Shown in pieces: positions 1-64,000 of a stretch of DNA of 64,000 nt. A program made the translations under genes and the position numbers. The notes below the pieces were generated by a model, which was not told the DNA's origin, ran no database searches, and saw nothing but the letters and a program-made list of their open reading frames with translations. Position 1 is the stretch's first letter. Each line of letters opens with the position of its first letter. Origin of the DNA: Natronobacterium texcoconense (GTDB taxonomy: Archaea > Halobacteriota > Halobacteria > Halobacteriales > Natrialbaceae); contig NZ_FNLC01000002.1 in assembly GCF_900104065.1 (NCBI RefSeq), positions 788,995-852,994 on the forward strand, written 5' to 3'.

Positions 1-99
1 GGTTATCCACCGACGGAACCCAGTAATACGGACGTTGTACGGCCTCACCTTTCGGTTACAAGCCGGATAACTACAACCGGTGGAGCCGACCGACCGGGT

Positions 100-315
100 A
101 TGATAACCTGCTCTAACTGCGAGACGCCCCAGTTCTTGCAGATCACCCAGAGCCGCGTCTACTTCGAGGACGGCGAGATGATCAACGAAATTTCGGAGTC
201 CTACGAGTGCACCCTCTGTGGCTCGACCGGTCAGTACGTCTACGACGAGGACCACGACGAGGAGACGATCACCGGCGACGTCGAGTTGACGAAAGAACGC
301 CCGAAGTTCGCCTGA
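100..315 (+). CDS. small zinc-ribbon protein, function unknown
   Basis: A 71-residue protein with two CxxC knuckles, CSNC at residues 4-7 and CTLC at about 37-40, so it should bind one zinc. It is acidic between and after the knuckles. I do not recognise a named family. It stands alone ahead of the gas-vesicle locus and is transcribed towards the converging gvpM gene. The ATG start gives a compact protein whose first knuckle begins at once. Codon use is typical of the window. Confidence is good that it is a gene; its role is unknown. Confidence 0.7.
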   Translation: MITCSNCETPQFLQITQSRVYFEDGEMINEISESYECTLCGSTGQYVYDEDHDEETITGDVELTKERPKFA

Positions 316-424
316 CAGCTAGCCCCTGGAACGGGGCGATAGGACACTCGAAGCCGTACCGAACAGGGTTTCTGGAACTGGCCATCAGTATCCGATCGGT
401 CGTCTAATTGCCTGCTCGAGAAGT

Positions 425-718
425 CTACTCCTCCGTTTCCTGTTCGTCCCGTCCGTTCGCGTTCGGGATCGTGACCCGTTCGCTCGAATCCACGTCCGAA
501 GAAGCGGCGAGTGCTGCCTGCCGGCGACGGGCGTCCCACCGCTGGAACATGCCGTACTCGGTCATCGTCTCCATGCCAGCGATCGCAGCGGTGAGTTTGA
601 TCCCGACGAGCGGGACGTCGGCGACCGAGACGATCACGTCCGCCCGGAGGATGGCACCGTCTCTGAGCAGGACGTCGATCACGTCGACGAACGCTTCGTC
701 GTCCTTTCGCGGTCTCAT
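425..718 (-). CDS. gvpM: gas vesicle protein GvpM (GvpA/J family)
   Basis: A 97-residue member of the GvpA/GvpJ/GvpM family. The amphipathic helix-strand core (DVIDVLLRDGAILRADVIVSVADVPLVGIKL) covers about residues 12-43, broken here only by naming. GvpM is a minor, hydrophobic, GvpA-like protein thought to act in nucleation of the vesicle. It is the last gene of the leftward arm and its ATG overlaps the end of gvpL by 4 bases, implying translational coupling. A short acidic tail follows the core. The order K-L-M supports M rather than J. Confidence 0.88.
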   Translation of the reverse strand: MRPRKDDEAFVDVIDVLLRDGAILRADVIVSVADVPLVGIKLTAAIAGMETMTEYGMFQRWDARRRQAALAASSDVDSSERVTIPNANGRDEQETEE

Positions 719-1611
719 GGATCTCGGGTCGTCGAATTCGGGTCGTTCGTATCCGTCTCACCCAGTTCCGGTGCGAACGTGTACGGCGGCCACGGCCCCG
801 TAAAGCGCACCTCGAGGCCGTCGTTTGCCGCCACGTCGTCGAGGACCGATCCGATCGCCCCCTCGTCGTCCTCGTGGGCAAGCAGCGTGAGTCGACAGAG
901 GGTTTCGCCGTCGTCCTCGACGTCGACCACGTCGTCGTCCAGTGACGCGGTCGGCGACCGCTCGAGGGCGTGGACCTCCCTGGCTTCCGCGGCGAGTCGT
1001 TCCTGCAGGTCGGCAGTCAGCGATTCTCGCCGGGCGGCCTGCAGTTCCGCGAGTCGCTGACCGAACTGTTTCTCGAGCAGGAACGCCGTTCCCTCCTCTG
1101 AATCGCCGATTTTCTCGTCGAGTTCACGCAGTCGGTCGTCCCGCTCGACCAGCGTCTCCTCGCCGACGGGATCGGTTTCGACGACCTCGACGCGGTACTC
1201 CCAGTGACCCTCGAGTCCCGACAGCGCCTGCTCGAGGGTCTCGGATTCCTCGCGAAGCCACTCGCGGACACCGTCGTCGTCGCCACGGAGGATGGTGTCG
1301 AACTGGAACGGGATCGGCGTTCCGAAGGTCTCGCCGGCCTCGTCGACGACCGCCTGATGGCGAACGAGCCAGCGCCGGACCTGTGCGAGGTCCGCGGAGT
1401 CGTAGATGCCGTCGCAGGCGTGAACGACCGCGCCGATCCCGTCCGCGGTGACGATCGAAACCGGTTCGCCGTCGACACCCGTCGTCTCGAGGGTGGCGTC
1501 CTCGTCGGCGCGAACGATACAGTAGAGGTACCGGCCGTCGTCTATCTCCGGCATCGCATCGGGATCCGGTTCGGTCTCGAGGCTCGCGTCGCCGGGGTCG
1601 TCGGGACTCAC
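715..1611 (-). CDS. gvpL: gas vesicle protein GvpL (GvpF/L family)
   Basis: A 298-residue GvpF/GvpL-family protein. The N-terminal domain opens with [11 protein letters not shown] and the C-terminal domain closes with the family signature [14 protein letters not shown]. Between them is a charged helical region (about residues 120-200). GvpL is a known hub that contacts many other accessory Gvp proteins during assembly. An acidic N-terminal extension of about 25 residues precedes the family core. It overlaps gvpK by 4 bases upstream and gvpM by 4 bases downstream, so the three are coupled. Length is close to that usual for haloarchaeal GvpL. Confidence 0.92.
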
Positions 1612-1958
1612 TCTTCTTCACCTCCGAAGACGGAGTAACCGGGTTCGTGGGTCTGTACGGTCCGTGGCTCGTCGTGGAGCTGCTGGATCGCATCGTTGAC
1701 CAGTCCGTCCAGGTCGCCACGCAGGTCCTCGACGCCGTCTTCGATTCCTTCGTCTTGTTTGAGCCGTTCGATCTCGGCCTCGATCGTCGCGAGCTGACTC
1801 CCGAGGCGTTCGATCTCTTCGTCCTCGAGGTTGCCCGACTCCATGCGTCGGACCGCCTCGCGTTCCAGTGCATCGATGAGGATCTCGACGACGGTGATGA
1901 CGAGCGTCATCAGACCCTGCCGTGCGTCCTCACCGTCGCCGACGTCGATTTTCGTCAC
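1608..1958 (-). CDS. gvpK: gas vesicle protein GvpK
   Basis: A 116-residue GvpK. The conserved core ([20 protein letters not shown], residues 14-33) is followed by a charged coiled-coil stretch ending near residue 75. GvpK is a required accessory protein of gas-vesicle formation. The gene begins one base after gvpJ ends and overlaps gvpL by 4 bases, placing it firmly in the F-M transcription unit. The size matches the family. No unusual features are visible apart from a C-terminal tail ending GGEEE. Confidence 0.93.
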
Positions 1959-1959
1959 G

Positions 1960-2547
1960 TCAGTTCTCCTCCGTTTGCGCGGCCGCCTCCTCGTCGTGCT
2001 GTTCGTCTTCAGCGTCGTCCTCTTCGACTTCGTTCGAGCCGTCCGCCTCGTCTTCGTCGTCGCTGATCAGGTCGAATCCGCCGCTCGTGGGCTGTTCCGG
2101 GTCGGGACGAGCACCGAGTCGCTCGCTTCCGCGGTCCGGCGTCGTGAAGGTGCTGTCGCCCCCGTCGCCGCCGTCCGTGCTGCTCGCTTCGACCTCCTCG
2201 GTTTCCTCGTCCTCGAGTCGTTCCCCGTCGACGTAGCGTTCGTCGGGCGTCACGTTGACCCCTCGCGTCGCATCGATCACGGGGTTGGGCCGGTCCATCT
2301 CCGCCAGTTCGGGCTCGCCGACTGCCTCGGCGACCCGGCGCATGTCGGTTCCTTCGGGGAACTCGAGGCCGTACTTCGCCGCGGTCTCGAAGGAGGCGAT
2401 AGCGGCCCGGACCTGGACGCCGAGTAGCTGGGTGTCGCCGATCGAGACGGCGATGTCGGCGTTGATGACGATCCCCTTGTCCAGCAGCATCTCGACGACC
2501 TCGGCGAGGTCGGTCTTCTGACGGCTCGGCTGGAAGTCGTTAGGCAC
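1960..2547 (-). CDS. gvpJ: gas vesicle protein GvpJ with long acidic tail
   Basis: A 195-residue GvpA-like protein. Its family core ([20 protein letters not shown]) lies in residues 15-34, followed by [21 protein letters not shown]. Residues from about 75 to the end form a low-complexity acidic tail (runs of D and E), making it much longer than the roughly 110-residue GvpJ of Halobacterium. I chose the GTG at 2547 because a full-length Shine-Dalgarno sequence lies 3 bases upstream; another in-frame GTG at 2556 lies inside that site. GvpJ is a minor structural or nucleating vesicle protein. Downstream gvpK follows after one base. Confidence 0.9.
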
Positions 2548-2550
2548 GGG

Positions 2551-2560
2551 GATCACCTCC
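2551..2560 (-). promoter_or_regulatory. full-length Shine-Dalgarno site of gvpJ
   Basis: On the minus strand these bases read GGAGGTGATC, a complement of the conserved 3' end of archaeal 16S rRNA over its whole length. It sits 3 bases before the GTG at 2547. Such sites are rare in this window, where most genes look leaderless, and it decides the gvpJ start. Confidence 0.85.
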
Positions 2561-2621
2561 CAGGGTCGTTGTGTTCGTCTGGCTCACCTCGGATCGTCGT
2601 CGGATCGTGTGCTGTCGTAGA

Positions 2622-3533
2622 TCAGTCATCCTCACTCCTCCGTTTCTCCCGTTCGCGTTCGAACCGCTGGCCGTAGATGCGCTTCCGACTGGGCGCCGTC
2701 GAAAGGTGGACGTCCTGTGGCACCGTCGAGTGTTTGACGCCGCTGCCGACGGCCGACCGTTCTGTCGGCATCGTCGACGCCGCCGTCGGATTCCGCGAAC
2801 TCGGACTCGTATCCCGGCGTCGCATCCGCTCGCGATTGTACTCGACGAGTCGCTCGAACTTCTCGTGAGTCTCGAGCAACGCCCACCGGAACGCGTCGAT
2901 CCCCTTCATCGCCTGCTGCTGGATCGCGACCTGGTAGGCCTCCGGATCCTCCATGACGTCGATGTCGCCGAGCGCCTCGACTGGATCCGCGTCCTCGAGC
3001 ATGTCGCCTTCGCCGCCGAGCATCCCCTCGTCGTCGCCGAGCAGCCCCTCCTCGTCGTCGGCTACCGACGCGGCGGCCTCCTCGATCATACTCGCGTCCT
3101 CGCCCTCGTCGGCGACGCTCTCGACGGCGTCCTCGAGTTCGCGTTTCTCCTCCCAGATCGAGGCCATATCCGTTGCGTCCCAGGCGTTCAGGAGGTCGAT
3201 CGCCCGGAACAGTTGTGTGAAGTCGACGACGTCGCCGATACCAGTCTCCTCGTCGCCCAGCGCGTCGGGAATCTCTCCCATCTCGATTGCCGACAGCAGT
3301 TCGTCGGCGTCGACGGCGTCGGGCAGGTCGGCGATGTCCATCGTCTCGATCAGTTCCTCGGCCTCCGTCGCAACTGTCGTGAGCGTCTCGAGGTCGCCAC
3401 CGACGGACTCGAGCGTCTCCGCCTCGAGGTCCGCGACGTCGTCGACGCCGCCGAGGTGTTCTTCGACGTTCTCGAGGGCGTCTTCCGCCTGCTCGAGCAA
3501 CTCGTCGAAACTCTCCTCGCTCTCACTGCTCAT
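2622..3533 (-). CDS. gvpI: GvpI-like protein with an extra acidic N-terminal domain
   Basis: A 303-residue protein in the gvpI position between gvpH and gvpJ. Residues 1 to about 225 are very acidic and helical, with a motif region around DVVDFTQLFRAIDLLNAWDA (residues 103-122) and an Asp/Glu-Gly rich linker. The last 75 residues are basic and contain VPQDVHLSTAPSRKRIYG, which resembles my memory of the small basic GvpI of other haloarchaea. The start overlaps gvpH by 11 bases. I read it as a fusion of a separate haloarchaeal helical protein to a GvpI-like tail; it could also be an unrelated protein occupying the slot. The assignment is by position and tail only. Confidence 0.55.
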   Translation of the reverse strand: MSSESEESFDELLEQAEDALENVEEHLGGVDDVADLEAETLESVGGDLETLTTVATEAEELIETMDIADLPDAVDADELLSAIEMGEIPDALGDEETGIGDVVDFTQLFRAIDLLNAWDATDMASIWEEKRELEDAVESVADEGEDASMIEEAAASVADDEEGLLGDDEGMLGGEGDMLEDADPVEALGDIDVMEDPEAYQVAIQQQAMKGIDAFRWALLETHEKFERLVEYNRERMRRRDTSPSSRNPTAASTMPTERSAVGSGVKHSTVPQDVHLSTAPSRKRIYGQRFEREREKRRSEDD

Positions 3534-4236
3534 CGTCGCCCTCCGTGGTCGAGTCGTCGCTCGAGTCCGGTTCGATCACGACGGTGAGCACGCCGTTCTT
3601 GATCGCAGCCTCGGCGTTCATGTCGGGCCAGGGAACCTCGACCCGGTCGAGTTCACGGCCGGAGACGGCGACGACGAGCGTCGAGTCGTCGAACCCGACG
3701 GTGACGTCGTCGGCTTCGGTCCCGGAAACGTCGGCCGTGACGAGCAGTTCGTCCTCGTACTGGCGAGTCGTCAAGTGACTCGACTGGGACGGATGTGACG
3801 ACCGACGGCGGCGGGTTCTGGGTCTGCCGCGACCGGGATCTGGACCACTGGATCGACCGGCGAACTCCTCCGAAAACGGGTCTCCCTCGAACCGCGAGTC
3901 GCCGTTCAGGACGTCCTCACCGGACCGAATCGAGATGTCGTAGTCGAGGACGGTCCGATCGGACGTCCGCCGGCCGGAGGCCGATCCTCGCTGCTCGAGG
4001 GTCTCGAGTGCCGACAGCAGGCTCGAGAGCCAGTCGGTACCGTCACCGTCGGCCGCGTCCGACTGCTCGCCGTCGGTCGCGTCCGCGTCGTCTCCTGGCG
4101 CTTCGCCGACTCGGTCGTGGGGGTCGTCACTGGCTTCTTCGTGGTCGTCGGGCGATTCACCGTTACCGACCCGTTCGTGGTCGTCGGGCGATTCACCGTC
4201 ATCGTCGCCGTTCTGCCTGGAATCGTCGTCAGTCAC
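3523..4236 (-). CDS. gvpH: gas vesicle protein GvpH (Hsp20-like)
   Basis: A 237-residue protein. The first 65 residues are an acidic, repetitive segment. The middle holds WLSSLLSALETLEQRG, typical of the GvpH amphipathic helix. The C-terminal 90 residues form a small-heat-shock/alpha-crystallin-like fold (YEDELLVTADVSGTEADDVT, then ELDRVEVPWPDMNAEAAIKN and GVLTVVIEP). GvpH is known to act as a chaperone-like accessory protein. It overlaps gvpG by 4 bases and the GvpI-like gene by 11. The acidic start carries a 12-residue tandem duplication, described separately. Confidence 0.9.
   Translation of the reverse strand: MTDDDSRQNGDDDGESPDDHERVGNGESPDDHEEASDDPHDRVGEAPGDDADATDGEQSDAADGDGTDWLSSLLSALETLEQRGSASGRRTSDRTVLDYDISIRSGEDVLNGDSRFEGDPFSEEFAGRSSGPDPGRGRPRTRRRRSSHPSQSSHLTTRQYEDELLVTADVSGTEADDVTVGFDDSTLVVAVSGRELDRVEVPWPDMNAEAAIKNGVLTVVIEPDSSDDSTTEGDDEQ
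4138..4199 (-). repeat. in-frame tandem duplication in gvpH
   Basis: A 26-base sequence at 4138-4163 recurs exactly at 4174-4199, a 36-base period, encoding two copies of the residues ESPDDHE near the start of GvpH. It keeps the frame and only lengthens the acidic segment. Confidence 0.85.
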
Positions 4237-4487
4237 GTTTTCACCTCCACACGGCCGCTCGAGAGCCGCTCGTGGACGTCGCGGGCGACCTCGAGTTCCG
4301 CCTCGAGTTCCTCCTTGCGCTCGCGGTACTCCTCTTCGGACCGTTCGCCGAGTTCGTACAGCAACTGGTTCTCCTTGAGTTCGTCCTCGAGGGCGTCGAT
4401 GTCGTACATATCGTTGAGCGCAACCGTGTGTAACGCGTCGACGATGCCGACGAACGGCCGGAACAGGAGGTCGTCGAGGATGAACAT
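4233..4487 (-). CDS. gvpG: gas vesicle protein GvpG
   Basis: An 84-residue GvpG. It starts with the conserved MFILDDLLFRPFVGIVDALH and continues as a charged helical coil containing ERSEEEYRERKEELEAELE. GvpG is a small accessory protein that binds GvpF and GvpL. It begins two bases after gvpF ends and shares an ATGA overlap with gvpH, so F-G-H are tightly coupled. Size and sequence are standard for the family. Confidence 0.94.
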   Translation of the reverse strand: MFILDDLLFRPFVGIVDALHTVALNDMYDIDALEDELKENQLLYELGERSEEEYRERKEELEAELEVARDVHERLSSGRVEVKT

Positions 4488-4489
4488 CG

Positions 4490-5113
4490 TTACTGTTGGG
4501 CCCCGATCGTGACGTCGACGAAGCTGTACGGTGCGAACGGACCCGTATACCGGAAGATCAGGTCGTCGTACTGTTCCTCGAGGTCCGCCACGGCTTCGTC
4601 GAACTGCTCCCGGTCGTCGCGATCGACGAGATACGACCGATTCATCACGAGCCGATCGCTGAACAGGTCGTTCGGGACCGACTGCGCGGCGATCGGCTCG
4701 AGTTCGCCGGCGACGCCTTCCTCTATCGCATCGGTATCGACGTCGGCGTCCTCCTCGCGGACGACCTTGAGGCCGAGTTCGATCCGACCTTCGATGTCGT
4801 TCATCGCGCGTCTGAACGCCGGACGAGCACCGCGAAGGACGTTCTTCAGCGTCCGGTCGCTCTCGAAAGCCATTCCGAACTGCATCGGGACGATCGCGGT
4901 CCCGCCGTCCTGGTTCATGATCTCCCTGAGGACGTCGTCGTGTCGCTGTGCGTCCTCGTCGGTCTCTTCGGGGTCGGTCGTGTCGATGTCCGAGACGACG
5001 GCACCGAGGCGCCGGTGAGAGATCGTATAGACCTGCTCCGCACCGGCGACGGCGTCGGTCTCGAACTCGATCGTTTCGCCGTCGACGATCCCGTAGACGT
5101 AGCGGTTGTTCAT
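4490..5113 (-). CDS. gvpF: gas vesicle protein GvpF
   Basis: A 207-residue GvpF/L-family protein and the first gene of the leftward accessory arm. It opens with YVYGIVDG, has the ferredoxin-like N-terminal part (RRLGAVVSDI) and ends with the signature FRYTGPFAPYSFVDVTI. GvpF is known to associate with GvpA and is thought to initiate assembly. About 180 bases separate it from the upstream membrane-protein gene, enough for its own promoter. Length is normal for GvpF. Confidence 0.94.
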   Translation of the reverse strand: MNNRYVYGIVDGETIEFETDAVAGAEQVYTISHRRLGAVVSDIDTTDPEETDEDAQRHDDVLREIMNQDGGTAIVPMQFGMAFESDRTLKNVLRGARPAFRRAMNDIEGRIELGLKVVREEDADVDTDAIEEGVAGELEPIAAQSVPNDLFSDRLVMNRSYLVDRDDREQFDEAVADLEEQYDDLIFRYTGPFAPYSFVDVTIGAQQ

Positions 5114-5294
5114 CGATCGATCACGCTCCAGCGACGGCGTACCGTCGCGTTCGAACTCGTGGGACTGTCATGGTAATTCAGCCTCGAGTCGTCGGCTGTC
5201 CGCCACTCGGGACGGCTCACCCGGAGGTACTCGAGAACTCGTCACGCGAGATTCGATACCGCGACGCGTTACCGTGGTGCTTGCAGTCGCAGTC

Positions 5295-5840
5295 TTACGG
5301 GCTCGAAGCGCGCACTGACTCGTAGATGCCGCCGCCGATCGAACCGAACAGGACCGCGAGCCAGCCGGAGAAGACGACCGCGAACAGACCGATCAGGACG
5401 GTGAGCTGGCCGGCCTCGACCAGCGACGGCTGGAGCGGGCCTCCGTCTACTACCAGTGCGGCGCTCACGACGAGAAAGACGACTGCAAGCGAGCCGAGGT
5501 AGGTCAACAACGCGGTGACCGCGCCCGCGAACGCCCCCGTGCCCGAGCCGTCGACGGGGAGAAGCGACCAGACGAGCGTCGCCGCGAGGAAGGCGACGGG
5601 GACGACGATCGGCAAGGCGACCACTGCACTCATCGTCCAGAAGACGTGACCGACGCCGAACGGCGACCCGAGCCAGTGCAGGACGGCCATTCCGAGGGCG
5701 AACACGAGGGCGACAACCAGTGCGGCGCTCGCTCCGGCGTAGCCCGCCCCGAGGCGCGTTCGGTCCGCACCCGGCAACCGTCCGGGACCGTACCGTTTGC
5801 ACGTCCGCTCGAGCGTCTCGAGTCGATTTGCGAGGACCAT
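5295..5840 (-). CDS. integral membrane protein between the two gvp arms, unknown
   Basis: About 181 residues. A charged N-terminal stretch with four basic residues is followed by four to five hydrophobic segments (near residues 30-50, 60-85, 95-120, 135-160). I see no catalytic motif and do not recognise the family. The ATG at 5840 is preferred over an upstream in-frame ATG because a TATA-like element (ACATAAG on the minus strand, near 5870-5876) lies about 30 bases upstream. It is transcribed in the same direction as gvpF-M and away from gvpA. Position suggests, but does not show, a link to the vesicle locus. Confidence 0.7.
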
Positions 5841-6036
5841 ACTGTCAGTTCGACGGCCAGGGATTACTGTCTTATGTACGGTATCACACACCTTCGGCGG
5901 CTGGATCACTGCCACGCTGCTGCCAGACGGGGCGACGGCCCTAACCCGCCGTCAACCCCCTCCTGCTCCCGTTCCAGCCGGCTTGCAGTCGCAGCGCCAG
6001 CCGTGTTACGAGCACGCCGTGAACGCCTGGATGTCT

Positions 6037-6324
6037 ATGGCACAACCACAACGAAGACCAGACTCCTCGAGTCTCGCAGAAGTGCTCGACCGGATCCTCG
6101 ACAAGGGCGTCGTCATCGACGTCTGGGCGCGGGTATCGGTCGTCGGGATCGAACTGCTGACGATCGAGGCACGCGTCGTCGTCGCCTCCGTCGACACCTT
6201 CCTGCACTACGCGGAGGAGATCGCAAAAATTGAGCAAGCCACCGCAGAGGGCGATCTCGAGGAACTCGAAGAGCTCGAGGTCGAGCCACGACCCGAATCG
6301 TCGCCACAGTCCGCAAGCGAATAG
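6037..6324 (+). CDS. gvpA: gas vesicle major structural protein GvpA
   Basis: A 95-residue GvpA. Core motifs are [39 protein letters not shown] and [19 protein letters not shown], matching the hydrophobic shell subunit that polymerises into the vesicle ribs. Relative to the typical 70-76 residues, it has four extra N-terminal residues (QRRP) and a longer Glu/Pro/Ser tail. I prefer the ATG at 6037 (MAQP start); an in-frame ATG at 6031 adds Met-Ser. The stop codon abuts the gvpN ATG directly, leaving no room for gvpC. Confidence 0.95.
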
Positions 6325-7344
6325 ATGGCAGACGACGCCTCGCGCAAGCGCAAGGTCCGTGGCCGCAAGATCAGGAGCGACCAGTCCCGCAAGGAGAGTC
6401 GCAAGGCGAAGAAGGAACTCGCACGGAAAGCAAACGGGAGCGAACGAACCGGCGATAGTCCCCTGTCCGACCCCGAAGAAGTCACTCCCGAGCCGTTCGT
6501 CGAAACCGACGCCGTCAGGTCGCTGCGGGGACGGATTACGGGCTGGCTCGAGGCCAACCAGCCGGTCCACCTGATCGGGCCGACGGGCTGTGGGAAGACC
6601 GCGCTCGCGCTCTCGGCCGCGGCCGAACGCGGCCGACCGGTCGTCTGGCTCAACGGCGACGACGCAGTCGACACTGCGGCGCTCGTCGGCGACCACGCCG
6701 GCGGAGAACGCTACAAGGAGGACGACCGGTTCGTCGGCGGCGTCACCAAACAGACCGAGATCGTCCGCGAACGATGGGTCGACAACCCCCTCTCGGTCGC
6801 GGTGCGCGAGGGTGCGACGCTCGTCTACAACGAGTTCTCGCGTAGCGATCCCGCCGCACACAACGTCTTGCTGTCGGTCTTCGAGGAAGGCGTCCTCGAG
6901 CGACCGGGCAAGCGCGGCGAGGATCGGACGATCGACGTCCACCCCGAGTTTCGGGCGATCCTCACGTCGAACGACGTCGAGTACGCCGGCGTCCACAGAC
7001 AGCAGGACGCGTTGCTCGACCGGTTCGTCGGCGTCCAGGTCGACTACTACGACGAGGAGACCGAGCGGGAGATCGTCAGGGCACACGTCGACCTGCCCGA
7101 CGAGCGGGTCGAGGCGATCGTCGACGCGACGCGTGCGTTGCGTGACGACCTCGAGATCGTCGTCGGGACGCGGGCGGCGATCACGGCCGCGAAGGGGCTG
7201 TCGGTCTTCGACGGGCAGGGCAACGGCGAGTTCAACGACGAGTTGCTGACGAAGGTCTTCACCGACGTCCTCGCGCCGAAGATCGCAGGCGAGGGGGCGG
7301 ACGACGTGGACGACCTGCGGACGGAGATCGGCGAGGCGATCTGA
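6325..7344 (+). CDS. gvpN: gas vesicle protein GvpN (MoxR-type AAA+ ATPase)
   Basis: A 339-residue ATPase. A lysine/arginine-rich N-terminal extension (residues 1-40) precedes the AAA+ core. Walker A is GPTGCGKT at residues 85-92, and the Walker B-like segment LVYNEFSR is at 166-173. The later AILTSND motif is a sensor-1 element. GvpN is required for vesicles to grow to full width. The gene starts immediately after the gvpA stop, so the two are presumably one transcript, followed by gvpO after 38 bases. Confidence 0.94.
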   Translation: MADDASRKRKVRGRKIRSDQSRKESRKAKKELARKANGSERTGDSPLSDPEEVTPEPFVETDAVRSLRGRITGWLEANQPVHLIGPTGCGKTALALSAAAERGRPVVWLNGDDAVDTAALVGDHAGGERYKEDDRFVGGVTKQTEIVRERWVDNPLSVAVREGATLVYNEFSRSDPAAHNVLLSVFEEGVLERPGKRGEDRTIDVHPEFRAILTSNDVEYAGVHRQQDALLDRFVGVQVDYYDEETEREIVRAHVDLPDERVEAIVDATRALRDDLEIVVGTRAAITAAKGLSVFDGQGNGEFNDELLTKVFTDVLAPKIAGEGADDVDDLRTEIGEAI

Positions 7345-7382
7345 CGCAGCGAGACACGAACGAACACACCAGGTCCGGACCA

Positions 7383-7913
7383 ATGGCCGAAGCCGAAACT
7401 CAATCGAAAGAGCAGTGCAAGGCGCTCACCGAGGACGGAGAGCGCTGCTCGCGTCCGGCCGGGGACGACGGCTTCTGCTATCAACACGACGAGAGTGATC
7501 AAACCGTGAGCGACAGTCAAACCGCAGAACAGGAAGAACAGGAACAGAGCGAGGAAGAGACCCGGAGTCGCGACCTCGGCGCTGACATGACCGCCGAGGA
7601 GAAGACCGATCCGGAGTCGGTCGATGCGGACATCGACGTCGAACACGAGGAAATCGAGGGCGTTCTGGGGGTTCGACAGACAGTCCAGGCGAGCGCCGGC
7701 GACCTCATCGGCCGGGAGTTCGACGCCGTCAGCGAGATTGCACCGACCGACGACGGCTGGCGGGCCATCGTCGAGGTCGTCGAACGGCGGGCGGTCCCCG
7801 ACACCCAGGACATCATCGGCCGCTACGAGATCGAACTCGACGAGAACGCGACCGTCCACGGCTACCGACGACTCGATCGGTACCGCCGTGGCGACACCGC
7901 GGCGTTCGAGTGA
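7383..7913 (+). CDS. gvpO: gas vesicle protein GvpO with N-terminal zinc motif
   Basis: A 176-residue protein. The C-terminal 80 residues are the GvpO domain (GWRAIVEVVERRAVPDTQD, then IIGRYEIELDENATVHGYRR and LDRYRRGD). The N-terminus carries C12, C22, C32 and H35, a plausible zinc-binding set of a kind seen at the start of several haloarchaeal proteins. A Glu/Gln-rich linker joins the two. GvpO is needed for vesicle formation in Halobacterium and Haloferax. It ends the gvpA-N-O arm. Confidence 0.9.
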   Translation: MAEAETQSKEQCKALTEDGERCSRPAGDDGFCYQHDESDQTVSDSQTAEQEEQEQSEEETRSRDLGADMTAEEKTDPESVDADIDVEHEEIEGVLGVRQTVQASAGDLIGREFDAVSEIAPTDDGWRAIVEVVERRAVPDTQDIIGRYEIELDENATVHGYRRLDRYRRGDTAAFE

Positions 7914-8015
7914 CGAAACAGTCGATCCGTCGCTCGCGACGCTCTCGTTCGTAGCGGTTCGTGTCTCCAGCGTCGTGACTCGAGGCGTCCCGAATCTCGA
8001 ACCGTTCGATAGCGA

Positions 8016-8303
8016 TCAGGTGGTGCTGTAGATACGGACGCTTCCGTCCTGGGAGACTGCGACGCTACACCCGTCGTACGCGAACTCGATCGTCGTCTCG
8101 ACGTTTCGCCGCTTCGCGTGATCGAGCAGTTCGGTCATCGCTTCCGGATCGACCTGTTCGTACAGCGGAGGGAGGTCGGCGACGTTTTTCTTGATAGCGA
8201 CCGCTCGCACGATCGTCTGGAGAAGCGATTCCGAGTCGTGTTGGTCGGCACGAACGACGACTGCGTCGTCTTCCGGAGGGCCATTATGGCCGTGGTTGAC
8301 CAT
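8016..8303 (-). CDS. HalOD1 (halobacterial output domain) protein
   Basis: A 95-residue protein made almost entirely of a HalOD1 domain: LLQTIVRAVAIKKNVADLPP, then LYEQVDPEAM and the C-terminal VETTIEFAYDGCSVAVSQDG. This domain is found at the end of haloarchaeal signalling proteins and as free-standing copies; its target is not known. I chose the ATG at 8303; a GTG at 8348 would add 15 residues. It converges with gvpO. A second stand-alone copy lies at 55839-56087. Confidence 0.8.
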   Translation of the reverse strand: MVNHGHNGPPEDDAVVVRADQHDSESLLQTIVRAVAIKKNVADLPPLYEQVDPEAMTELLDHAKRRNVETTIEFAYDGCSVAVSQDGSVRIYSTT

Positions 8304-8348
8304 ATCAGGAGGTGTGACTCTCACCCGAAAAGACTGGTCCCAAAGCAC

Positions 8349-8556
8349 GTAGGAAACCGACTAATATCCACGTAGAACAGCATTTAGTATACATTATTAA
8401 ACTAGATCTAGATATAATTTATTATATGACTAAACCCAAACTGTAGTGACGGCCGATAGCTACTCGAGTACGACCCTACGTGGCACGTAAATAGTCGATA
8501 GACGATCACCAACCCAAACGTCGAAGACGAAACGGGCCGTCGGTCTACACGTTACT
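8349..8556. other. AT-rich intergenic segment
   Basis: Bases from about 8375 to 8435 are markedly AT-rich, with several TATA-like stretches (for example GATATAATTTATTATA near 8412-8427). They could serve divergent promoters for the HalOD1 gene on the left and the CHY zinc protein on the right. No further gene is seen. Confidence 0.5.
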
Positions 8557-8886
8557 GTGTCCGACCCACCCGTCCGTGGCGTCGACGTCGGTCCCGACAC
8601 CCGGTGTGGCCACTACCATACCGACCGCGACGTCGTTGCGTTCAAATTCGCCTGCTGTGAGACGTACTTTCCCTGCTATCGCTGCCACGAGGAGATCGTC
8701 GACCACGACGCCGTTCCGTGGCCTCGAGCGCGGTTCGACGAACCCTCGGTGCTCTGTGGCGTCTGCCGGAGCGAGTTCCCCGTGCCGGCGTATCTCGAGG
8801 CAGACTACTGCTGTCCGTCGTGTGACGCGGCGTTCAATCCCGGCTGTGCCGCTCACGCCGACCTGTACTTCGAGACGGAGGAGTAA
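8557..8886 (+). CDS. CHY-type zinc-finger protein
   Basis: A 109-residue cysteine- and histidine-rich protein. It begins with VRGVDVGPDTRCGHYHTDRD and has paired ligands CCETYFPCYRCHEE, then CGVC and CCPSC with a final NPGCAAH. This spacing matches the stand-alone CHY zinc-finger family, which binds several zinc ions; its role in archaea is not established. The start is a GTG. It stands alone upstream of kynU on the same strand with a 73-base gap. Confidence 0.85.
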   Translation: MSDPPVRGVDVGPDTRCGHYHTDRDVVAFKFACCETYFPCYRCHEEIVDHDAVPWPRARFDEPSVLCGVCRSEFPVPAYLEADYCCPSCDAAFNPGCAAHADLYFETEE

Positions 8887-8959
8887 CACACTAACAGCGT
8901 TTGCCACTCGAGCGCGCCCCGTCGAAACGTTTCAGTAGCTGCTGGCGAACTGTTCCCCC

Positions 8960-10258
8960 ATGGACCCCGGTTTCGACGGCGGCCGAGCGCACGACGACGT
9001 GGACTACGCCCGAAAGCGAGACGCCGAAGACCCGCTCGCTGAGTTCCGGGATCGATTCGACGTCCCGGGCGAGGTCTACCTCGACGGGAATTCGCTGGGA
9101 CCGATCTCGGACGCTGCCGAGGACTCACTCGAGCAGGCAGTCGAGGAGTGGCGGGAACTCGGCATCGAGGGATGGACCGACGGCGAGCGGCCCTGGTTCT
9201 GGTACGGCGAGTCGCTGGGCGAGGACCTCGCGCCGCTCGTCGGTGCCGATCCCGACGAGGTGGTCGTCGCGAACTCGACGACGGTCAACATTCACACCCT
9301 CGTCGGAACCTTCCTGGACGCGCTCGAGGACCGTCCACCGGGAATCCTGGTCAACGACCTCGACTTCCCGACGGACCACTACGCGATCCGAGCGCAGTTG
9401 CGCCAGCGCGGGTACGATCCGGACGACCACCTCCACCTCGTCGAGAGCCGAGACGGGCGTACGATCGACGAAGCCGACGTCGTCGACGCGCTCGAGGAGC
9501 ACGACATCGGCATCGTGTTCATGCCGTCGGTGCTCTACCGGAGCGGCCAGTTGCTCGACGTCGAGCGCATCACCGAGGCCGCCCACGACCACGGCGCGCT
9601 CGCCGGGTTCGACCTCGCGCACACGGTCGGCGTCGTTCCCCACGACTGCTCGAGTCACGGCGTCGACTTCGCGGTCTGGTGTAGCTACAAGTACCTCAAC
9701 GCCGGCCCGGGCGCGATCGCTGGCCTCTACGTCGCCGAGCGCCACCACGGGAAGACCCCGGCGCTCGCGGGCTGGTGGGGCCACGAGAAGGAAACGCAGT
9801 TCGAACTCCGGGAGCGGTTCACGCCCGCTGACTCCGCTGGCGCGTGGCAGATCGGGACGGTCCCGGTCCTCAGCGCCGCACCGCTCGCCGGGGCACTCGA
9901 GGTCGTCCACGAGGCCGGTATCGACGCGATCCGCGAGAAGTCGATCGCGCTGACCTCGTACCTGATCTCGCTCGTCGACGCGAAACTCGCGGATCTAGGG
10001 TGTTCGGTCGCCACGCCTCGAGAACCCGAGCGGCGCGGCGGCCACGTGGCGATCACCCATCCCGAGGCTGAGCGGGTCAGCGAGGCCCTCCGCGAGCGTG
10101 GTCTCGTGGTCGACTTCCGCCCGCCGGACGTGATCCGGGTGTGTCCGGCACCGCTGTACACCGGGTTCGTGGACGTCTGGGAGTTTGCGGAGGGCCTTCG
10201 AGAGATTCTCGCCGAACGGGAGTACGAGAACGTTGACGTCGACGGGACGGTGAGTTAG
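8960..10258 (+). CDS. kynU: kynureninase
   Basis: A 432-residue PLP enzyme of the class V aminotransferase fold. The lysine that should bind PLP is in CSYKYLNAGPGAIAGLYV (about residues 236-253), a strong kynureninase signature, with the upstream FDLAHTVGVVPHD. YLDGNSLGPI near residue 40 is also characteristic. It cleaves L-kynurenine to anthranilate and alanine in tryptophan breakdown. No other kyn genes flank it. The ATG start at 8960 gives a length normal for the family. Confidence 0.92.
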   Translation: MDPGFDGGRAHDDVDYARKRDAEDPLAEFRDRFDVPGEVYLDGNSLGPISDAAEDSLEQAVEEWRELGIEGWTDGERPWFWYGESLGEDLAPLVGADPDEVVVANSTTVNIHTLVGTFLDALEDRPPGILVNDLDFPTDHYAIRAQLRQRGYDPDDHLHLVESRDGRTIDEADVVDALEEHDIGIVFMPSVLYRSGQLLDVERITEAAHDHGALAGFDLAHTVGVVPHDCSSHGVDFAVWCSYKYLNAGPGAIAGLYVAERHHGKTPALAGWWGHEKETQFELRERFTPADSAGAWQIGTVPVLSAAPLAGALEVVHEAGIDAIREKSIALTSYLISLVDAKLADLGCSVATPREPERRGGHVAITHPEAERVSEALRERGLVVDFRPPDVIRVCPAPLYTGFVDVWEFAEGLREILAEREYENVDVDGTVS

Positions 10259-10366
10259 CCGATTTCGTCGACGGCCCCGACACGACGCGATCGAATCGGA
10301 CGCCGAACTGACCGTTCCGGGTCGATCCAGCAAGCTATTTCCGCGTTCGGCGGCCGATTTCTGGGT

Positions 10367-13072
10367 ATGGATCCGGCGCTTGGCCCTCCCGAGGAGATGG
10401 CCGAGAAACGCGACGAGCTGACGCCCATGATGGCGCAGTACCACGACCTCTGTGAGCGGTACGACGACGCGCTCGTCCTCTTTCAGGTCGGCGACTTCTA
10501 CGAGACCTTCTGTGGCGCGGCCGAACGCACCGCACGACTGCTAGAGGTCACCCTCACCAGCCGCGAGGATTCGACCGGGGAGTACCCGATGACCGGCATC
10601 CCGATCGACAACGCCGAGTCCTACATCGAGGAGTTGCTCGAGGCCGGCTACCGGGTCGCGGTCGCCGACCAGGTCGAGGAGCCCGGCGAGTCGTCGGGGG
10701 TCGTCGAACGCGCCGTGACGCGGGTCATCACGCCGGGAACGCTCACGGAGGACGAACTGCTGGCGGGTGACGACAACAACTTCGTTGCGGCGGTCGCCCG
10801 CGACGGCGAGGAACTCGCGCTCGCCCTGCTCGACGTCTCGACCGGCGACTTCCTCGCGACGAGTTCGACCTCGAGCGAGGCCATCGCCGACGAGGTGAGC
10901 CGGTTCGACCCCGCGGAGGCGGTCGTCGGTCCCGACGCACCGATGGACGTCTTTCCCGACGATTGCATGGAGACGCCGTTCGACGAGGCCGTCTTCGAAC
11001 GCGAGCGAGCGGCCGAGACGGTCTCGGCGTACTTCCGGAATCCCGACGCCTTGCTCGCGAGCGACGCCGAAGTCCGGGCGTGTGGCGCGCTGCTCGAGTA
11101 CGCCGAGTACGCTCGCGGCAGCGAGAGCGAGGCCGAGGCCGAAGCCGACGACGAAAACGAGAACGACCGTCTCGAGTACATCACCCACCTCACGCGGTAC
11201 GATCCCCGCGAGTACCTGCTGCTGGACGCCGTCGCCCTCCGGAGCCTCGAACTGTTCGAACCGCGTGCCGTCCACGGCCGGGACGACGCGACGCTCGTCG
11301 GGGTTCTGGACGAGACCTCGAGCGCGCTGGGCGGCCGAAAACTGCGGGACTGGATCCGCCGGCCGCTGCTCGAGCCCGATCGGATCGAGGCGCGACTCGA
11401 TGCCGTCGAGGAACTCCAGAGCGCCGTTCGAGAACGCGAAGCACTGCAGGAACTCCTCAAAGACGTCTACGACCTCGAGCGACTGATCGGACGCATCTCC
11501 CGTGAACGGGCCAACGCCAGGGATCTGCGTTCGCTGCGGGATACGCTGGCCGTCGTGCCGGATGTACGGGAACAACTCGAGGACGCAGACTGCGACAGAC
11601 TCCAGCGACTCCACGCCGACCTCGATCCGCTGGCGGACGTCCGCGAGTTGATCGAGGATTCGATCGTCGAGGATCCGCCGATCGAGATCACCGAGGGCGG
11701 GATCATCGCCGAGGGGTACGACGAGAACCTGGACGACCTCCGCCAGACCGCCCGCGACGGCAAACAGTGGATCGACGACTTAGAGGAACGAGAACGCGAG
11801 CGCACCGGCATCGACTCGCTGAAGGTCGGCTACAACTCGGTGCACGGCTACTATATCGAGGTGACGAACCCAAACCTCGATTCGGTGCCCGGGGACTACC
11901 AGCGCCGCCAGACGCTGAAGAACTCGGAGCGGTTCGTCACGCCGGAACTCAAGGAACGCGAGGACGAGATCGTCGGTGCCGAGGAACGCGCGGACGAACT
12001 CGAGTACGAACTGTTCCGCGAGGTCCGCAAGACGATCGCCGACGAGGTCGAACGCGTCCAGGATCTGGCCGATGCGCTCGCGACCGTCGACGCACTGGTC
12101 TCGCTCGCCACCGTTGCAGCCCAGTACGACTACTGTCGGCCGGCGTTGCTCGAGCGCAGTGACGGCGTCGAGATCGATATCGAGGGCGGCCGCCACCCAG
12201 TCGTCGAGCGTACACAAGAGTCGTTCGTCCCCAACGACGCACAGTTCGCGGACGGTAGACGGCTGGCGGTGATCACGGGCCCCAACATGTCGGGGAAGTC
12301 GACGTACATGCGACAGGTCGCCCAGATCGTCCTGCTGGCGCAGGTCGGGAGTTTCGTGCCGGCGAAGTCGGCCCGCCTGACGCCCGTCGATCGGATCTTC
12401 ACGCGAGTCGGGGCCAGCGACGACATCGCCGGCGGGCGCTCGACGTTCATGGTCGAGATGGACGAACTCGCCACTATTCTTCGGGAGGCCGACGGGCGCT
12501 CGCTGGTCCTGCTAGACGAGGTCGGCCGCGGCACCTCGACCGCGGACGGCCTCGCCATCGCCCAGGCGATGGCCGAACACATCCACGACGAAATTGGCGC
12601 GACGACGCTCTTTGCGACCCACCACCACCCGTTGACCGAGGTCGCCGACGAACTCGAGGATGCCTTCACGCTTCACTTCGAGGTCGACCAGGAAGACGGC
12701 GAAGTGGTCTTCCACCACGAGGTCGCACCCGGTGCGGCGACAGGTTCCTACGGCGTCGAGGTCGCGACGGCCGCCGGCGTCCCCGAACCGGTCGTCGAGC
12801 GGTCGCGGGAACTGGTGGCCGAGGCAGGCGACGAGCAGTCGACCGATAAGTCCGAGCCACCGGCAGCGACGACGACCGACGCTGCCCCGACGACCGCCGA
12901 CGGCGGAGAGCGGACTGTAGACGAACAGTCCGCTCCCTCTGAGACGGTCGACCTCCCATCCGACGTCGCGGCCGAACTCCGGACACTCGAGGTGGCCCAC
13001 ATGACGCCGGTCGAGGCGCTCTCCGAACTCGATCGGTTAAAACGGCTGCTCGAGGAGGAGAGGGAGTCGTAG
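10367..13072 (+). CDS. mutS: DNA mismatch repair ATPase MutS
   Basis: A 901-residue MutS. Domain I has the mismatch-reading [10 protein letters not shown] motif (residues about 39-48, Phe-x-Glu type). Connector, core and clamp regions follow. The ATPase domain has Walker [13 protein letters not shown] near residue 637, and later [14 protein letters not shown] and ATHHHPL. The C-terminus has a Thr/Ala-rich acidic insert before the terminal helical part ([13 protein letters not shown]). No mutL follows it here, unlike the common mutS-mutL pairing. Transcribed alone. Confidence 0.96.
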
Positions 13073-13145
13073 TACGAGCTCTTCGTTCAGAACTGGTCGT
13101 GAAACCCTCGTTCAGTGTCGGAGTTCACGGAACGAGTCAGCGAAA

Positions 13146-13430
13146 TCACTCGTCATTCGTCGGTGCTGGACCATTAGAACGTTCTGTTCCCGGAAGTGGA
13201 AATTCTGCATCTTCGGGCACATCTTCGGGTGCCTCGGCTTCATCTTCGGGCATAGTCCGTCTGATGAGATACACAGCGAGTCCAACCGCAGGGAAGATCG
13301 CAACTATCCCAGCCCACGTTACCGAGTTTTCGATTCCGCGCTTCTCTGCATCTCTCAGCACAAGAATTGACAGTAGGCCGTGTATGGATACGAATATGAC
13401 TGTCAGCGCAAGAACGATGATGGCATCCAT
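13146..13430 (-). CDS. small two-helix membrane protein
   Basis: A 94-residue protein with two hydrophobic segments (residues 3-24 and 36-57) separated by a charged loop (LRDAEKRGIENS) and followed by an acidic Pro-rich cytoplasmic tail. The arrangement resembles small proteins with a PLDc_N-like region, but I cannot assign a function. Its bases are less GC-rich than neighbouring genes, which may mean recent acquisition. Confidence 0.6.
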   Translation of the reverse strand: MDAIIVLALTVIFVSIHGLLSILVLRDAEKRGIENSVTWAGIVAIFPAVGLAVYLIRRTMPEDEAEAPEDVPEDAEFPLPGTERSNGPAPTNDE

Positions 13431-13551
13431 CGGCTGATGGGTTTCGTTATAGCGGAAAATAATTTTCTATCTGACTAGCTGTGGTCTCTCTCCCAACCGA
13501 TTCTGCCGGCCCGGTTACAACAATCGGACCAAAACCGTATTTCCGCCTGTG

Positions 13552-13797
13552 CTAGAGCGGCCGATTGTACCCACACGCCGGACAGCGCAAGTATCCTTGT
13601 GTAACGAGGAGATACGCACGGTTGCACTTGTCACACTCACACGAGACCGAGATTCCCTGCTCCCGCGCGATTCCGGACAGCGTATTGCGAAGTAATCGCT
13701 GGTCATGCTCCAGAACCTCGAGTCGGTGACGGAACGACTGCCTCGCGGACGACCGAGGTCTGGCAGGCTGTTTCCGTGATGGTCTCGATTGGTACAT
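13552..13797 (-). CDS. small basic zinc-ribbon protein
   Basis: An 81-residue protein. The first half is basic (many Arg, Ser, Gln). The second half carries four cysteines as CDKC and CPAC in CECDKCNRAYLLVTQ and YLRCPACGYNRPL, a zinc ribbon. It could bind nucleic acid. No family recognised. Lower GC than surrounding genes, like the membrane protein upstream of it on the same strand. Confidence 0.55.
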   Translation of the reverse strand: MYQSRPSRKQPARPRSSARQSFRHRLEVLEHDQRLLRNTLSGIAREQGISVSCECDKCNRAYLLVTQGYLRCPACGYNRPL

Positions 13798-13873
13798 GAG
13801 CCCCGTACGCGCTCCCGGAGCAAAACCCTATAGGTTGGTCAGAGCGCTGTCCGATCCCGGAAAACGAACCCCG

Positions 13874-14326
13874 TTATCGCTCTCGCCGACCGACGTGCAG
13901 GAACGCGAGGGCAGCGCCGAGGAGCGCGCCGTTCTTCAGGAAGTGGAACAACTGGTTCTGCTTCTCCTCCGGATCGTCGACGTTCCAGAAGTCGTGCATC
14001 AGCGGCGTCACGCCGACCAGAAAGCCGGCGACGGCCGCGGCCGCCGCGGTCGGGACGCGCCACAGTGCGATCCCGACTCCGCCGAACAGGAGTCCGCCGC
14101 TGATCGCCGGGACGGAGAGTCGCGGCTTCGGTGCGTCCTTGGACTCTGCGAAGGCGATCCGTTCCTCGAGGTTCCGCAGATTGTCGACCGCGTTGAACGC
14201 GAGAACGACGCCGAACAGCACGCGACCGAGCCTGAACAGGGGAGACGTGGCGACGTCATCATCTGTTTTCGCTCGCTCGAGTACGCCGGTGTCCTGCCTT
14301 TGCTCGCGTTGGGTGAGAAGACGCAT
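13874..14326 (-). CDS. DoxX-family membrane protein
   Basis: A 150-residue protein with about four hydrophobic segments. The features LFRLGRVLFGVVLAFNAVDN near residue 30 and GVTPLMHDFWNVDDPEEKQN near residue 110 are typical of DoxX-like proteins, whose members act in membrane redox or quinol-linked processes. The exact role is unknown. The ATG at 14326 gives a 30-residue hydrophilic start that is probably cytoplasmic. It lies just downstream of nucS on the same strand, 63 bases away. Confidence 0.75.
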   Translation of the reverse strand: MRLLTQREQRQDTGVLERAKTDDDVATSPLFRLGRVLFGVVLAFNAVDNLRNLEERIAFAESKDAPKPRLSVPAISGGLLFGGVGIALWRVPTAAAAAVAGFLVGVTPLMHDFWNVDDPEEKQNQLFHFLKNGALLGAALAFLHVGRRER

Positions 14327-14389
14327 CGGTTCGAACCGGGTTCTCGACGCGAATAGGAACTGCCGTAGCAGTTGCAGGCGACCGGACGC

Positions 14390-15190
14390 TCACTCCGCCG
14401 TCGGCTCGAGCGAGACGAACTCGAGGCCGTACTCGACGAGCAGCCGGTCCGCCCGGTCCGTCACCGATGGCGCGACCAGAATTCCACGAACGGCGGCGTC
14501 CGCGTGGAGGTCGCGCTCGAGGGCGTCGACGTACCGCCGAAGCTGGCTCACGGCGTCGGGACCGACGCGGCGTCGCTTGAGTTCGACGACGACCGCCCGT
14601 CCAGCCGAGTCCTCGCCGTAGACGTCGACCGCGCCCGCCGGCGTGTCGCGCTCGGTTGCAAGCGGCGTGAAGCCGGGCTCGAGCAGGTCGGGTTCCTCGA
14701 GAACCCGCCGACGGAGGTCCTCCTCGGTGCCCGACAGCGCGAGTTCGGTCTCGTCGGAGCCGGCGAACGCGGAGACCTGGAAGACCTCCTCGAAGCTGAC
14801 GAGCAGGCGCTCCTCGGGGGTCGACCGGACGCTCTCGAGGAGGAGGAGCCGTTCACCGTCCTCTGCGTTCTCACACCACACTGCATGCTCACAGCCCGGC
14901 GGCTGCCAGTTGACCGGCTGCTGACCCTCGTCAGTGTGGACCAACGCCGCGCCGTCGGGCTTGAGCATCACGTGTCTGTCTCCCGTCCCGAGCCGGCTCG
15001 AGGCACGCCCGTCGTAGTCGACCGAGCATCGACCGAAAACCGTCACGAGTGCCTCGCGGTCGATGCCGTCGGTGATCGCATCTCGAGCGGCCTCGAGGGA
15101 TGGGTACTCGAGCGTGTCGACACGAGCGTCCCGTTCGGAGCGCGTCACTGCCGTTTCGTACCCAGTCGGGACGTAAAAACGCCGCGTCAC
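14390..15190 (-). CDS. nucS: mismatch-specific endonuclease NucS/EndoMS
   Basis: A 266-residue NucS/EndoMS homologue. The C-terminal RecB-like nuclease domain shows GAVDVYGEDSAGRAVVVELK (D...ExK catalytic pattern, around residues 186-205) and QLRRYVDALERDL. The N-terminal half is the beta-sandwich dimerisation domain (VNWQPPGCEHAVW). In archaea and actinobacteria this enzyme cuts both strands at certain mismatches. The start is a GTG. It sits about 1.3 kb from mutS on the opposite strand, so two mismatch-repair routes are close together. Confidence 0.92.
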   Translation of the reverse strand: MTRRFYVPTGYETAVTRSERDARVDTLEYPSLEAARDAITDGIDREALVTVFGRCSVDYDGRASSRLGTGDRHVMLKPDGAALVHTDEGQQPVNWQPPGCEHAVWCENAEDGERLLLLESVRSTPEERLLVSFEEVFQVSAFAGSDETELALSGTEEDLRRRVLEEPDLLEPGFTPLATERDTPAGAVDVYGEDSAGRAVVVELKRRRVGPDAVSQLRRYVDALERDLHADAAVRGILVAPSVTDRADRLLVEYGLEFVSLEPTAE

Positions 15191-15251
15191 TTCGTTCCGT
15201 TCGAATCTGGTTGCGAGCTTTTAACCGTTCCCGCCCCCGAGCCGAGAAAGA

Positions 15252-15806
15252 ATGGATACGAATCCAAGCCGTCGTCGCCTCCTCCAACTGGGCGGCGTCG
15301 GTGCGACCGCGTCGCTCGCCGGCTGTAGCCAGTTCGACATTTCCGACGACGAGAGCGCCGACCCCGAGACGGAGTCGGAACTCGAGGTCGGGGAAGAGCC
15401 GGATATCGACCCCGAGGACGGATTCACCGCGCTCGTCCAGCCCGATCAGGACGAACTGCAGGCTCTCGAGATGGAGATTATGGAAGCGGTCGAAGCGGGT
15501 GAACTCAGCCAGATGGAAGCACAGGAGGAGTTCCAGCAGCGACAGGCCGAGCTAACCGCCGAGCGAGCCGTCGCGTTCGAGGACGACGTCGCTGGCGACG
15601 ACGACCTCTCGATCGAGGCCGGAATCGCCGACATAGGCGCGTTCCTGCTCGATGGCCCCGACGAACGGCTCCTCGATACGCTTCGCGACAGCGAGGTGAA
15701 CGGCCTGGTTCCAGGCGAGGAGTACGCTCAGATGCTAGAACAGCAACAGGCAGAGACCGTCCCGGTTCCGGAGGAAGACCCCGACGCCGATCCGGACGAC
15801 GACTGA
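15252..15806 (+). CDS. Tat-exported lipoprotein, unknown
   Basis: A 184-residue protein with a twin-arginine signal (SRRRLLQLGG, residues 6-15) and a lipobox (LAGC, cysteine at residue 25), so it should be exported folded and anchored outside by a lipid. The mature part is highly acidic, with a predicted helical Glu/Gln-rich middle (EIMEAVEAGELSQMEAQEEF) and an Asp-rich end. It is divergent from nucS with about 60 bases between. I do not recognise the mature domain. Confidence 0.75.
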   Translation: MDTNPSRRRLLQLGGVGATASLAGCSQFDISDDESADPETESELEVGEEPDIDPEDGFTALVQPDQDELQALEMEIMEAVEAGELSQMEAQEEFQQRQAELTAERAVAFEDDVAGDDDLSIEAGIADIGAFLLDGPDERLLDTLRDSEVNGLVPGEEYAQMLEQQQAETVPVPEEDPDADPDDD

Positions 15807-15905
15807 TACGGATTGCTGGAACGGTTTACCGGCGCAACCGCCGCCGGATCGGGGTTGCGCCGTCAATGACTTACAGTAAACCGTATGAAACGGACTGCAT
15901 CGAGT
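15807..15905. repeat. palindromic intergenic repeat, copy A
   Basis: A perfect inner stem CGGCGCAACC (near 15830-15839) pairs with GGTTGCGCCG (15853-15862). Outer arms contain related ATACGG-TT-CTG-AA half-sites. Two further copies occur, at 35911-36002 (opposite orientation) and 59012-59095. It lies between convergent genes. Confidence 0.75.
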
Positions 15906-15923
15906 CGGTAACAGTCGACGCGA

Positions 15924-16406
15924 TCACTCGAGGGCGAACGGGCTCTCGCGTTCGGTCCAGTTCCAGCCAGGAATTCGTTCCTGGAATCCGGCTGCGAGAG
16001 CGGCCTCGAGGTCGTCTACTCCTGCGTTTTCGTCGGCGTCGCCGTGGACCTGTAGGTCCGCGTAGTGGAAGGTCGCCTCGCCGAGCGTCCGCAACGGCTG
16101 GGTGCCGGCGATCGTCGCGGCCAGTTCTCGGCCGAGCAGTTCGTCGACGACGAACCCGGGATAGTCGCCCTCGACGTCGAGGTCTCGGAGGAGAGCAGTC
16201 ATCGCGGCCACGTTGACCGCGAGGTCGCCGTCGGCGAAGACGGCGTCTACCTCTGTGACGTACTGGTCGCGGGTGACGTGATCGACGTCGGTGTCGAATA
16301 CCGCTCCGAGGTCGTCGCGGACGTCGTTGATGATGGGAACGACTCTCTCTGCGCGGTCGGCGATCCAGTCGCGTTCGGCGGCGACACGGGCCGGTGTAAG
16401 CTCCAT
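15924..16406 (-). CDS. conserved-looking protein of unknown function
   Basis: A 160-residue soluble protein starting MELTPARVAAERDWIADRAE. It is acidic and mostly helical, with many Asp and Ala and no cysteines. It ends NWTERESPFALE. I see no signal peptide, membrane segment or catalytic motif and cannot name a family. Third-position GC is high and consistent with a real gene. It is divergent from the aCPSF1 gene with about 250 bases between, in which I see no further feature beyond possible promoters. Confidence 0.65.
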   Translation of the reverse strand: MELTPARVAAERDWIADRAERVVPIINDVRDDLGAVFDTDVDHVTRDQYVTEVDAVFADGDLAVNVAAMTALLRDLDVEGDYPGFVVDELLGRELAATIAGTQPLRTLGEATFHYADLQVHGDADENAGVDDLEAALAAGFQERIPGWNWTERESPFALE

Positions 16407-16658
16407 AGCGGGCCTACGGAGCGGTTCCCCCTGTGCTTTGCGAAGGCTTTTATAGGACGCGAAGAATAGGCTCGGGTAAGCGGGTTCTCCCTGGAATCTT
16501 CCCGCACGGACCAGGATAACCGACCTGGGAGCGTCTTCGTCACGGCACTACCACAGAACGATTCGGGATACGAGACGTACTGCGTCACTCTCGACTCGGG
16601 TATCCGCCGGACGCATGCTCCCCGTCGGAGAGTTCACGCAAGCCACATTCGGCGACCT

Positions 16659-18590
16659 ATGAGTACTGTAGAGCAGCAACTTGACGATCTGGAAGCAGAG
16701 ATCACGAGCGAGTTACCGAGCGATATCTCGGTCTCCTCGGTGAAATACGAAGGGCCGGAACTGGTCGTCTACACGCGCGATCCGAAGAAGTTCGCCCAGC
16801 AGGGCGACCTGATCCGAAAGCTCGCGAGCAAGCTCCGGAAACGGATCACCGTCCGCCCCGATCCGAGCGTTCTCTCACGACCCAACGAGGCCCGCGAGGA
16901 GATCATGGGTGTCATCCCCGACGAGGCAGGCGTTACGGACCTCGACTTCCACGCCGACACCGGCGAGGTCGTCATCGAGGCCGAGAAGCCGGGCATGGTG
17001 ATCGGTCGCCACGGCTCGACGCTTCGCGACATCACGAAAAGCGTCGGCTGGACGCCCGAAGTCGTCCGTACGCCGCCGATCGAGTCCTCGACCGTCTCGA
17101 ACGTCCGTAGCTTCCTCAAACAGGAACGCGACGAGCGCCGGGACATTCTGGAGAAGGTAGGCCGGCAGATCCACCGCGAGGAGATGTCCGACGACGAGTA
17201 CGTCCGTATCTCGACGCTGGGTTGCTGCCGCGAGGTCGGACGTGCTTCCTTTATTCTCTCGACACCCGAAACCCGCATTCTCATCGACTGTGGTGACAAG
17301 CCCGGTGCCGAAGGGGAAGTGCCGTACCTGCACGCACCCGAAGCACTCGGCGCTGGACCGGAGACGATCGACGCGGTCGTGTTGACACACGCCCACCTCG
17401 ACCACTCCGCGCTCATCCCACTCCTGTTCAAGTACGGCTACGACGGACCGATCTACTGTACCGAACCCACACGCGACCTGATGGGACTGCTCACGCTCGA
17501 CTATCTGGACGTCGCGGCCAAAGAAGGACGAACGCCGCCGTACGACTCCGAGCAGGTTCGCGAGGCGATCAAACACTGCATCCCGCTCGAGTACGGCGAC
17601 GTCACCGACATCGCGCCCGACGTCAAGCTCACCTTCCACAACGCAGGACACATTCTCGGCTCGGCCGTCTCGCACTTCCACATCGGCGACGGACTCTACA
17701 ACGTCTGTTTCTCCGGTGACATCCACTACGAGGACACCCGCCTGTTCAACGGCGCGGTCAACGACTTCCCGCGCGTCGAGACGCTCGTCCTAGAGTCGAC
17801 GTATGGCGGTCGCAACGACTACCAGACCGATCAGGAGGACTCCGAGGAGAAACTCAAGAAGGTCATCAACGAGGCATACGACCAGGACGGAAAGGTCCTC
17901 ATTCCCGCGTTCGCCGTCGGGCGCTCCCAGGAGATCATGCTCGTCATCGAGGAGGCGATGCGGGAGGGCGACATTCCCTCGATGCCGGTCCACCTCGACG
18001 GGATGATCTGGGAGGCGACCGCGATCCACACGACCTATCCCGAGTACCTGCGCGACGACCTCCGCGATCGAATCTTCCACGAGGACGAGAACCCGTTCCT
18101 CGCCGAGGAGTTCAACCACATCGACGGCGGCGAGGAGGAACGACAGGACGTCGCCGACGGCGGTCCCTGTATCATTCTCTCCACCTCGGGTATGGTCACC
18201 GGCGGTCCGATCATGTCCTGGCTCTCCCACATCGGCCCCGATCCGGACTCGAAACTCGTCTTCGTCGGCTACCAGGCCCAGGGAACCCTCGGTCGCCGCA
18301 TCCAGAACGGCTGGGACGAGATTCCAACGAACGAAGTCGGTGCCATGGGTAACGAAGGCCGTGGCACCCTCTCGCTGAACGTCGACGTCGAAACCGTCGA
18401 CGGCTTCTCCGGCCACGCCGACCGCGCCGGCCTCGAGAACTTCGTGAAGACGATGAACCCACGCCCCGAGAAGGTGCTGTGTGTCCACGGCGACGAACGG
18501 TCGACGCAGGACCTGTCCTCGGCGCTGTACCACGACTACAACATGCGGACGTTCGCGCCGAAGAACTTAGAGACGTTCCGATTCCTCTAG
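16659..18590 (+). CDS. fttA: transcription termination factor/ribonuclease aCPSF1 (FttA)
   Basis: A 643-residue beta-CASP metallo-beta-lactamase nuclease. The N-terminal 150 residues hold two KH-like RNA-binding domains, the second with GRHGS (residues 116-120). The metallo-beta-lactamase motif HAHLDH (residues 244-249) follows TH, and the beta-CASP part includes GRSQEIMLVI and the later SGHADRAGL. aCPSF1 cleaves RNA 3' ends and drives transcription termination in archaea. Length and domain order match the family. The ATG at 16659 gives the usual MSTVEQQLDDLEAEI start. Confidence 0.95.
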   Translation: MSTVEQQLDDLEAEITSELPSDISVSSVKYEGPELVVYTRDPKKFAQQGDLIRKLASKLRKRITVRPDPSVLSRPNEAREEIMGVIPDEAGVTDLDFHADTGEVVIEAEKPGMVIGRHGSTLRDITKSVGWTPEVVRTPPIESSTVSNVRSFLKQERDERRDILEKVGRQIHREEMSDDEYVRISTLGCCREVGRASFILSTPETRILIDCGDKPGAEGEVPYLHAPEALGAGPETIDAVVLTHAHLDHSALIPLLFKYGYDGPIYCTEPTRDLMGLLTLDYLDVAAKEGRTPPYDSEQVREAIKHCIPLEYGDVTDIAPDVKLTFHNAGHILGSAVSHFHIGDGLYNVCFSGDIHYEDTRLFNGAVNDFPRVETLVLESTYGGRNDYQTDQEDSEEKLKKVINEAYDQDGKVLIPAFAVGRSQEIMLVIEEAMREGDIPSMPVHLDGMIWEATAIHTTYPEYLRDDLRDRIFHEDENPFLAEEFNHIDGGEEERQDVADGGPCIILSTSGMVTGGPIMSWLSHIGPDPDSKLVFVGYQAQGTLGRRIQNGWDEIPTNEVGAMGNEGRGTLSLNVDVETVDGFSGHADRAGLENFVKTMNPRPEKVLCVHGDERSTQDLSSALYHDYNMRTFAPKNLETFRFL

Positions 18591-18677
18591 GTCCCGATCC
18601 CGATTCTCCGATCTGTCGTTCGAAAGGCAAGCGGATGCAACCGGGAGCGAACGAAGTGAGCGACCGGGCCGAGGAAT

Positions 18678-18710
18678 CCCTCGAAACCGCGGCTAAGCCG
18701 CGGTTGAGGG
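18678..18710. repeat. strong GC-rich hairpin, possible IS200/IS605-type end remnant
   Basis: AACCGCGGC pairs with GCCGCGGTT across a TAA loop, extended by CCCTC/GAGGG with a two-base bulge. It lies between convergent fttA and potC. The flanks hold GAGCGAACGAAGTGAGCG-like repeats common in haloarchaeal intergenic DNA. It may be a terminator, or the right-end palindrome left by an IS605-like element. Confidence 0.55.
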
Positions 18711-18783
18711 GGTGACACTGGCTTTTCATCGACGTTTTGCCGAGCGAACGAGCGAAGCGAGTGAGCGCAGCGCAAAAGGTCGG

Positions 18784-19602
18784 TTAGGACAACTGCTTCG
18801 ACACCCACTCGAGGTTCGTCGCGAGCACGGCGAGTGCGAGCGCGACGAGCGAGAACAGGATGAGGAACGTCGAGACGACGCTGACCATCGGGTCGAGTGC
18901 CTGCCGGATCTCCGTCCAGGCCAGGACGGGGATGGTCTGGGTGTTCGGCGTCGAGAGGAAAAGCGCCATCACGAACTCCTGGAGGCTGATGATAAAGGCG
19001 AGCAGGGCACCGACGAAGACGCCCTGTTTGACGTTCGGTAGGACGACGTGGACGAACGCCTGGACCGGTCCCGCGCCGAGGTCGTAGGCGGCGTCTAGCT
19101 GTTGCCAGTCGAACCGGCTGAACACCGATCGCATCACGAAGTAGACGAGCGGCGTCGCCCACAGCGTATGTGCCAGGATGAGCGTCGTGTACGACCCTCG
19201 AAGCCCGAGTTCGCTGAAGTACATCAACAGCGTGATTCCGAGGATCACCGGCGGGATCAACAGGGGGATCAGGACCAGTGGACCGACGACCGTTCCGATC
19301 GTACTTTCGTCGTCGAACTCCTGTCCGAACGCTGCCAGTACGCCGAGGACGGTTGCGAGCAACGCTGTCCCGACGCCGACGACGATGCTGCTCTCGAACG
19401 CTGTGAGCCAGCGAATGCTGCCGAAGAACTCGCTGTACCAGACCAGCGAGTAGCTCTCCGGCGGGAACGCAAGCCGGCCGGACGCCGCAAACGACGTCAC
19501 GACGACGACCAGCAACGGGAGCAGTAGCAACGCGAACAACGCGGCGTAACCGACGCGGAACGCGGCGGTCTCGAGGGTTTCTCTATGCAAGGTCGAATTC
19601 AC
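18784..19602 (-). CDS. potC: ABC transporter permease, PotC type
   Basis: A 272-residue inner-membrane permease with six hydrophobic segments. The EAA-type motif near the C-terminus reads LDAAYDLGAGPVQAFVHVVL (about residues 162-181). The family imports spermidine/putrescine or related small cations; some relatives carry thiamine or other solutes, so the substrate is not proven. It overlaps potB by 20 bases and is the last gene of the potD-A-B-C unit. Confidence 0.88.
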   Translation of the reverse strand: MNSTLHRETLETAAFRVGYAALFALLLLPLLVVVVTSFAASGRLAFPPESYSLVWYSEFFGSIRWLTAFESSIVVGVGTALLATVLGVLAAFGQEFDDESTIGTVVGPLVLIPLLIPPVILGITLLMYFSELGLRGSYTTLILAHTLWATPLVYFVMRSVFSRFDWQQLDAAYDLGAGPVQAFVHVVLPNVKQGVFVGALLAFIISLQEFVMALFLSTPNTQTIPVLAWTEIRQALDPMVSVVSTFLILFSLVALALAVLATNLEWVSKQLS

Positions 19603-20500
19603 CTCCGAAGCGGTTGAGGACCGCGAAAATCACAGCAACGCAGACGAACATCAACAGGAGCATGACGACCGACAGCGCGGCTGCAAGCGAGTAGCGCATG
19701 TCGCCAAGCATCAGTTCTTCGGCGTGAACTGCGAACGTGATGTTGTTCGAGAGCAGATCCGGTGCCGCGTACGCTCCGACGCTCCAGGCGAAGGAGATCA
19801 CCGCCGCGACGATGATGCCCGGCATCACCTGTGGCAACACGACTTCGAAGAACGACCGTGGTCGGCTCGCACCGAGGTCGCGTGCGGCCTCGACGATCCC
19901 CCAGTCCATCGTCGACAGCACGCTGTAGATCGCCAACACCGCGTACGGAAGGACGATGTACAGCTGGCCGACGACGGCGCCGACAGTCGCGGGGACGAAC
20001 TGGATCGGCTCCGAGAGGACTCCAAGCGACAGGAGCATGTCGTTGACCGTCCCGCTCGGCGCCAACAGCGGATTAAACGCGTAGGTCCGGATGACCAGCG
20101 TCGTCAAAAGCGGCATGACGACCGACAGCAACAGCAGCGACTTGACGAGCCCGCTCGAGCGCCAGATGGCGTACGCGTAGAACAGCCCGATGACGACCGA
20201 GAGTATCGTCACGATCACGCCGAGCTGGAACGACTCGAAGATGACACTCAGGAGCAGGCCGTCGGTGAAGACTTCGACGTAGCTCTCGATCGACCAGGTT
20301 CCTTCGGCGTAGACGTGGTCTGTCGACCCTTCTGCGAAGCTGATCCGAAGCAGAATGAAAAACGGGACGACGAAGACCAGCAGTTCGAACGCGATAAGCG
20401 GCGCCATCAACAACAGCGCGCGGTTCGAACTCGAGAGTGTCGACAGACTCGGCACGGCGGCGCTGATCGACTGTGGGAGAGTGGTGTTCGTTTCCGTCAT
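19583..20500 (-). CDS. potB: ABC transporter permease, PotB type
   Basis: About 305 residues with six membrane segments. The EAA motif is IVEAARDLGASRPRSFFEVV in the third quarter. I chose the ATG at 20500 (MTETNTTLPQ) rather than an upstream in-frame start, because it begins 2 bases after potA ends. It is the partner permease of PotC, forming the membrane channel of the importer. Confidence 0.88.
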   Translation of the reverse strand: MTETNTTLPQSISAAVPSLSTLSSSNRALLLMAPLIAFELLVFVVPFFILLRISFAEGSTDHVYAEGTWSIESYVEVFTDGLLLSVIFESFQLGVIVTILSVVIGLFYAYAIWRSSGLVKSLLLLSVVMPLLTTLVIRTYAFNPLLAPSGTVNDMLLSLGVLSEPIQFVPATVGAVVGQLYIVLPYAVLAIYSVLSTMDWGIVEAARDLGASRPRSFFEVVLPQVMPGIIVAAVISFAWSVGAYAAPDLLSNNITFAVHAEELMLGDMRYSLAAALSVVMLLLMFVCVAVIFAVLNRFGGEFDLA

Positions 20501-20502
20501 CG

Positions 20503-21630
20503 CTACAGGGTAACGCGCGTTCCGTCGGTGCGAAACGCGAGGACGTCGCTGCCGTTCCACTCGATACGGATGTCGTCGCCGACTGACAGCGACTCCTCCG
20601 TCGTGTCGGTGCGTTCGACGAAGATCGACGTGTCGCCGACGGAGACGGAGTACCGGACCGTCGAACCGCGATAGAGGACGTTGTCGATCGTCCCGATGGC
20701 GGCGTTTGCCGCGTCACCGTCGGCCAGCACCTGTCGCTGGCCGTCGTCAGCGGTCGTCCGCTCCATCGAGAGGATTTCAGGTCGCAGCGACAGCGTCAGC
20801 TCCGTTCCCTCGCTCAGGTCGTGGTCTCCGTCGGCCGGTATCGTTATCTCGCTGTCGAGTTTCGTCTCGACGACGACGCTGTCGGGTCCGACGGCGCTGA
20901 CCGTCCCGTCGACGAAGTTCGTGTCGCCGAGGAACCCTTCGATGAACCGATTCCGGGGGTTCTCGTAGATCTCGTCGGGGTCGCCGACCTGAATCAACTG
21001 CCCTTCGTTCATGATCCCGATGCGGTCGGCCAGTGTGAACGCCTCGTCCTGGTCGTGGGTGACGTGGACGAACGTCTCCTCTAGGTCCTCGTGGATCTCC
21101 CGGAGTTCGATCTGCATGTCCTCCCGGAGCCGCTTGTCGAGGTTCGACAGCGGCTCGTCGAGCAACAGTACGTCGGGGTTGACAGCCAGCGAGCGGGCAA
21201 GCGCAACCCGCTGTTTCTGCCCGCCGCTCAGGTTGGTCGGGTCCTCGTCGCCGTAGCCACCCATCTGGACGCGCTCGAGCATCTCCTCGGCGCGCTCCTG
21301 GCGTTCTTCTTTCGACACGCCACGCATCTTCAGCCCGAACGCGACGTTCTCGAGCACCGTCTTGTGCGGGAACAGCGCCCAGTCTTGGAACACGGTGGAA
21401 GTGTTCCGGTCGTAGGCCGGCTGATGGGTGACGTCCTCGTCGTCGATTCGGATCGATCCAGCGGTTGGCGTCTCGAGGCCGGCGATCATCCGCAGCGTCG
21501 TCGACTTGCCGCTGCCGCTGGGCCCGAGCAGGCACAGCAGTTCGCCGTCCGCTATCTCGACCGAGACGTCTTCGACCGCGGTCGTCTCGCCGTACTGTTT
21601 CTCGAGTCCCTGCAGCGTGATTTCGGACAT
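20503..21630 (-). CDS. potA: ABC transporter ATPase, PotA type
   Basis: A 375-residue ATPase. Walker A GPSGSGKST is at residues 36-44, the signature LSGGQ at 134-138, and Walker B LLLDEP at 155-160, followed by the H-loop HVTHDQDEAF. The last 130 residues form the TOBE-like regulatory domain (LRPEILSME). It powers the import system. The gene lies 18 bases downstream of the substrate-binding gene and 2 bases ahead of potB. Confidence 0.94.
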   Translation of the reverse strand: MSEITLQGLEKQYGETTAVEDVSVEIADGELLCLLGPSGSGKSTTLRMIAGLETPTAGSIRIDDEDVTHQPAYDRNTSTVFQDWALFPHKTVLENVAFGLKMRGVSKEERQERAEEMLERVQMGGYGDEDPTNLSGGQKQRVALARSLAVNPDVLLLDEPLSNLDKRLREDMQIELREIHEDLEETFVHVTHDQDEAFTLADRIGIMNEGQLIQVGDPDEIYENPRNRFIEGFLGDTNFVDGTVSAVGPDSVVVETKLDSEITIPADGDHDLSEGTELTLSLRPEILSMERTTADDGQRQVLADGDAANAAIGTIDNVLYRGSTVRYSVSVGDTSIFVERTDTTEESLSVGDDIRIEWNGSDVLAFRTDGTRVTL

Positions 21631-21648
21631 TGGTCTGGCTCGGTAGCG

Positions 21649-22788
21649 TTAGGACTGCTGTTGCATTCGCGAGAACTCGTCGGAGAGGTCGTCGCTGTAC
21701 TCCGCGAGTTCGCTCCAGTCGGGGAATTCGACCGTCCGTGCTTCCTCGTCGGTCGTCGGCAGGTCTTCCTCGAGTTCGGCGGGGTACTCGATGTTCTCGT
21801 TGCTGAACATCATCGGGTGGTGCTGGGCCCACTCGGACTGGACGTCGGCGTCGAGCAGGAAGTCGATGAACTGCTCGGCCTCGTCCTGCATCTCGGTGCC
21901 GCGGACGACACACCAGTTGTTGATCCAGCCGGTGGTCTGCTCGGGCATCGTGTGGCTGAGCCCGTCGTAGTCGTCGATGTCGAAGGCCGTCTGGTCGTAG
22001 TACCACTGGGCGACGTCGATGACGCCGTTTTCGAAAGCCTGCCAGATGTGTTCGCCGGTGGACGCCCACTCTTCGACACCCCAGTTTTCGATCCGCTCGA
22101 GGACGTCGTCGTGGAGGTCCTCGTCGTAGATCTCGCCGGCACCGTCTTCTTCGTCCATACCGATCGCGGCGGCGTACATCGGGTACCACCAGAAGCCGGT
22201 GTCGATCCCGACGCCCTCGCTGTTCTGGACGGCGTCCGAAGAGAGGTCGGCCCACGTCTCCGGATCGACGTCAGCGTCGTCGCGATGGATGATGGTACAC
22301 GGTGCGCCGTCGACGGGCATCCCGTACTCCGGATTGCGGATCTCCGTGAAGAAGTCCATGATCTCGTCGTAGTTCGAGATGTTGTCGACGTCGATCGGCT
22401 CGAACAGGTCGTCCTGGCGGCCGTAGTAGTAGAAGTTACCCTCGGCGACGGTGACGTCGAACGGCGGATCGTCCGCCGGCGCGTTCCGGATGTCCTCGAG
22501 CACCTCGTCCCAGCCACGACGGAGGTCGATCTCGACGTCGTGTTCCGATTCCCACTGCGGAACGAGGCCTTCCTCGAACCGGTCGGCGTAGTTACCGCTC
22601 CAGACCATCACCCGTAGTCGGTCCGTCGAATCGTCGTCGCCTGCGAGCATCTCCGCACAGCCCGCAAACGCGCTCACGGAACCGACGGCCGTCGTCGTCA
22701 ACAGCCGTCGGCGGGAGGTCGCGGAACGGTCGTTCGATTTGGCACCTCTCTCGCTCGTCTCTGCATCCCGGTGGGGGTCTGCAGCCAT
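21649..22788 (-). CDS. potD: ABC transporter substrate-binding lipoprotein, PotD type
   Basis: A 379-residue extracellular solute-binding protein. A twin-arginine motif (SRRRLLTTTA, from about residue 25) and lipobox AFAGC (cysteine near residue 44) direct Tat export and lipid anchoring. The binding fold shows LRVMVWSGNYADRFEEGLVP and GWINNWCVVRG, typical of polyamine-type binding proteins. It is the first gene of the operon. A TATA-like element at 22815-22823 is about 31 bases upstream of the ATG, giving a very short leader. Confidence 0.9.
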   Translation of the reverse strand: MAADPHRDAETSERGAKSNDRSATSRRRLLTTTAVGSVSAFAGCAEMLAGDDDSTDRLRVMVWSGNYADRFEEGLVPQWESEHDVEIDLRRGWDEVLEDIRNAPADDPPFDVTVAEGNFYYYGRQDDLFEPIDVDNISNYDEIMDFFTEIRNPEYGMPVDGAPCTIIHRDDADVDPETWADLSSDAVQNSEGVGIDTGFWWYPMYAAAIGMDEEDGAGEIYDEDLHDDVLERIENWGVEEWASTGEHIWQAFENGVIDVAQWYYDQTAFDIDDYDGLSHTMPEQTTGWINNWCVVRGTEMQDEAEQFIDFLLDADVQSEWAQHHPMMFSNENIEYPAELEEDLPTTDEEARTVEFPDWSELAEYSDDLSDEFSRMQQQS

Positions 22789-23117
22789 CGTGCCCCGGTT
22801 CTACCCCGACACTTGCATAAAACGGTTGTGAATCTGCAAAGACATTTCTTTCGGGAGACACGAACGTCGAGATCGGCTGTGCGGCGGCTACTCCGGCCGA
22901 TACAGTCGGCCAACCGTGAACTCAGTTGGCGTTTCGGTATTTCGCGTCAGCTCCTCTCTTCGGTTTTTGGCCTTCAGGTTGCCAGCAATCTATCAATTTT
23001 CACACATACAAGATAAACAATGGGATCCGGAACGGCGGGCAGAGAGCAAACCACGAGAGTCAGCTGGATCGACGACCGCAGCGAGAAGTACGCGTCAATC
23101 CCGAACGAAATCCGACG
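22789..23117. other. intergenic region with potD promoter
   Basis: The potD TATA-like element is GTTTTATGC on the minus strand (22815-22823). The rest is moderately AT-rich around 22980-23020. A possible 48-codon reading frame starts at 23020 on the plus strand and overlaps the 3' end of nth in antisense; I do not accept it as a gene. Nothing else seen. Confidence 0.5.
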
Positions 23118-23930
23118 TCACTCGAGCGTCTCGGCCGGGTCGACGACTTCGCCCGTCGCAGGGTAGACCCCGACCTGGTCACAGCGATCGCCCATCGGAC
23201 AGGCGTCGGGGTCCTCGAGACAGGCGGGTTTCCGTGCCGTACAGTACTCCCGGCCGAACTGAATCGTCGCCGTGTGACCGAAGCCACACTTCGCCGCCGG
23301 CACCTCCTCCTCGAGGACCTCTCGGACGTCTTCGTGGTCGGCGTCGGGCGGCGCGATTCCCAGTCGGCGATAGATACGGTAGACGTGGGTGTCGACGGGG
23401 AAAACGCCGGTCCGACCGCCGGCAAAGAGCAACACGCAGTCGGCGGTCTTGGGCCCGACGCCGCGGACCTCGAGCAGCGTCTCGCGGACGGTCTCGGGCG
23501 CTTCCTCTTTGACGAACTCGTCGAAGGCCGCGGCGGAGCCAAACTCCGCGACGACCCACTCGGCGGTCGCGACGAGAATTTCGGACTTCTGGTTGTACAG
23601 TCCGGCCGAACTGATCGTCTCGGCGAGCGTCGACTGTTCGGCGTTGGCGAGCGACTCGGCGAGGCCGACGTCCGGCGCGTCGTACCGCTCGATCAGCGCG
23701 TCGTGGGCCGGCTGGCTGGCCTTGTCGCTCGTGTTCTGGCTCAGGATCGTCCGGACGAGACAGGTGAAGGCGTCCCGTCCGCCGTAGCTTTTCTCCCAGT
23801 AGAGCTCGCCGAGGCGGTCGACGACGCGTTCGGCGCGAGTGTCGGCAGTTGCGGGATCGAATTCGGCCGTGGCGCCACCGCCCGATTCGCCGCCGCTTAT
23901 GTTGACCGACGGCTCCGGATCCTCGCTCAT
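23118..23930 (-). CDS. nth: endonuclease III (DNA glycosylase/AP lyase)
   Basis: A 270-residue HhH-GPD DNA repair enzyme. The helix-hairpin-helix is VRGVGPKTADCVLL, with the catalytic lysine at 161, and the conserved aspartate is D180 in FPVDTHVYRI. A [4Fe-4S] set is C230, C237, C244, C250, with a C-x6-C-x6-C-x5-C spacing rather than the usual x6-x2-x5. It removes oxidised pyrimidines. An acidic Gly-rich N-terminal tail of about 25 residues precedes the core. Confidence 0.9.
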   Translation of the reverse strand: MSEDPEPSVNISGGESGGGATAEFDPATADTRAERVVDRLGELYWEKSYGGRDAFTCLVRTILSQNTSDKASQPAHDALIERYDAPDVGLAESLANAEQSTLAETISSAGLYNQKSEILVATAEWVVAEFGSAAAFDEFVKEEAPETVRETLLEVRGVGPKTADCVLLFAGGRTGVFPVDTHVYRIYRRLGIAPPDADHEDVREVLEEEVPAAKCGFGHTATIQFGREYCTARKPACLEDPDACPMGDRCDQVGVYPATGEVVDPAETLE

Positions 23931-24018
23931 ATCGGTGCTGAGGGCTCGCGGACTATTGTTCTTCCTCTCTCGAAGGAGTCAAAACGACGCCAGAACGATC
24001 GAGACGAGAGAGCAGATC

Positions 24019-24204
24019 TTATCGCCGACGACGCGTTGGATCTTCGATCTTGCAGGCGAATTTCTCATCACATTCCGGACAGACTGCCGATCGATCGTAG
24101 CCGTCGTTGACCGAGCCGATCTTCCCCCTCGTTCTGAGTACCTTTCTATCGACGTCGATCGAGACCTTCTCCGAGCAGTGTGGGCAGATAACTTTCTGTC
24201 TCAT
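24019..24204 (-). CDS. small zinc-ribbon protein
   Basis: A 61-residue protein with knuckles CPHC (residues 7-10) and CPEC (about 42-45), separated by a basic linker, and a basic C-terminus PTRRRR. It looks like a nucleic-acid-binding zinc ribbon, but I do not recognise a family. It is less GC-rich than neighbours. Confidence 0.6.
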   Translation of the reverse strand: MRQKVICPHCSEKVSIDVDRKVLRTRGKIGSVNDGYDRSAVCPECDEKFACKIEDPTRRRR

Positions 24205-24316
24205 ACAGAGGCGTATCTACTATCGGACAATTACCTTTACGGTATCTATGGACTTATTGATCGTTTCGTGTTTGAAACATTAATGGTTGACAGGATCGGT
24301 TATTCCTGGCGTGAAC

Positions 24317-24736
24317 TCACTCGACGGTGATCGTCACCGTTGCCTCCGCGCCGTCCGCAAGTGCCGCAACGAGGTCCCGGTCGAATCCCTCCGCGGCGAA
24401 CTCGGCCTCGAGCAGGATCGTCCGGTCGTCGACGTACTCGCTCGTACGCCCGACCGCGCTGCGGTCGTTCGTGAACTCGAGGTGGGGATCGCCACGGCCT
24501 GTAACGCTCTCGACGTGGCCGTCGGCCTCGATTTCGACGGTGATCGTCGCATCGGTATCCTGACACGCTGCGACGAAGTCGGGATCGAAGTCGGACGGAG
24601 CGCGATCGGCCTCGATCGCGAGAATACAGTCACCCGCCGGCGTGAGATAGTCGTCGGTCGTCACTTCGAACGTGCTCGCGTGTTCGGCCCGGACGTTCTC
24701 GTGGCCGCGAGCGTGGATCACTTCCTCGAGTGCCAT
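24317..24736 (-). CDS. DUF371-family protein
   Basis: A 139-residue protein beginning MALEEVIHARGHENVRAEHA, with later TPAGDCILAIEADRAPSDFD and EFTNDRSAVGRTSEYVDDR. This matches my memory of the archaeal DUF371 family, which is widely conserved and of unknown function. The size is normal. It lies 45 bases downstream of the phosphodiesterase-like gene on the same strand. Confidence 0.8.
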   Translation of the reverse strand: MALEEVIHARGHENVRAEHASTFEVTTDDYLTPAGDCILAIEADRAPSDFDPDFVAACQDTDATITVEIEADGHVESVTGRGDPHLEFTNDRSAVGRTSEYVDDRTILLEAEFAAEGFDRDLVAALADGAEATVTITVE

Positions 24737-24781
24737 CGTACTCGGGGGTACGTCCGCGCCGGGAAAACGGAATCGAACTCG

Positions 24782-26125
24782 CTACACCAGACTTGCGCCG
24801 TCGAAGTCGCCGCGACTGTACTCGACGTCCATCAGATCGAGAATCGTCGGCGCGACGTCGAGCAAGTCCGCGTCGTCGATGCTCGCTTCGGGGTGGTCGA
24901 TATAGAGCGCCGCGTCGTCGAAACTGTGCATTCCGTTTCGTGGACCTCCCGTGAACACCTCGGAGTCGGCCTTGAACCCGGACTTGAGGTCGAATCCGGG
25001 GTTGGGGATCGCGACCAGGTCCGGCGCGATGTCGTCGTGGTCGCCACGGAACGCCGCCTCTTTCTCGACGACACGGTCGACGACCTGTCGACCGTCCGGC
25101 CCCTCGAGGTCGAGGATCGCGGCCTTGAGTTCGTCGCGTACGTCGTCGTACTCCTCCTCGGAGACCGAACCGCGGGGCTCTCGTCCCTCGAGGTTGAGGT
25201 AGAATCGGCCCGGGATAAAGGAGTAGGCGGTCGTTTCGTCGGCGATGTCGGCCAGTTCTTCGGGGTCGTCGGTCTCGAAGGAGAGCCACCCCTCCTCGCG
25301 GAGCCACTCGTTGAAGTGGACCTCGTAGTCGAGGCTGGTAAAGCCGTGGTCGGAGGCGACGATCATCGTCACGTCCTCGGGCATGGCCTCGCGCAGTCGT
25401 CCGATGTAGTCGTCTATTTTCTGGTAGAACTCGAGGAACTCGTCTTTGTACTCGCCGTCTTCCGCATAGTCTTTGAACAGGAAGTGGTTGACCCGGTCGG
25501 TCGTCATGAAGACGCCGAAGAAGAGGTCCCAGTCGTCCTCCTCGACGTACTGTTTGAACGCCTCGAACCGGGCGTCGACCGTGGCGTGTGCGTCCTCGAT
25601 GAATTCGGCCTTGTCCTCCTGGTGGCCCAGTTTCGGATCGACGTCGATCCGATACTCGATGTCCTCGAGGTACTCGCGGAACGTCTCCGGGTGTGCTGCC
25701 TTCTCGAGGGCGGGGGAGAGAAAGCCAGAGACCATCCGCTGGAGGTTGCGCTGTGGCGGGAACGTGACGGGGACGTTCATGACGGTGGCCTGGCGACCGA
25801 TTTCCTGAACGCGATCCCAGACGCGGTCGGCCTGGACCTCACGGCCCATCGGAACGTACGTCTCGTAGGTGCCGACTTCCCGGTCCTGGAAGCCGTAGAC
25901 TCCGGTTTCGCCGGGGTTCATCCCGGTCGTCAGCGCGGGCCAGCAGGCGCTGGATTCGGGCGGAACGATACTCGAGATTTCGCCCGCGGAGCCGTCGTCG
26001 GCGAGCGACGCGATGTTGGGGAACAGATCTTCGTTCTCGGCGAGGAGACTGTACGGCACGCCGTCAATTCCGATAAACGCGACGCGGGGTGCGCCGTCGC
26101 CCCGCAGCCGATCGAACAGACCCAT
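24782..26125 (-). CDS. type I phosphodiesterase/nucleotide pyrophosphatase-like enzyme
   Basis: A 447-residue alkaline-phosphatase-superfamily protein. The metal site starts with FIGIDGVPYSLL near residue 18, a possible nucleophile region ESSACWPALTTGMNPGETGV follows, and the C-terminal metal ligands are in VASDHGFTSL (D and H). The substrate is unknown; relatives cut phosphodiester or pyrophosphate bonds, and some act in phosphonate or glycan metabolism. I chose the ATG at 26125 (MGLFDRLRGD) because the 29 residues before it are Cys/Trp/Arg rich and unlike the family. Confidence 0.85.
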   Translation of the reverse strand: MGLFDRLRGDGAPRVAFIGIDGVPYSLLAENEDLFPNIASLADDGSAGEISSIVPPESSACWPALTTGMNPGETGVYGFQDREVGTYETYVPMGREVQADRVWDRVQEIGRQATVMNVPVTFPPQRNLQRMVSGFLSPALEKAAHPETFREYLEDIEYRIDVDPKLGHQEDKAEFIEDAHATVDARFEAFKQYVEEDDWDLFFGVFMTTDRVNHFLFKDYAEDGEYKDEFLEFYQKIDDYIGRLREAMPEDVTMIVASDHGFTSLDYEVHFNEWLREEGWLSFETDDPEELADIADETTAYSFIPGRFYLNLEGREPRGSVSEEEYDDVRDELKAAILDLEGPDGRQVVDRVVEKEAAFRGDHDDIAPDLVAIPNPGFDLKSGFKADSEVFTGGPRNGMHSFDDAALYIDHPEASIDDADLLDVAPTILDLMDVEYSRGDFDGASLV

Positions 26126-26224
26126 AGAGGCCCGTAGACCGACCGTACACAAGAAGGTTCGTTTCAGAACACTCTTTTGAGAAGCGTAGCAGCGCCACAG
26201 CTGACGGAGCAAGAGATCGAGTAG

Positions 26225-26353
26225 CTACTCGTTTCGGTCGGCTTCGGGATCGAAGTTCGTCGGGACCACGGTGAGGTGGGCCATGCCGACGCCGGAATCG
26301 GCTGGCTCGTCGCCGGATGCGGGCGTACGTGGAGACGGGTTGCTGGCTGCCAT
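26225..26353 (-). CDS. 42-residue microprotein
   Basis: A short reading frame of 42 residues, beginning MAASNPSPRTPASGDEPADS and ending TNFDPEADRNE, with codons whose third bases are almost all G or C, as in real genes here. The middle MAHLTVVPTNFDPE looks like a compact conserved segment. An internal ATG gives a 19-residue alternative. It lies between the phosphodiesterase gene and ppa on the same strand. No function is known to me. An AT-rich stretch at 26380-26400 may be its promoter. Confidence 0.5.
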   Translation of the reverse strand: MAASNPSPRTPASGDEPADSGVGMAHLTVVPTNFDPEADRNE

Positions 26354-26473
26354 GACGTACGGTCGTACGCTCTACCGCCCAATAAAATTACTCATGCTCA
26401 TAACTCATCGGCGGCGGAGCCGTACATAACCACTGCGTATCCGGTCGGTGAAAACGAACGTCGGCGGTCGACG

Positions 26474-27007
26474 TTACTCGAAGTGCTCTTCGTAGAGATC
26501 CTGGGCGTGTTCGATCGCGTCGTAGGCAGCCTGACGGTCCTCCCAGCCCAGTGTTTCGACTTCCTTGCCTTCCTCGAGGTTCTTGTAGGTCGCGAAGAAC
26601 TCGTCGATCTCGTCGCGCTGTTGCTGTGGAATGTCCTCGAGATCCTCGATGTGGTCGTACCGGGGATCTTCGCTAGGGACGGCGATGACCTTGTCGTCCT
26701 GTTCGCCGTCGTCGTCCATCTTCATCAGGGCGACGGGACGGGCCTCGATGATGCAACCGGGGAACGTCTGGTCCTCGACGAGGACGAGGACGTCGAAGGG
26801 GTCCTCGTCGTCGTAGTACGACTGCGGGATGAACCCGTAGTCGCTCGGGTAGTGGACGTTGCTGTGGAGCACTCGATCGAGGACGACGCCGGGGACGTCC
26901 TTGTCGTACTCGTACTTGTTGCGCTCGCCTTTGAGACACTCCACGACGGCGTAGATCTCTTCCGGCGGGTTCGGTCCAGTTTCGAGGTCTTCCCAGAGGT
27001 TGACCAT
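26474..27007 (-). CDS. ppa: inorganic pyrophosphatase
   Basis: A 177-residue family I pyrophosphatase. Active-site segments are NKYEYDKDVPGVVLDRVLHS, YPSDYGFIPQSYY and DEDPFDVLVLVED, with KVIAVPSEDPRY later; the metal-binding aspartates are present. It hydrolyses pyrophosphate to drive biosynthesis, in the cytoplasm. A TATA-like stretch near 27033-27045 (minus strand) precedes the ATG by about 30 bases. Length is as expected. Confidence 0.95.
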   Translation of the reverse strand: MVNLWEDLETGPNPPEEIYAVVECLKGERNKYEYDKDVPGVVLDRVLHSNVHYPSDYGFIPQSYYDDEDPFDVLVLVEDQTFPGCIIEARPVALMKMDDDGEQDDKVIAVPSEDPRYDHIEDLEDIPQQQRDEIDEFFATYKNLEEGKEVETLGWEDRQAAYDAIEHAQDLYEEHFE

Positions 27008-27170
27008 ATACCGGAAACACCGCAGTCGATCAAAAAGTACTTTCGTAATCGAGTGTCAACAGTACTTGATGGCAACCAGACAACCAACGATGATCGTTCG
27101 GACGTGGCTGTCCGAAGAGTCGACGCCGGCGAACCCCCGTTGCCGGTCACGACGTGTATTGGTTGACAAG

Positions 27171-27180
27171 TCTTAAATAG
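27171..27180 (+). promoter_or_regulatory. TATA box of the PadR-family gene
   Basis: The sequence TCTTAAATAG lies about 26 bases before the ATG at 27202, the usual archaeal spacing to a transcription start at or near the start codon, so the message is likely leaderless. Confidence 0.65.
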
Positions 27181-27201
27181 TCTGGTGACATTTGCACAGG
27201 T

Positions 27202-27561
27202 ATGTCAGAGGCACAATCAATCACCGGCGAACAGAGTATCGCGCGCGAGCTCACAGCGTTCCAGAACAACATCCTCGTCATCCTCGCCAAGGAGCCAATG
27301 TACGGCCTGGCGATCAAGCGAGAACTCGAGGACTACTACGGAACCGAAGTCAATCACGGCCGTCTCTACCCCAACCTCGACGAACTCGTCGAACTGGGAC
27401 TGGTCGAGAAGAGCGAACTCGACAAGCGAACCAACCAGTACGAACTGACCGACGACGGCTACGATGCCGTCCTCGACGGCGTCCGCTGGACGCTCTCGAA
27501 CGTCGTCACGGGCGACGACCGCGCGGACGAAATCCGCGACATCGTCGAGCAGAGCTACTGA
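27202..27561 (+). CDS. PadR-family transcriptional regulator
   Basis: A 119-residue winged-helix protein. The core is ILVILAKEPMYGLAIKRELE, the recognition helix region YYGTEVNHGRLYPNLDELVE, and the wing LDKRTNQYELTDDGYDAV, all typical of PadR. Such proteins are usually repressors with a small-molecule or stress signal; the target is unknown. It converges with the gene at 27563 with only one base between stops. Confidence 0.88.
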   Translation: MSEAQSITGEQSIARELTAFQNNILVILAKEPMYGLAIKRELEDYYGTEVNHGRLYPNLDELVELGLVEKSELDKRTNQYELTDDGYDAVLDGVRWTLSNVVTGDDRADEIRDIVEQSY

Positions 27562-27562
27562 T

Positions 27563-28144
27563 CTACCGCTCCGGAACGGGTTCACCGACCGTTTCGTAGA
27601 TCAGTTCGATCGACTCGTCGATCACATCCCGCTGTTCTTTCGACGGCCACGCGTTCCGTACGTAGTACTCCATCCGGAACTCCGCGAGTTCCTCGGCCGT
27701 CACCGACTCGAGTGGCTTCGCGTAGTGGTTGCCTACGAAATCCGCGAGCGCCGTAGCGTTGTCCCCGTGGACGTCGCCGTGGTGCTCGCGGACTTCCGCG
27801 ACGATTTCGCGGTTCCGGGCGTCGACCTCGTCCCAGTCGTCCGGATCCTCCGTCCCCTCGAGCGGAATCTCGACCGCGCGCGAGGTGTCTTCGATCCGGT
27901 CGGTCCTGATAACGCCGTCCTCGGTCCATTCTCCGGGATGGAGGACCAGCACGTCGTCGCCGTCGTCCTCACGGATGCGAGCGGTGAACTCGTGGTCACT
28001 CAACAGTTCGTCGCGTCGCTTCGCGTGTGCCTCGGCCTCGTTTTCGTCGACTGCCGTTCGCTCGAGTCGCGTGAGTCGTTCGGCCTCCTCGACGACGTCG
28101 TCGGGGAGGGATTCGGTTTCGGAAGATTCGGTCGACTCGCTCAT
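27563..28144 (-). CDS. acidic haloarchaeal protein downstream of rnhA
   Basis: About 193 residues, acidic, soluble. It includes EAERLTRLERTAVDENEAEA, VLVLHPGEWTEDGVIRTDRI and YAKPLESVTAEELAEFRMEY near the end. I associate it with a protein often encoded next to haloarchaeal rnhA (an rnhA-operon protein, DUF7108-like), which may act with RNase H, but the function is unknown. The start at 28144 (MSESTESSE) is chosen over an upstream basic extension. It lies 65 bases downstream of rnhA. Confidence 0.7.
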   Translation of the reverse strand: MSESTESSETESLPDDVVEEAERLTRLERTAVDENEAEAHAKRRDELLSDHEFTARIREDDGDDVLVLHPGEWTEDGVIRTDRIEDTSRAVEIPLEGTEDPDDWDEVDARNREIVAEVREHHGDVHGDNATALADFVGNHYAKPLESVTAEELAEFRMEYYVRNAWPSKEQRDVIDESIELIYETVGEPVPER

Positions 28145-28209
28145 AGCGGATCGTTCGTCCGCGAGCGTTTTGCAGTTGCTGATCGACGCCGATCGCTCGA
28201 GTTCCGGAA

Positions 28210-28800
28210 TCAGCCGTCGAGTGCCTCGTTCGCGAGTTCGTCCGCGCGCTCGTTGACCTCGCGGGGGACGTGTTCGATCGTCCACTCGCCGAACGCCGAG
28301 AGCAGTTCGTGGACGGTCACGCGCTTCTCGCGGAGTTCGGGATTGTTCGTGTCGTACTCGCCGCGGACCTGCTTGACGATCAGTTCGGAGTCGCCGCGGA
28401 TCTGGACTTCGTCGTAGCCGTAGTCGCGCGCGGCCTCGAGAACGGCGATCAGTGCCTCGTACTCGGCCTGGTTGTTCGTCGCGCGGCCGATGCGTTCGCC
28501 GCCCTCGGCGACGATGCCGTCGCCGGTGACGATCACCCAGCCGATACCTGCAGGGCCGGGATTGCCGCGGGAGCCGCCGTCGAAGTAGAGGTGTGCTCGC
28601 CCGCCGCCCTCGCGAAGCAGGGCCTCGAGATCTTGCGGAGCTCCGCCCTGGATCACGACCTTGTCGTCGTAGGCGACGGCCGTCGCATCGCCGCGACTCG
28701 CACGCCAGCGTTCGTGGTCCGTGTTTCCGGATTCGACGGGGATACCTGCCTCTTCGAGCCGAGAACGGGCCTGCTCGACGTCACACTCGATAACCGGCAT
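28210..28800 (-). CDS. rnhA: ribonuclease HI
   Basis: A 196-residue RNase HI. An N-terminal 65-residue domain (MPVIECDVEQARSRLEEAGI) precedes the RNase H fold. The catalytic residues D74 (in LYFDGGSRGNPGPAG), E113 (NNQAEYEAL), D137 (RGDSELIVKQV) and D187 (NERADELA) are all present. It cuts the RNA strand of RNA/DNA hybrids. It is divergent from the TFB gene with 160 bases between. Confidence 0.93.
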   Translation of the reverse strand: MPVIECDVEQARSRLEEAGIPVESGNTDHERWRASRGDATAVAYDDKVVIQGGAPQDLEALLREGGGRAHLYFDGGSRGNPGPAGIGWVIVTGDGIVAEGGERIGRATNNQAEYEALIAVLEAARDYGYDEVQIRGDSELIVKQVRGEYDTNNPELREKRVTVHELLSAFGEWTIEHVPREVNERADELANEALDG

Positions 28801-28927
28801 TCGTAGCCGTGATCCGGCAGTTCCGGATAAAGTCTTTCCGGTTTCGGATCGTAAACTCCGCTTGTGAGCGCCCGTATAGCCTGTTTTCGGCGATTAACCT
28901 TCTACGGGCGAAAACAGTTACCCAAAG

Positions 28928-28936
28928 TTTATATAT
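28928..28936 (+). promoter_or_regulatory. strong TATA box of the tfb gene
   Basis: TTTATATAT, preceded by an A/C-rich BRE-like stretch, lies about 30 bases before the ATG at 28963. It is one of the clearest promoters in the window. Confidence 0.75.
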
Positions 28937-28962
28937 GCTGGTGTTACTACTATAAAAGTGCG

Positions 28963-29925
28963 ATGACACGGTCCACCCGCCAGCGGGAGCGCACGCGTGA
29001 GACGGACGAGACCGAGGATCAGGAGGGGGTAAAAGCCTGTCCCGAGTGTGAATCGGACAATCTCGTGAAAGACTCCGACCGGGGTGAGCTCATCTGTGAA
29101 GACTGTGGGCTCGTCGTGGAGGAAGAAAAGATAGACCCCGGTCCTGAGTGGCGGGCGTTTAACCACCAGGAACGGCAGGAAAAGTCCCGCGTCGGCGCGC
29201 CGACGACCCAGACGATGCACGACAAGGGACTGACGACGACGATCGACTGGAAGGACAAAGACGCCTACGGTCGCTCTATCTCCTCGAAAAAGCGCAGCCA
29301 GATGCATCGGCTGCGAAAGTGGCAAGAGCGTATTCGAACGAAAGACGCCGGCGAACGAAATCTCCAGTTCGCACTGAGCGAAATCGACCGGATGGCCTCG
29401 GCACTCGGTGTCCCACGGTCGGTGCGGGAGGTTGCCTCGGTGATCTATCGCCGCGCACTCAAAGAAGACCTCATCCGCGGCCGTTCGATCGAAGGCGTCG
29501 CGACGTCGGCACTGTACGCCGCCTGTCGAAAGGAAGGTATTCCACGAAGTCTCGAAGAAATCTCGGAAGTCTCACGCGTCGAACGAAAAGAGATCGGTCG
29601 GACGTATCGATACATCTCGCAGGAACTCGGCCTCGAGATGCGACCCGTCGACCCGAAAAAGTACGTCCCGCGCTTCTGTTCTGAACTCGAACTGTCCGAA
29701 GAGGTCCAGACCAAGGCCAACGAAATCATCGAGAAGACGGCCGAGGAAGGACTGCTCTCGGGCAAGTCTCCGACCGGATACGCCGCAGCCGCGATCTACG
29801 CTGCGTCGCTGCTCTGTAACGAGAAAAAGACCCAGCGTGAGGTCGCAGACGTCGCGCAGGTTACCGAAGTGACCATCCGGAACCGGTATCAGGAACAGAT
29901 CGAAGCGATGGGCATCCACGGCTAA
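28963..29925 (+). CDS. tfb: transcription initiation factor IIB (TFB)
   Basis: About 320 residues. The zinc ribbon is [16 protein letters not shown] plus [14 protein letters not shown] near residues 25-55. The B-finger region ([11 protein letters not shown]) and two cyclin repeats follow (first near [20 protein letters not shown], second near [20 protein letters not shown]). It recruits RNA polymerase to TBP-bound promoters. Haloarchaea carry several TFBs; which one this is cannot be told from sequence alone. The ATG at 28963 follows the strong TATA box. Confidence 0.95.
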
Positions 29926-30038
29926 CGCAACCGCTCACCGTCACTTTTTATCGCGCCACAGACGGCTACCGACGGGTATCGTCCGTCGGTTTCTGTGCCC
30001 TTCCGTCGGTGATTCGCGAGGCGTCGACTATAGTAGCC

Positions 30039-30091
30039 ACTGCACACCTGATCGCACAGTAGTCGTGCGATCAGGTGTACATAGTTGCAGT
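30039..30091. repeat. long perfect stem-loop in the tfb-gfcR gap
   Basis: ACACCTGATCGCAC (30044-30057) pairs exactly with GTGCGATCAGGTGT (30065-30078) around a 7-base loop. Flanking ACTGC and GCAGT also pair. It lies between the convergent tfb and gfcR genes and could act as a terminator for both, or be a mobile palindromic element. Confidence 0.7.
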
Positions 30092-30188
30092 TGTTACGAT
30101 ACGTGCCACGAAAAGTCGGTATCCTCGACGGTGACAGGACTGGCTACCTCTTTCCCGTCTCGACGGTGAGAAATCGTCCCGTCTCCGA

Positions 30189-30839
30189 CTACTCGTCCTG
30201 TCCGACGCTGATGACCTGCAACAGCGAGTAAACCGGCACGCCGTCGATCTCCTCGAGCCCCTGCTTGTCGGCGAGGACGACGCAGGCGAGCGGTTCACCG
30301 CCTTCCGTACGAATCGCTTCGACGGTTTCTCGCATGGTGGTGCCGCTGGTGATGGTGTCGTCGACAATGTAACACTCGCGGTCGCGGATGCCAGCGAAGT
30401 TCCGGCTGAATGTACCGCCGAGTTCCTCGATATCGTCGTCGTCCCACTGGTGTTTCGCCGGAGTGTAGGTTCCGAGGTCGGTCTCGAGTTCGCTCGCGAT
30501 GAGCGTCGCGATGGGGGCACCGGCTTTCTCGATGCCGATCGTCAGGTCGACGTCCTCGCCGTGTTTGGCGAGCAGGTTAGCCATCGCCGACGCGACGAAC
30601 CCCATCCGTTTGCTGTCCCGACCGATCGCCGACCAGTCGACGTGGATGTCCTGTGGGCCGGTTCCCCCTTCGACTGTCTGGCTTGGCTGGCTGGTCGGCT
30701 GTGGCGACGCGCCGCTGCGTTCGACGAGCCAGCTTGCAGTCTCCCGGGAGACGTTCAGTTCGTCCGCGATTTCGCCCTTCGAGAGCCCCCGGTCTGCGAG
30801 TTCGGCGGCACTCTCGATGAGATCGTCGACGTTCTTCAT
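30189..30839 (-). CDS. gfcR: GfcR-type transcriptional regulator (PRTase fold)
   Basis: A 216-residue protein. The N-terminal HTH (LADRGLSKGEIADELNVSRE, residues 14-33) is followed by a phosphoribosyltransferase domain with the PRPP signature VDDTITSGTT at about residues 159-168. This matches GfcR, the haloarchaeal regulator of glycolytic genes, named for glucose/fructose catabolism; it was earlier annotated as orotate phosphoribosyltransferase-like. It is divergent from the HAD gene with about 100 bases between. Confidence 0.88.
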   Translation of the reverse strand: MKNVDDLIESAAELADRGLSKGEIADELNVSRETASWLVERSGASPQPTSQPSQTVEGGTGPQDIHVDWSAIGRDSKRMGFVASAMANLLAKHGEDVDLTIGIEKAGAPIATLIASELETDLGTYTPAKHQWDDDDIEELGGTFSRNFAGIRDRECYIVDDTITSGTTMRETVEAIRTEGGEPLACVVLADKQGLEEIDGVPVYSLLQVISVGQDE

Positions 30840-30943
30840 ATACTGTCGGTTCGGTCGCCATTTTTATAGGCGTGTCGTCGTGTGCAAACACCGCGCTACC
30901 GGGACCGGAAACGATTTTTCGTCGGCCGCTGGCTGTTGGTACC

Positions 30944-32200
30944 ATGGAACGATACGACCTCGTCTACCGGCTCTACGACGAGTACGACACCGAGACGTTA
31001 CGCGAGTACCAGGAGTTCGTCGACGTCTTTCCGGCCGTCGACTCCCGGGTCGCCCTCGAGCACTGGCAAGACGCGACCGAGGAACTCCAGGACCGAAAGG
31101 ACGAGATTCGGGGCGACTTCGCGGCCGGGGAGACCTTCGCGGAGGTAGCCTCGAGAGCCGACCGCGACCAGGCCTTTACCGCGCTGGATCTCGAGGCGAA
31201 GTACGGTCGGGCGGTGAACGTCCTCGTGCTCGACGTCGACGAGACGCTCCGGTCGGCGGGCGGCACGGACAACGAGATTCCCCGCGAGACGCTGCACGTA
31301 CTGACGGAGTTTCACGAGGCGGGCGTCCCGATCGTCATCTGTACGGGCCAGACCCTCGAGAACGTCAAGGGCTTTGCGATCCAGGGGCTTGGAAGCGAAA
31401 TCGTCCACTCCGGGAACCTCTCGATCGTCTACGAGGCCGGTACCGGCGTCTTCACGCCGGGCCACGGCGCGGAGACGAAGCAACTCCTCTACGAGGATCT
31501 GGACGAGGAGATCCGGACGGTCTTCGACGCCGTTCGCTCCCGCATCCTCCCGGAAGCCCCCGAAGAACTCCGACGGGGCTGTCACCTCCAGGGCAACGAG
31601 TTCAACGTCACCCTCAAACCGAACTACGAGACCGGCTCCTCGAACGCTCGCGAGGTCATCGACGAGGGACTGGTCTACCTGATCGATCTGCTGGCCGACG
31701 CCGTCGGATCGACGGTCGGGACCACAGACGCCCCCGAGGGTGAATCAGTCGTCGACTGGACCCGCGCGTTCTACGCCGCACAGGACCCCGAGATCAGGGC
31801 CGTCCTCGAGGGCGAAGGTGCCTATCCCGACCTCGAGGCCGACGACGTTCCGTCGGCACTCGCGTCGATTCTCGAGCGTATCGACGTCGCCTACTACGAG
31901 GCCGACGCGGCCGAGATCGGCAGCCTCGAGTTGAACAAGATCGTCGGGGTCGAGCGGGCACTCGAGGTACTGGGGGTCGACGACCCGTTCGCGCTCGTGA
32001 TGGGCGACTCGAAGAGCGACCTGCGCGTGATGGAGTGGGTCGACGAGAACGACGCGGGGATCGCAGCGGCACCGGAACACTCCTCGCAGGATACGTTCCA
32101 GCACGTCCTCGAGACCGACGAACTCGTCTTCGATCGCGGCAAGAGCGTCGACGTGCTCCGGACGGTGTACGCGCTGAATCGGCTCGTTCGACTCGACTAA
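30944..32200 (+). CDS. HAD-superfamily phosphatase
   Basis: About 418 residues. After a helical N-terminal domain of about 90 residues, the HAD motif I is VLVLDVDETLRS, with D97 and D99. Motif II is IVICTGQT, and the C-terminal motif IV is LVMGDSKSDLRVMEW. It resembles sucrose-phosphatase-type Cof hydrolases but the substrate is not evident. The ATG at 30944 is chosen over an upstream in-frame start. Its end is followed after two bases by a repeat element. Confidence 0.8.
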   Translation: MERYDLVYRLYDEYDTETLREYQEFVDVFPAVDSRVALEHWQDATEELQDRKDEIRGDFAAGETFAEVASRADRDQAFTALDLEAKYGRAVNVLVLDVDETLRSAGGTDNEIPRETLHVLTEFHEAGVPIVICTGQTLENVKGFAIQGLGSEIVHSGNLSIVYEAGTGVFTPGHGAETKQLLYEDLDEEIRTVFDAVRSRILPEAPEELRRGCHLQGNEFNVTLKPNYETGSSNAREVIDEGLVYLIDLLADAVGSTVGTTDAPEGESVVDWTRAFYAAQDPEIRAVLEGEGAYPDLEADDVPSALASILERIDVAYYEADAAEIGSLELNKIVGVERALEVLGVDDPFALVMGDSKSDLRVMEWVDENDAGIAAAPEHSSQDTFQHVLETDELVFDRGKSVDVLRTVYALNRLVRLD

Positions 32201-32202
32201 CT

Positions 32203-32251
32203 CCGTTCCAGGCGTCGACTGCATGGTCGAATCGACTTAAACGACTGGAAC
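32203..32251. repeat. post-stop inverted-repeat element, copy 1
   Basis: It starts CCGTTCCAGGCGTCGACTGC three bases after the HAD stop. Terminal GTTCCAG (32205-32211) pairs with CTGGAAC (32245-32251). A relative with the same opening box lies at 35006-35079. Confidence 0.65.
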
Positions 32252-32391
32252 ATCAAGGCCTGCCGGTCAACGGCGTTCGAACTGACGATTCTATCACCGC
32301 GAGTCCAGTTACGAGCGTCGCATACCCCCTCGACGTGCGGTCGCGTTCGCGGCTCGGTCCTGATTCGAAGTCGATCCGGATCGGTGATAGT

Positions 32392-32511
32392 ATGAGATGG
32401 TCCGCCTTCCAGAGTTACCACGACGGCATCGGGTACGAATCGGCGTCGATAGAATCCGGTCGTGACGACGGCCGCGGCGACGACCACGTCGACGAGGTGA
32501 TGGTCGGATGA
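32392..32511 (+). CDS. possible 39-residue upstream coupled protein
   Basis: A 39-residue frame beginning MRWSAFQSYHDGIGYE and rich in Asp and Gly at its end. Its TGA overlaps the next gene's ATG (ATGA), a sign of translational coupling. Codon third positions are GC-rich. It may be a leader or a small partner of the bacterio-opsin-activator-type regulator. Weak evidence. Confidence 0.4.
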   Translation: MRWSAFQSYHDGIGYESASIESGRDDGRGDDHVDEVMVG

Positions 32512-33185
32512 CGACGGTCGCCGAACTCACACTCCCAACCGACGAGTTCGCCCTCGCAGAGACGTTCCGGCGACTCCCGGAACTCGAGGTCCGCGTCGAA
32601 AGCGTCGTCGCCGAAGGACCGTCGAGGACGACGCCGCTCGTCTGGTTCTCTGGCGTCGACACGGCCGATCTCGAGGCGACCCTCGAGGCGGACCCGACCG
32701 TTGCGGAGCATCGGCAACTACTCGAAAACACCGACGACGACGAGTGGCTCTACCGACTCCGCTACGGTGAATCGGTCAACTCCGTCTGTCGGGCGGTCTA
32801 TACCAACGGCGGGACGGTACTGGGAGCCAGGGTCGTCGACGACCAGTGGACGCTTCGCCTGCTGTTCCCGCTTCGGGAGGAACTGTCCGACGCCGTCTCC
32901 GATATTGAATCGAACGACGTCCGGATCGACGTCAGGCGGATGGTCGAGGCCGGAGGAGAGGAAGGCCTCGAGACGACGGCCGCGCTCACCGAACCACAGC
33001 AGGAAGCGATCGCCGAGGCCTACCGACAGGGGTACTACGACGTCCCACGCGAGATCTCGCTCGAGGAACTGGCGAACGAACTCGACATCTCACATCAGGC
33101 GCTGTCGGAACGGCTCCGGCGGGCCAACCGCGTCCTCGCGAGCGAGCAACTCGAGGAGGCAGCAGGCGAGATGGTGACCGAGTGA
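32508..33185 (+). CDS. bacterio-opsin activator-type HTH regulator
   Basis: A 225-residue protein. The N-terminal 150 residues are a sensor-like domain (LFPLREELSDAVSDIESNDV). The C-terminal HTH_10 domain is clear: LTEPQQEAIAEAYRQGYYDV followed by PREISLEELANELDISHQAL. This type regulates genes in haloarchaea (Bat-like); the target here is unknown. It overlaps the small frame before it and ends 62 bases before the next HAD gene. Confidence 0.9.
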   Translation: MTTVAELTLPTDEFALAETFRRLPELEVRVESVVAEGPSRTTPLVWFSGVDTADLEATLEADPTVAEHRQLLENTDDDEWLYRLRYGESVNSVCRAVYTNGGTVLGARVVDDQWTLRLLFPLREELSDAVSDIESNDVRIDVRRMVEAGGEEGLETTAALTEPQQEAIAEAYRQGYYDVPREISLEELANELDISHQALSERLRRANRVLASEQLEEAAGEMVTE

Positions 33186-33247
33186 TCGAATCGCTCGCCT
33201 CGACAGCGACCGAAGTCACTATTCCGCCACCGCCCGTATCGGTCTCC

Positions 33248-33766
33248 ATGAGCGAGTACGACGCCGTCGTCTACGACCTCGACGGTACGCTGGTCGACCT
33301 GAACGTCGACTGGAACCGCGTCGCCGAGGACGTTCTCGAGGTGTACGAGACCGAAGACGTCGAACCACCGAGCGAGAATCTGTGGGACCTGCTCGGATAC
33401 GCCGACGATGCCGGCGTTCGATCCGAGGTCGAATCGACGATCGCCAGCCACGAACGCACGGGTGCCGAGACTGCACCCCGGCTTGCCCACGCCGACGAAT
33501 TACTCGAGCGGACGGTCCCGGTCGGCGTCTGTTCGCTCAACTGCGAGGCGGCGTGTCGGATCGCCCTCGAGAAACACGGCCTGGCCGAACCCGTCGACGT
33601 CGTCGTCGGCCGGGATACGGTCTCGACCTGGAAACCCGATCCGGAGCCGCTGCTCGAGGCAGTTCGAACGCTCGGGGCCGATCCCGAAGAGACCGTGTTC
33701 GTCGGCGATTCGGAACGCGACGAGGTGACTGCCCGGCGTGCGGGGACGGCGTTCGAGTACGTCTGA
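33248..33766 (+). CDS. HAD-superfamily hydrolase (phosphoglycolate phosphatase-like)
   Basis: A 172-residue HAD hydrolase. Motif I is VVYDLDGTLVDLN near residue 8, motif II VGVCSLNCE, motif III in STWKPDPEPLLEAVRTLG, and motif IV VFVGDSERDEV. The cap is small, as in phosphoglycolate phosphatase-like enzymes. The substrate is unknown. The ATG at 33248 gives MSEYDAVVYDLDG, the normal family start. Confidence 0.88.
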   Translation: MSEYDAVVYDLDGTLVDLNVDWNRVAEDVLEVYETEDVEPPSENLWDLLGYADDAGVRSEVESTIASHERTGAETAPRLAHADELLERTVPVGVCSLNCEAACRIALEKHGLAEPVDVVVGRDTVSTWKPDPEPLLEAVRTLGADPEETVFVGDSERDEVTARRAGTAFEYV

Positions 33767-33848
33767 TACTGTCGGACGACGGGGCTGTCCCGGAACGACG
33801 GCAGTGAACTCGCGACCGACCGCTCACGGACTCTGTCCGGTATACGAG

Positions 33849-34100
33849 TTACTCGTCGCGACCGTGCTTGCGTTTCGCGTATGCAAACACCGCTATCGCG
33901 ACGACCAGCCAGACGACGGCACCGACGCGAACCGCGAACTCGGCTCGTGCGGCCCAGGTAGTGAGTTCGAAGGGAATCGACAGCATGGCGACGATCGGTG
34001 CACCGACGAGGATCGTCAGCACGAAGGTGATCTGCATCACCCAGCCGTAGTCGACTCCCTCGGGATCGATCGTTTCGACGGGCTCTGGCACGGCTGACAA
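33849..34100 (-). CDS. small membrane protein (DUF5822-like)
   Basis: An 83-residue protein with two hydrophobic segments (about residues 21-42 and 57-75) and a basic tail KRKHGRDE. The opening PVETIDPEGVDYGWVMQITF resembles a haloarchaeal family I remember as DUF5822. Function unknown. It is divergent from panB with about 90 bases between, so it probably has its own promoter. Confidence 0.7.
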   Translation of the reverse strand: MSAVPEPVETIDPEGVDYGWVMQITFVLTILVGAPIVAMLSIPFELTTWAARAEFAVRVGAVVWLVVAIAVFAYAKRKHGRDE

Positions 34101-34191
34101 TCCCGACGCATTCGTCTTAAGCGTCGCGGGTTACGCGTTCGGTCCAGTCGAAGAACAGTGATGTTTAATCGTCGGAGACGAATTGGTAGCT

Positions 34192-35004
34192 ATGCCCACC
34201 GTCCGGGATCTGAGAACGAAAGCAGGGGAGGAACCGATCACGATGCTGACGGCCTACGACGCACCGACGGCCGGAATCGTCGACGATGCGGGCGTCGACG
34301 TGGTTCTCGTCGGCGACAGCGTCGGCAACGCGTCGCTGGGCTACGAGACGACCATCCCGGTCACCGTCGACGACGTCGCCCGCCACGTCGGTGCGGTCTC
34401 GCGGGCAACCGACGACGCCCTGGTCGTCGCCGACATGCCGTTCCTCTCCTTTGGCGTCGACGAGAAAGATAGCCTCGAGAACGCCGGACGGATGCTCAAG
34501 GAGGAGGGTGCCGAAGCGGTCAAAATCGAGAGCGGTCCCCATACGGTCGAGCTTACAGAGAAGATGGTCCAGCTGGGCATTCCGGTGATGGCTCACCTCG
34601 GGTTGACGCCCCAGCACGTCAACCAGTACGGCGGCTACCCGCGCCAGGGAACGGACCAGGACGCCGCGGAACGCATCCTCGAACTGGCACGGGCCCACGA
34701 GGAGGCCGGCGCGTTCTCGCTCGTACTGGAGCACGTCCCGTCGAACCTCGCGGCAGAGGTCACCGACGCGATCGACATTCCGACGATCGGAATCGGTGCG
34801 GGTCCCGACTGCGACGGACAGGTGCTCGTGGTCGACGACGCAGTGGGCCTGAGCGAGTGGTCACCGTCGTTTGCAAAGCAGTTCGGGTCAGTCCGCGAAG
34901 AGATGGAAAACGCCGTCGAGGAGTACGTCACGTCCGTCGAGTCCGGCGAGTTCCCGGCCGAAGAACACAGCCACGAGGAAGCCGACCTCGAGGACATCTA
35001 CTAG
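34192..35004 (+). CDS. panB: 3-methyl-2-oxobutanoate hydroxymethyltransferase
   Basis: A 270-residue PanB. Key motifs are ITMLTAYDAPTAGIVDDAG, VLVGDSVGNASLGYETTIPV and MAHLGLTPQHVNQYGGYPRQ, with the metal-binding and active-site residues of the family. It makes ketopantoate for pantothenate/CoA synthesis. The ATG at 34192 (MPTVRDLR) is preferred over an upstream TTG. It is alone here; no panC-equivalent is next to it. A repeat element follows the stop at once. Confidence 0.93.
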   Translation: MPTVRDLRTKAGEEPITMLTAYDAPTAGIVDDAGVDVVLVGDSVGNASLGYETTIPVTVDDVARHVGAVSRATDDALVVADMPFLSFGVDEKDSLENAGRMLKEEGAEAVKIESGPHTVELTEKMVQLGIPVMAHLGLTPQHVNQYGGYPRQGTDQDAAERILELARAHEEAGAFSLVLEHVPSNLAAEVTDAIDIPTIGIGAGPDCDGQVLVVDDAVGLSEWSPSFAKQFGSVREEMENAVEEYVTSVESGEFPAEEHSHEEADLEDIY

Positions 35005-35005
35005 T

Positions 35006-35079
35006 CCCGTTCCAAGCGTCGACTGCTGAGCAGAACCAGATGCAGTCGTTCGGTTCTGCTCGGCAGTTCAAGCTTGAAC
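35006..35079. repeat. post-stop inverted-repeat element, copy 2
   Basis: It starts CCGTTCCAAGCGTCGACTGC directly after the panB stop, nearly identical to the copy at 32203. Inner stem CTGAGCAGAACC (35026-35037) pairs with GGTTCTGCTCGGCAG (35052-35066), and outer GTTCCAAGC with GCTTGAAC. Confidence 0.7.
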
Positions 35080-35084
35080 CGCCA

Positions 35085-35843
35085 CTAGAGGAACGTCCGA
35101 ACGGCCTCGTTGAACGGCTCCGGCCGCTCGAGCATCGCAAGCTGTGCGGCGTCCTCGATCGCGACGATTTCGGCGTCAGGTATCTCGTCGGCGAGGAACT
35201 CGTGGAACCACGGCGGCGTCAGTCGGTCGTACTCGCCGTAGACGACCAGCGTGGGGACGTCGATCTCGGAAAGTCGATCGCGGACGTCGAACCCGTGACA
35301 GCTGTGGAAATCCCGGCTGGTCACTTCCCGTCCGGAGTCGTACATCGCTTCTTTCGACAGCGTCACGACGTCACGGTCGGGATCGTGGAAGAAACAATCC
35401 CGAGCGTGGAGGAATTCGACTGCACGATCGAAGTCGGTCTCGAGCCACGAAAGCAGGTCCTCGAGCACTCCCAGCCGTGCGCCGGTGCCGGTCAACACGA
35501 CGGCATCGGGGCGGAACGAACGCTCGAGGAGTAACTGGAGGACGACCGCGCCGCCTAACGAACTCCCGATCAACGTCCGGACATCGGTTTCTTCCACGAC
35601 GGCGAGGACGTCGTCGACGTACGCGGACAGCGTCGCGTAGCCCGGACTGGCGTCGATGTCCGCGGAGTCGCCGTGGCCGCTGAGATCGAGTGTGACGAGC
35701 GAGTGGTCGTCGGCGAGCGAGTGTTGTCCCTGCCAGAGATCGCGATTACCGCCGGTGCCGTGGACACAACACACCGACGGATCGTCGCTTTCGCCGACGA
35801 TTTCGTAGGCCGTTTCCCGGCCGTGATGTGTGACCCTCTCCAT
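35085..35843 (-). CDS. alpha/beta-hydrolase-fold protein lacking the usual catalytic His
   Basis: A 252-residue alpha/beta hydrolase. The oxyanion region is VCCVHGTGGNRDLW, the nucleophile elbow GSSLG (S95), and the acid D206 in VVYGEYDRLTP. In the C-terminal segment where the catalytic histidine should be (usually AGH), this protein reads EDAAQLAMLERP, with Q234. The fold is clear but activity is doubtful. I chose the ATG at 35843. It converges with panB. Confidence 0.82.
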   Translation of the reverse strand: MERVTHHGRETAYEIVGESDDPSVCCVHGTGGNRDLWQGQHSLADDHSLVTLDLSGHGDSADIDASPGYATLSAYVDDVLAVVEETDVRTLIGSSLGGAVVLQLLLERSFRPDAVVLTGTGARLGVLEDLLSWLETDFDRAVEFLHARDCFFHDPDRDVVTLSKEAMYDSGREVTSRDFHSCHGFDVRDRLSEIDVPTLVVYGEYDRLTPPWFHEFLADEIPDAEIVAIEDAAQLAMLERPEPFNEAVRTFL

Positions 35844-35910
35844 ACTCGTGCAACGACAGGAACAGGTATAAAGACTCGACTGCATTGCACGCTCTCGAGA
35901 AGTAATACAG

Positions 35911-36002
35911 ACCGTCTCATACGGTTTACTGTAATCATTTCCGGCGCAACCGCGACCCGAGCGGCGGTTACGGCGGTACATCGTTACAGCAATCCGTCTC
36001 AG
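35911..36002. repeat. palindromic intergenic repeat, copy B
   Basis: The same element as copy A, in the opposite orientation: ATACGGTTTACTGTAA and CGGCGCAACCGC near 35918-35952 and a right arm with GCGGTTACGGCGG and ATCCGTCTCAG. Its right end includes the stop codon of the NYN gene, so it has inserted against or been fixed next to that stop. Confidence 0.7.
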
Positions 36003-36460
36003 TCGGCGCCGATCGTCACGGCCTCGTCCGCGGCGTTCCGGAGTGCGTCGGACCGACCGTGTGAACCCGGAGCGATCGCGACCGTTTCGATGCCGACGGT
36101 CCCGGCGTACTCGAGGACCGGCTTGAAATCTGTGTCCCGGGAGGCGACCGCGAGACGATCGATGGTTCCGTCGCTTGCGAGGGCGGTCGCGTCGACGGCG
36201 AGTTTGACGTCGACGTCGCCGCTGGTGACGATCACCTCGAAGCCGCGGGCTTCGGCGGCCTGGATCAGTCCCGGCGTCGCGTGTTCGTCGAGGTAGAGTC
36301 GGATAACGCCGACACGTCCGAGATCGGCTGCGGCCTCGCGGAGGTCGTTCAGGTCGACGTCGAACTCGTCTCTGAGGACGTTCGGTCCGTCGACGAACAG
36401 CCCAACCGTCGGTTCAGCGTGTAGGTCGGGCGCGAGACGAGCCCGAACGCGATCGAACAT
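35999..36460 (-). CDS. NYN-domain (PIN-like) protein
   Basis: About 153 residues. VGLFVDGPNVLRDEFDVDLN near residue 19 gives the first acidic motif, DVDVKLAVDATALASDG the second and VASRDTDFKPVLEYA the third, together the NYN/LabA-like RNase fold. It may process RNA; the target is unknown. The ATG at 36460 is chosen over an Arg-rich upstream extension. Its last codons lie inside repeat copy B. Confidence 0.85.
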   Translation of the reverse strand: MFDRVRARLAPDLHAEPTVGLFVDGPNVLRDEFDVDLNDLREAAADLGRVGVIRLYLDEHATPGLIQAAEARGFEVIVTSGDVDVKLAVDATALASDGTIDRLAVASRDTDFKPVLEYAGTVGIETVAIAPGSHGRSDALRNAADEAVTIGAD

Positions 36461-36817
36461 GCAAACCGGTAGCCGAGGCCACGGCATAGGTGTAGCGAAA
36501 CGCGGTCGTCGGGGCGACTGCAGGACAGACGAAGTGAGAACCCGGTTGCTCTCCTGTAGCCGTTCTCGGCGGCCGCGCATTCGCGCTGGGTCTTCGAGGT
36601 TCGGCAACCCCCTCCCTTCTATCCCGGCGCCGTCTGCCGAAAACAGAATGCTGGTTTATCTGCCCGAATTCGTTCCCTCAATCGCGACCTTCACTTGTTT
36701 CTCCCTTATATCCAAATGATATTATGACTAACCAGAGAAAGGTGAATATTTGATTGAATAAATGGTCTTGAGTTCGCGAAGATTTTAATAATTTCAGGAA
36801 TACCTGACTGTCACCAC
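36461..36817. other. intergenic region with halolysin 1 promoter
   Basis: The left part is GC-rich. From about 36700 it becomes AT-rich. A TATA element GATTTTAATAATTT at 36780-36793 lies about 30 bases before the protease ATG. No gene seen. Confidence 0.6.
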
Positions 36818-38809
36818 ATGCCACCAGATGGCACCCCCACTCCCGACCGACGATCCGTACTCAAAGCCGCTGGCGCACTCGGTGCGTTCTTCGGCTCTAC
36901 CGGCGTCGCGGCTGCCGACTCCGACGAGGAATCGGGCTCGCGAGGAACGGAACTGCTCATCGGCGTCTCGCCGGACGTTTCGGACGTCGAAGGAGCGGTT
37001 CAGTCGTCACTCGGCGGTAGCGGTCGCGTCGTTCACAGCAACGAGGCAATCCACTACGCCACCGTCGAACTCCCGGCGAACACACCGGAGGAAGCGAAAG
37101 ACCGAATCACCGACGCTTTCGAATCGATCGACGAGATCGAGTACGTCGAAGAAAACGCCACGCTCGAGTCGTTCACCCGGCCGAACGATCCCCATTACAG
37201 TTCCCAGCACACGCCCCAGCAGGTCAACTGTGAGGGTGCGTGGGACGAGACGTTCGGCCACTCGGACGTAACGATCTCCGTCGTCGACACCGGAACGGCC
37301 TACGACCACGAGAACCTGGCGGAAAACGTCGACGACCGGATCGGCGACGACTTCGTCGGTCGCGGAAGCGACCCCTACCCCGTCAACAGCAACGAGACCC
37401 ACGGGACGGTCGTCTCCGGGATCGCCGTCGGCGGCACCGACAACGGGACGGGACACGCCGGCGTCTCGAACTGCTCGATGCTGAGCGCCCGCGCACTCGA
37501 CTCGAGCGGCCGCGGGTCGCTGTCGGACATCGCCGACGCGATCCAGTGGTCGGCCGACCAGGGCGTCGACATCATCAACCTCTCGCTCGGTAGCTCGAGC
37601 GGCTGGCACACGCTTCGAAACGCCTGTCAGTACGCCTACGACCAGGGCTGTCTCCTCGTCGCGGCTGCGGGTAACGCCGGCGGGAGCGTCGCCTATCCAG
37701 CGGTCTACGACTCCGTGATCGCAGTCTCGGCACTGGATTCGCGCAATCGACTGGCCTCGTTCTCCAACCGAGGCCGCGAGATCGAACTCGCCGCGCCCGG
37801 GACGAGGGTCCTGTCGTCGACGCTTGGCGACAGCTACACCCGCGCGTCCGGAACGTCGATGGCGTCGCCCGTCGTGGCCGGCGTCGCCGGCCTCGTACTG
37901 TCCGCGTATCCGGGGCTGGACAACGAGTCCCTGCGGGAGCATCTCCGACAGACCGCGACGGACGTCGGCCTCTCCTCGAGGGCGCAGGGCTATGGCCGCA
38001 TCGACGCCGACGCTGCAGTGAATACGGTTCCGGACGGATACGAACCCGAAGAGCCCGAGGAACCCGAAGACGACGAGGAAGAAGACGATCTAGACGACCG
38101 CGACGACCACCTTCTCGCGTTCGTCACCGATCCCGACGCTAGCCTCGCGAGTTACGAATTTACGGCCGACGGACCCGTCGAATTCGCCGACGCACCGTAC
38201 GAGAGTCCCTCCGGCGGGAGCATCGAGGGTGGGACCTTCCAGGCAGAGGACTTCATCGAGGAAGACGACGGAACGTGGCACGCCGGCGGCGTTACCGGTG
38301 GCGGACACGGCGACGCCTTCTGGGTCGACGGCGCCGTCACGTCGATCGAGATCGACGACCCCGACGTAATGTGGGTCGAACTCGATGCCGAAGAGATGAG
38401 TCCTGCAGCGATTATCGACGAGACCGGCGGCGGAGATGACGAGGACGAAGACGACGAAGACGACGACACCGGCGAGTGTGGCGACGAGACGGCCACCGCA
38501 CGGGCCGAAGGCTCCCTCTCCGGCGGCTGGTGGGGTGGAACCGACAACTACACCTACTCGCTGCGGACGGCCGATCCGTGTTCCGCGACGCTCTCGCTCG
38601 AGGGCCCCGATAGCGCCGACTTCGACCTCTACGTGACACTCGACGGGAACTCTCCGTCGCGCTGGAACTACGACGAGGCGAGTACCGGCTCCGGTAGCGA
38701 CGAGGAGGTCACCGTCGACCTCTCCGGCGACGAGCAGATACGCTTCCAGATCCACGCGGCCGACGGTTCTGGCGAGTACGTCGTCACTGTCGAAGAACAA
38801 GGTAAATAA
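36818..38809 (+). CDS. secreted subtilisin-like protease (halolysin)
   Basis: A 663-residue S8 protease. A Tat signal (DRRSVLKAAGALGAFF, residues 10-25) leads to an inhibitor-like propeptide, then the catalytic domain with D157 (VVDTG), H195 (NETHGT), N286 and S347 (SGTSMASPV). An acidic Pro/Glu linker (about residues 400-430) follows, with a middle domain and a C-terminal PPC-like domain (residues about 575-663) after a Glu/Asp-rich linker. It degrades extracellular protein. Promoter is leaderless-type. It is paralogous to the next gene. Confidence 0.93.
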   Translation: MPPDGTPTPDRRSVLKAAGALGAFFGSTGVAAADSDEESGSRGTELLIGVSPDVSDVEGAVQSSLGGSGRVVHSNEAIHYATVELPANTPEEAKDRITDAFESIDEIEYVEENATLESFTRPNDPHYSSQHTPQQVNCEGAWDETFGHSDVTISVVDTGTAYDHENLAENVDDRIGDDFVGRGSDPYPVNSNETHGTVVSGIAVGGTDNGTGHAGVSNCSMLSARALDSSGRGSLSDIADAIQWSADQGVDIINLSLGSSSGWHTLRNACQYAYDQGCLLVAAAGNAGGSVAYPAVYDSVIAVSALDSRNRLASFSNRGREIELAAPGTRVLSSTLGDSYTRASGTSMASPVVAGVAGLVLSAYPGLDNESLREHLRQTATDVGLSSRAQGYGRIDADAAVNTVPDGYEPEEPEEPEDDEEEDDLDDRDDHLLAFVTDPDASLASYEFTADGPVEFADAPYESPSGGSIEGGTFQAEDFIEEDDGTWHAGGVTGGGHGDAFWVDGAVTSIEIDDPDVMWVELDAEEMSPAAIIDETGGGDDEDEDDEDDDTGECGDETATARAEGSLSGGWWGGTDNYTYSLRTADPCSATLSLEGPDSADFDLYVTLDGNSPSRWNYDEASTGSGSDEEVTVDLSGDEQIRFQIHAADGSGEYVVTVEEQGK

Positions 38810-39031
38810 ACGAGGGTCTTCCAAGACTCTCCGCGACGACCCATCTTCTGTCCGGACTCGAGCCATTTTTCGACGCAATCGTCGACATCGAGCGGAAAAC
38901 AGCATCCGAGTTTACGGTTCGCACACTGAGAAACACGAGCAGGTTTTTCTGATGGAAACATCCATTAGTTATTTTCCTTTCCCCATTCACTGATCCTATC
39001 AATAACATATTAAATTTCGTGGCGTTTCATA

Positions 39032-39042
39032 ACGTTTTAATC
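39032..39042 (+). promoter_or_regulatory. TATA box of halolysin 2
   Basis: An ACGTTTTAATC stretch about 30 bases before the ATG at 39070, in an AT-rich region. It is similar in position to the halolysin 1 promoter, so each protease has its own. Confidence 0.6.
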
Positions 39043-39069
39043 TACCTTCATGGATTGTGATATCGCACC

Positions 39070-40659
39070 ATGTCAGAAGGTGGCAGTCCACAGTTCGATC
39101 GGCGATCAGTACTGAAAACGGCTGGCGCACTGGGCGCTTTCCTCGGATTCAGCGGCGTTACGGGTGCGACTCCCGGGCGTGAACCGGGGCCGAAGAAAGA
39201 CGAACTCCTCGTCGGCTTCGACGATTCGGTGTCGAACCTGCAGGCGACGGCCGAGCCGAAGATTCCGAGCAGCGCCGAAATCGTCCACGAGAACGAGACG
39301 CTCGGCTACGTAGCCGTCGAGTTCCCCAGCAACGCCGCAGACCGGGCGAAAGAGAACTTCAAGAAGAACGTCCTGGGCGACCGCGATATCGCCTACGTGG
39401 AGGAGAACGCAACCGTCGAGGCGTTCTACACGCCGGACGATCCCCTCTACGGAAACCAGTACGCGCCACAGCAGGTCAACTGCGAGGGCGCGTGGGAGAC
39501 GACGCTCGGCGATCCCGGCGTGACGATCTCGATCATCGACCAGGGGATCCAGTACGACCACGAGAACCTCGCTGGCAACATGGACGACAGCGTCTCGAAC
39601 TACGGATACGACTTCGCCGGCAACAGTAGCGATCCGTATCCCGCCACCGCGAGCGAAGACCACGGCACCCACGTCGGCGGCATCGCCGCCGGCGGCACCG
39701 ACAACGGGACGGGACACGCCGGTATCTCGGACTGTTCGATGCTAAGCGCCCGCGCACTCGACGCCAGCGGCGGCGGCTCCCTCTCGGACATCGCCGACGC
39801 GATCCAGTGGTCGGCCGACCAGGGTGCCGAGATCATCAACATGTCGCTGGGTGGCGGCGGCTACTCGAGCACGATGGCAAACGCCTGCCAGTACGCCTAC
39901 GATCAGGGCTCGCTGCTGGTTGCCGCGGCCGGTAACGACTACGGCGGCAGCGTCTCGTATCCGGCGGCCTACGACACGGTGATGGCGGTCTCCTCGCTCG
40001 ACGAGAACGAGAACCTCTCGAACTTCTCGAACCTCGGGCCCGAGATCGAACTCGCCGCACCGGGCAGCAACGTGCTCTCGGCGGTCAACTGGGGCGACTA
40101 CGACTCCTACTCGGGGACGTCGATGGCGTCGCCGGTCGCCGCGGGCGTCGCCGGGCTGGCACTGTCGGCTCACAGCGGCCTGTCGAACGAGCAACTGCGC
40201 AGTCACCTCCAGAACACGGCAGTCGATATCGGGCTCTCCGACGACGCACAGGGGTACGGCCGCGTCGACGCCGACGGCGCCGTCAACACCGATCCCGACG
40301 ATGACGACGATGACGATGACGACGATGGAGGCAACGGCGGAAGCGAAGAGTCGACGATCACGGATTCCCTCTCCGGTTCCTGGGACAGCGACTGCTGGAC
40401 GTACGGCTGGGAGTTCGACGATCCGGGATCGGTCGTCATCGACCTCGAGGGGCCGTCGAACGCGACGTACGACCTCTACGCGAACGAGCGCGACACGTGT
40501 CCGACCACCTCGGACTACGACCACATCTCCTACACCTGGGGCAGCGACGAGGAGATCGTCATCGAAAACCCCGACACGTCCGCGGACCTGCACGTTCTCG
40601 TCGACGCCTACAGCGGCAGCGGCGAGTACACGCTGACGGTCACCGAGTACGATAGCTAG
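39070..40659 (+). CDS. second secreted subtilisin-like protease (halolysin)
   Basis: A 529-residue paralogue of the previous protease. Tat signal [16 protein letters not shown] (residues 10-25), propeptide, then catalytic D157, H198 (DHGTHVGG) and S351 (SGTSMASPV). The two share long stretches, for example around [11 protein letters not shown] and [16 protein letters not shown] poly-aspartate linker (near residue 410-420) joins a C-terminal PPC-like domain. It lacks the extra middle domain of its neighbour. The downstream gene gcvT starts about 100 bases later. Confidence 0.93.
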
Positions 40660-40757
40660 ACCCAGCCGTTCGAACCACCTTTTCCGGCTCGTTGCCGTTA
40701 CCGTCCGCAACTCGTCCGACGGAAAGACATTACTACCCCCGGAATGTCATCCCAGGT

Positions 40758-41855
40758 ATGCCGCTTCAGACGCCGCCGTTACGCCGGATCCACGACGACC
40801 GTGGTGCGAAGTTTACGGAGTTTGGCGGCTGGGACATGCCAGTCGAGTTCGACTCGATCCAGACGGAACACGAGGCCGTCCGGGAGGACGTCGGTATCTT
40901 CGACGTCTCCCACATGGGTCAGATCCACGTCACCGGGCCGGACGCGACGACGCTGATGCAACGGCTCACCACCAACGACGTGAGCCGTCTCGAGATCGGC
41001 GACTCCCAGTACGCCGCGATCACGAACGAAGACGGTATTATCATCGACGATACGGTCGTCTATCGGCTTCCGGACGAGGACGGAGAGGCGACCTACCTCT
41101 TCGTGCCGAACGCCGGGACCGACGAAGCGACGCACGAACGCTGGATCAGCCACCGCAACGACCTCGACCTCGAGGCGACCGTCGACAACCGGACCGACGA
41201 GTACGCGATGTTCGCGGTCCAGGGGCCGAACGCACCCGCTCTCGTCGAGGAGGTGGCCGAGGAGTCGGTCACCGACCTCGAGCGGTTCAAAGCCCAGTAC
41301 GCGACGATCGACGGCGTCGACTGCTGGACGGCACGGACGGGCTACACGGGCGAGGACGGTTACGAACTGATCGTCCCGTGGAACGAGGCCGAACGGATCT
41401 GGTCGGCCTTCGACTGCCAGCCCTGCGGACTCGGGTCCCGCGACACGCTGCGACTCGAGGCCGGCCTCCTGCTTGCAGGCCAGGACTTCGATCCCGAGGA
41501 CAATCCCCGGACCCCCTACGAGGCCGGAATCGGCTTCACGGTCGACCTCGAGACGGAGTTCGTCGGCCGTGACGCCCTGGCAAAAGTCAAGGAGGAGGGC
41601 ATCGAGGAGGAACTGATCGGCTTCCAGTTGATCGATCGTGGCGTCCCGCGACACGGCTACGACGTGACGAACACGGACGATCGTGTGATCGGGACGGTTA
41701 CCAGCGGCACGATGAGTCCGACCCTAGAGCAGGCGATCGGCTTCGCTTACGTTCCGGCCGAGTACGCCGACCCGGGGACGACCCTGCAGGTCGTCGTCCG
41801 CGGGCGGTCGAAAAAGGCAAGAGTTGAAACCACACCGTTCATCGACACAGCATAA
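40758..41855 (+). CDS. gcvT: glycine cleavage system T protein
   Basis: A 365-residue aminomethyltransferase. Signatures include [20 protein letters not shown] and [18 protein letters not shown] near the start, [14 protein letters not shown], and [20 protein letters not shown]. It passes the methylene group from lipoylated H protein to tetrahydrofolate, releasing ammonia. The ATG at 40758 is used. The stop shares one base with the gcvH start, so the two genes are coupled. Confidence 0.95.
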
Positions 41856-42238
41856 TGAGCTTCGACATTCCCGAGGACCGACGGTACCAGGAATCGCACG
41901 AGTGGGCAGCAGAAACCGACGGCGTCGTCCGCGTCGGCATCTCCGACTTCGCACAGGACGAACTCGGCGACGTCGTCTTCGTCGAACTTCCGGACGAAGG
42001 CGACGACGTCACCCAGGACGAGGAGTTCGGCGTCATCGAATCGATCAAGGCCGTTTCGGACCTCTATGCCCCCGTCAGCGGCGAGGTCGTCTCGATCAAC
42101 GAGGACCTGTTCGACGCGCCCGAACTCGTCAACGAAGAGCCGTTCGGCGACGGCTGGATGCTCGAGATCGAGGCCGACGACACCGACGAACTCGAGAACC
42201 TGCTGTCGGCCGACGAGTACGAAGACCAGATCGCCTGA
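41855..42238 (+). CDS. gcvH: glycine cleavage system H protein
   Basis: A 127-residue H protein. The lipoyl lysine is K65 in [20 protein letters not shown]. The C-terminus [15 protein letters not shown] is typical. It carries the aminomethyl group between P, T and L proteins. It overlaps the gcvT stop by one base. gcvP is not in this window. Confidence 0.95.
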
Positions 42239-42263
42239 TCGGTCGGCGATCACCGACGTTTCT

Positions 42264-43355
42264 ATGGGAGCCACAGCACCGTCAGTACAGTCGACTGCGC
42301 TCGTCACGGGTTTCGACGCCGTCGCCCTCGCGTTGCTTCTCCACGTCTGGCTCGTCGTCGTCGGGTTGGCAGTCTGGAACGACGATGCCCGGACGGGGGT
42401 GGCCTGGGTCGACCGGCGTGTTCACGTAAGCACTCGACTGTACGCCACGTTGCTGTTCCTCGCGGTGCTCGCCGTGTGGCTCCCGTTCGCCGTCGGCCAG
42501 TACCCGGTCGGTCCGGCCAACCCCTTCGGGCGTAGCCGAACTGCCTTTGGGACCTTCGTCATCGCCGGCTTGCTGGTCGGTGTCGGGTTCTACTTCCTCG
42601 GCGGCGTAGTAACGAATCTCCGGTCCTACGTTGCATTTCGGCGCAGTACACCGACCGACGCGGGCGAAGTCACGTCCGGTTCGGTGCAGGTCTCGGGAAC
42701 GGTCGTCCCGCTCGAGGAGCCACTCGAGGCACCCGTAACCGGCGGCGAAGCGGTCTGTTACCGACTCTCCGCGACGCGAGTGGTCGACGACGATGACGAG
42801 CGACTGCAGGGGGACAGCGACTACCAGTTCGGCTCGACCTCGGCGGGAGCGACGACGCTCGACTCGGCGCTGGTCGACCAGACTACCCTCCTCGAGGAGC
42901 GACGGACGCCCTTTGCCGTTCGCGACGATACTGGCCGGGTCGTCGTCGATCCCGAGGGAGCTCAGCTCCGACTCGATCGAACGGCGTCGGAACCCGTTCC
43001 GGGTGACTCCCGACCGTCCGACCCTCTCGCGACGCATCTCCTCGAGTCGAGCGACCTCGAGCCGACAGACCGGAACCGGATCTATCACGAGGAAGCGCTC
43101 CGGCCGAGCGAGGAGGTGACGGTGGTTGGTATCGCGAACGAACTGAGCGACGACGCCACCGAACCGACGATCACGGCCGGCGACACCGTCACCGAGTTCG
43201 TCGTCGCACCGGGCTGTGAGGAGACGACCGAGCGCCACTTCCGGCGAACGATCGCCGGCTGTTCGATCGCAGCCCTGGCCTCGAGTTCGGTCGGCCTCTC
43301 GATTCTGTCGTGGCTGGCCGGGCACGGCTGGTGGGTTCCATTGCCTGGAATCTAG
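42264..43355 (+). CDS. membrane protein with a GIDE/MULAN-like domain
   Basis: About 363 residues. Three N-terminal membrane segments (about residues 15-38, 52-75, 90-115) lead to a cytoplasmic domain with GTVVPLEEPLEAPVTGGEAV, CYRLSATRV and FAVRDDTGRVVVDPEGAQLR, similar to the GIDE domain of MULAN-type membrane E3 ligases, and the protein ends with another hydrophobic helix. There is no RING, so it is not a ligase itself. Function unknown. It follows gcvH by 26 bases. Confidence 0.65.
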   Translation: MGATAPSVQSTALVTGFDAVALALLLHVWLVVVGLAVWNDDARTGVAWVDRRVHVSTRLYATLLFLAVLAVWLPFAVGQYPVGPANPFGRSRTAFGTFVIAGLLVGVGFYFLGGVVTNLRSYVAFRRSTPTDAGEVTSGSVQVSGTVVPLEEPLEAPVTGGEAVCYRLSATRVVDDDDERLQGDSDYQFGSTSAGATTLDSALVDQTTLLEERRTPFAVRDDTGRVVVDPEGAQLRLDRTASEPVPGDSRPSDPLATHLLESSDLEPTDRNRIYHEEALRPSEEVTVVGIANELSDDATEPTITAGDTVTEFVVAPGCEETTERHFRRTIAGCSIAALASSSVGLSILSWLAGHGWWVPLPGI

Positions 43356-43366
43356 AAAAACCGAGA

Positions 43367-43558
43367 CTACTCCGACTCGACGGGCGTCGACCGATTGTAG
43401 TACACCATCACACCACCCGACACCAGGACGACGATGACTGCCCAGAGGATCCACAGTATCGCGTCGTCGACCGTGTAGACGACTGCGAGCGATAGCACGT
43501 AGACGACGGTCAAAACGAGCGTGTGACGTTCGGTTCGGCGCAACTGGAGCCCTTTCAT
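43367..43558 (-). CDS. small two-helix membrane protein
   Basis: 63 residues with two hydrophobic segments (about 13-30 and 33-52), separated by VDD, starting MKGLQLRRTERHTLVL and ending in an acidic tail. The ATG at 43558 is chosen over an Arg-rich upstream extension. It converges with the gene before it and lies 11 bases downstream of the HTH regulator on the same strand. Function unknown. Confidence 0.65.
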   Translation of the reverse strand: MKGLQLRRTERHTLVLTVVYVLSLAVVYTVDDAILWILWAVIVVLVSGGVMVYYNRSTPVESE

Positions 43559-43569
43559 CGTGATCGTCG

Positions 43570-44280
43570 TCACTCGAGGGTGACGAGGTGATCGAGCAGG
43601 TCCTCGAGCGGCTCGTTCGTCACGGCAAGCGAGTAGCCGTCGATACGCGCCAGATCCGCCGCGTGTGGCCACAGTTCGTCCTCGTCGATGCCGTGGAGGA
43701 CGACGGCGTTCGGCGTCGGGTTGACGACCCGGAGCGCGACCAGCGGCGACTCGCCACGCGTCACGCCCGTGAAGACGAGTACGCGGTTCGTGCTCTGGCC
43801 GTAGAGCCGGAAGAACTCCTCGCTCGAGAGCCGGGTGATCGCCTGGATGCTGTCGATGACGGTGTGGCCGCTGATGCGGTCCGTGCCGCCGGTGGCGATC
43901 TCGGTCGCGTCGATGTCGTCGTACAGTTGTACGAGCGGGATCGAGGTCGCGTACTCGCGCAGGTCGTGGACGACGTCGCTGTCGAAGCCGGCGGAGAGGA
44001 CGCGGCCGTACTGTCGGATGCGGTCCCCGCCACGGCGTTCGTCGATCGCAAGCAGCCCTTCGACGAGTCTGCCGACGACGCCGATCCCTGGACTCTCACG
44101 GCGGCCGCTCTCGTAGTCCGAGATGACCGACGAGGAGACGTCCAGTTCGCCGGCGAGGTCGGTCTGTGAGACGTCGAAATCTGTTCGCCACTTGCGCAAT
44201 GTCGCGCCGGGGTCGTCACTCAGCGTGATCTCGCCGGCGATCTTCTCCGCGAGTTCGCGTTTCGGCCCGCGTCCGCCCAT
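43570..44280 (-). CDS. HTH transcriptional regulator (COG1709-like)
   Basis: A 236-residue protein. An XRE-type HTH (LRKWRTDFDVSQTDLAGELD then VSSSVISDYESGRRESPGIG) covers about residues 28-67. The C-terminal 130 residues form a separate domain with LVFTGVTRGESPLVALRVVN and ends EPLEDLLDHLVTLE. I match this to the archaeal predicted-regulator family COG1709, of unknown ligand. It probably forms a unit with the small membrane protein downstream. Confidence 0.82.
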   Translation of the reverse strand: MGGRGPKRELAEKIAGEITLSDDPGATLRKWRTDFDVSQTDLAGELDVSSSVISDYESGRRESPGIGVVGRLVEGLLAIDERRGGDRIRQYGRVLSAGFDSDVVHDLREYATSIPLVQLYDDIDATEIATGGTDRISGHTVIDSIQAITRLSSEEFFRLYGQSTNRVLVFTGVTRGESPLVALRVVNPTPNAVVLHGIDEDELWPHAADLARIDGYSLAVTNEPLEDLLDHLVTLE

Positions 44281-44352
44281 ACAGGTCGGTAGCCCGGTCG
44301 ACTCAAGTAGCTACCGGAGACGGTTCGTCGGGACCGAAAAGACAGTCGTCGG

Positions 44353-44553
44353 TTATGCGTTGTTCATCCGCTGGCTCTCCCGGTTGCCACATCGCTGACA
44401 CTCTTTGACTCGATATGGCTCTCGCGAGTACCGTGCGTTCTCACCGGTTCCACCTTCGGTGACGATCTGTACGGAGACTTCGTGTAACGTGTCAACTTCG
44501 CACACTTCACACGGTTCGGTCATTCCGTTTGATACGTCATCAGTCGTTGCCAT
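44353..44553 (-). CDS. small zinc beta-ribbon protein
   Basis: 66 residues with knuckles CEVC (about residues 15-18) and CQRC (about 52-55) and a Glu/Arg-rich middle. The sequence EPCEVCEVDTLHEVSVQIVT resembles a haloarchaeal zinc beta-ribbon family (DUF7835-like). Function unknown. The next 230 bases to the right are AT-rich and hold likely divergent promoters and no gene. Confidence 0.7.
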   Translation of the reverse strand: MATTDDVSNGMTEPCEVCEVDTLHEVSVQIVTEGGTGENARYSREPYRVKECQRCGNRESQRMNNA

Positions 44554-44787
44554 ACCGGGGTATCACAGCAACACGTGATATATTACTGTCAGTGGCTTCG
44601 AACGGAGAGAACTGGTATATATAGGTCTTCTCACGAACTGAAAACACCCTCGAGAAACCGGCCCAGACCGGCGATGGCGAGCCTTACTGTAAATTGTCAG
44701 CAATTTCACCTTCAAATATGTTTTCTGCAGTTAAATTCTCCAATGGAGACGGAAACTTTTTGCTTTGAATGTCTCTAATAGCGAGAT

Positions 44788-45138
44788 ATGGATGACGAGT
44801 CCTCCATCGAAGAAATTCTCGATACGATCGGGGACGAGCACGCTCGGACCGTTCTCGCTTCGATCAGCCGTAAACCTGGCTCTGCGAAGGAGCTCGCAGA
44901 ACGGCTCGATCTCTCCCAGCCGACGATCTACAGACGGATCGACCTCCTCGAAGAGAACGACCTCATCGAAGACCGAACGCTCGTCGCCGACGACGGCAAC
45001 CACTACAAGGAGTACACCTGCAACTTCAACAGCACGGTCATCTCGCTCGAGGACGACGAGTACGACGTCCGGATCTTCCGCGAGGAGAACCTGCCGGATC
45101 GGTTCACACAGCTCTGGGACGAACTCGGTGCGAAGTGA
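44788..45138 (+). CDS. winged-helix (ArsR-like) transcriptional regulator
   Basis: A 116-residue protein. The HTH is GSAKELAERLDLSQPTIYRR (about residues 31-50), followed by a wing region with NHYKEYTCNFNSTVISLEDD. It resembles ArsR-type haloarchaeal regulators. It is followed 70 bases later by a three-helix membrane protein, a pairing I associate with a conserved haloarchaeal two-gene unit (with DUF7521). Targets unknown. Confidence 0.85.
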   Translation: MDDESSIEEILDTIGDEHARTVLASISRKPGSAKELAERLDLSQPTIYRRIDLLEENDLIEDRTLVADDGNHYKEYTCNFNSTVISLEDDEYDVRIFREENLPDRFTQLWDELGAK

Positions 45139-45208
45139 GACACATGATCTCGCTCCCGTTCGCCCGGCGCCCCACGATGCGACACGACAGCAGATACGGT
45201 GACCCCAG

Positions 45209-45481
45209 ATGAACGTCCTGATCGACACGGTCCTGATGATGATGCAGATGACCGTCTTCGCCCTCGCGCTCGGGCTTACGGTCATCAGCTTTCAATCGTA
45301 CCGGGCGAACCCATCGAAACGCCTCGAGTCGGCGTTCATCGGCTTCGCCTTCCTCAGCATGGGCGTCGCGCTCACGACCATCGTCGCACAGCTCCCGTCG
45401 CCACCCGCCTTTTTCTACATCGCAGAGACCGTTCCCTTCATCGTCGGCTTCGGGATGCTCTACCTGTCGCTGTACCGCTAA
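45209..45481 (+). CDS. three-helix membrane protein (DUF7521-like)
   Basis: A 90-residue membrane protein with three hydrophobic segments (about residues 5-25, 43-62, 68-88) and a short basic loop (QSYRANPSKRLES). It fits the membrane partner often found after winged-helix regulators in haloarchaea. Its stop codon overlaps the stop of the convergent gene on the minus strand by two bases. Confidence 0.75.
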   Translation: MNVLIDTVLMMMQMTVFALALGLTVISFQSYRANPSKRLESAFIGFAFLSMGVALTTIVAQLPSPPAFFYIAETVPFIVGFGMLYLSLYR

Positions 45482-46575
45482 CGGCCGTTTTCGACTTCCT
45501 CGCGCTCGCGAAGGCGCTCGATTCGTTCCGCAAGCGGCGGTGTTTTCGAAAATAGGTTCCACCCTGGCGCGTCCTCGAGGTCGACGCCCGCCGCTTTCGC
45601 AGCGCGTTCGAACGCGTCGGCCAGCGTTTCGGCACCGACAGCGGCACCAGCACGAGCATCGGTGTAGTACCGGAGTTTCCGGGTTCCGAGGAGTCCGACC
45701 GCGGCGACAACGAGAGCCGCCACGAGCCCCGGAACCAGCGAGACCGAATCGGAGCCAAGCACGAGTAGAACCACGATCAGGGAACCCACGTATGGCGCTA
45801 CCGAAAGCAGTTGTTCGAAATGAGTCGCCTGCTCGCGACGGGACGCGAGCAGCGCCGTCAGCGTCTCGTCGTCGAACGTCTCGAGTGCGGCTTCCGGAAC
45901 GAACAGGAACCGACCGCCGGGCGCGCCGGCCACCTCGACCCTGAGATACTGATCGTCGGCCTCGACGATCCGAACGTCCCGGATCGACAGGTCGACGCGC
46001 TCGAGCAGCGGATCGATCCGCGCTCGTTCGTCGTCGGTCGGACGACGCGTCCTCGAGGAGAGTCCGGAGAACAACGGTGAGCCCGCCCAGGCCGCGATCC
46101 ATAATCCGAAGAGTAAGAGGACGAGACCGACCGGTCCGCCGTCGAGTGCCGTTACGATTCCGGAGGCAAGCAGAAAGACGAAGACGAAGAGAACGGTCAG
46201 ATACCGCAAGTAGTGACGCCGGACCGTCGGCACGTGGTCGACGCCCGGCAGGTCAGGGTCGGCACGGAGGATCGCGGTAATCGTCGCGCCGCTGACGACG
46301 ATCGCTGCGCCGGCACTGGCGAGAATCGTGACGAGAGTATCCACGAACCCGTCTCCCGGTGCGAAGAGGCCGGCGTTACCGACGACCCAGGTCACGACGC
46401 CGGCGAGAAACCCCGTCGCACCCGTGAGGACGTTCGTCCAGCGGGCGGCGGCCTCGCCGGACCAGTTCCGGGCGAGTCGACCGTACAGGTAGCCAACGGC
46501 GAGCGAACAGACCGCACCGATTGCGACGAAAACCGCGAGCAAGGTCCATGAAACTGCGGTGACCAGCAGGGACAT
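45478..46575 (-). CDS. M48-like membrane protein without the metalloprotease motif
   Basis: A 365-residue protein. Several hydrophobic segments lie in residues 1-35, 50-70, 82-105, 125-170 and 260-295. The soluble stretch with ERVDLSIRDVRIVEADDQYL and FVPEAALETFDDETLTALLA resembles M48 (HtpX/Ste24) peptidases just before their HEXXH. Here that site reads ALLASRREQATHF (residues 241-253), so the zinc ligands and catalytic Glu are missing. It is probably an inactive paralogue with a structural or regulatory role. Its promoter (TAATATATTAG near 46602-46612) is about 32 bases upstream of the ATG. Confidence 0.7.
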   Translation of the reverse strand: MSLLVTAVSWTLLAVFVAIGAVCSLAVGYLYGRLARNWSGEAAARWTNVLTGATGFLAGVVTWVVGNAGLFAPGDGFVDTLVTILASAGAAIVVSGATITAILRADPDLPGVDHVPTVRRHYLRYLTVLFVFVFLLASGIVTALDGGPVGLVLLLFGLWIAAWAGSPLFSGLSSRTRRPTDDERARIDPLLERVDLSIRDVRIVEADDQYLRVEVAGAPGGRFLFVPEAALETFDDETLTALLASRREQATHFEQLLSVAPYVGSLIVVLLVLGSDSVSLVPGLVAALVVAAVGLLGTRKLRYYTDARAGAAVGAETLADAFERAAKAAGVDLEDAPGWNLFSKTPPLAERIERLREREEVENGR

Positions 46576-46889
46576 ACGTGGCCGCTCGTAATGGGTGTGC
46601 TAATATATTACTACTCCAACGTATCTCGAGGCGGTAGCGTTGCCCGCGAGCGCGCTGAACGTCCTCTCGGCCGACCGGGACCGTGCCGTTCCCGGGCCGT
46701 CTCGCACACCCCTGTGACCGACGAGCGGAGCGGACGCCCCCAATAGTCGAACCCTCGAGAACGACGGGACGTGTCCGACTCGAGGTGAAACCGATCGGTG
46801 AAGAAACACCCCTCGTCGAACGCTTTCGGCGGTCGGTAACGAAATCGGCCCAGGGAACGCTTTTGATGGTATCCACTGTAACCGAAGCC
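46576..46889. other. intergenic region between divergent genes
   Basis: Holds the promoter of the M48-like gene (near 46602-46612) and a TATA-like CTTTTGATGG (near 46860-46869) in front of the AbrB-type gene. Otherwise GC-rich with no gene I can support. Confidence 0.55.
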
Positions 46890-47120
46890 ATGGCCGACGT
46901 AGCGTTGGACGACCGCGGTCGTCTCATGCTCCCGAAGGAAATCCGGGAGAAATACGGTGAGCGCTATCACATCGTTCCGCTCTCCGACGGGATCAAGCTA
47001 GTTCCGATCGCGGACGACCCGCTCGAGGCGCTGCGAGACGAGTTCGCCGACGGCGAGAAGTCGGCTGTCGAACATCGTGAGAAGGGACGCAACACTGCCC
47101 TCGACGAAGCCGGCCGGTAA
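46890..47120 (+). CDS. AbrB/SpoVT-domain protein, VapB-antitoxin-like
   Basis: A 76-residue protein. The AbrB swapped-hairpin domain is DVALDDRGRLMLPKEIREKY and RYHIVPLSDGIKLVPIADDP. The C-terminal LEALRDEFADGEKSAVEHRE resembles VapB antitoxins that bind PIN-domain VapC toxins. No VapC is next to it; the next gene is rfcL, 43 bases downstream. I prefer the ATG at 46890, 27 bases after a TATA-like element; an in-frame ATG at 46866 lies within that element. Confidence 0.8.
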   Translation: MADVALDDRGRLMLPKEIREKYGERYHIVPLSDGIKLVPIADDPLEALRDEFADGEKSAVEHREKGRNTALDEAGR

Positions 47121-47163
47121 CGCTCCGCAATCCCTAAACGCGACTCTCACCAACTACGTTTCA

Positions 47164-48654
47164 ATGAGCGACTGGACCGAGAAGTACCGACCGACGACGC
47201 TGTCGGAGGTACGCGGGAACAACAAGGCCCGAGACAAGTTGAAAGAGTGGGCCGACACCTGGGACGAGCACCGGGATGCGGTGATCGTCCACGGCAGCCC
47301 CGGCATCGGGAAGACCTCCGCCGCCCACGCGCTGGCCAACGACATGGGGTGGCCCGTAATGGAACTCAACGCCAGCGACAGCCGCGGCGCGGACGTGATC
47401 GAACGCATCGCGGGCGAAGCCGCAAAGACCGGCACGCTCACGAGCGGCGGCGCGGGTCGACGACTGGTCATCCTGGACGAAGCGGACAACTTCCACGGCA
47501 ACGCCGACTACGGCGGCTCTCGAGAGGTTACTCGCGTCGTCAAGGACGCCAACCAGCCGATCGTTCTCGTGGCAAACGAGTTCTACGACATGAGCCAGTC
47601 GCTTCGCAACGCCTGCGAGACGATCGAGTTTCGGGACGTCTCGAAGCGGTCGATCGTCCCCGTGCTGCGTGACATCTGCCGGCGCGAGGGCATCGAGTTC
47701 GAGGAGGAAGCTCTCGAGTCGATCGCCGAGGATACGAGCGGCGACCTTCGTTCGGCAGTCAACGACCTGCAGGCGGTCGCCGAGGAAGCCGAACGGCTGA
47801 CCGTCGAGGACGTGGTGACGGGCGAACGCGACACCACTGAGGGAATCTTCGACTACCTCGATACGCTCATCAAGGAGGAAGACGCCGAGGGTGCACTGCG
47901 GGCGTCCTACGACGTCGACGAGACGCCCGACGACCTGCTGAACTGGATCGAGGACAACGTGCCGAAAGATTACGAGGGGGAGGAACTGGCTGACGCCTAC
48001 GAGTTCCTCGCGAACGCCGACCGCTGGCTTGGCCGGGTTCGGTCGACGCAGAACTACTCGTACTGGCGCTATGCGACCGACAACATGACCGCTGGCGTCG
48101 CCGCGTCCCGACAGGAGCCGAAAGGCGGCTGGACCCGGTACGGTCCGCCGAGCTACTGGTCGAAACTCGGGCGGACGAAAGGTACGCGAAACACCCGCGA
48201 CGCGATCGCCGAGCGGATCGCCGAGCGAGAGGGGACTAGCGTCGCCACGGCTCGTCGCGAGATCCTCCCGTTCCTCTCGGCGATGACCCATCACTGCAAG
48301 AACCGTGAACTCACCGTCCAGATGGCGGCCGTCTACGAACTCGACGAGAAGGAGGTCTCGTTCGTCACCGGCAGCGGAAAAGACACCAACAAGGTCCAGT
48401 CGATCGTCGAGGATGCCGAAGAACGGCGAACGGAAGCGACCGTCGAACACTCTGGCTCTGCCTTCTTCGGCGGCGAAGACGACGGAGACGAATCGCGAGA
48501 CCAGACCGACGACGAGCCGACCGGAGACTCGAGCGACGACGAGCAAGCGACGATCGCGGCCTCGAGCGACGACGGTGGCTCGACGGAGGTCGAGTCGACG
48601 TCCGAGACGGGAGAGACCGACGACGACCAGTCGGGTCTAAACGACTTCCTCTGA
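47164..48654 (+). CDS. rfcL: replication factor C large subunit
   Basis: A 496-residue RFC-L. Walker A is HGSPGIGKTSAAHAL (about residues 43-57), Walker B is VILDEADNFHG near residue 102, and the lid and collar domains follow. A Ser/Asp/Glu-rich tail (about residues 425-490) ends in QSGLNDFL, a PIP-box-like motif for binding PCNA. It loads the PCNA clamp with the small subunit. The ATG at 47164 gives MSDWTEKYRPTTLSEVRG, the normal family start. Confidence 0.95.
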   Translation: MSDWTEKYRPTTLSEVRGNNKARDKLKEWADTWDEHRDAVIVHGSPGIGKTSAAHALANDMGWPVMELNASDSRGADVIERIAGEAAKTGTLTSGGAGRRLVILDEADNFHGNADYGGSREVTRVVKDANQPIVLVANEFYDMSQSLRNACETIEFRDVSKRSIVPVLRDICRREGIEFEEEALESIAEDTSGDLRSAVNDLQAVAEEAERLTVEDVVTGERDTTEGIFDYLDTLIKEEDAEGALRASYDVDETPDDLLNWIEDNVPKDYEGEELADAYEFLANADRWLGRVRSTQNYSYWRYATDNMTAGVAASRQEPKGGWTRYGPPSYWSKLGRTKGTRNTRDAIAERIAEREGTSVATARREILPFLSAMTHHCKNRELTVQMAAVYELDEKEVSFVTGSGKDTNKVQSIVEDAEERRTEATVEHSGSAFFGGEDDGDESRDQTDDEPTGDSSDDEQATIAASSDDGGSTEVESTSETGETDDDQSGLNDFL

Positions 48655-48739
48655 TCGCGGCCGATGGCTCCTCATCTATCAGGGTTCCGACCAGCGATAG
48701 TATTAGGTCGCTGAGCAGCGTCACTGGGTAGTGACCGTT

Positions 48740-48943
48740 ATGACGACCGACCAGCAGCGCTGTCCGCTCTGTACGGAACAGTACGACGATCGAACGGATC
48801 TCCGGGTCCACCTCGAGGTACAACATCGGAAATCCGAGATCGTCTCGTCGCTGCTCGACCTCCACGGATCGTCCTATTTTGTGCCAGTGGAGGAGTCTGG
48901 GTCGGTTCCAGGCGATCGAGAGCAGCCGGTGCCGCCGGCCTGA
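48740..48943 (+). CDS. small C2H2 zinc-finger protein
   Basis: About 67 residues. A C2H2 finger is CPLCTEQYDDRTDLRVHLEV ending at H with QHR. The rest is a short linker and a proline-rich tail. Such single-finger proteins are common in haloarchaea and some act as regulators. The ATG at 48740 follows a GTG option at 48731. It converges with the gene at 48968. Confidence 0.75.
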   Translation: MTTDQQRCPLCTEQYDDRTDLRVHLEVQHRKSEIVSSLLDLHGSSYFVPVEESGSVPGDREQPVPPA

Positions 48944-48967
48944 TTGACCGGTTTCCTCCAGCCTCAG

Positions 48968-50167
48968 TCACAACAACCCGACTTCTTCGCCGGCCGCCTG
49001 GAACGCCTCGAGACAGGCGACGACGTCGACGGGTCGATGCGTCGCCATCGGCGTCACCCGGACTCTGCTCGCACCAGTGGGTACTTTCGGCGGCTGGATC
49101 GGCGTTGCGACGACGTTTCGCTCCCTGATCCCGTCGGCGAGGGCGGTCGCGTCCTCCCGGTCGCCGACCACGACGGGGAGAATCTGGGAATCGCCGAGAA
49201 CCTCGAACCCCATTGCCTCGAGGCCGTCCCGGAGGTGGGCGACGTTCTCCCAGAGTTGTTCGCGGGCATCGCTGTGTCGGGCGACGTGCAACGCCTCACT
49301 CGCCGTGGCAGCGGCCGTCGGCGAGAGCCCAGTCGAGGAGACGAACGATCGAGCGTCCTGAATCAGACACTCGATCAGCGCGTCGCTGCCTGCGACGTAG
49401 CCGCCCTGACTGGCGAGTGCCATCGAGAGCGTTCCCAGTTGAACGTCGATGCAATCCTCGAGCCCTTCAGCCTGGACGATCCCGCCGCCGTCGGCGTAGA
49501 GCCCGGTAGCGTGGGCCTCGTCGGCCAGCACCCACGCACCGAACTTCTCGGCGAGGTCACAGATCGACGAAAGCGGTGCGACCGTACCGACCGCCCCGAA
49601 GACGGTGTCAGTCGCGATCAGCCAGGACTCGTCGTCGTCGCCGCGTTCGGCTCGCGTCTCGAGTTTCGACCGCAAATCCTCGAGGCTACAGTGATCGTAG
49701 ACGACCGTGTCGGCACCCGAGAGCCGACAGCCGTCGACGATCCCCGCGTTGTTCGACTCGTCGGAGAAGACGACGTCCGGCTCGAGTGCTGTGAGCGTGC
49801 CGACGTTCGCGGCGTACCCCGAGGAAAACGAGAGGGCGCGATCGGTGCCCTTGACCTCGGCCAGCTGGCGCTCGAGGTCGTGGTGGACGAGCGTGTCACC
49901 AGTGGCTGGCCGGCTCGAACCGGCACCTGTTCCGACTGTCGCGGCGGCCTGTCTGGCGGCGTCCTGTACTCGCTGGTCGGTGGTCAGCCCCAGGTAGTTG
50001 TTCGATCCGAACACCAGCACCTCGTCTGACTCGAGGACCGGTAGATCACCCTCCGGTGGCGGAGCGAAGTGACCCCGCTCGGCCACTCGATCCGCAGGTG
50101 ACAACGTCCGTCGTCGCGCCTCGAGAGACGTCACCCGATCTTCGAGGTCGAACCCGCGGTCTTCCAT
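48968..50167 (-). CDS. AONS/KBL-type aminotransferase fold, PLP lysine replaced
   Basis: A 399-residue protein aligned with 8-amino-7-oxononanoate synthase (BioF) and 2-amino-3-ketobutyrate CoA ligase. Family motifs are FGSNNYLGL (residues 53-61), VGTGAGSSRPATGD (78-91), ADEAHATGL (215-223) and GGYVAGSDA (255-263). At the PLP lysine, GTLSKA in the family, this protein has GTLSMA with M249 (codon 49421-49423). The pyridine-stacking His region, usually NHAS, reads NNAG (N140). It is thus unlikely to be a normal BioF. It stands alone between convergent and divergent genes, with no other biotin genes near. Confidence 0.85.
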   Translation of the reverse strand: MEDRGFDLEDRVTSLEARRRTLSPADRVAERGHFAPPPEGDLPVLESDEVLVFGSNNYLGLTTDQRVQDAARQAAATVGTGAGSSRPATGDTLVHHDLERQLAEVKGTDRALSFSSGYAANVGTLTALEPDVVFSDESNNAGIVDGCRLSGADTVVYDHCSLEDLRSKLETRAERGDDDESWLIATDTVFGAVGTVAPLSSICDLAEKFGAWVLADEAHATGLYADGGGIVQAEGLEDCIDVQLGTLSMALASQGGYVAGSDALIECLIQDARSFVSSTGLSPTAAATASEALHVARHSDAREQLWENVAHLRDGLEAMGFEVLGDSQILPVVVGDREDATALADGIRERNVVATPIQPPKVPTGASRVRVTPMATHRPVDVVACLEAFQAAGEEVGLL

Positions 50168-50533
50168 TCGCGTGAACGGAATCCTCGGCGTGCTTTTATT
50201 CTCACGGTTCCGTTTTGTCGTCTATCATTGACAGAAATAGCGGTCGGATACAGTACACGAACGCGTCTACGGGTCGAAAACGGTAGGGAGAGCCAAAATA
50301 CGTTCGTCTCGGCTGACGTTTTTCGCCGTGTTTCGATCGAGTCGTTCGCTGGACAACGTGATCGAGTCCGCCGATCGGACGAACTATCACGTGACTGATT
50401 AATTGTCGAACGAGTGTCGAATTAAATACTCGAAACGGCCAGTACACTAATATGGAAGTGCTCTAACTCATTCCGATTGGAATAATTCCAAAAGTTAAAT
50501 ACGTGTGAAAATGTAGTTCGGGCAAGCCGACCC
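50168..50533. other. intergenic region with promoter and palindrome
   Basis: AT-rich from about 50400 onward. A 15-base palindrome TTGGAATAATTCCAA at 50477-50491 directly precedes a TATA-like AAAGTTAAATAC near 50492-50503, about 35 bases before the acidic-protein ATG. No gene seen in the rest. Confidence 0.6.
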
Positions 50534-51412
50534 ATGACTAACAGTACGATCGACGACGAGACCGGGGACGGGGGTGGGTTCGACGTCGGCTCGAGCGGGG
50601 ACGAACTGTTCGGCGGGATCGCGGAGGACTCCCAGGACGAGCCGGCAGTCGACGACTGGGCGACCGATCACGAGCGGGTCAGCCAGGCGGTGGAGGATCG
50701 AACTGCCGACTCCGTTTTCGGCGAACTCAAGGCAGACGTCGGGAACGATGCCGACGACGTCCTCGGCGACGAGAGCCCCGACGACATCATCGCGAGCGCG
50801 GACGAGCCGGAACCGGAACCCGAGTGGCCTGTCGGCGACGATCTCGTCGCCGACGAGCAGGAACTGGAAGCGCTGCTGTTGACCGGCCGAACGAAAGAAC
50901 AGGAGTTCCTCTGGGTCGATCCGGCCGACGAAGACGCCGCCACCGACGCCCCATCCGCTCCGGAGGAGACCACCGAGACGGACGACTCTCAGGAGACCAG
51001 CAACGTGGACGACTCTCGAGACACCGATCCCGAACCGGCCGAGACGGACGAGACCACTGCAATCACACCCTCTGCCGGCTCGGAATCCCAGGAGACCGAC
51101 GCGGGTCGATCGACCGACACACGCGAAGATGAATCCGCGTCAGATCGGCTCGAGGAGCCCGCAGGCGAAGCCCTCGAGTCGGAAGCAGGAACTGAAGTCG
51201 TCGATTCGGCGGCACCTCCGACAGACTCCTCGACCGGTTCAGCACCCGAGACCGACGAGCCGAAGCTCACCGCTGACATCGATCCCGATTCCGGCGACGA
51301 AATCGGGAGCGGCGACGAGACGGCGGATGCAGAAACCGACTCCAAAGCCGCCGAGCGAGACGACTCCCCCGGAACAGTTCGCCGGCTGCTGTCGCAACTC
51401 AACCCGTTCTAG
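50534..51412 (+). CDS. long acidic, probably disordered protein
   Basis: A 292-residue protein dominated by Asp, Glu, Ser and Thr. The first 130 residues hold short ordered motifs: DELFGGIAEDSQDEP, VSQAVEDRTADSVFGELKAD and TGRTKEQEFLWVDPADED. The middle is low-complexity acidic. The end, TVRRLLSQLNPF, is a short amphipathic helix that could dock onto a partner or membrane. No family recognised. The upstream palindrome suggests regulation. Confidence 0.7.
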   Translation: MTNSTIDDETGDGGGFDVGSSGDELFGGIAEDSQDEPAVDDWATDHERVSQAVEDRTADSVFGELKADVGNDADDVLGDESPDDIIASADEPEPEPEWPVGDDLVADEQELEALLLTGRTKEQEFLWVDPADEDAATDAPSAPEETTETDDSQETSNVDDSRDTDPEPAETDETTAITPSAGSESQETDAGRSTDTREDESASDRLEEPAGEALESEAGTEVVDSAAPPTDSSTGSAPETDEPKLTADIDPDSGDEIGSGDETADAETDSKAAERDDSPGTVRRLLSQLNPF

Positions 51413-51481
51413 CTATCTTTTCGGCCGTGCTCGTCGCTGTCGCTGACCGCTCTCTCGTCGACTCGAGACTCCGCGAAGGGA

Positions 51482-51922
51482 TCATTCGTCGCCGACGTTG
51501 ACCGTCACGACCGGAACCGGCGACGAGCGAACGACTCGTTCGGCGACACTGCCGATCAACTCTCGAGACGTCCCCGTCCGACCGGACGTCGCCATAACGA
51601 CGATGTCGACGTCGTTCTCATCGATGCAGTCGAGAATTTCCTCGTGTGGGACGCCACGGACGACCGACGACTCGACCTCGAGTCCTGCCTCCTCGCCGCG
51701 CTCCGTGACGTCGGCGACGGCACGTTCGCCGGCGTCGAACAGCGAGCCGTAAATGTCCTCTTCGGCGTCGTCGTCGAGCGTGTCCCCGAACGCCGGCGAC
51801 GATTCGACGACGTACTGAGTGTGCAGGGTCGCGTCGTACTTGTCCGCGAGGTCGATAGCGTGTGCGAGCGCGGTGTCTGATCCGTCCGAACCGTCGGTCG
51901 GTGCGAGAACTGTCTCGTACAT
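51482..51922 (-). CDS. universal stress protein (UspA family)
   Basis: About 146 residues. It starts VLAPTDGSDGSDTALAHAID and has the ATP-binding glycine pattern GRTGTSRELIGSVAERVVR near the end with PVPVVTVNV. UspA proteins bind ATP and help stress survival; the partner is unknown. The ATG at 51922 is chosen so that the protein starts MYETVLAPTDGS. Confidence 0.9.
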   Translation of the reverse strand: MYETVLAPTDGSDGSDTALAHAIDLADKYDATLHTQYVVESSPAFGDTLDDDAEEDIYGSLFDAGERAVADVTERGEEAGLEVESSVVRGVPHEEILDCIDENDVDIVVMATSGRTGTSRELIGSVAERVVRSSPVPVVTVNVGDE

Positions 51923-52026
51923 GAACAGTCGTTCGAACAATCGACGTGAAGCGTTTTCGGGTATTACTACTCGGTAGGAACGAGCGACGAGAAACGAACG
52001 AGTCGAAAAAGACTGCGGTCGCCGGT

Positions 52027-52896
52027 TTAGAGGAACTCTTCGATGTGGTCGGCGACTTCCTCGGGGGTGTCACCGACCGGGACGCCGGCGTCGTTCAGGG
52101 CGTTGATCTTGCTCTCTGCGGTACCGGTACCGGAGCCGGAGACGATCGCACCGGCGTGGCCCATGCGCTTGCCCGGCGGCGCGGTGCGGCCGGCGATGAA
52201 GCCGGCGACGGGCGTGTCGACGTGTTCGTCGATGAAGGCTGCGGCCTGTTCCTCGTCCTCGCCACCGATCTCACCGCACATGACGATGGCGTCGGTGTCG
52301 GGGTCGTTCTCGAACAGCTCGAGGGCGTCGATGAAGCTCGTGCCGATGATCGGGTCGCCGCCGATACCGATCGCGGTGGTCTGGCCGATGCCGCGAGAGG
52401 TGAGGTTGTCGACGACCTGGTAGGTGAGAGTGCCCGAGCGGGAGACGAGACCGACGTTGCCCTCCGAGAAGATGTTACCGGGGAGGATGCCGAGTTTGGC
52501 CTCGCCAGGGGTGATGAGACCGGGACAGTTGGGACCGATGAGTCGCGTGTCGGTCTCGGAGAGGCGCTTGTTGACCTTGGCCATGTCCTGGGTCGGGATG
52601 CCTTCAGTGATCGCGACGGCCAGATCGAGGTCCGTATCGAGCGCCTCGAAGACCGCGTCGCCGGCGAACGCCGGCGGGACGAAGATGACCGACGTGTCGG
52701 CGTTCTCTTCTTCCACCGCTTCGTGGACCGTGTCGTAGACGGGAACGCCAGCAGCCTCCTGGCCACCTTTGCCGGGAACCGCACCGGCAACGACGTTGGT
52801 GCCGTACTCCATCATCTGTTCGGCGTGGAACTTGCCTTCCCCGCCGGTGATGCCCTGTACCACGACGCGCGTGTCGTCGTCGACTAGAACGCTCAT
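52027..52896 (-). CDS. sucD: succinate-CoA ligase alpha subunit
   Basis: A 289-residue subunit. CoA-binding motif is [20 protein letters not shown] near residue 12, with YDTVHEAV and VIFVPPAF following; the phosphorylated histidine region is [20 protein letters not shown] near residue 230. It forms succinate-CoA ligase with SucC in the citric acid cycle. Its ATG overlaps the sucC stop by 4 bases. Confidence 0.96.
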
Positions 52897-54050
52897 TGTT
52901 CGTTCACCTCCTCAGCGTACTCGACAGCACGCTGGACCGCATCCTCGAGGGTCTGTTCGACCGTCACGAGGTCCTCGTTCAGAATCTCCATGCCTTCCTC
53001 CCAGTTCGTGCCAGCGAGACGGACGACGACCGGCTTGGGAATCTCGTCGAACTGCTCGAGTGCCTCGTTGATCCCGCGGGCGACCTCGTCGCCACGGGTG
53101 ATCCCGCCGAAGATGTTGAAGACGACCGAATCGACGTTGTCGTCCGAGAAGACCATATCGAGCGCGTTCGCGATACGCTCTGCCTTCGCGCCACCACCGA
53201 CGTCCAGGAAGTTCGCGGGTTCGCCGCCGTAGTGGTCGACGAGGTCGAGCGTGGTCATGACGAGGCCGGCACCGTTGCCGATGATACCAGTGTTACCCGA
53301 GAGACGGACGTAGTCGAAGTTGTACTCGTCTGCCTTCTGCTCGAGTTCGTCGCCGCTTGCGGCTTCCTCTTCCATCTCGGCCAGTTCCGGCTGGCGGAAG
53401 AGAGCGTCCTCGTCGACGTTCATCACGGCGTCGGCCGCGATGACCTCGTCGTCTGCCGTGATCATCAGCGGGTTGATCTCGACGTCGGAGCCGTCCTTGT
53501 TCTCCCAGAGATCGTACAGCGTCTTCAGGATGCTCGAGACGTCGCGGGCAACCGCCTCGTCGACGCCCGCGTCGTAGACGGCCTTGCGGGCCTGGTAGGG
53601 GTGCATGCCGAAGGACGGATCGACGTGTTCGCGTGCGATCGCGTCGGGGTCTTCCTCGGCGACTTCCTCGATGTTGACCCCACCCTTGGTCGAGACCATC
53701 GCGACGGGCTTGCCCTCGCCGCGATCCATCGTGATGCCGACGTAGAGTTCGTTCGTGAAGTCGACGGCCTCCTCGACGAGGACCTGCTCGACGTGGTAGC
53801 CCTTGAGATCCATTCCCAGGATCGAGTCGGCTGCCTCGCGAGCCTCGTCTGCGTCGTCGACGAGTTCGATTCCGCCGGCCTTGCCCCGGCCACCGACGTG
53901 TACCTGCGCTTTGACTGCGACTGGATACCCGATCTCGTCTGCCGCGGAGACGACCCCGTCGACGTCGGAGGCGAGTTGTGACTCCGGCGTCGGGATGCCG
54001 GCGTCGGCGAAGACATCCTTCGCCTGATATTCGTGTAGTCTCATATCCAT
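52893..54050 (-). CDS. sucC: succinate-CoA ligase beta subunit
   Basis: A 385-residue ATP-grasp subunit. It starts [20 protein letters not shown], with [20 protein letters not shown] as nucleotide-binding loop and [33 protein letters not shown] in the C-terminal half. The ATG at 54050 is supported by a TATA element (GATTTAAGC, minus strand, 54072-54080) about 26 bases upstream, so the message is probably leaderless. A second ATG at 54044 is possible. Confidence 0.95.
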
Positions 54051-54275
54051 TCGAACGGGCGTTCCGGCCTTGCTTAAATCCTGCCAGTTTCCGTTCGTCA
54101 CGAACCGTCACTCACGGGACAAGCCCCCGTCGATTGCCGGTTCACGAACGATTGCGAACGACCCCGACCGAAGCGTTTGACTCGAGCGAACCCAAACGGT
54201 CGAACGCCAACCGCGACTCGAAGAGCGGATCGAACGCATGCTACCAACCCACGTCTCACGGCGGAGGCCCTGCCG

Positions 54276-55145
54276 GTGACGAACCCGACCGTCGCCCGGC
54301 CCAGCCAGTGGGTCAGCACGCTCGAGAACGTCCTTCGCGTGCTGGTCCACAGCAACCTCTTTATCTCGACCGCGACCACGAGCGTGGCGGTGACGACGAT
54401 ACTCCTGGCCGGCCTCCCGCTCGAGGCGCTCCCGCTTTTCATCGTCTTCGCCGCGACGCTTTTCGTCTACACGGTCAACCGGCTCACCGACATCGAGGAA
54501 GACGAACAAAACGTTCCGGGACGAGCGACCTTTACGAGGCGGTACGGGCGTCTCTGGCTGGTCCTGGGGTCGGTGCTGTATCTCGCTGCGTTCGTCACCG
54601 CGCTCGCGCTGGGACTCCCCGGAGCGATCTACATGCCGCTACCGCTGCTGGCAGCCGTACTCTACTCGCTGGTCGGTGTCAAACGCGTCTTCTTCGTGAA
54701 GAACCTCTTCGTCGGACTCGCCTGGGGGTTGATTCCGTTCGGGGTCGGCTACTACTACCAGCAGCCCTGGACGGCCGAGATCCTGTTTCTGGCCGGCTAC
54801 GTGACCGCCATGATCACGGTCGCTGCAGTGATCTTCGACGTCAAAGACATCGAGGGCGACCTCGAGGAGGGAATTCCGACGATTCCCAACACCGTCGGTC
54901 CAGCCCAGACGCGAACGCTGGCACAGGTCGGTAACGTCGCCGTCGCACTCGGCGTCCTCGCTGTCGTGGCCGTCGGCGTCGCCGCTCCTCGTCTGCTGGT
55001 CGTGCTCGCGATGAACGTCTACGTCGCCGGCTACATTCCCTTCTCGACGCCCGACCGGGGACCGCTGTTCTACGGGTTCGTCGTCGACGGCGAACACGTC
55101 TTTCTGGCGGCCGTCGTGATCGGTCTCGAGTGGCTCGTCTGGTAG
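54276..55145 (+). CDS. UbiA-family prenyltransferase
   Basis: About 289 residues with eight or so membrane helices. The first Asp-rich motif is NRLTDIEEDEQN (NxxxDxxxD type), the second DVKDIEGDLEEG. It transfers a prenyl group to an aromatic or lipid acceptor in the membrane; the exact substrate is open. I chose the GTG at 54276 because GGAGG lies 8 bases before it, giving MTNPTVARPSQWVS; an ATG at 54177 would add 33 residues. Confidence 0.85.
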   Translation: MTNPTVARPSQWVSTLENVLRVLVHSNLFISTATTSVAVTTILLAGLPLEALPLFIVFAATLFVYTVNRLTDIEEDEQNVPGRATFTRRYGRLWLVLGSVLYLAAFVTALALGLPGAIYMPLPLLAAVLYSLVGVKRVFFVKNLFVGLAWGLIPFGVGYYYQQPWTAEILFLAGYVTAMITVAAVIFDVKDIEGDLEEGIPTIPNTVGPAQTRTLAQVGNVAVALGVLAVVAVGVAAPRLLVVLAMNVYVAGYIPFSTPDRGPLFYGFVVDGEHVFLAAVVIGLEWLVW

Positions 55146-55156
55146 TCGATCCGAGT

Positions 55157-55408
55157 TTAGTCCCGATCGGTCTCCGCCCAGTCACAGTCCTGGCACTTCC
55201 AGCCGGTGACGAACTCGGTGACAGAGGGCATGTAGCCGACCGTCAGGACGTCGCCGCCACACTCCGGACACTCCCGGTCGGCGTCCTCGATCGCCTCGGC
55301 CTCCATAACCGAGTCGTCCTCGATGAGTTCCGCGAGTTTCTTGGCCGTCACCATTCGCCCCTGAACGACGCGATTCTCGCTCACGTTCGAGAACGCGGGC
55401 CCGACCAT
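55157..55408 (-). CDS. small zinc-binding protein (DUF5795-like)
   Basis: 83 residues. Two knuckles, CPECGG (about residue 50) and CQDC (about residue 75), form a zinc ribbon. The N-terminal helix is GRMVTAKKLAELIEDDSVME. I recall it as a haloarchaeal family (DUF5795-like) without known role. The ATG at 55408 removes an unrelated extension. It converges with the UbiA gene. Confidence 0.75.
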   Translation of the reverse strand: MVGPAFSNVSENRVVQGRMVTAKKLAELIEDDSVMEAEAIEDADRECPECGGDVLTVGYMPSVTEFVTGWKCQDCDWAETDRD

Positions 55409-55516
55409 CCTAAGCGTTTCCGGGATACTCGGCGACGACCCGGCGCGAACAACTCGAGAGCCCGGCCTGTAGTTGCGGGCACAATGGTATAGGAATCCCA
55501 CTGCCAACGCTCCGCC

Positions 55517-55834
55517 ATGGAAACGCGATGGGCGACGGTCGACGGCGTACGGGTTCACCTTCCGGAAGACGTCACCGCAGATCAGTTGCGGGAGAGACTC
55601 CACAAACCCGACGACGCCGTCCTGATCGGCGTGACGGGTGATCTCGTCTCCGTCGTACACGAAGAAGAACGCCCGCTCTCGGAACTGATCGCCGGTTGTG
55701 CCGATACCTACTACTTCAGACGGGATGGAGGCCTCGAGCGAGGCGACATTCCGGCGATGGCGGAAATCGAGACGGCGTTGGCAGATCCGTCACAGGACGA
55801 GACGACGTTCCAGCGACCGGACGTCAACCGCTGA
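55517..55834 (+). CDS. small soluble protein, unknown
   Basis: A 105-residue protein beginning METRWATVDGVRVHLPEDVT and containing LRERLHKPDDAVLIGVTGDL, a beta-alpha pattern of ubiquitin-like appearance. It is acidic and has no membrane segment. I do not recognise the family. It ends 4 bases before a convergent HalOD1 gene. Confidence 0.65.
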   Translation: METRWATVDGVRVHLPEDVTADQLRERLHKPDDAVLIGVTGDLVSVVHEEERPLSELIAGCADTYYFRRDGGLERGDIPAMAEIETALADPSQDETTFQRPDVNR

Positions 55835-55838
55835 CGAA

Positions 55839-56087
55839 CTACTCGACGGTGACAATCGATTGCTCCCCGAATTCGACCGTGACGTGGTGGCCAGCGTACG
55901 GAAACTCGATTCGGCCCGTTCGCTCCGTCCCAGACTCGGTCGTCGCGAACGCGGACGTCAACGCATCCGGATCGACCGCTTCGAACAACGGCGGTAACTC
56001 CATGGGTTCCGTGTTTTCGAGCGTAGCGACCGCCATTACGATGCGTTCACATACCCCGTCACTGTCTACCTCGAGGGTCTGAGTCAT
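55839..56087 (-). CDS. HalOD1 (halobacterial output domain) protein
   Basis: An 82-residue free-standing HalOD1 domain: CERIVMAVATLENTEPMELP, PLFEAVDPDALTSAFA and RIEFPYAGHHVTVEFGEQS. It matches the copy at 8016-8303. The ATG at 56087 gives MTQTLEVDSDGV. Signal and target unknown. The 255 bases to the right hold AT-rich promoter-like DNA and a tRNA-3'-end-like fragment. Confidence 0.8.
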   Translation of the reverse strand: MTQTLEVDSDGVCERIVMAVATLENTEPMELPPLFEAVDPDALTSAFATTESGTERTGRIEFPYAGHHVTVEFGEQSIVTVE

Positions 56088-56342
56088 TGCTATCGTTGGC
56101 CACGCTCTCGCGTTAATATGTTTCGAATTTCTCATAGCCGATAGTAATCCCTACCGTCGGCAACTGGCTGCTACGGCCGTTCGAATCCCGGGTGTCGCCC
56201 AATTTTATGCTAATAGTCGCCATTACTCATACATAAACACTTGTCCACTTGAATTCCGTTTTACGGCCTCCAGATGTACAATTCATCCAATAGGCGGGAA
56301 AATATTGAAGTTATTACGACCCATTGTGTGTATCGGAGACTC

Positions 56343-56552
56343 ATGGGAGAGAATATCACGCTCGAGCGAGTCGACGACGTCCCCGCCGAATCACGGATCT
56401 GTCACTACGACGAACTGGGTGAAGCGGCGAAAGAACGACTCCCCGCACTCACTGATGAGCCCGAATCGGCCGTCGGCGGTACCGTCGTCGACGGCTTCCA
56501 CGACTGCGACCTGGTAAAGTACACCGACTATTACGAGATTTCGGTCCGCTGA
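56343..56552 (+). CDS. small acidic protein (DUF7979-like)
   Basis: 69 residues starting MGENITLERVDDVPAESRIC with YDELGEAAKERLPAL and ending FHDCDLVKYTDYYEISVR. I recall a haloarchaeal family of this shape (DUF7979-like) but no function. The ATG at 56343 is chosen over an upstream in-frame start at 56274. TATA-like DNA lies upstream. Confidence 0.7.
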   Translation: MGENITLERVDDVPAESRICHYDELGEAAKERLPALTDEPESAVGGTVVDGFHDCDLVKYTDYYEISVR

Positions 56553-56681
56553 CTTCTGGTTCGGTCGCTCGTCTCGTCACGGAACACACCGCCTCGAGAT
56601 CGAACCTGTCGCCGACCGGGACCGACACGAGATTCGACGGTCTCGTACCTTTAGTGTACTCGAGAGCGTACTGTCGGTACG

Positions 56682-57086
56682 ATGACGACGAGTGATCGCG
56701 GATCCGTCCGAACGGCGTCGTCCAGCGCACAGCGGACGATCGGCCTTTCGGCCGGTATCGGAGCGTGGCTTCTGGTGTCGGGCGTGTTCTTTACCGGGAC
56801 GGGCTGGATCGTCATCCACAACGTGCTGGTCGGCGGTGCCATCGCCGTTACCGCCTCCTACGCAGCGGCATTTCCGAACGGGAGTCCGATTCCAGTCCCG
56901 AGCGTCGCCGCGAGAGTCGTCGCCGTCCTCCTCGGCCTGTGGACGATCGCATCGGCGTTCGTCTTCGATCCCGTGGGAATCCTGTTCTGGAACAACCTGC
57001 TCGTCGGCGCCGCCGTCACCGTCCTGGGCGCGGCGAGCGTGTACACGAGCCAGCAAACGGCAGACGTCTCGTCGACGACCACGTAA
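56682..57086 (+). CDS. SPW-repeat membrane protein
   Basis: A 134-residue protein with four hydrophobic segments in two repeats. Each repeat has the pattern of a tryptophan followed by NVLVGGAIAV or NNLLVGAAVTV (about residues 43-55 and 103-116). This matches the SPW-repeat family of unknown function. It is followed by a UspA gene 45 bases later on the same strand, so the two may be co-transcribed. Confidence 0.85.
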   Translation: MTTSDRGSVRTASSSAQRTIGLSAGIGAWLLVSGVFFTGTGWIVIHNVLVGGAIAVTASYAAAFPNGSPIPVPSVAARVVAVLLGLWTIASAFVFDPVGILFWNNLLVGAAVTVLGAASVYTSQQTADVSSTTT

Positions 57087-57131
57087 CGAACACCCCCAGC
57101 ACTTACCGCTCATCGCGTGAAACGCTAACGC

Positions 57132-57581
57132 ATGAGCACACACGTTCTCGTCCCGGTCGACGGATCGGCGGCTGCTCGAGCGGCACTCGAGCACGCCTGC
57201 GAACAGTTTCCCGACGGCCACCTGACGCTGCTGTACGTGATGGATCCGATGGCAGACTACAGCCGCCGCCGGTCGTTTCCCGGCTACCGCGACGACGACC
57301 AGCACACGAACGAACGGGAGAAAGGCGAACGCGCCCTCGAGGACGCACTCGAGGCCGTTCCGGACGATATCTCGGCCGAGACCGAACTCGAGGGCGGCGA
57401 TCCAGCCAACGCGATCGTCCGATACGCCGACGACAACGACGTGGATCAGGTCGTTATCGGAAGCCACGGCCGAGAGTCCATCGCACGATTCCTGCTCGGC
57501 AGCGTCGCAGAGGCGGTCGTCCGCCGATCGGTAGCGCCAGTGACGGTCGTCCGTCCGGACGAGACCGACTCGAGTCGCTAA
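57132..57581 (+). CDS. universal stress protein (UspA family)
   Basis: A 149-residue UspA. It begins MSTHVLVPVDGSAAARAALE, and the ATP-binding loop is GSHGRESIARFLLGSVAEAV. The middle has a longer charged insert (SRRRSFPGYRDDDQHTNERE). It may respond to stress or bind ATP/nucleotides. It follows the SPW-repeat gene. A second UspA lies at 51482-51922. Confidence 0.9.
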   Translation: MSTHVLVPVDGSAAARAALEHACEQFPDGHLTLLYVMDPMADYSRRRSFPGYRDDDQHTNEREKGERALEDALEAVPDDISAETELEGGDPANAIVRYADDNDVDQVVIGSHGRESIARFLLGSVAEAVVRRSVAPVTVVRPDETDSSR

Positions 57582-57609
57582 CCCGGGAGTCCGACGAATC
57601 GCGTTTCCA

Positions 57610-58083
57610 TCACTTCGTGGCCGACTCGGAACCGTTCACGAGCGCGAGCCACAACTCCTCGATCTCCTGGACGAACTCGAGAAAATCACTCGCCTCCATC
57701 GGTTTCTGGACGAAAAAGTCGGCCTCGAGGCCGTTGTCTTTCACGATCTCCGCCTCGGTTTCCGACCCCGTCAGTACGACGACTGGAATCTCGCTCACAA
57801 GCGGTTCGTCGTCTAACTCGGCGACGACCTCTTTCCCGCTCTTTCCGGGCAACTGTGGCTCGAGCAAGATGAGGTCGGGACGCGACGCCTCTTCGTACTC
57901 GTTTCGCTGGTGGAGGTACTCGAGTGCCTCCTCTCCGTCGGAAACGGCGTGAAAGTCGTTCAAAAACTTGGAACTCCTGAGATTCTCCTCGAATAGACGA
58001 GTATCGCCCGAATGTGGCTCGATCAACAGGATGTCGATCATTTCGTCGGATTCGGTGCTGCTCGAATCGTCTCCTGAACCCAT
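57610..58083 (-). CDS. receiver-domain protein with Glu at the phosphorylation site
   Basis: About 157 residues. The receiver fold is DILLIEPHSGDTRLFEENL, RPDLILLEPQLPGKSGKEVV, VVLTGSETEAE and FFVQKPME, in that order. In the usual protein the second segment has Asp followed by LNLP; here it is Glu 75 (codon 57859-57861). The acidic pocket also changes. The Thr (105) and Lys (127) switch residues remain. It has no output domain. It may mimic a phosphorylated state. An alternative start at 58041 would remove an acidic tail. Confidence 0.85.
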   Translation of the reverse strand: MGSGDDSSSTESDEMIDILLIEPHSGDTRLFEENLRSSKFLNDFHAVSDGEEALEYLHQRNEYEEASRPDLILLEPQLPGKSGKEVVAELDDEPLVSEIPVVVLTGSETEAEIVKDNGLEADFFVQKPMEASDFLEFVQEIEELWLALVNGSESATK

Positions 58084-58166
58084 ACCTGCTAGTGAAGGCG
58101 GAAGCGTAAAACAGAAACTCTCGTCATATCGGGACAGTCGACGTTTCTGGACAGTCGAATCGAGAA

Positions 58167-58631
58167 CTATTCCCGCCAGTACAGGACCGCAAAGAGGACG
58201 GCCAGCAGCGTTTCCGTGACGACCGAAACCAGCGCCCAGCGATCGTTCCGAAGGTGATTGACGACGACCTCGTGTGGTGCAACCCCGTGATAGTGGGGTT
58301 CGCGTCCGGGCAGGAATCCACCGTGACCGGTGAGATGCCACGCGAAGTAGCCGACGACGTACGTCATCATGAGCAAAATCCCGAGCACGTAAATCGGCTT
58401 CTCCAGAACACCGAATAGAACCAGATAAATACCGATGACGATCGCAATCGCCGACAGCACGAACGCAAGCGGGCGCGGATGGGTGACCAGCAACGTCGGA
58501 TCCGCCGAGACCAGTATTATCAGTCGCTCGAGGCCGTGTTGCGGATGGAAGAGGTGTAGCCCGGCGACGATCAGCGCGAGTGCTCCGGCGACGTATCGGA
58601 TCTGCTGGCTCGAGACGCGATGCTCGGTCAC
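58167..58631 (-). CDS. small multi-helix membrane protein, unknown
   Basis: About 154 residues with four to five hydrophobic segments (YVAGALALIVAGLHLFHPQH, then LAFVLSAIAIVIGIYLVL, VLGILLMMTYVVGYFAW, VSVVTETLLAVLFAVLYW) and a histidine-rich loop. I do not recognise the family. The start is a GTG at 58631; any further upstream extension runs into the tRNA-fragment region and is not believed. Confidence 0.65.
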   Translation of the reverse strand: MTEHRVSSQQIRYVAGALALIVAGLHLFHPQHGLERLIILVSADPTLLVTHPRPLAFVLSAIAIVIGIYLVLFGVLEKPIYVLGILLMMTYVVGYFAWHLTGHGGFLPGREPHYHGVAPHEVVVNHLRNDRWALVSVVTETLLAVLFAVLYWRE

Positions 58632-58666
58632 GTTGCAGTACGCACTGAGAACGTGAGGTACAAAGA

Positions 58667-58750
58667 AGTGCTCCGTCTGGGATTTGAACAACGCGAAGAC
58701 GGTCACCTCGCTACGCTCGGCGCTGCGACTTCTCTCGTTCAAATCCCAGA
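58667..58750. repeat. partial copies of the tRNA-Glu 3' end
   Basis: Bases 58667-58689 are identical to 58789-58811, the 3' acceptor and T arm of the tRNA-Glu. Bases 58737-58750 hold a 14-base inverted copy of the same T-arm. The layout is that of an attachment-site remnant or local rearrangement. Confidence 0.75.
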
Positions 58751-58790
58751 GCGTGCGCTTCCTTCTTCGTTACGTCGTTCCTCAGAAGAG

Positions 58791-58865
58791 TGCTCCGTCT
58801 GGGATTTGAACCCAGGTCATCGGCTCGAAAGGCCGAAATGATTGGCCGGACTACACCAACGGAGC
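58791..58865 (-). tRNA. tRNA-Glu (anticodon TTC)
   Basis: On the minus strand the 5' acceptor GCTCCGT pairs with ACGGAGC and discriminator A at the 3' end. The D arm contains GTGTAGTCCGGCCA; the anticodon stem TCGGC/GCCGA encloses CTTTCGA, so the anticodon is TTC, for Glu. The T arm is CTGGG-TTCAAAT-CCCAG. There is no encoded CCA. No intron seen. Confidence 0.93.
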
Positions 58866-59011
58866 GTTCACGCACCACCTTGCGGGGCGCGTCTCGAACG
58901 CATTCGATGATTGCTCGGGGCTAATAAAAAACGTTCCGTTCCAGTGGCGTAGTGGCATGGGCTGACGTACCCGACTGGTGGCGATCTCCTCGACGAGAAC
59001 CGCCGTCTTCT

Positions 59012-59095
59012 CGTACAGTCTACTGTACCGATTTCCCGGCGCAACCGTGAATCGGCTGCGGTTGCGCCGTCAATGACTTACAGTAGCCTGTATCA
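59012..59095. repeat. palindromic intergenic repeat, copy C
   Basis: The same element as copy A and in the same direction: CGGCGCAACCG (59037-59047) pairs with CGGTTGCGCCG, followed by the same GTCAATGACTTACAGTA stretch. It lies between the tRNA and the FAH gene. Confidence 0.75.
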
Positions 59096-59128
59096 ACGTT
59101 TTTGAACCACCGCCACGAGCCACCAGCC

Positions 59129-59866
59129 ATGAGATACGTTCGATTCCGCGATCCTGCAGGTGCCGTTCGCCGCGGCGAGTACGAAGACGGTATCGCCCAC
59201 TTCGCGAACGAGAGCTACGACCTCGAGAGCGACGAGATCGACGTCCTGCCGCCGTGTGAGCCGTCGAAGATCGTCTGTATCGGCCGCAACTACGCCGACC
59301 ACGCCGACGAGATGGACTCGGACGTTCCCGATCGTCCACTCCTGTTCCTGAAACCACCGAGCGCGCTCGCGGGCCACGGCGACACCGTCACCGTCCCCGC
59401 GGGGAAAGACCGCATCGACTACGAGGCCGAACTCGCGGTCGTCATCGGCGAACAGTGCCGTCACGTCCCCCAGGACGACGCGATGGACGTCGTCGAGGGC
59501 ATCACCTGCATGAACGACGTCTCGAACCGCGACGACCAGCGCCAGGAGAAAAACTGGATCCGCGGGAAAGCCTTCGACGGCGCCGCACCGCTCGGCCCGG
59601 TGCTCGCGACACCCGACGAGGTCCCCGAGGACGCCGCCGTCCGCTCGCGCGTCAACGGCGACCTGAAACAGGACGGCACCCGCGACCAGCTCATCTTCCC
59701 GATCCCCGAGCTGATCGCCGAGATCACGACCTACCTCACCCTCGAGCCGGGTGACGTCATCGCGACCGGCACGCCCGAAGGCGTCGGCCCGCTCTCCGAC
59801 GGCGACGAGGTCGAAATCGAGGTCGAGGGTGTAGGGACGCTCGAGCACACCGTCCGCATCCCGTAA
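59129..59866 (+). CDS. fumarylacetoacetate hydrolase-family protein
   Basis: A 245-residue FAH-family enzyme. The segments KIVCIGRNYADHADEM, LFLKPPSALAGHGDTV, DYEAELAVVIGEQ and DVIATGTPEGVGPL are the metal- and substrate-binding parts of the family. It cleaves C-C bonds in 2-oxo acid or catechol metabolism; the exact substrate is not clear. The ATG at 59129 is used. It converges with the gene at 59875. Confidence 0.88.
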   Translation: MRYVRFRDPAGAVRRGEYEDGIAHFANESYDLESDEIDVLPPCEPSKIVCIGRNYADHADEMDSDVPDRPLLFLKPPSALAGHGDTVTVPAGKDRIDYEAELAVVIGEQCRHVPQDDAMDVVEGITCMNDVSNRDDQRQEKNWIRGKAFDGAAPLGPVLATPDEVPEDAAVRSRVNGDLKQDGTRDQLIFPIPELIAEITTYLTLEPGDVIATGTPEGVGPLSDGDEVEIEVEGVGTLEHTVRIP

Positions 59867-59874
59867 CGACACTC

Positions 59875-60162
59875 CTACTCGACGGTGAACAGGTGCCCTT
59901 CCGTGGGCACGTCGAACAGTCCGATTCGCGCGCCCGCGTCGAGCCACGCGTGCCCGTAGGAGAACGATGCCAGGGCGTTGACCGGATCGTCGTGCTCGCG
60001 GAAGTGTCGTCCGTCCTCGAGATACGAGTCGGCCATCTCGTAACACTCCGCGGCGGCGTCGTACATCGGCGACCCCTCACGCGGCGCGATCGTCGCTTCC
60101 TCGAGCGCCTCCGCGAGTAGTTCGCCGTAGCGGTCTGTCTTCTCCTCGAGATCGGCGGCCAT
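59875..60162 (-). CDS. DUF357-family protein
   Basis: A 95-residue helical protein. It contains TDRYGELLAEALEEATIAPR, YDAAAECYEMADSYLEDGRH and PVNALASFSYGHAWLDAGAR, which match the archaeal DUF357 family, of unknown function. The ATG at 60162 is used. It is divergent from the glutaredoxin-thioredoxin reductase gene. Confidence 0.82.
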   Translation of the reverse strand: MAADLEEKTDRYGELLAEALEEATIAPREGSPMYDAAAECYEMADSYLEDGRHFREHDDPVNALASFSYGHAWLDAGARIGLFDVPTEGHLFTVE

Positions 60163-60279
60163 ACCGGACGATCGGTGGTGACGGCCGTAAACGCGTCGAC
60201 ACGACGCAGTTCGCTCGTCGACCACTCTGCAGGGAACGCAACTCGTATACGCCACGTTTCCCTACACCTGAACAGAGAA

Positions 60280-61599
60280 ATGAGCGACCAGCCTCGAGTC
60301 GAGATCTACACGAAGGAGGATTGTCCGTACTGCGACAAGGCCAAGGACCTCTTCGACAGCAAGGGAATCGAGTACGAGGAGTACAACGTCACGGGCGACG
60401 AGGAACTGTTCGAGGAGATGGTCGAACGCGCCAACGGGCGCAAGACCGCACCCGAGGTGTTCATCGACGACGAACTGATCGGCGGCTGGGACGACACGAG
60501 CGCGCTCGACGAGACGGGCGAACTCGACGAGAAACTCGGCATCGAAGACGACGGCGACGGGACGGTCGAACACCGTCCGCTCATCATCGCCGGCACGGGA
60601 ATCGCGGGCCTCACCGCAGCGATCTACGCCGGCCGAGCGAACAACGACCCGCTGGTCATCGAGGGCGACGAACCCGGCGGTCAGCTCACGTTGACGACCG
60701 ACGTCGCGAACTACCCCGGCTTCCCCGAGGGAATCAGCGGGCCGGAGCTCGTGAACAACATGAAAGAGCAGGCCCGCCAGTTCGGTGCCGATCTGAAAAA
60801 CGGCATTATCGAGTCGGTCGACGACTCGAGTCGACCGTTCCGCGTCGAACTGACGAACGGCGACGTCTACACCGCAGACGCCGTCATCGCCGCTTCGGGT
60901 GCGAGCGCCCGCACGCTCGGGGTTCCGGGCGAGGACGAACTCATGGGCTATGGGCTCTCGACATGTGCGACCTGTGACGGCGCGTTCTTCCGCGGCGAGG
61001 ACATGCTCGTCGTCGGCGGCGGCGACGCAGCCATGGAGGAAGCGACCTTCCTCACCAAGTTCGCCGACACCGTCTACATCGCCCACCGCCGCGAGGAGTT
61101 CCGCGCGGAAGACTACTGGGTCGACCGCGTCCACGAAAAGGTCGAAGAAGGCGAGATCGAGATCATGAAAAACACCGAACTGCTCGAAGTCCACGGCTCT
61201 CAGGAGGACGGCGTCGACTACGTCACCCTCGTCGAGAACGACAAGGGCCACCCCACCGACAGACTCGACGACCCCGAGACGAACGAGTTCGAGTTCGACG
61301 TCGGCGCAGTCTTCCTCGCGATCGGTCACACGCCGAACACGGCGTACCTCGAGGACACCGGCGTCGAGATGGATGACGACGGCTATCTCAAGACCCAGGG
61401 CGGCGACGGCGGCGGACAGACCGAGACCGGCGTCCCCGGCATCTTCGGTGCCGGCGACGTCGTCGACTACCACTACCAGCAGGCCGTCACCGCGGCCGGC
61501 ATGGGCTCGAAGGCGGCGCTGGATGCCGACGAGTACCTCGAGGACTTAGAGCGGGCCGAGTCCACTGGCGAAGCGGAAGCGGCTGCAGCCGACGACTGA
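60280..61599 (+). CDS. glutaredoxin-thioredoxin reductase fusion
   Basis: A 439-residue two-domain protein. Residues 1-88 are a glutaredoxin (VEIYTKEDCPYCDKAKDLF, with C15 and C18; TAPEVFIDDELIGG). From residue 100 on it is a thioredoxin reductase: FAD motif IIAGTGIAGLTAAIYAGRA, redox pair CATC (C229, C232), NADPH region VVGGGDAAMEEATFLT and the HRREEFRA motif. It could pass electrons from NAD(P)H through FAD to the built-in glutaredoxin. The ATG at 60280 is used. Confidence 0.92.
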   Translation: MSDQPRVEIYTKEDCPYCDKAKDLFDSKGIEYEEYNVTGDEELFEEMVERANGRKTAPEVFIDDELIGGWDDTSALDETGELDEKLGIEDDGDGTVEHRPLIIAGTGIAGLTAAIYAGRANNDPLVIEGDEPGGQLTLTTDVANYPGFPEGISGPELVNNMKEQARQFGADLKNGIIESVDDSSRPFRVELTNGDVYTADAVIAASGASARTLGVPGEDELMGYGLSTCATCDGAFFRGEDMLVVGGGDAAMEEATFLTKFADTVYIAHRREEFRAEDYWVDRVHEKVEEGEIEIMKNTELLEVHGSQEDGVDYVTLVENDKGHPTDRLDDPETNEFEFDVGAVFLAIGHTPNTAYLEDTGVEMDDDGYLKTQGGDGGGQTETGVPGIFGAGDVVDYHYQQAVTAAGMGSKAALDADEYLEDLERAESTGEAEAAAADD

Positions 61600-61754
61600 A
61601 TCTCCTCGTTCGAATTTCTGGTTCTGTTGTGATTTTCAAAATGTGACAGGAGAGCGTGCTGCATACAGAGGATACGTTCAGTACGGCGTGTATGTTTCGC
61701 GTGAAAACTACTGAACAGTCGATCGGAAGGCCTGCGCACTGACCGGTGGGATTT
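61600..61754. other. gap with lower GC
   Basis: No gene is seen. Together with the methyltransferase gene and the bases to 62530 it forms a stretch less GC-rich than the rest of the window, consistent with acquired DNA. 62349-62603 likewise holds no gene I can support. Confidence 0.5.
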
Positions 61755-62348
61755 CTACCAATTCCCGATAGTGGTCGTCGCCTCGTGTGAGATACGGCAG
61801 ATATTACAAACATCGACGATCCGGGATACGTCGGTTACGACGTATTCATCACCTCGATGTGTGACAGATTGCGTCTTCGGGTCGCCGTAGGTTTCGCAGA
61901 TCACATCGAAACTCGGAACAAAGAAGTTCAGGACGAGTCGTCCATCCGGCACCAAAGCCTCGCGGAGTTGTCGGAGAGCCGCCTTCTGATCCGCTATTGT
62001 GACGTTATGGAGGAAAGTGCGAAACGGGACGATGATGAGTTCGTACTTCCGAGTAGGGACGAAGTCCGTCATATCCGATTGTCGAACGGAAGGTGTGAGG
62101 TCAGCTTCGTCGGCTTTCTGTTCCAGAATGGCGAGCATCTCTTCAGAGATATCGATACCGTACGCGTCCACGCCGGCCCGAAGGAGATCGAGATATATGC
62201 GGCCTGTTCCGCAGCCGACTTCGAGAACCGGACCATCGACCTCTTGAGCCAGGTTGACGTAAAATTCGACATCTCCGATTTCCTGGTCCTCGTAATTAGC
62301 ATCGTAAAAGCCCGCCCACTCGTCGAAAAACCCTTTTGCGGGATGCAT
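61755..62348 (-). CDS. SAM-dependent methyltransferase, possibly truncated
   Basis: A 197-residue class I methyltransferase. The SAM motif is PVLEVGCGTGRIYLDLLRAG, then YGIDISEEMLAILEQKA and NFFVPSFDVICETYGDPKTQ. Full-length relatives I know run for another 40-60 residues; this one stops soon after DVSRIVDVCNICRISHEATT. Bases here are less GC-rich than elsewhere. It may be a degraded or newly acquired gene. The substrate is unknown. Confidence 0.75.
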   Translation of the reverse strand: MHPAKGFFDEWAGFYDANYEDQEIGDVEFYVNLAQEVDGPVLEVGCGTGRIYLDLLRAGVDAYGIDISEEMLAILEQKADEADLTPSVRQSDMTDFVPTRKYELIIVPFRTFLHNVTIADQKAALRQLREALVPDGRLVLNFFVPSFDVICETYGDPKTQSVTHRGDEYVVTDVSRIVDVCNICRISHEATTTIGNW

Positions 62349-62603
62349 ACTCCGTCATTGTGATACGCCCCTTTCGTTCTACCGGTGGTGTGTCCCACGG
62401 TGTCTCTTCAGACACTAGAAACTGAGGATCCATCACCATTGGAGCACACCCTGTATTGAGCGATTAGACTTTTCCCCAAAATGGGTACCAGCTCGTGTTA
62501 CATTCGCGCCTTCTATTCAGCACGACCGTTGAAACCGATCACCTACCACGGGGTTCGACGAGGCCGAACTTCTCACTTTGCGTCGTCGAAGGCGAGGACC
62601 AGA

Positions 62604-63212
62604 TCACTCGTCGGTCGCGTACACGCACTGCTCGAGGTAGGCGTCGACCTCTTCGCGGACGCCCTCGAGCCATTCGGTGTCGTCGACGGAGGAGCGCCGA
62701 AAGAGCGCCCCGGTTAGAAGCGTCATCAGCGTCGAGGCGACGGCCTCGGGGTCGCACTCGCGAAACTCCCCCTGTTCGATCCCTTCTCGAACGATCGTCG
62801 CGATTCGGCGATCGAACGTCCGATCGCTACGCGTGAAGTGGTCGCGATACGCTGAGTCGTAGTTCGCCCGCGCTCGCAGTTCTAGCGTCGTCGCGAAGAA
62901 CTGTCGGTGTTCGGAATCGAGTTCGGGCGCGAGCATCCAGTCGACTACCCGCTCGAGTCGGTCGCGTGGGTCGTCGAGTTCGTCCTCGGCCATCGTCGCC
63001 TCGAACCGCTCGAGCATGAACTCGAGACACGAGAGTACGAGGTCGTCCTTGCCGTCGTAGTGGTGGTAGATCAGCGACTGGCTCTTCTCGAGTTCGTCGC
63101 CGATCCGTTCGATCGTCAGGTCGGCGTAGCCGTGTTCGACGAGCGCCTGGTAGGTCGCTGCGAGAATCTCTTCGCGCGTTCCGGACGGATCGTCGAAGAC
63201 GTCGTCACTCAC
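62604..63212 (-). CDS. TetR-family transcriptional regulator
   Basis: About 202 residues. The HTH is REEILAATYQALVEHGYADL then TIERIGDELEKSQSLIYHHY, typical of TetR, and the rest is the ligand-binding helical domain. It is divergent from the partial gene at 63542; a perfect palindrome lies between them. I chose the GTG at 63212 (MSDDVFDD); a GTG at 63224 is also possible. Its ligand is unknown. Confidence 0.9.
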   Translation of the reverse strand: MSDDVFDDPSGTREEILAATYQALVEHGYADLTIERIGDELEKSQSLIYHHYDGKDDLVLSCLEFMLERFEATMAEDELDDPRDRLERVVDWMLAPELDSEHRQFFATTLELRARANYDSAYRDHFTRSDRTFDRRIATIVREGIEQGEFRECDPEAVASTLMTLLTGALFRRSSVDDTEWLEGVREEVDAYLEQCVYATDE

Positions 63213-63372
63213 GACGCCCACCACCGTTCGGACTCGAGCGATCGATCGGCTCCGTCGTGCGATGCTGATCCACCGTTCGGCGGTCGTGCCCCCACTCGAG
63301 TGTGTGACCGACGCCGAACACCCGCGAAATACCCATCACGTAGTCCCTCGGTTCGGTCCGGGATAAACGATG

Positions 63373-63390
63373 TGATTGAACGTTCAATCA
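63373..63390. promoter_or_regulatory. 18-bp perfect palindrome, likely TetR operator
   Basis: The sequence TGATTGAACGTTCAATCA reads the same on both strands. It lies between the tetR start (63212) and the divergent operon, close to the TATA-like DNA near 63400-63415. It is the obvious candidate binding site for the regulator. Confidence 0.7.
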
Positions 63391-63425
63391 GAACGATTAT
63401 GTCCTCGGTGTCATATTATCCCTCA

Positions 63426-63545
63426 ATGAGTAATTTCGCCGCTCGTCTCCGCTCAGCGACTGGGCGTTTCAGTTCGTGTATCGAGAGGGCCGCGTTCGAC
63501 GATCGATGGACGGCCGATACGACGCGGCCGAGGGGGTGGCGATGA
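63426..63545 (+). CDS. possible 39-residue leader frame
   Basis: A 39-residue frame starting MSNFAARLRSATGRFSS and ending TTRPRGWR. Its TGA overlaps the ATG of the next gene, so translation may be coupled. It is basic, unlike most proteins here, and may be only chance. Low confidence. Confidence 0.3.
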   Translation: MSNFAARLRSATGRFSSCIERAAFDDRWTADTTRPRGWR

Positions 63546-64000
63546 ACCGGAACCGAGCGCGGTTACTCGCCCTGGTCGTCCTCTCGTGTGCCGTCGTGGG
63601 CGCCATCGCCGCACCGGCGATCGTAAGCGCCGTCGAGCGCGGGAGCCCGAACCTGGGCGTCTACCTCGAGGACGAAGAGATCGAACCGGGAACCGAAGAG
63701 ACGCTCGAGTTGCAGATCCAGAACGACGCAGAGTTGATCGTCGGGTCCGGCCAACACGTGACGACCGCCCGCGGGGCTACCGTAGAGATCGAGGACGCCG
63801 GCCCGTTCGAAGCGAAGTCCGGAGAGACCGCGCTCGGGCCGATACAGGACGGACAGGTCGTCGAGGCACCACAGCGAATCGCCGTCCCCGACTCGGTCGA
63901 ACCGGGCGAGTACGACGTGAGCGTTCGCGTTCGGTACTCCTACATGGAATACGTCTCGGAGCGATCGGGAAGCTCAACCCGAGTGTCGACGAGCGATCGG
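63542..64000 (+). CDS. secreted protein of COG1361/S-layer-like type (5' part)
   Basis: At least 153 residues; the frame stays open to the window end. The N-terminus has a signal-like hydrophobic stretch (ARLLALVVLSCAVVGAIAAP). The mature part is beta-rich with NLGVYLEDEEIEPGTEETLE and QRIAVPDSVEPGEYDVSVRV, an adhesion/CARDB-like pattern I associate with proteins encoded next to RND-type exporters and a TetR regulator. Truncated by the window. Confidence 0.75.
   Translation, partial: MNRNRARLLALVVLSCAVVGAIAAPAIVSAVERGSPNLGVYLEDEEIEPGTEETLELQIQNDAELIVGSGQHVTTARGATVEIEDAGPFEAKSGETALGPIQDGQVVEAPQRIAVPDSVEPGEYDVSVRVRYSYMEYVSERSGSSTRVSTSDR

Follow-up and report, generated by a model that had tools for sequence, protein, structure and literature searches.

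Why would a haloarchaeon keep an intact gene for BioF if the encoded protein no longer has the lysine that binds PLP? This question is raised by a gene in the window, that is, the whole stretch of 64,000 nucleotides of Natronobacterium texcoconense DNA that was analyzed (Table 1). An earlier note claimed that the lysine of the family motif GTLSK is replaced by methionine and the PLP-stacking histidine by asparagine. Both readings are correct, on the minus strand (the earlier note named no strand): the two codons are ATG and AAC, and phmmer alignments to the solved Kbl, ThaOS, and SPT, which located the two positions, agree with them. In addition, we found a third catalytic change, glycine at position 191 in place of the serine of FSMDG. 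The fold had also been described as intact and full length, and the 399-residue protein is full length, with a fold that is predicted to be intact. Its AlphaFold model has a mean pLDDT of 89.7, and the nearest solved folds to the model are alpha-oxoamine synthases (BioF, KBL, SPT, and ALAS; Z of about 46–51) over the full length. Judged from the model, the fold-type I alpha-oxoamine synthase architecture is kept along the whole protein.

Table 1. Features of the lysine-less bioF locus and of the second biotin operon in the same genome
Feature	Position	Strand	Remarks
Lysine-less BioF/AONS-fold gene	48968..50167	−	399 aa plus stop; ATG start; intact ORF
Met249 codon replacing the PLP lysine	49421..49423	−	ATG; AAG or AAA in every lysine-bearing ortholog
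Asn140 codon replacing the PLP-stacking His	49748..49750	−	AAC; motif DESNN
Gly191 codon replacing the PLP-O3'-contacting Ser	49595..49597	−	FSMDG changed to FGAVG
Retained DEAH (Asp216-Glu-Ala-His219)	49511..49522	−	Near-invariant in active and lysine-less proteins
Conserved upstream element GAACCGTGAGAATAAAAG	50193..50210	−	Starts 43 bases before the bioF ATG
rfcL, replication factor C large subunit	47077..48654	+	Convergent neighbor; marker of the ancestral bio locus
Second bioB-bioU-bioF-bioD operon	L067 7611-11725 (G000:C2 about 1131600-1135725)		Intact BioF lysine; no −43 element

A base-call error at one site, as the earlier note pointed out, would not explain both changes. A wider error of sequencing or assembly, affecting both codons, is refuted and has practically no probability left. 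The ortholog in an independent genome, G112 (locus L003; 81% identity to the window protein), has the motifs GSLSM, DESTN, and FGTAG and thus carries all three changes. Furthermore, the lysine is absent in all five members of the genus (g1), with M, M, T, T, and T at the site. Thus, the substitutions are not an assembly artefact. We also considered whether the PLP lysine had migrated elsewhere in the protein. This was rejected, because the alignment shows no conserved alternative lysine. The sole further lysine that is near-invariant among the active orthologs is K106, and just 3 of 18 lysine-less proteins retain it.

The changes in the lysine-less proteins are concentrated in the active site. 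Near-invariant in the active proteins and degraded in the lysine-less ones are K249, T246, S191, S135, N139, H140, A218, R20, and the 357–370 loop. These are mainly cofactor and substrate residues, the individual roles being those generally assigned in AONS. Meanwhile, 73 positions, among them D216, E217, and H219, are near-invariant in active and lysine-less proteins alike. Compared with a functional BioF, the window protein has the Asp and His of the DxxH motif (DEAH, 216–219), whereas Met249 stands at the lysine position, Asn140 at that of the stacking His, and Gly191 at that of the O3' Ser. Two side observations concern other copies. In L190 and L194 (G100 and G297; lysine-less bioF of g7), the substrate-binding loop has given way to a low-complexity insert, and the terminal helix is conserved. 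In L189 (G197), L098/L200 (G282), and L040 (G421), the lysine is kept and other active-site residues are lost (KREDD, KHP, and KHG); these copies may be intermediate stages in the loss of the active site.

The gene order at the locus, in most of the Natrialbaceae that we examined, is sucC-sucD ... bioB-bioU-bioF-bioD and then the convergent rfcL. Between bioB and bioF lies a gene that matches BioU NF047886 (E = 5e-101; 338 bits versus a cut-off of 600), and BioU substitutes for BioA. In the window, bioF is the sole biotin gene remaining between rfcL and sucD. At the lysine-less loci, the rest of the ancestral bioB-bioU-bioF-bioD is gone or degraded; for instance, bioB of Natrialba swarupiae is reduced to a 52-codon remnant adjoining an intact lysine-less bioF. 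The window genome (G000) has a complete bioB-bioU-bioF-bioD operon elsewhere, possibly acquired, and the BioF of this operon has the lysine and is about 61% identical to that of the window. A separate complete operon with a lysine-bearing BioF is likewise present in G112 and G380. G145 and G347 have neither bioB nor bioD anywhere in the genome.

The window protein resembles BioF (TIGR00858) in fold, length, ancestral bio locus, and identity (up to 78%) to lysine-bearing haloarchaeal BioF. It differs in having no PLP lysine, stacking His, or O3' Ser and in the absence of the other biotin genes from its locus. TIGR00858 is also the best NCBIfam match, and the score of the window protein (338.6 bits) is below the equivalog cut-off of 426.45; the intact second copy, at 414.2 bits, is below it too. 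The window gene is probably the original bioF of the Natrialbaceae: its former operon partners bioB, bioU, and bioD disappeared from the locus, and bioF alone stayed in place.

To see how far this condition extends, 125 family genomes were surveyed, and 118 of them had a match. About 20 full-length lysine-less orthologs were found across 10 genera: five in g1, six in g7, two in g6, and one each in g3, g8, g10, g14, g15, g20, and g98. The residue at the lysine site of these copies is T, M, A, N, Q, or S. According to the flank genes, most of them lie at the rfcL/sucCD locus. The two g6 copies are off the rfcL locus and keep the upstream element described below, which is degenerate in one of them.

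On the sucC-sucD-rfcL tree, nine changes are required and at least four are forced by well-supported branches, in a genome set that includes some MAGs, covers about half of the known species, and has a partly unresolved species tree. On this tree, g1 and g7 each form one clade, and some single losses adjoin lysine-bearing sisters (G400 beside G240, and G205 among Natronococcus). The flank genes therefore indicate that the lysine was lost several separate times in the family. A single ancient lysine-less lineage was also considered. The BioF tree groups most of the lysine-less copies (support 0.96), but the flank-gene tree splits them, so that long-branch attraction is likely in the BioF tree and the single lineage was rejected. 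Both this recurrence and the departure of the other biotin genes from the locus were beyond the view of the earlier reader.

Among loci with an intact operon, 0 of 17 lacked the lysine; among those with an orphan bioF or a partial operon, 18 of 26 did. On well-supported branches, there are only three independent pairs, of which on average 2.2 agree and none disagree. The link between orphan state and lysine loss is not significant by this pairs test, because the independent pairs are too few. Many genomes with a lysine-less bioF are without the biotin pathway. We then compared the retention of bioF in an order-wide genome sample, with bioB presence set at E ≤ 1e-60. Within the family, bioF is kept in 16 of 18 genomes without bioB, the exceptions being G273 and G321. 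Outside the family, among about 196 order genomes without bioB, a strong bioF match was found in one (G375, near a contig end), and six further genomes without bioB had weak matches (E from 1e-60 to 1e-69). The difference is significant (Fisher test, P = 5e-21, or 7e-17 with the weak matches), with phylogeny ignored and the counts tallied by hand from the match lists. Thus, outside Natrialbaceae, bioF was lost along with bioB.

The BioY transporter was present in all 23 family genomes tested. Natrialba magadii has been published as a biotin auxotroph, and no biotin genes were reported from its genome (PMC3403918). G071, which is probably this species, has no bioB or bioD, yet it has an intact bioF with the lysine (L199, 8220-9455). 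Orphan bioF genes with the lysine intact were also found in other Natrialba loci (L049, L050, L053, and L059).

Are the lysine-less genes still maintained? Codon models of the lysine-less genes gave an omega of 0.104 in g1 (five genes) and 0.074 in g7 (six genes); omega = 1 fitted worse by 281 and 313 log units, respectively, and was rejected. Two trios with a shared threonine gave 0.083 and 0.107. The lysine-bearing sets gave 0.042–0.070, and the second-operon copies gave 0.098. The values of the lysine-less genes are slightly above those of the active orthologs, and therefore the constraint is relaxed. Pairwise estimates were consistent with the codon models, with synonymous sites saturated in the deeper comparisons. 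In addition, we found no stop codon or frameshift in the bioF locus copies across 118 genomes; in a simple neutral simulation, 0.5% of ORFs were stop-free at 0.35 substitutions per site. The lysine-less bioF genes are under strong purifying selection. They combine lost catalytic residues with purifying selection, as is characteristic of a pseudoenzyme.

The gene also has a conserved element of its own. The sequence GAACCGTGANAGTNAAA, with few mismatches, starts exactly at −43 from the ATG in all locus orthologs with a readable upstream region, with or without the lysine; equivalent sites are found in L061, L063, L065, L066, and L186-L199. The window copy, with AGAATAAAA, is one base off the strict pattern. 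Of 96 family genomes, 76 have a single match to the strict pattern, which lies upstream of bioF; among 296 other genomes, 2 have a match, so the element is almost confined to Natrialbaceae. It is absent upstream of the second-operon bioF copies, and a genome-wide search for a regulon sharing it found none beyond the one site per genome. An in-frame N-terminal extension was rejected as the reason for the conservation, since the leaders contain in-frame stops in several species (for example, L187, L058, and L052); in the window, there is no canonical in-frame start upstream of the bioF ATG. The A-rich part of the element sits at the TATA-box position for a leaderless transcript, and the element is likely a core promoter or operator. 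The element precedes bioF in intact operons too, which suggests that bioF was controlled separately even while the operon was still complete. This control may be the reason for the survival of the gene.

These results bear on what the locus bioF is now. One reading is that it no longer serves a purpose and is a pseudogene in the making, whose ORF has stayed open by chance. The orphaning of bioF from its operon, the eroding catalytic residues, and an omega somewhat above that of the active orthologs fit such decay, as do G273 and G321, two good family genomes without bioB that have lost bioF altogether. However, omega is 0.07–0.11 in the clades where every member is without the lysine, the reading frames are free of stops and frameshifts, the upstream element is conserved, and bioB at such loci does decay. 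We regard this reading as unlikely, and the codon-model test already disfavors it. The earlier note had left a choice between an enzyme losing its function and a repurposed noncatalytic protein. Our results support this interpretation. Catalytic residues are indeed lost, and repurposing is favored over simple decay by the strong purifying selection after the loss, by reading frames that are intact in about 20 genomes, and by the conserved upstream element.

We therefore propose a second role as the better explanation. The locus bioF probably has a noncatalytic role, other than AONS catalysis, that outlives biotin synthesis; we infer this from the selection acting on a lysine-less protein in cells without the pathway, often without a relative to pair with. 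Such a role would have no need for aldimine chemistry. Once biotin synthesis at the locus was lost or replaced, selection on catalysis would end and the active site would erode, while the second role would preserve the gene. The complete loss of bioF in G273 and G321 and the lysine kept in the Natrialba orphans, including G071, speak against it, as do the slightly relaxed constraint and the nonsignificant pairs test. The broader proposal is that this BioF function is independent of biotin and has its own upstream element, that the gene outlives the pathway, and that pseudoenzymes were born here recurrently without a live partner. We give this proposal about an even chance of being right.

The second role would most likely be that of a dimeric scaffold or regulator that binds another macromolecule or a small ligand, comparable to MalY and MalT. 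In that pair, the PLP enzyme MalY contacts MalT directly and thereby represses it (PMC10427625), and the likeness is that of a fold-type I PLP protein acting via protein contact. However, MalY retains PLP and belongs to another subfamily, and there is no MalT here, so the analogy is one of mechanism and not of kinship. The precedent indicates that a PLP-enzyme scaffold is capable of such noncatalytic work.

Because Asp216 and His219 are retained, noncovalent binding of PLP or PMP may be part of the second role. The same two pyridine-ring contacts, both near-invariant, could also mean that the protein is still an enzyme with a different reaction that needs no lysine, or that it senses or stores the cofactor. 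The SPT K265A mutant (4bmk) and ALAS (5txr) hold PLP without an internal aldimine. However, T246, S191, H140, R20, and the 357–370 loop erode in a lineage-specific manner, and one new conserved active site looks unlikely since the erosion differs in each lineage. We consider this explanation improbable.

Could the protein instead be a subunit that pairs with the BioF of the second operon, regulating it or completing its active site? There are precedents. SPT1 (LCB1/SPTLC1) of the same enzyme family has lost the PLP lysine and works with an active partner, and a 2018 review described the eukaryotic serine palmitoyltransferase heterodimer as unique in the alpha-oxoamine synthase family (PMC6148460). 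The window protein resembles SPT1 in the missing lysine and the kept fold (Z 41–45). By contrast, SPT1 cannot work without the lysine-bearing SPT2, and it has lost the Asp and His too (PMC6148460), whereas the window protein keeps Asp216 and His219. In trypanosomatids, a dead paralog of deoxyhypusine synthase is likewise kept by selection, but it activates a live paralog (PMC3663545). Here, both a lysine-less and a lysine-bearing copy are present in G000, G112, G380, G205, and G261, and a partner is possible only in these genomes. In Halobiforma (G145 and G347) and in all six genomes of g7, the lysine-less protein is the sole member of the enzyme family at E 1e-20. Thus, an LCB1-like heterodimer with a second BioF was rejected as the general reason, and we consider such pairing very unlikely.

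The previously known lysine-less alpha-oxoamine synthase is the SPT1 subunit of eukaryotic serine palmitoyltransferase, and in the open-access literature our searches turned up no previous description of a lysine-less BioF. New here are an archaeal case that appears to be partnerless, its several separate origins, and genomes from before and after the loss on one tree. The proposal that a textbook vitamin enzyme has a further, hidden function thereby becomes directly testable. Furthermore, a bioF annotation in these archaea need not imply biotin synthesis.

Finally, two neighbors of the gene had no match in Pfam or NCBIfam. One is a highly acidic protein (MTNST...) encoded at 50534-51412 (plus strand) of the window and conserved next to the bioF locus. 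The other is a small protein with a C2H2-like CPLC...H...H motif, encoded at 48742-48942 (plus strand), convergent with bioF and 25 bases away from it. Relatives of this small protein adjoin rfcL in many family genomes.
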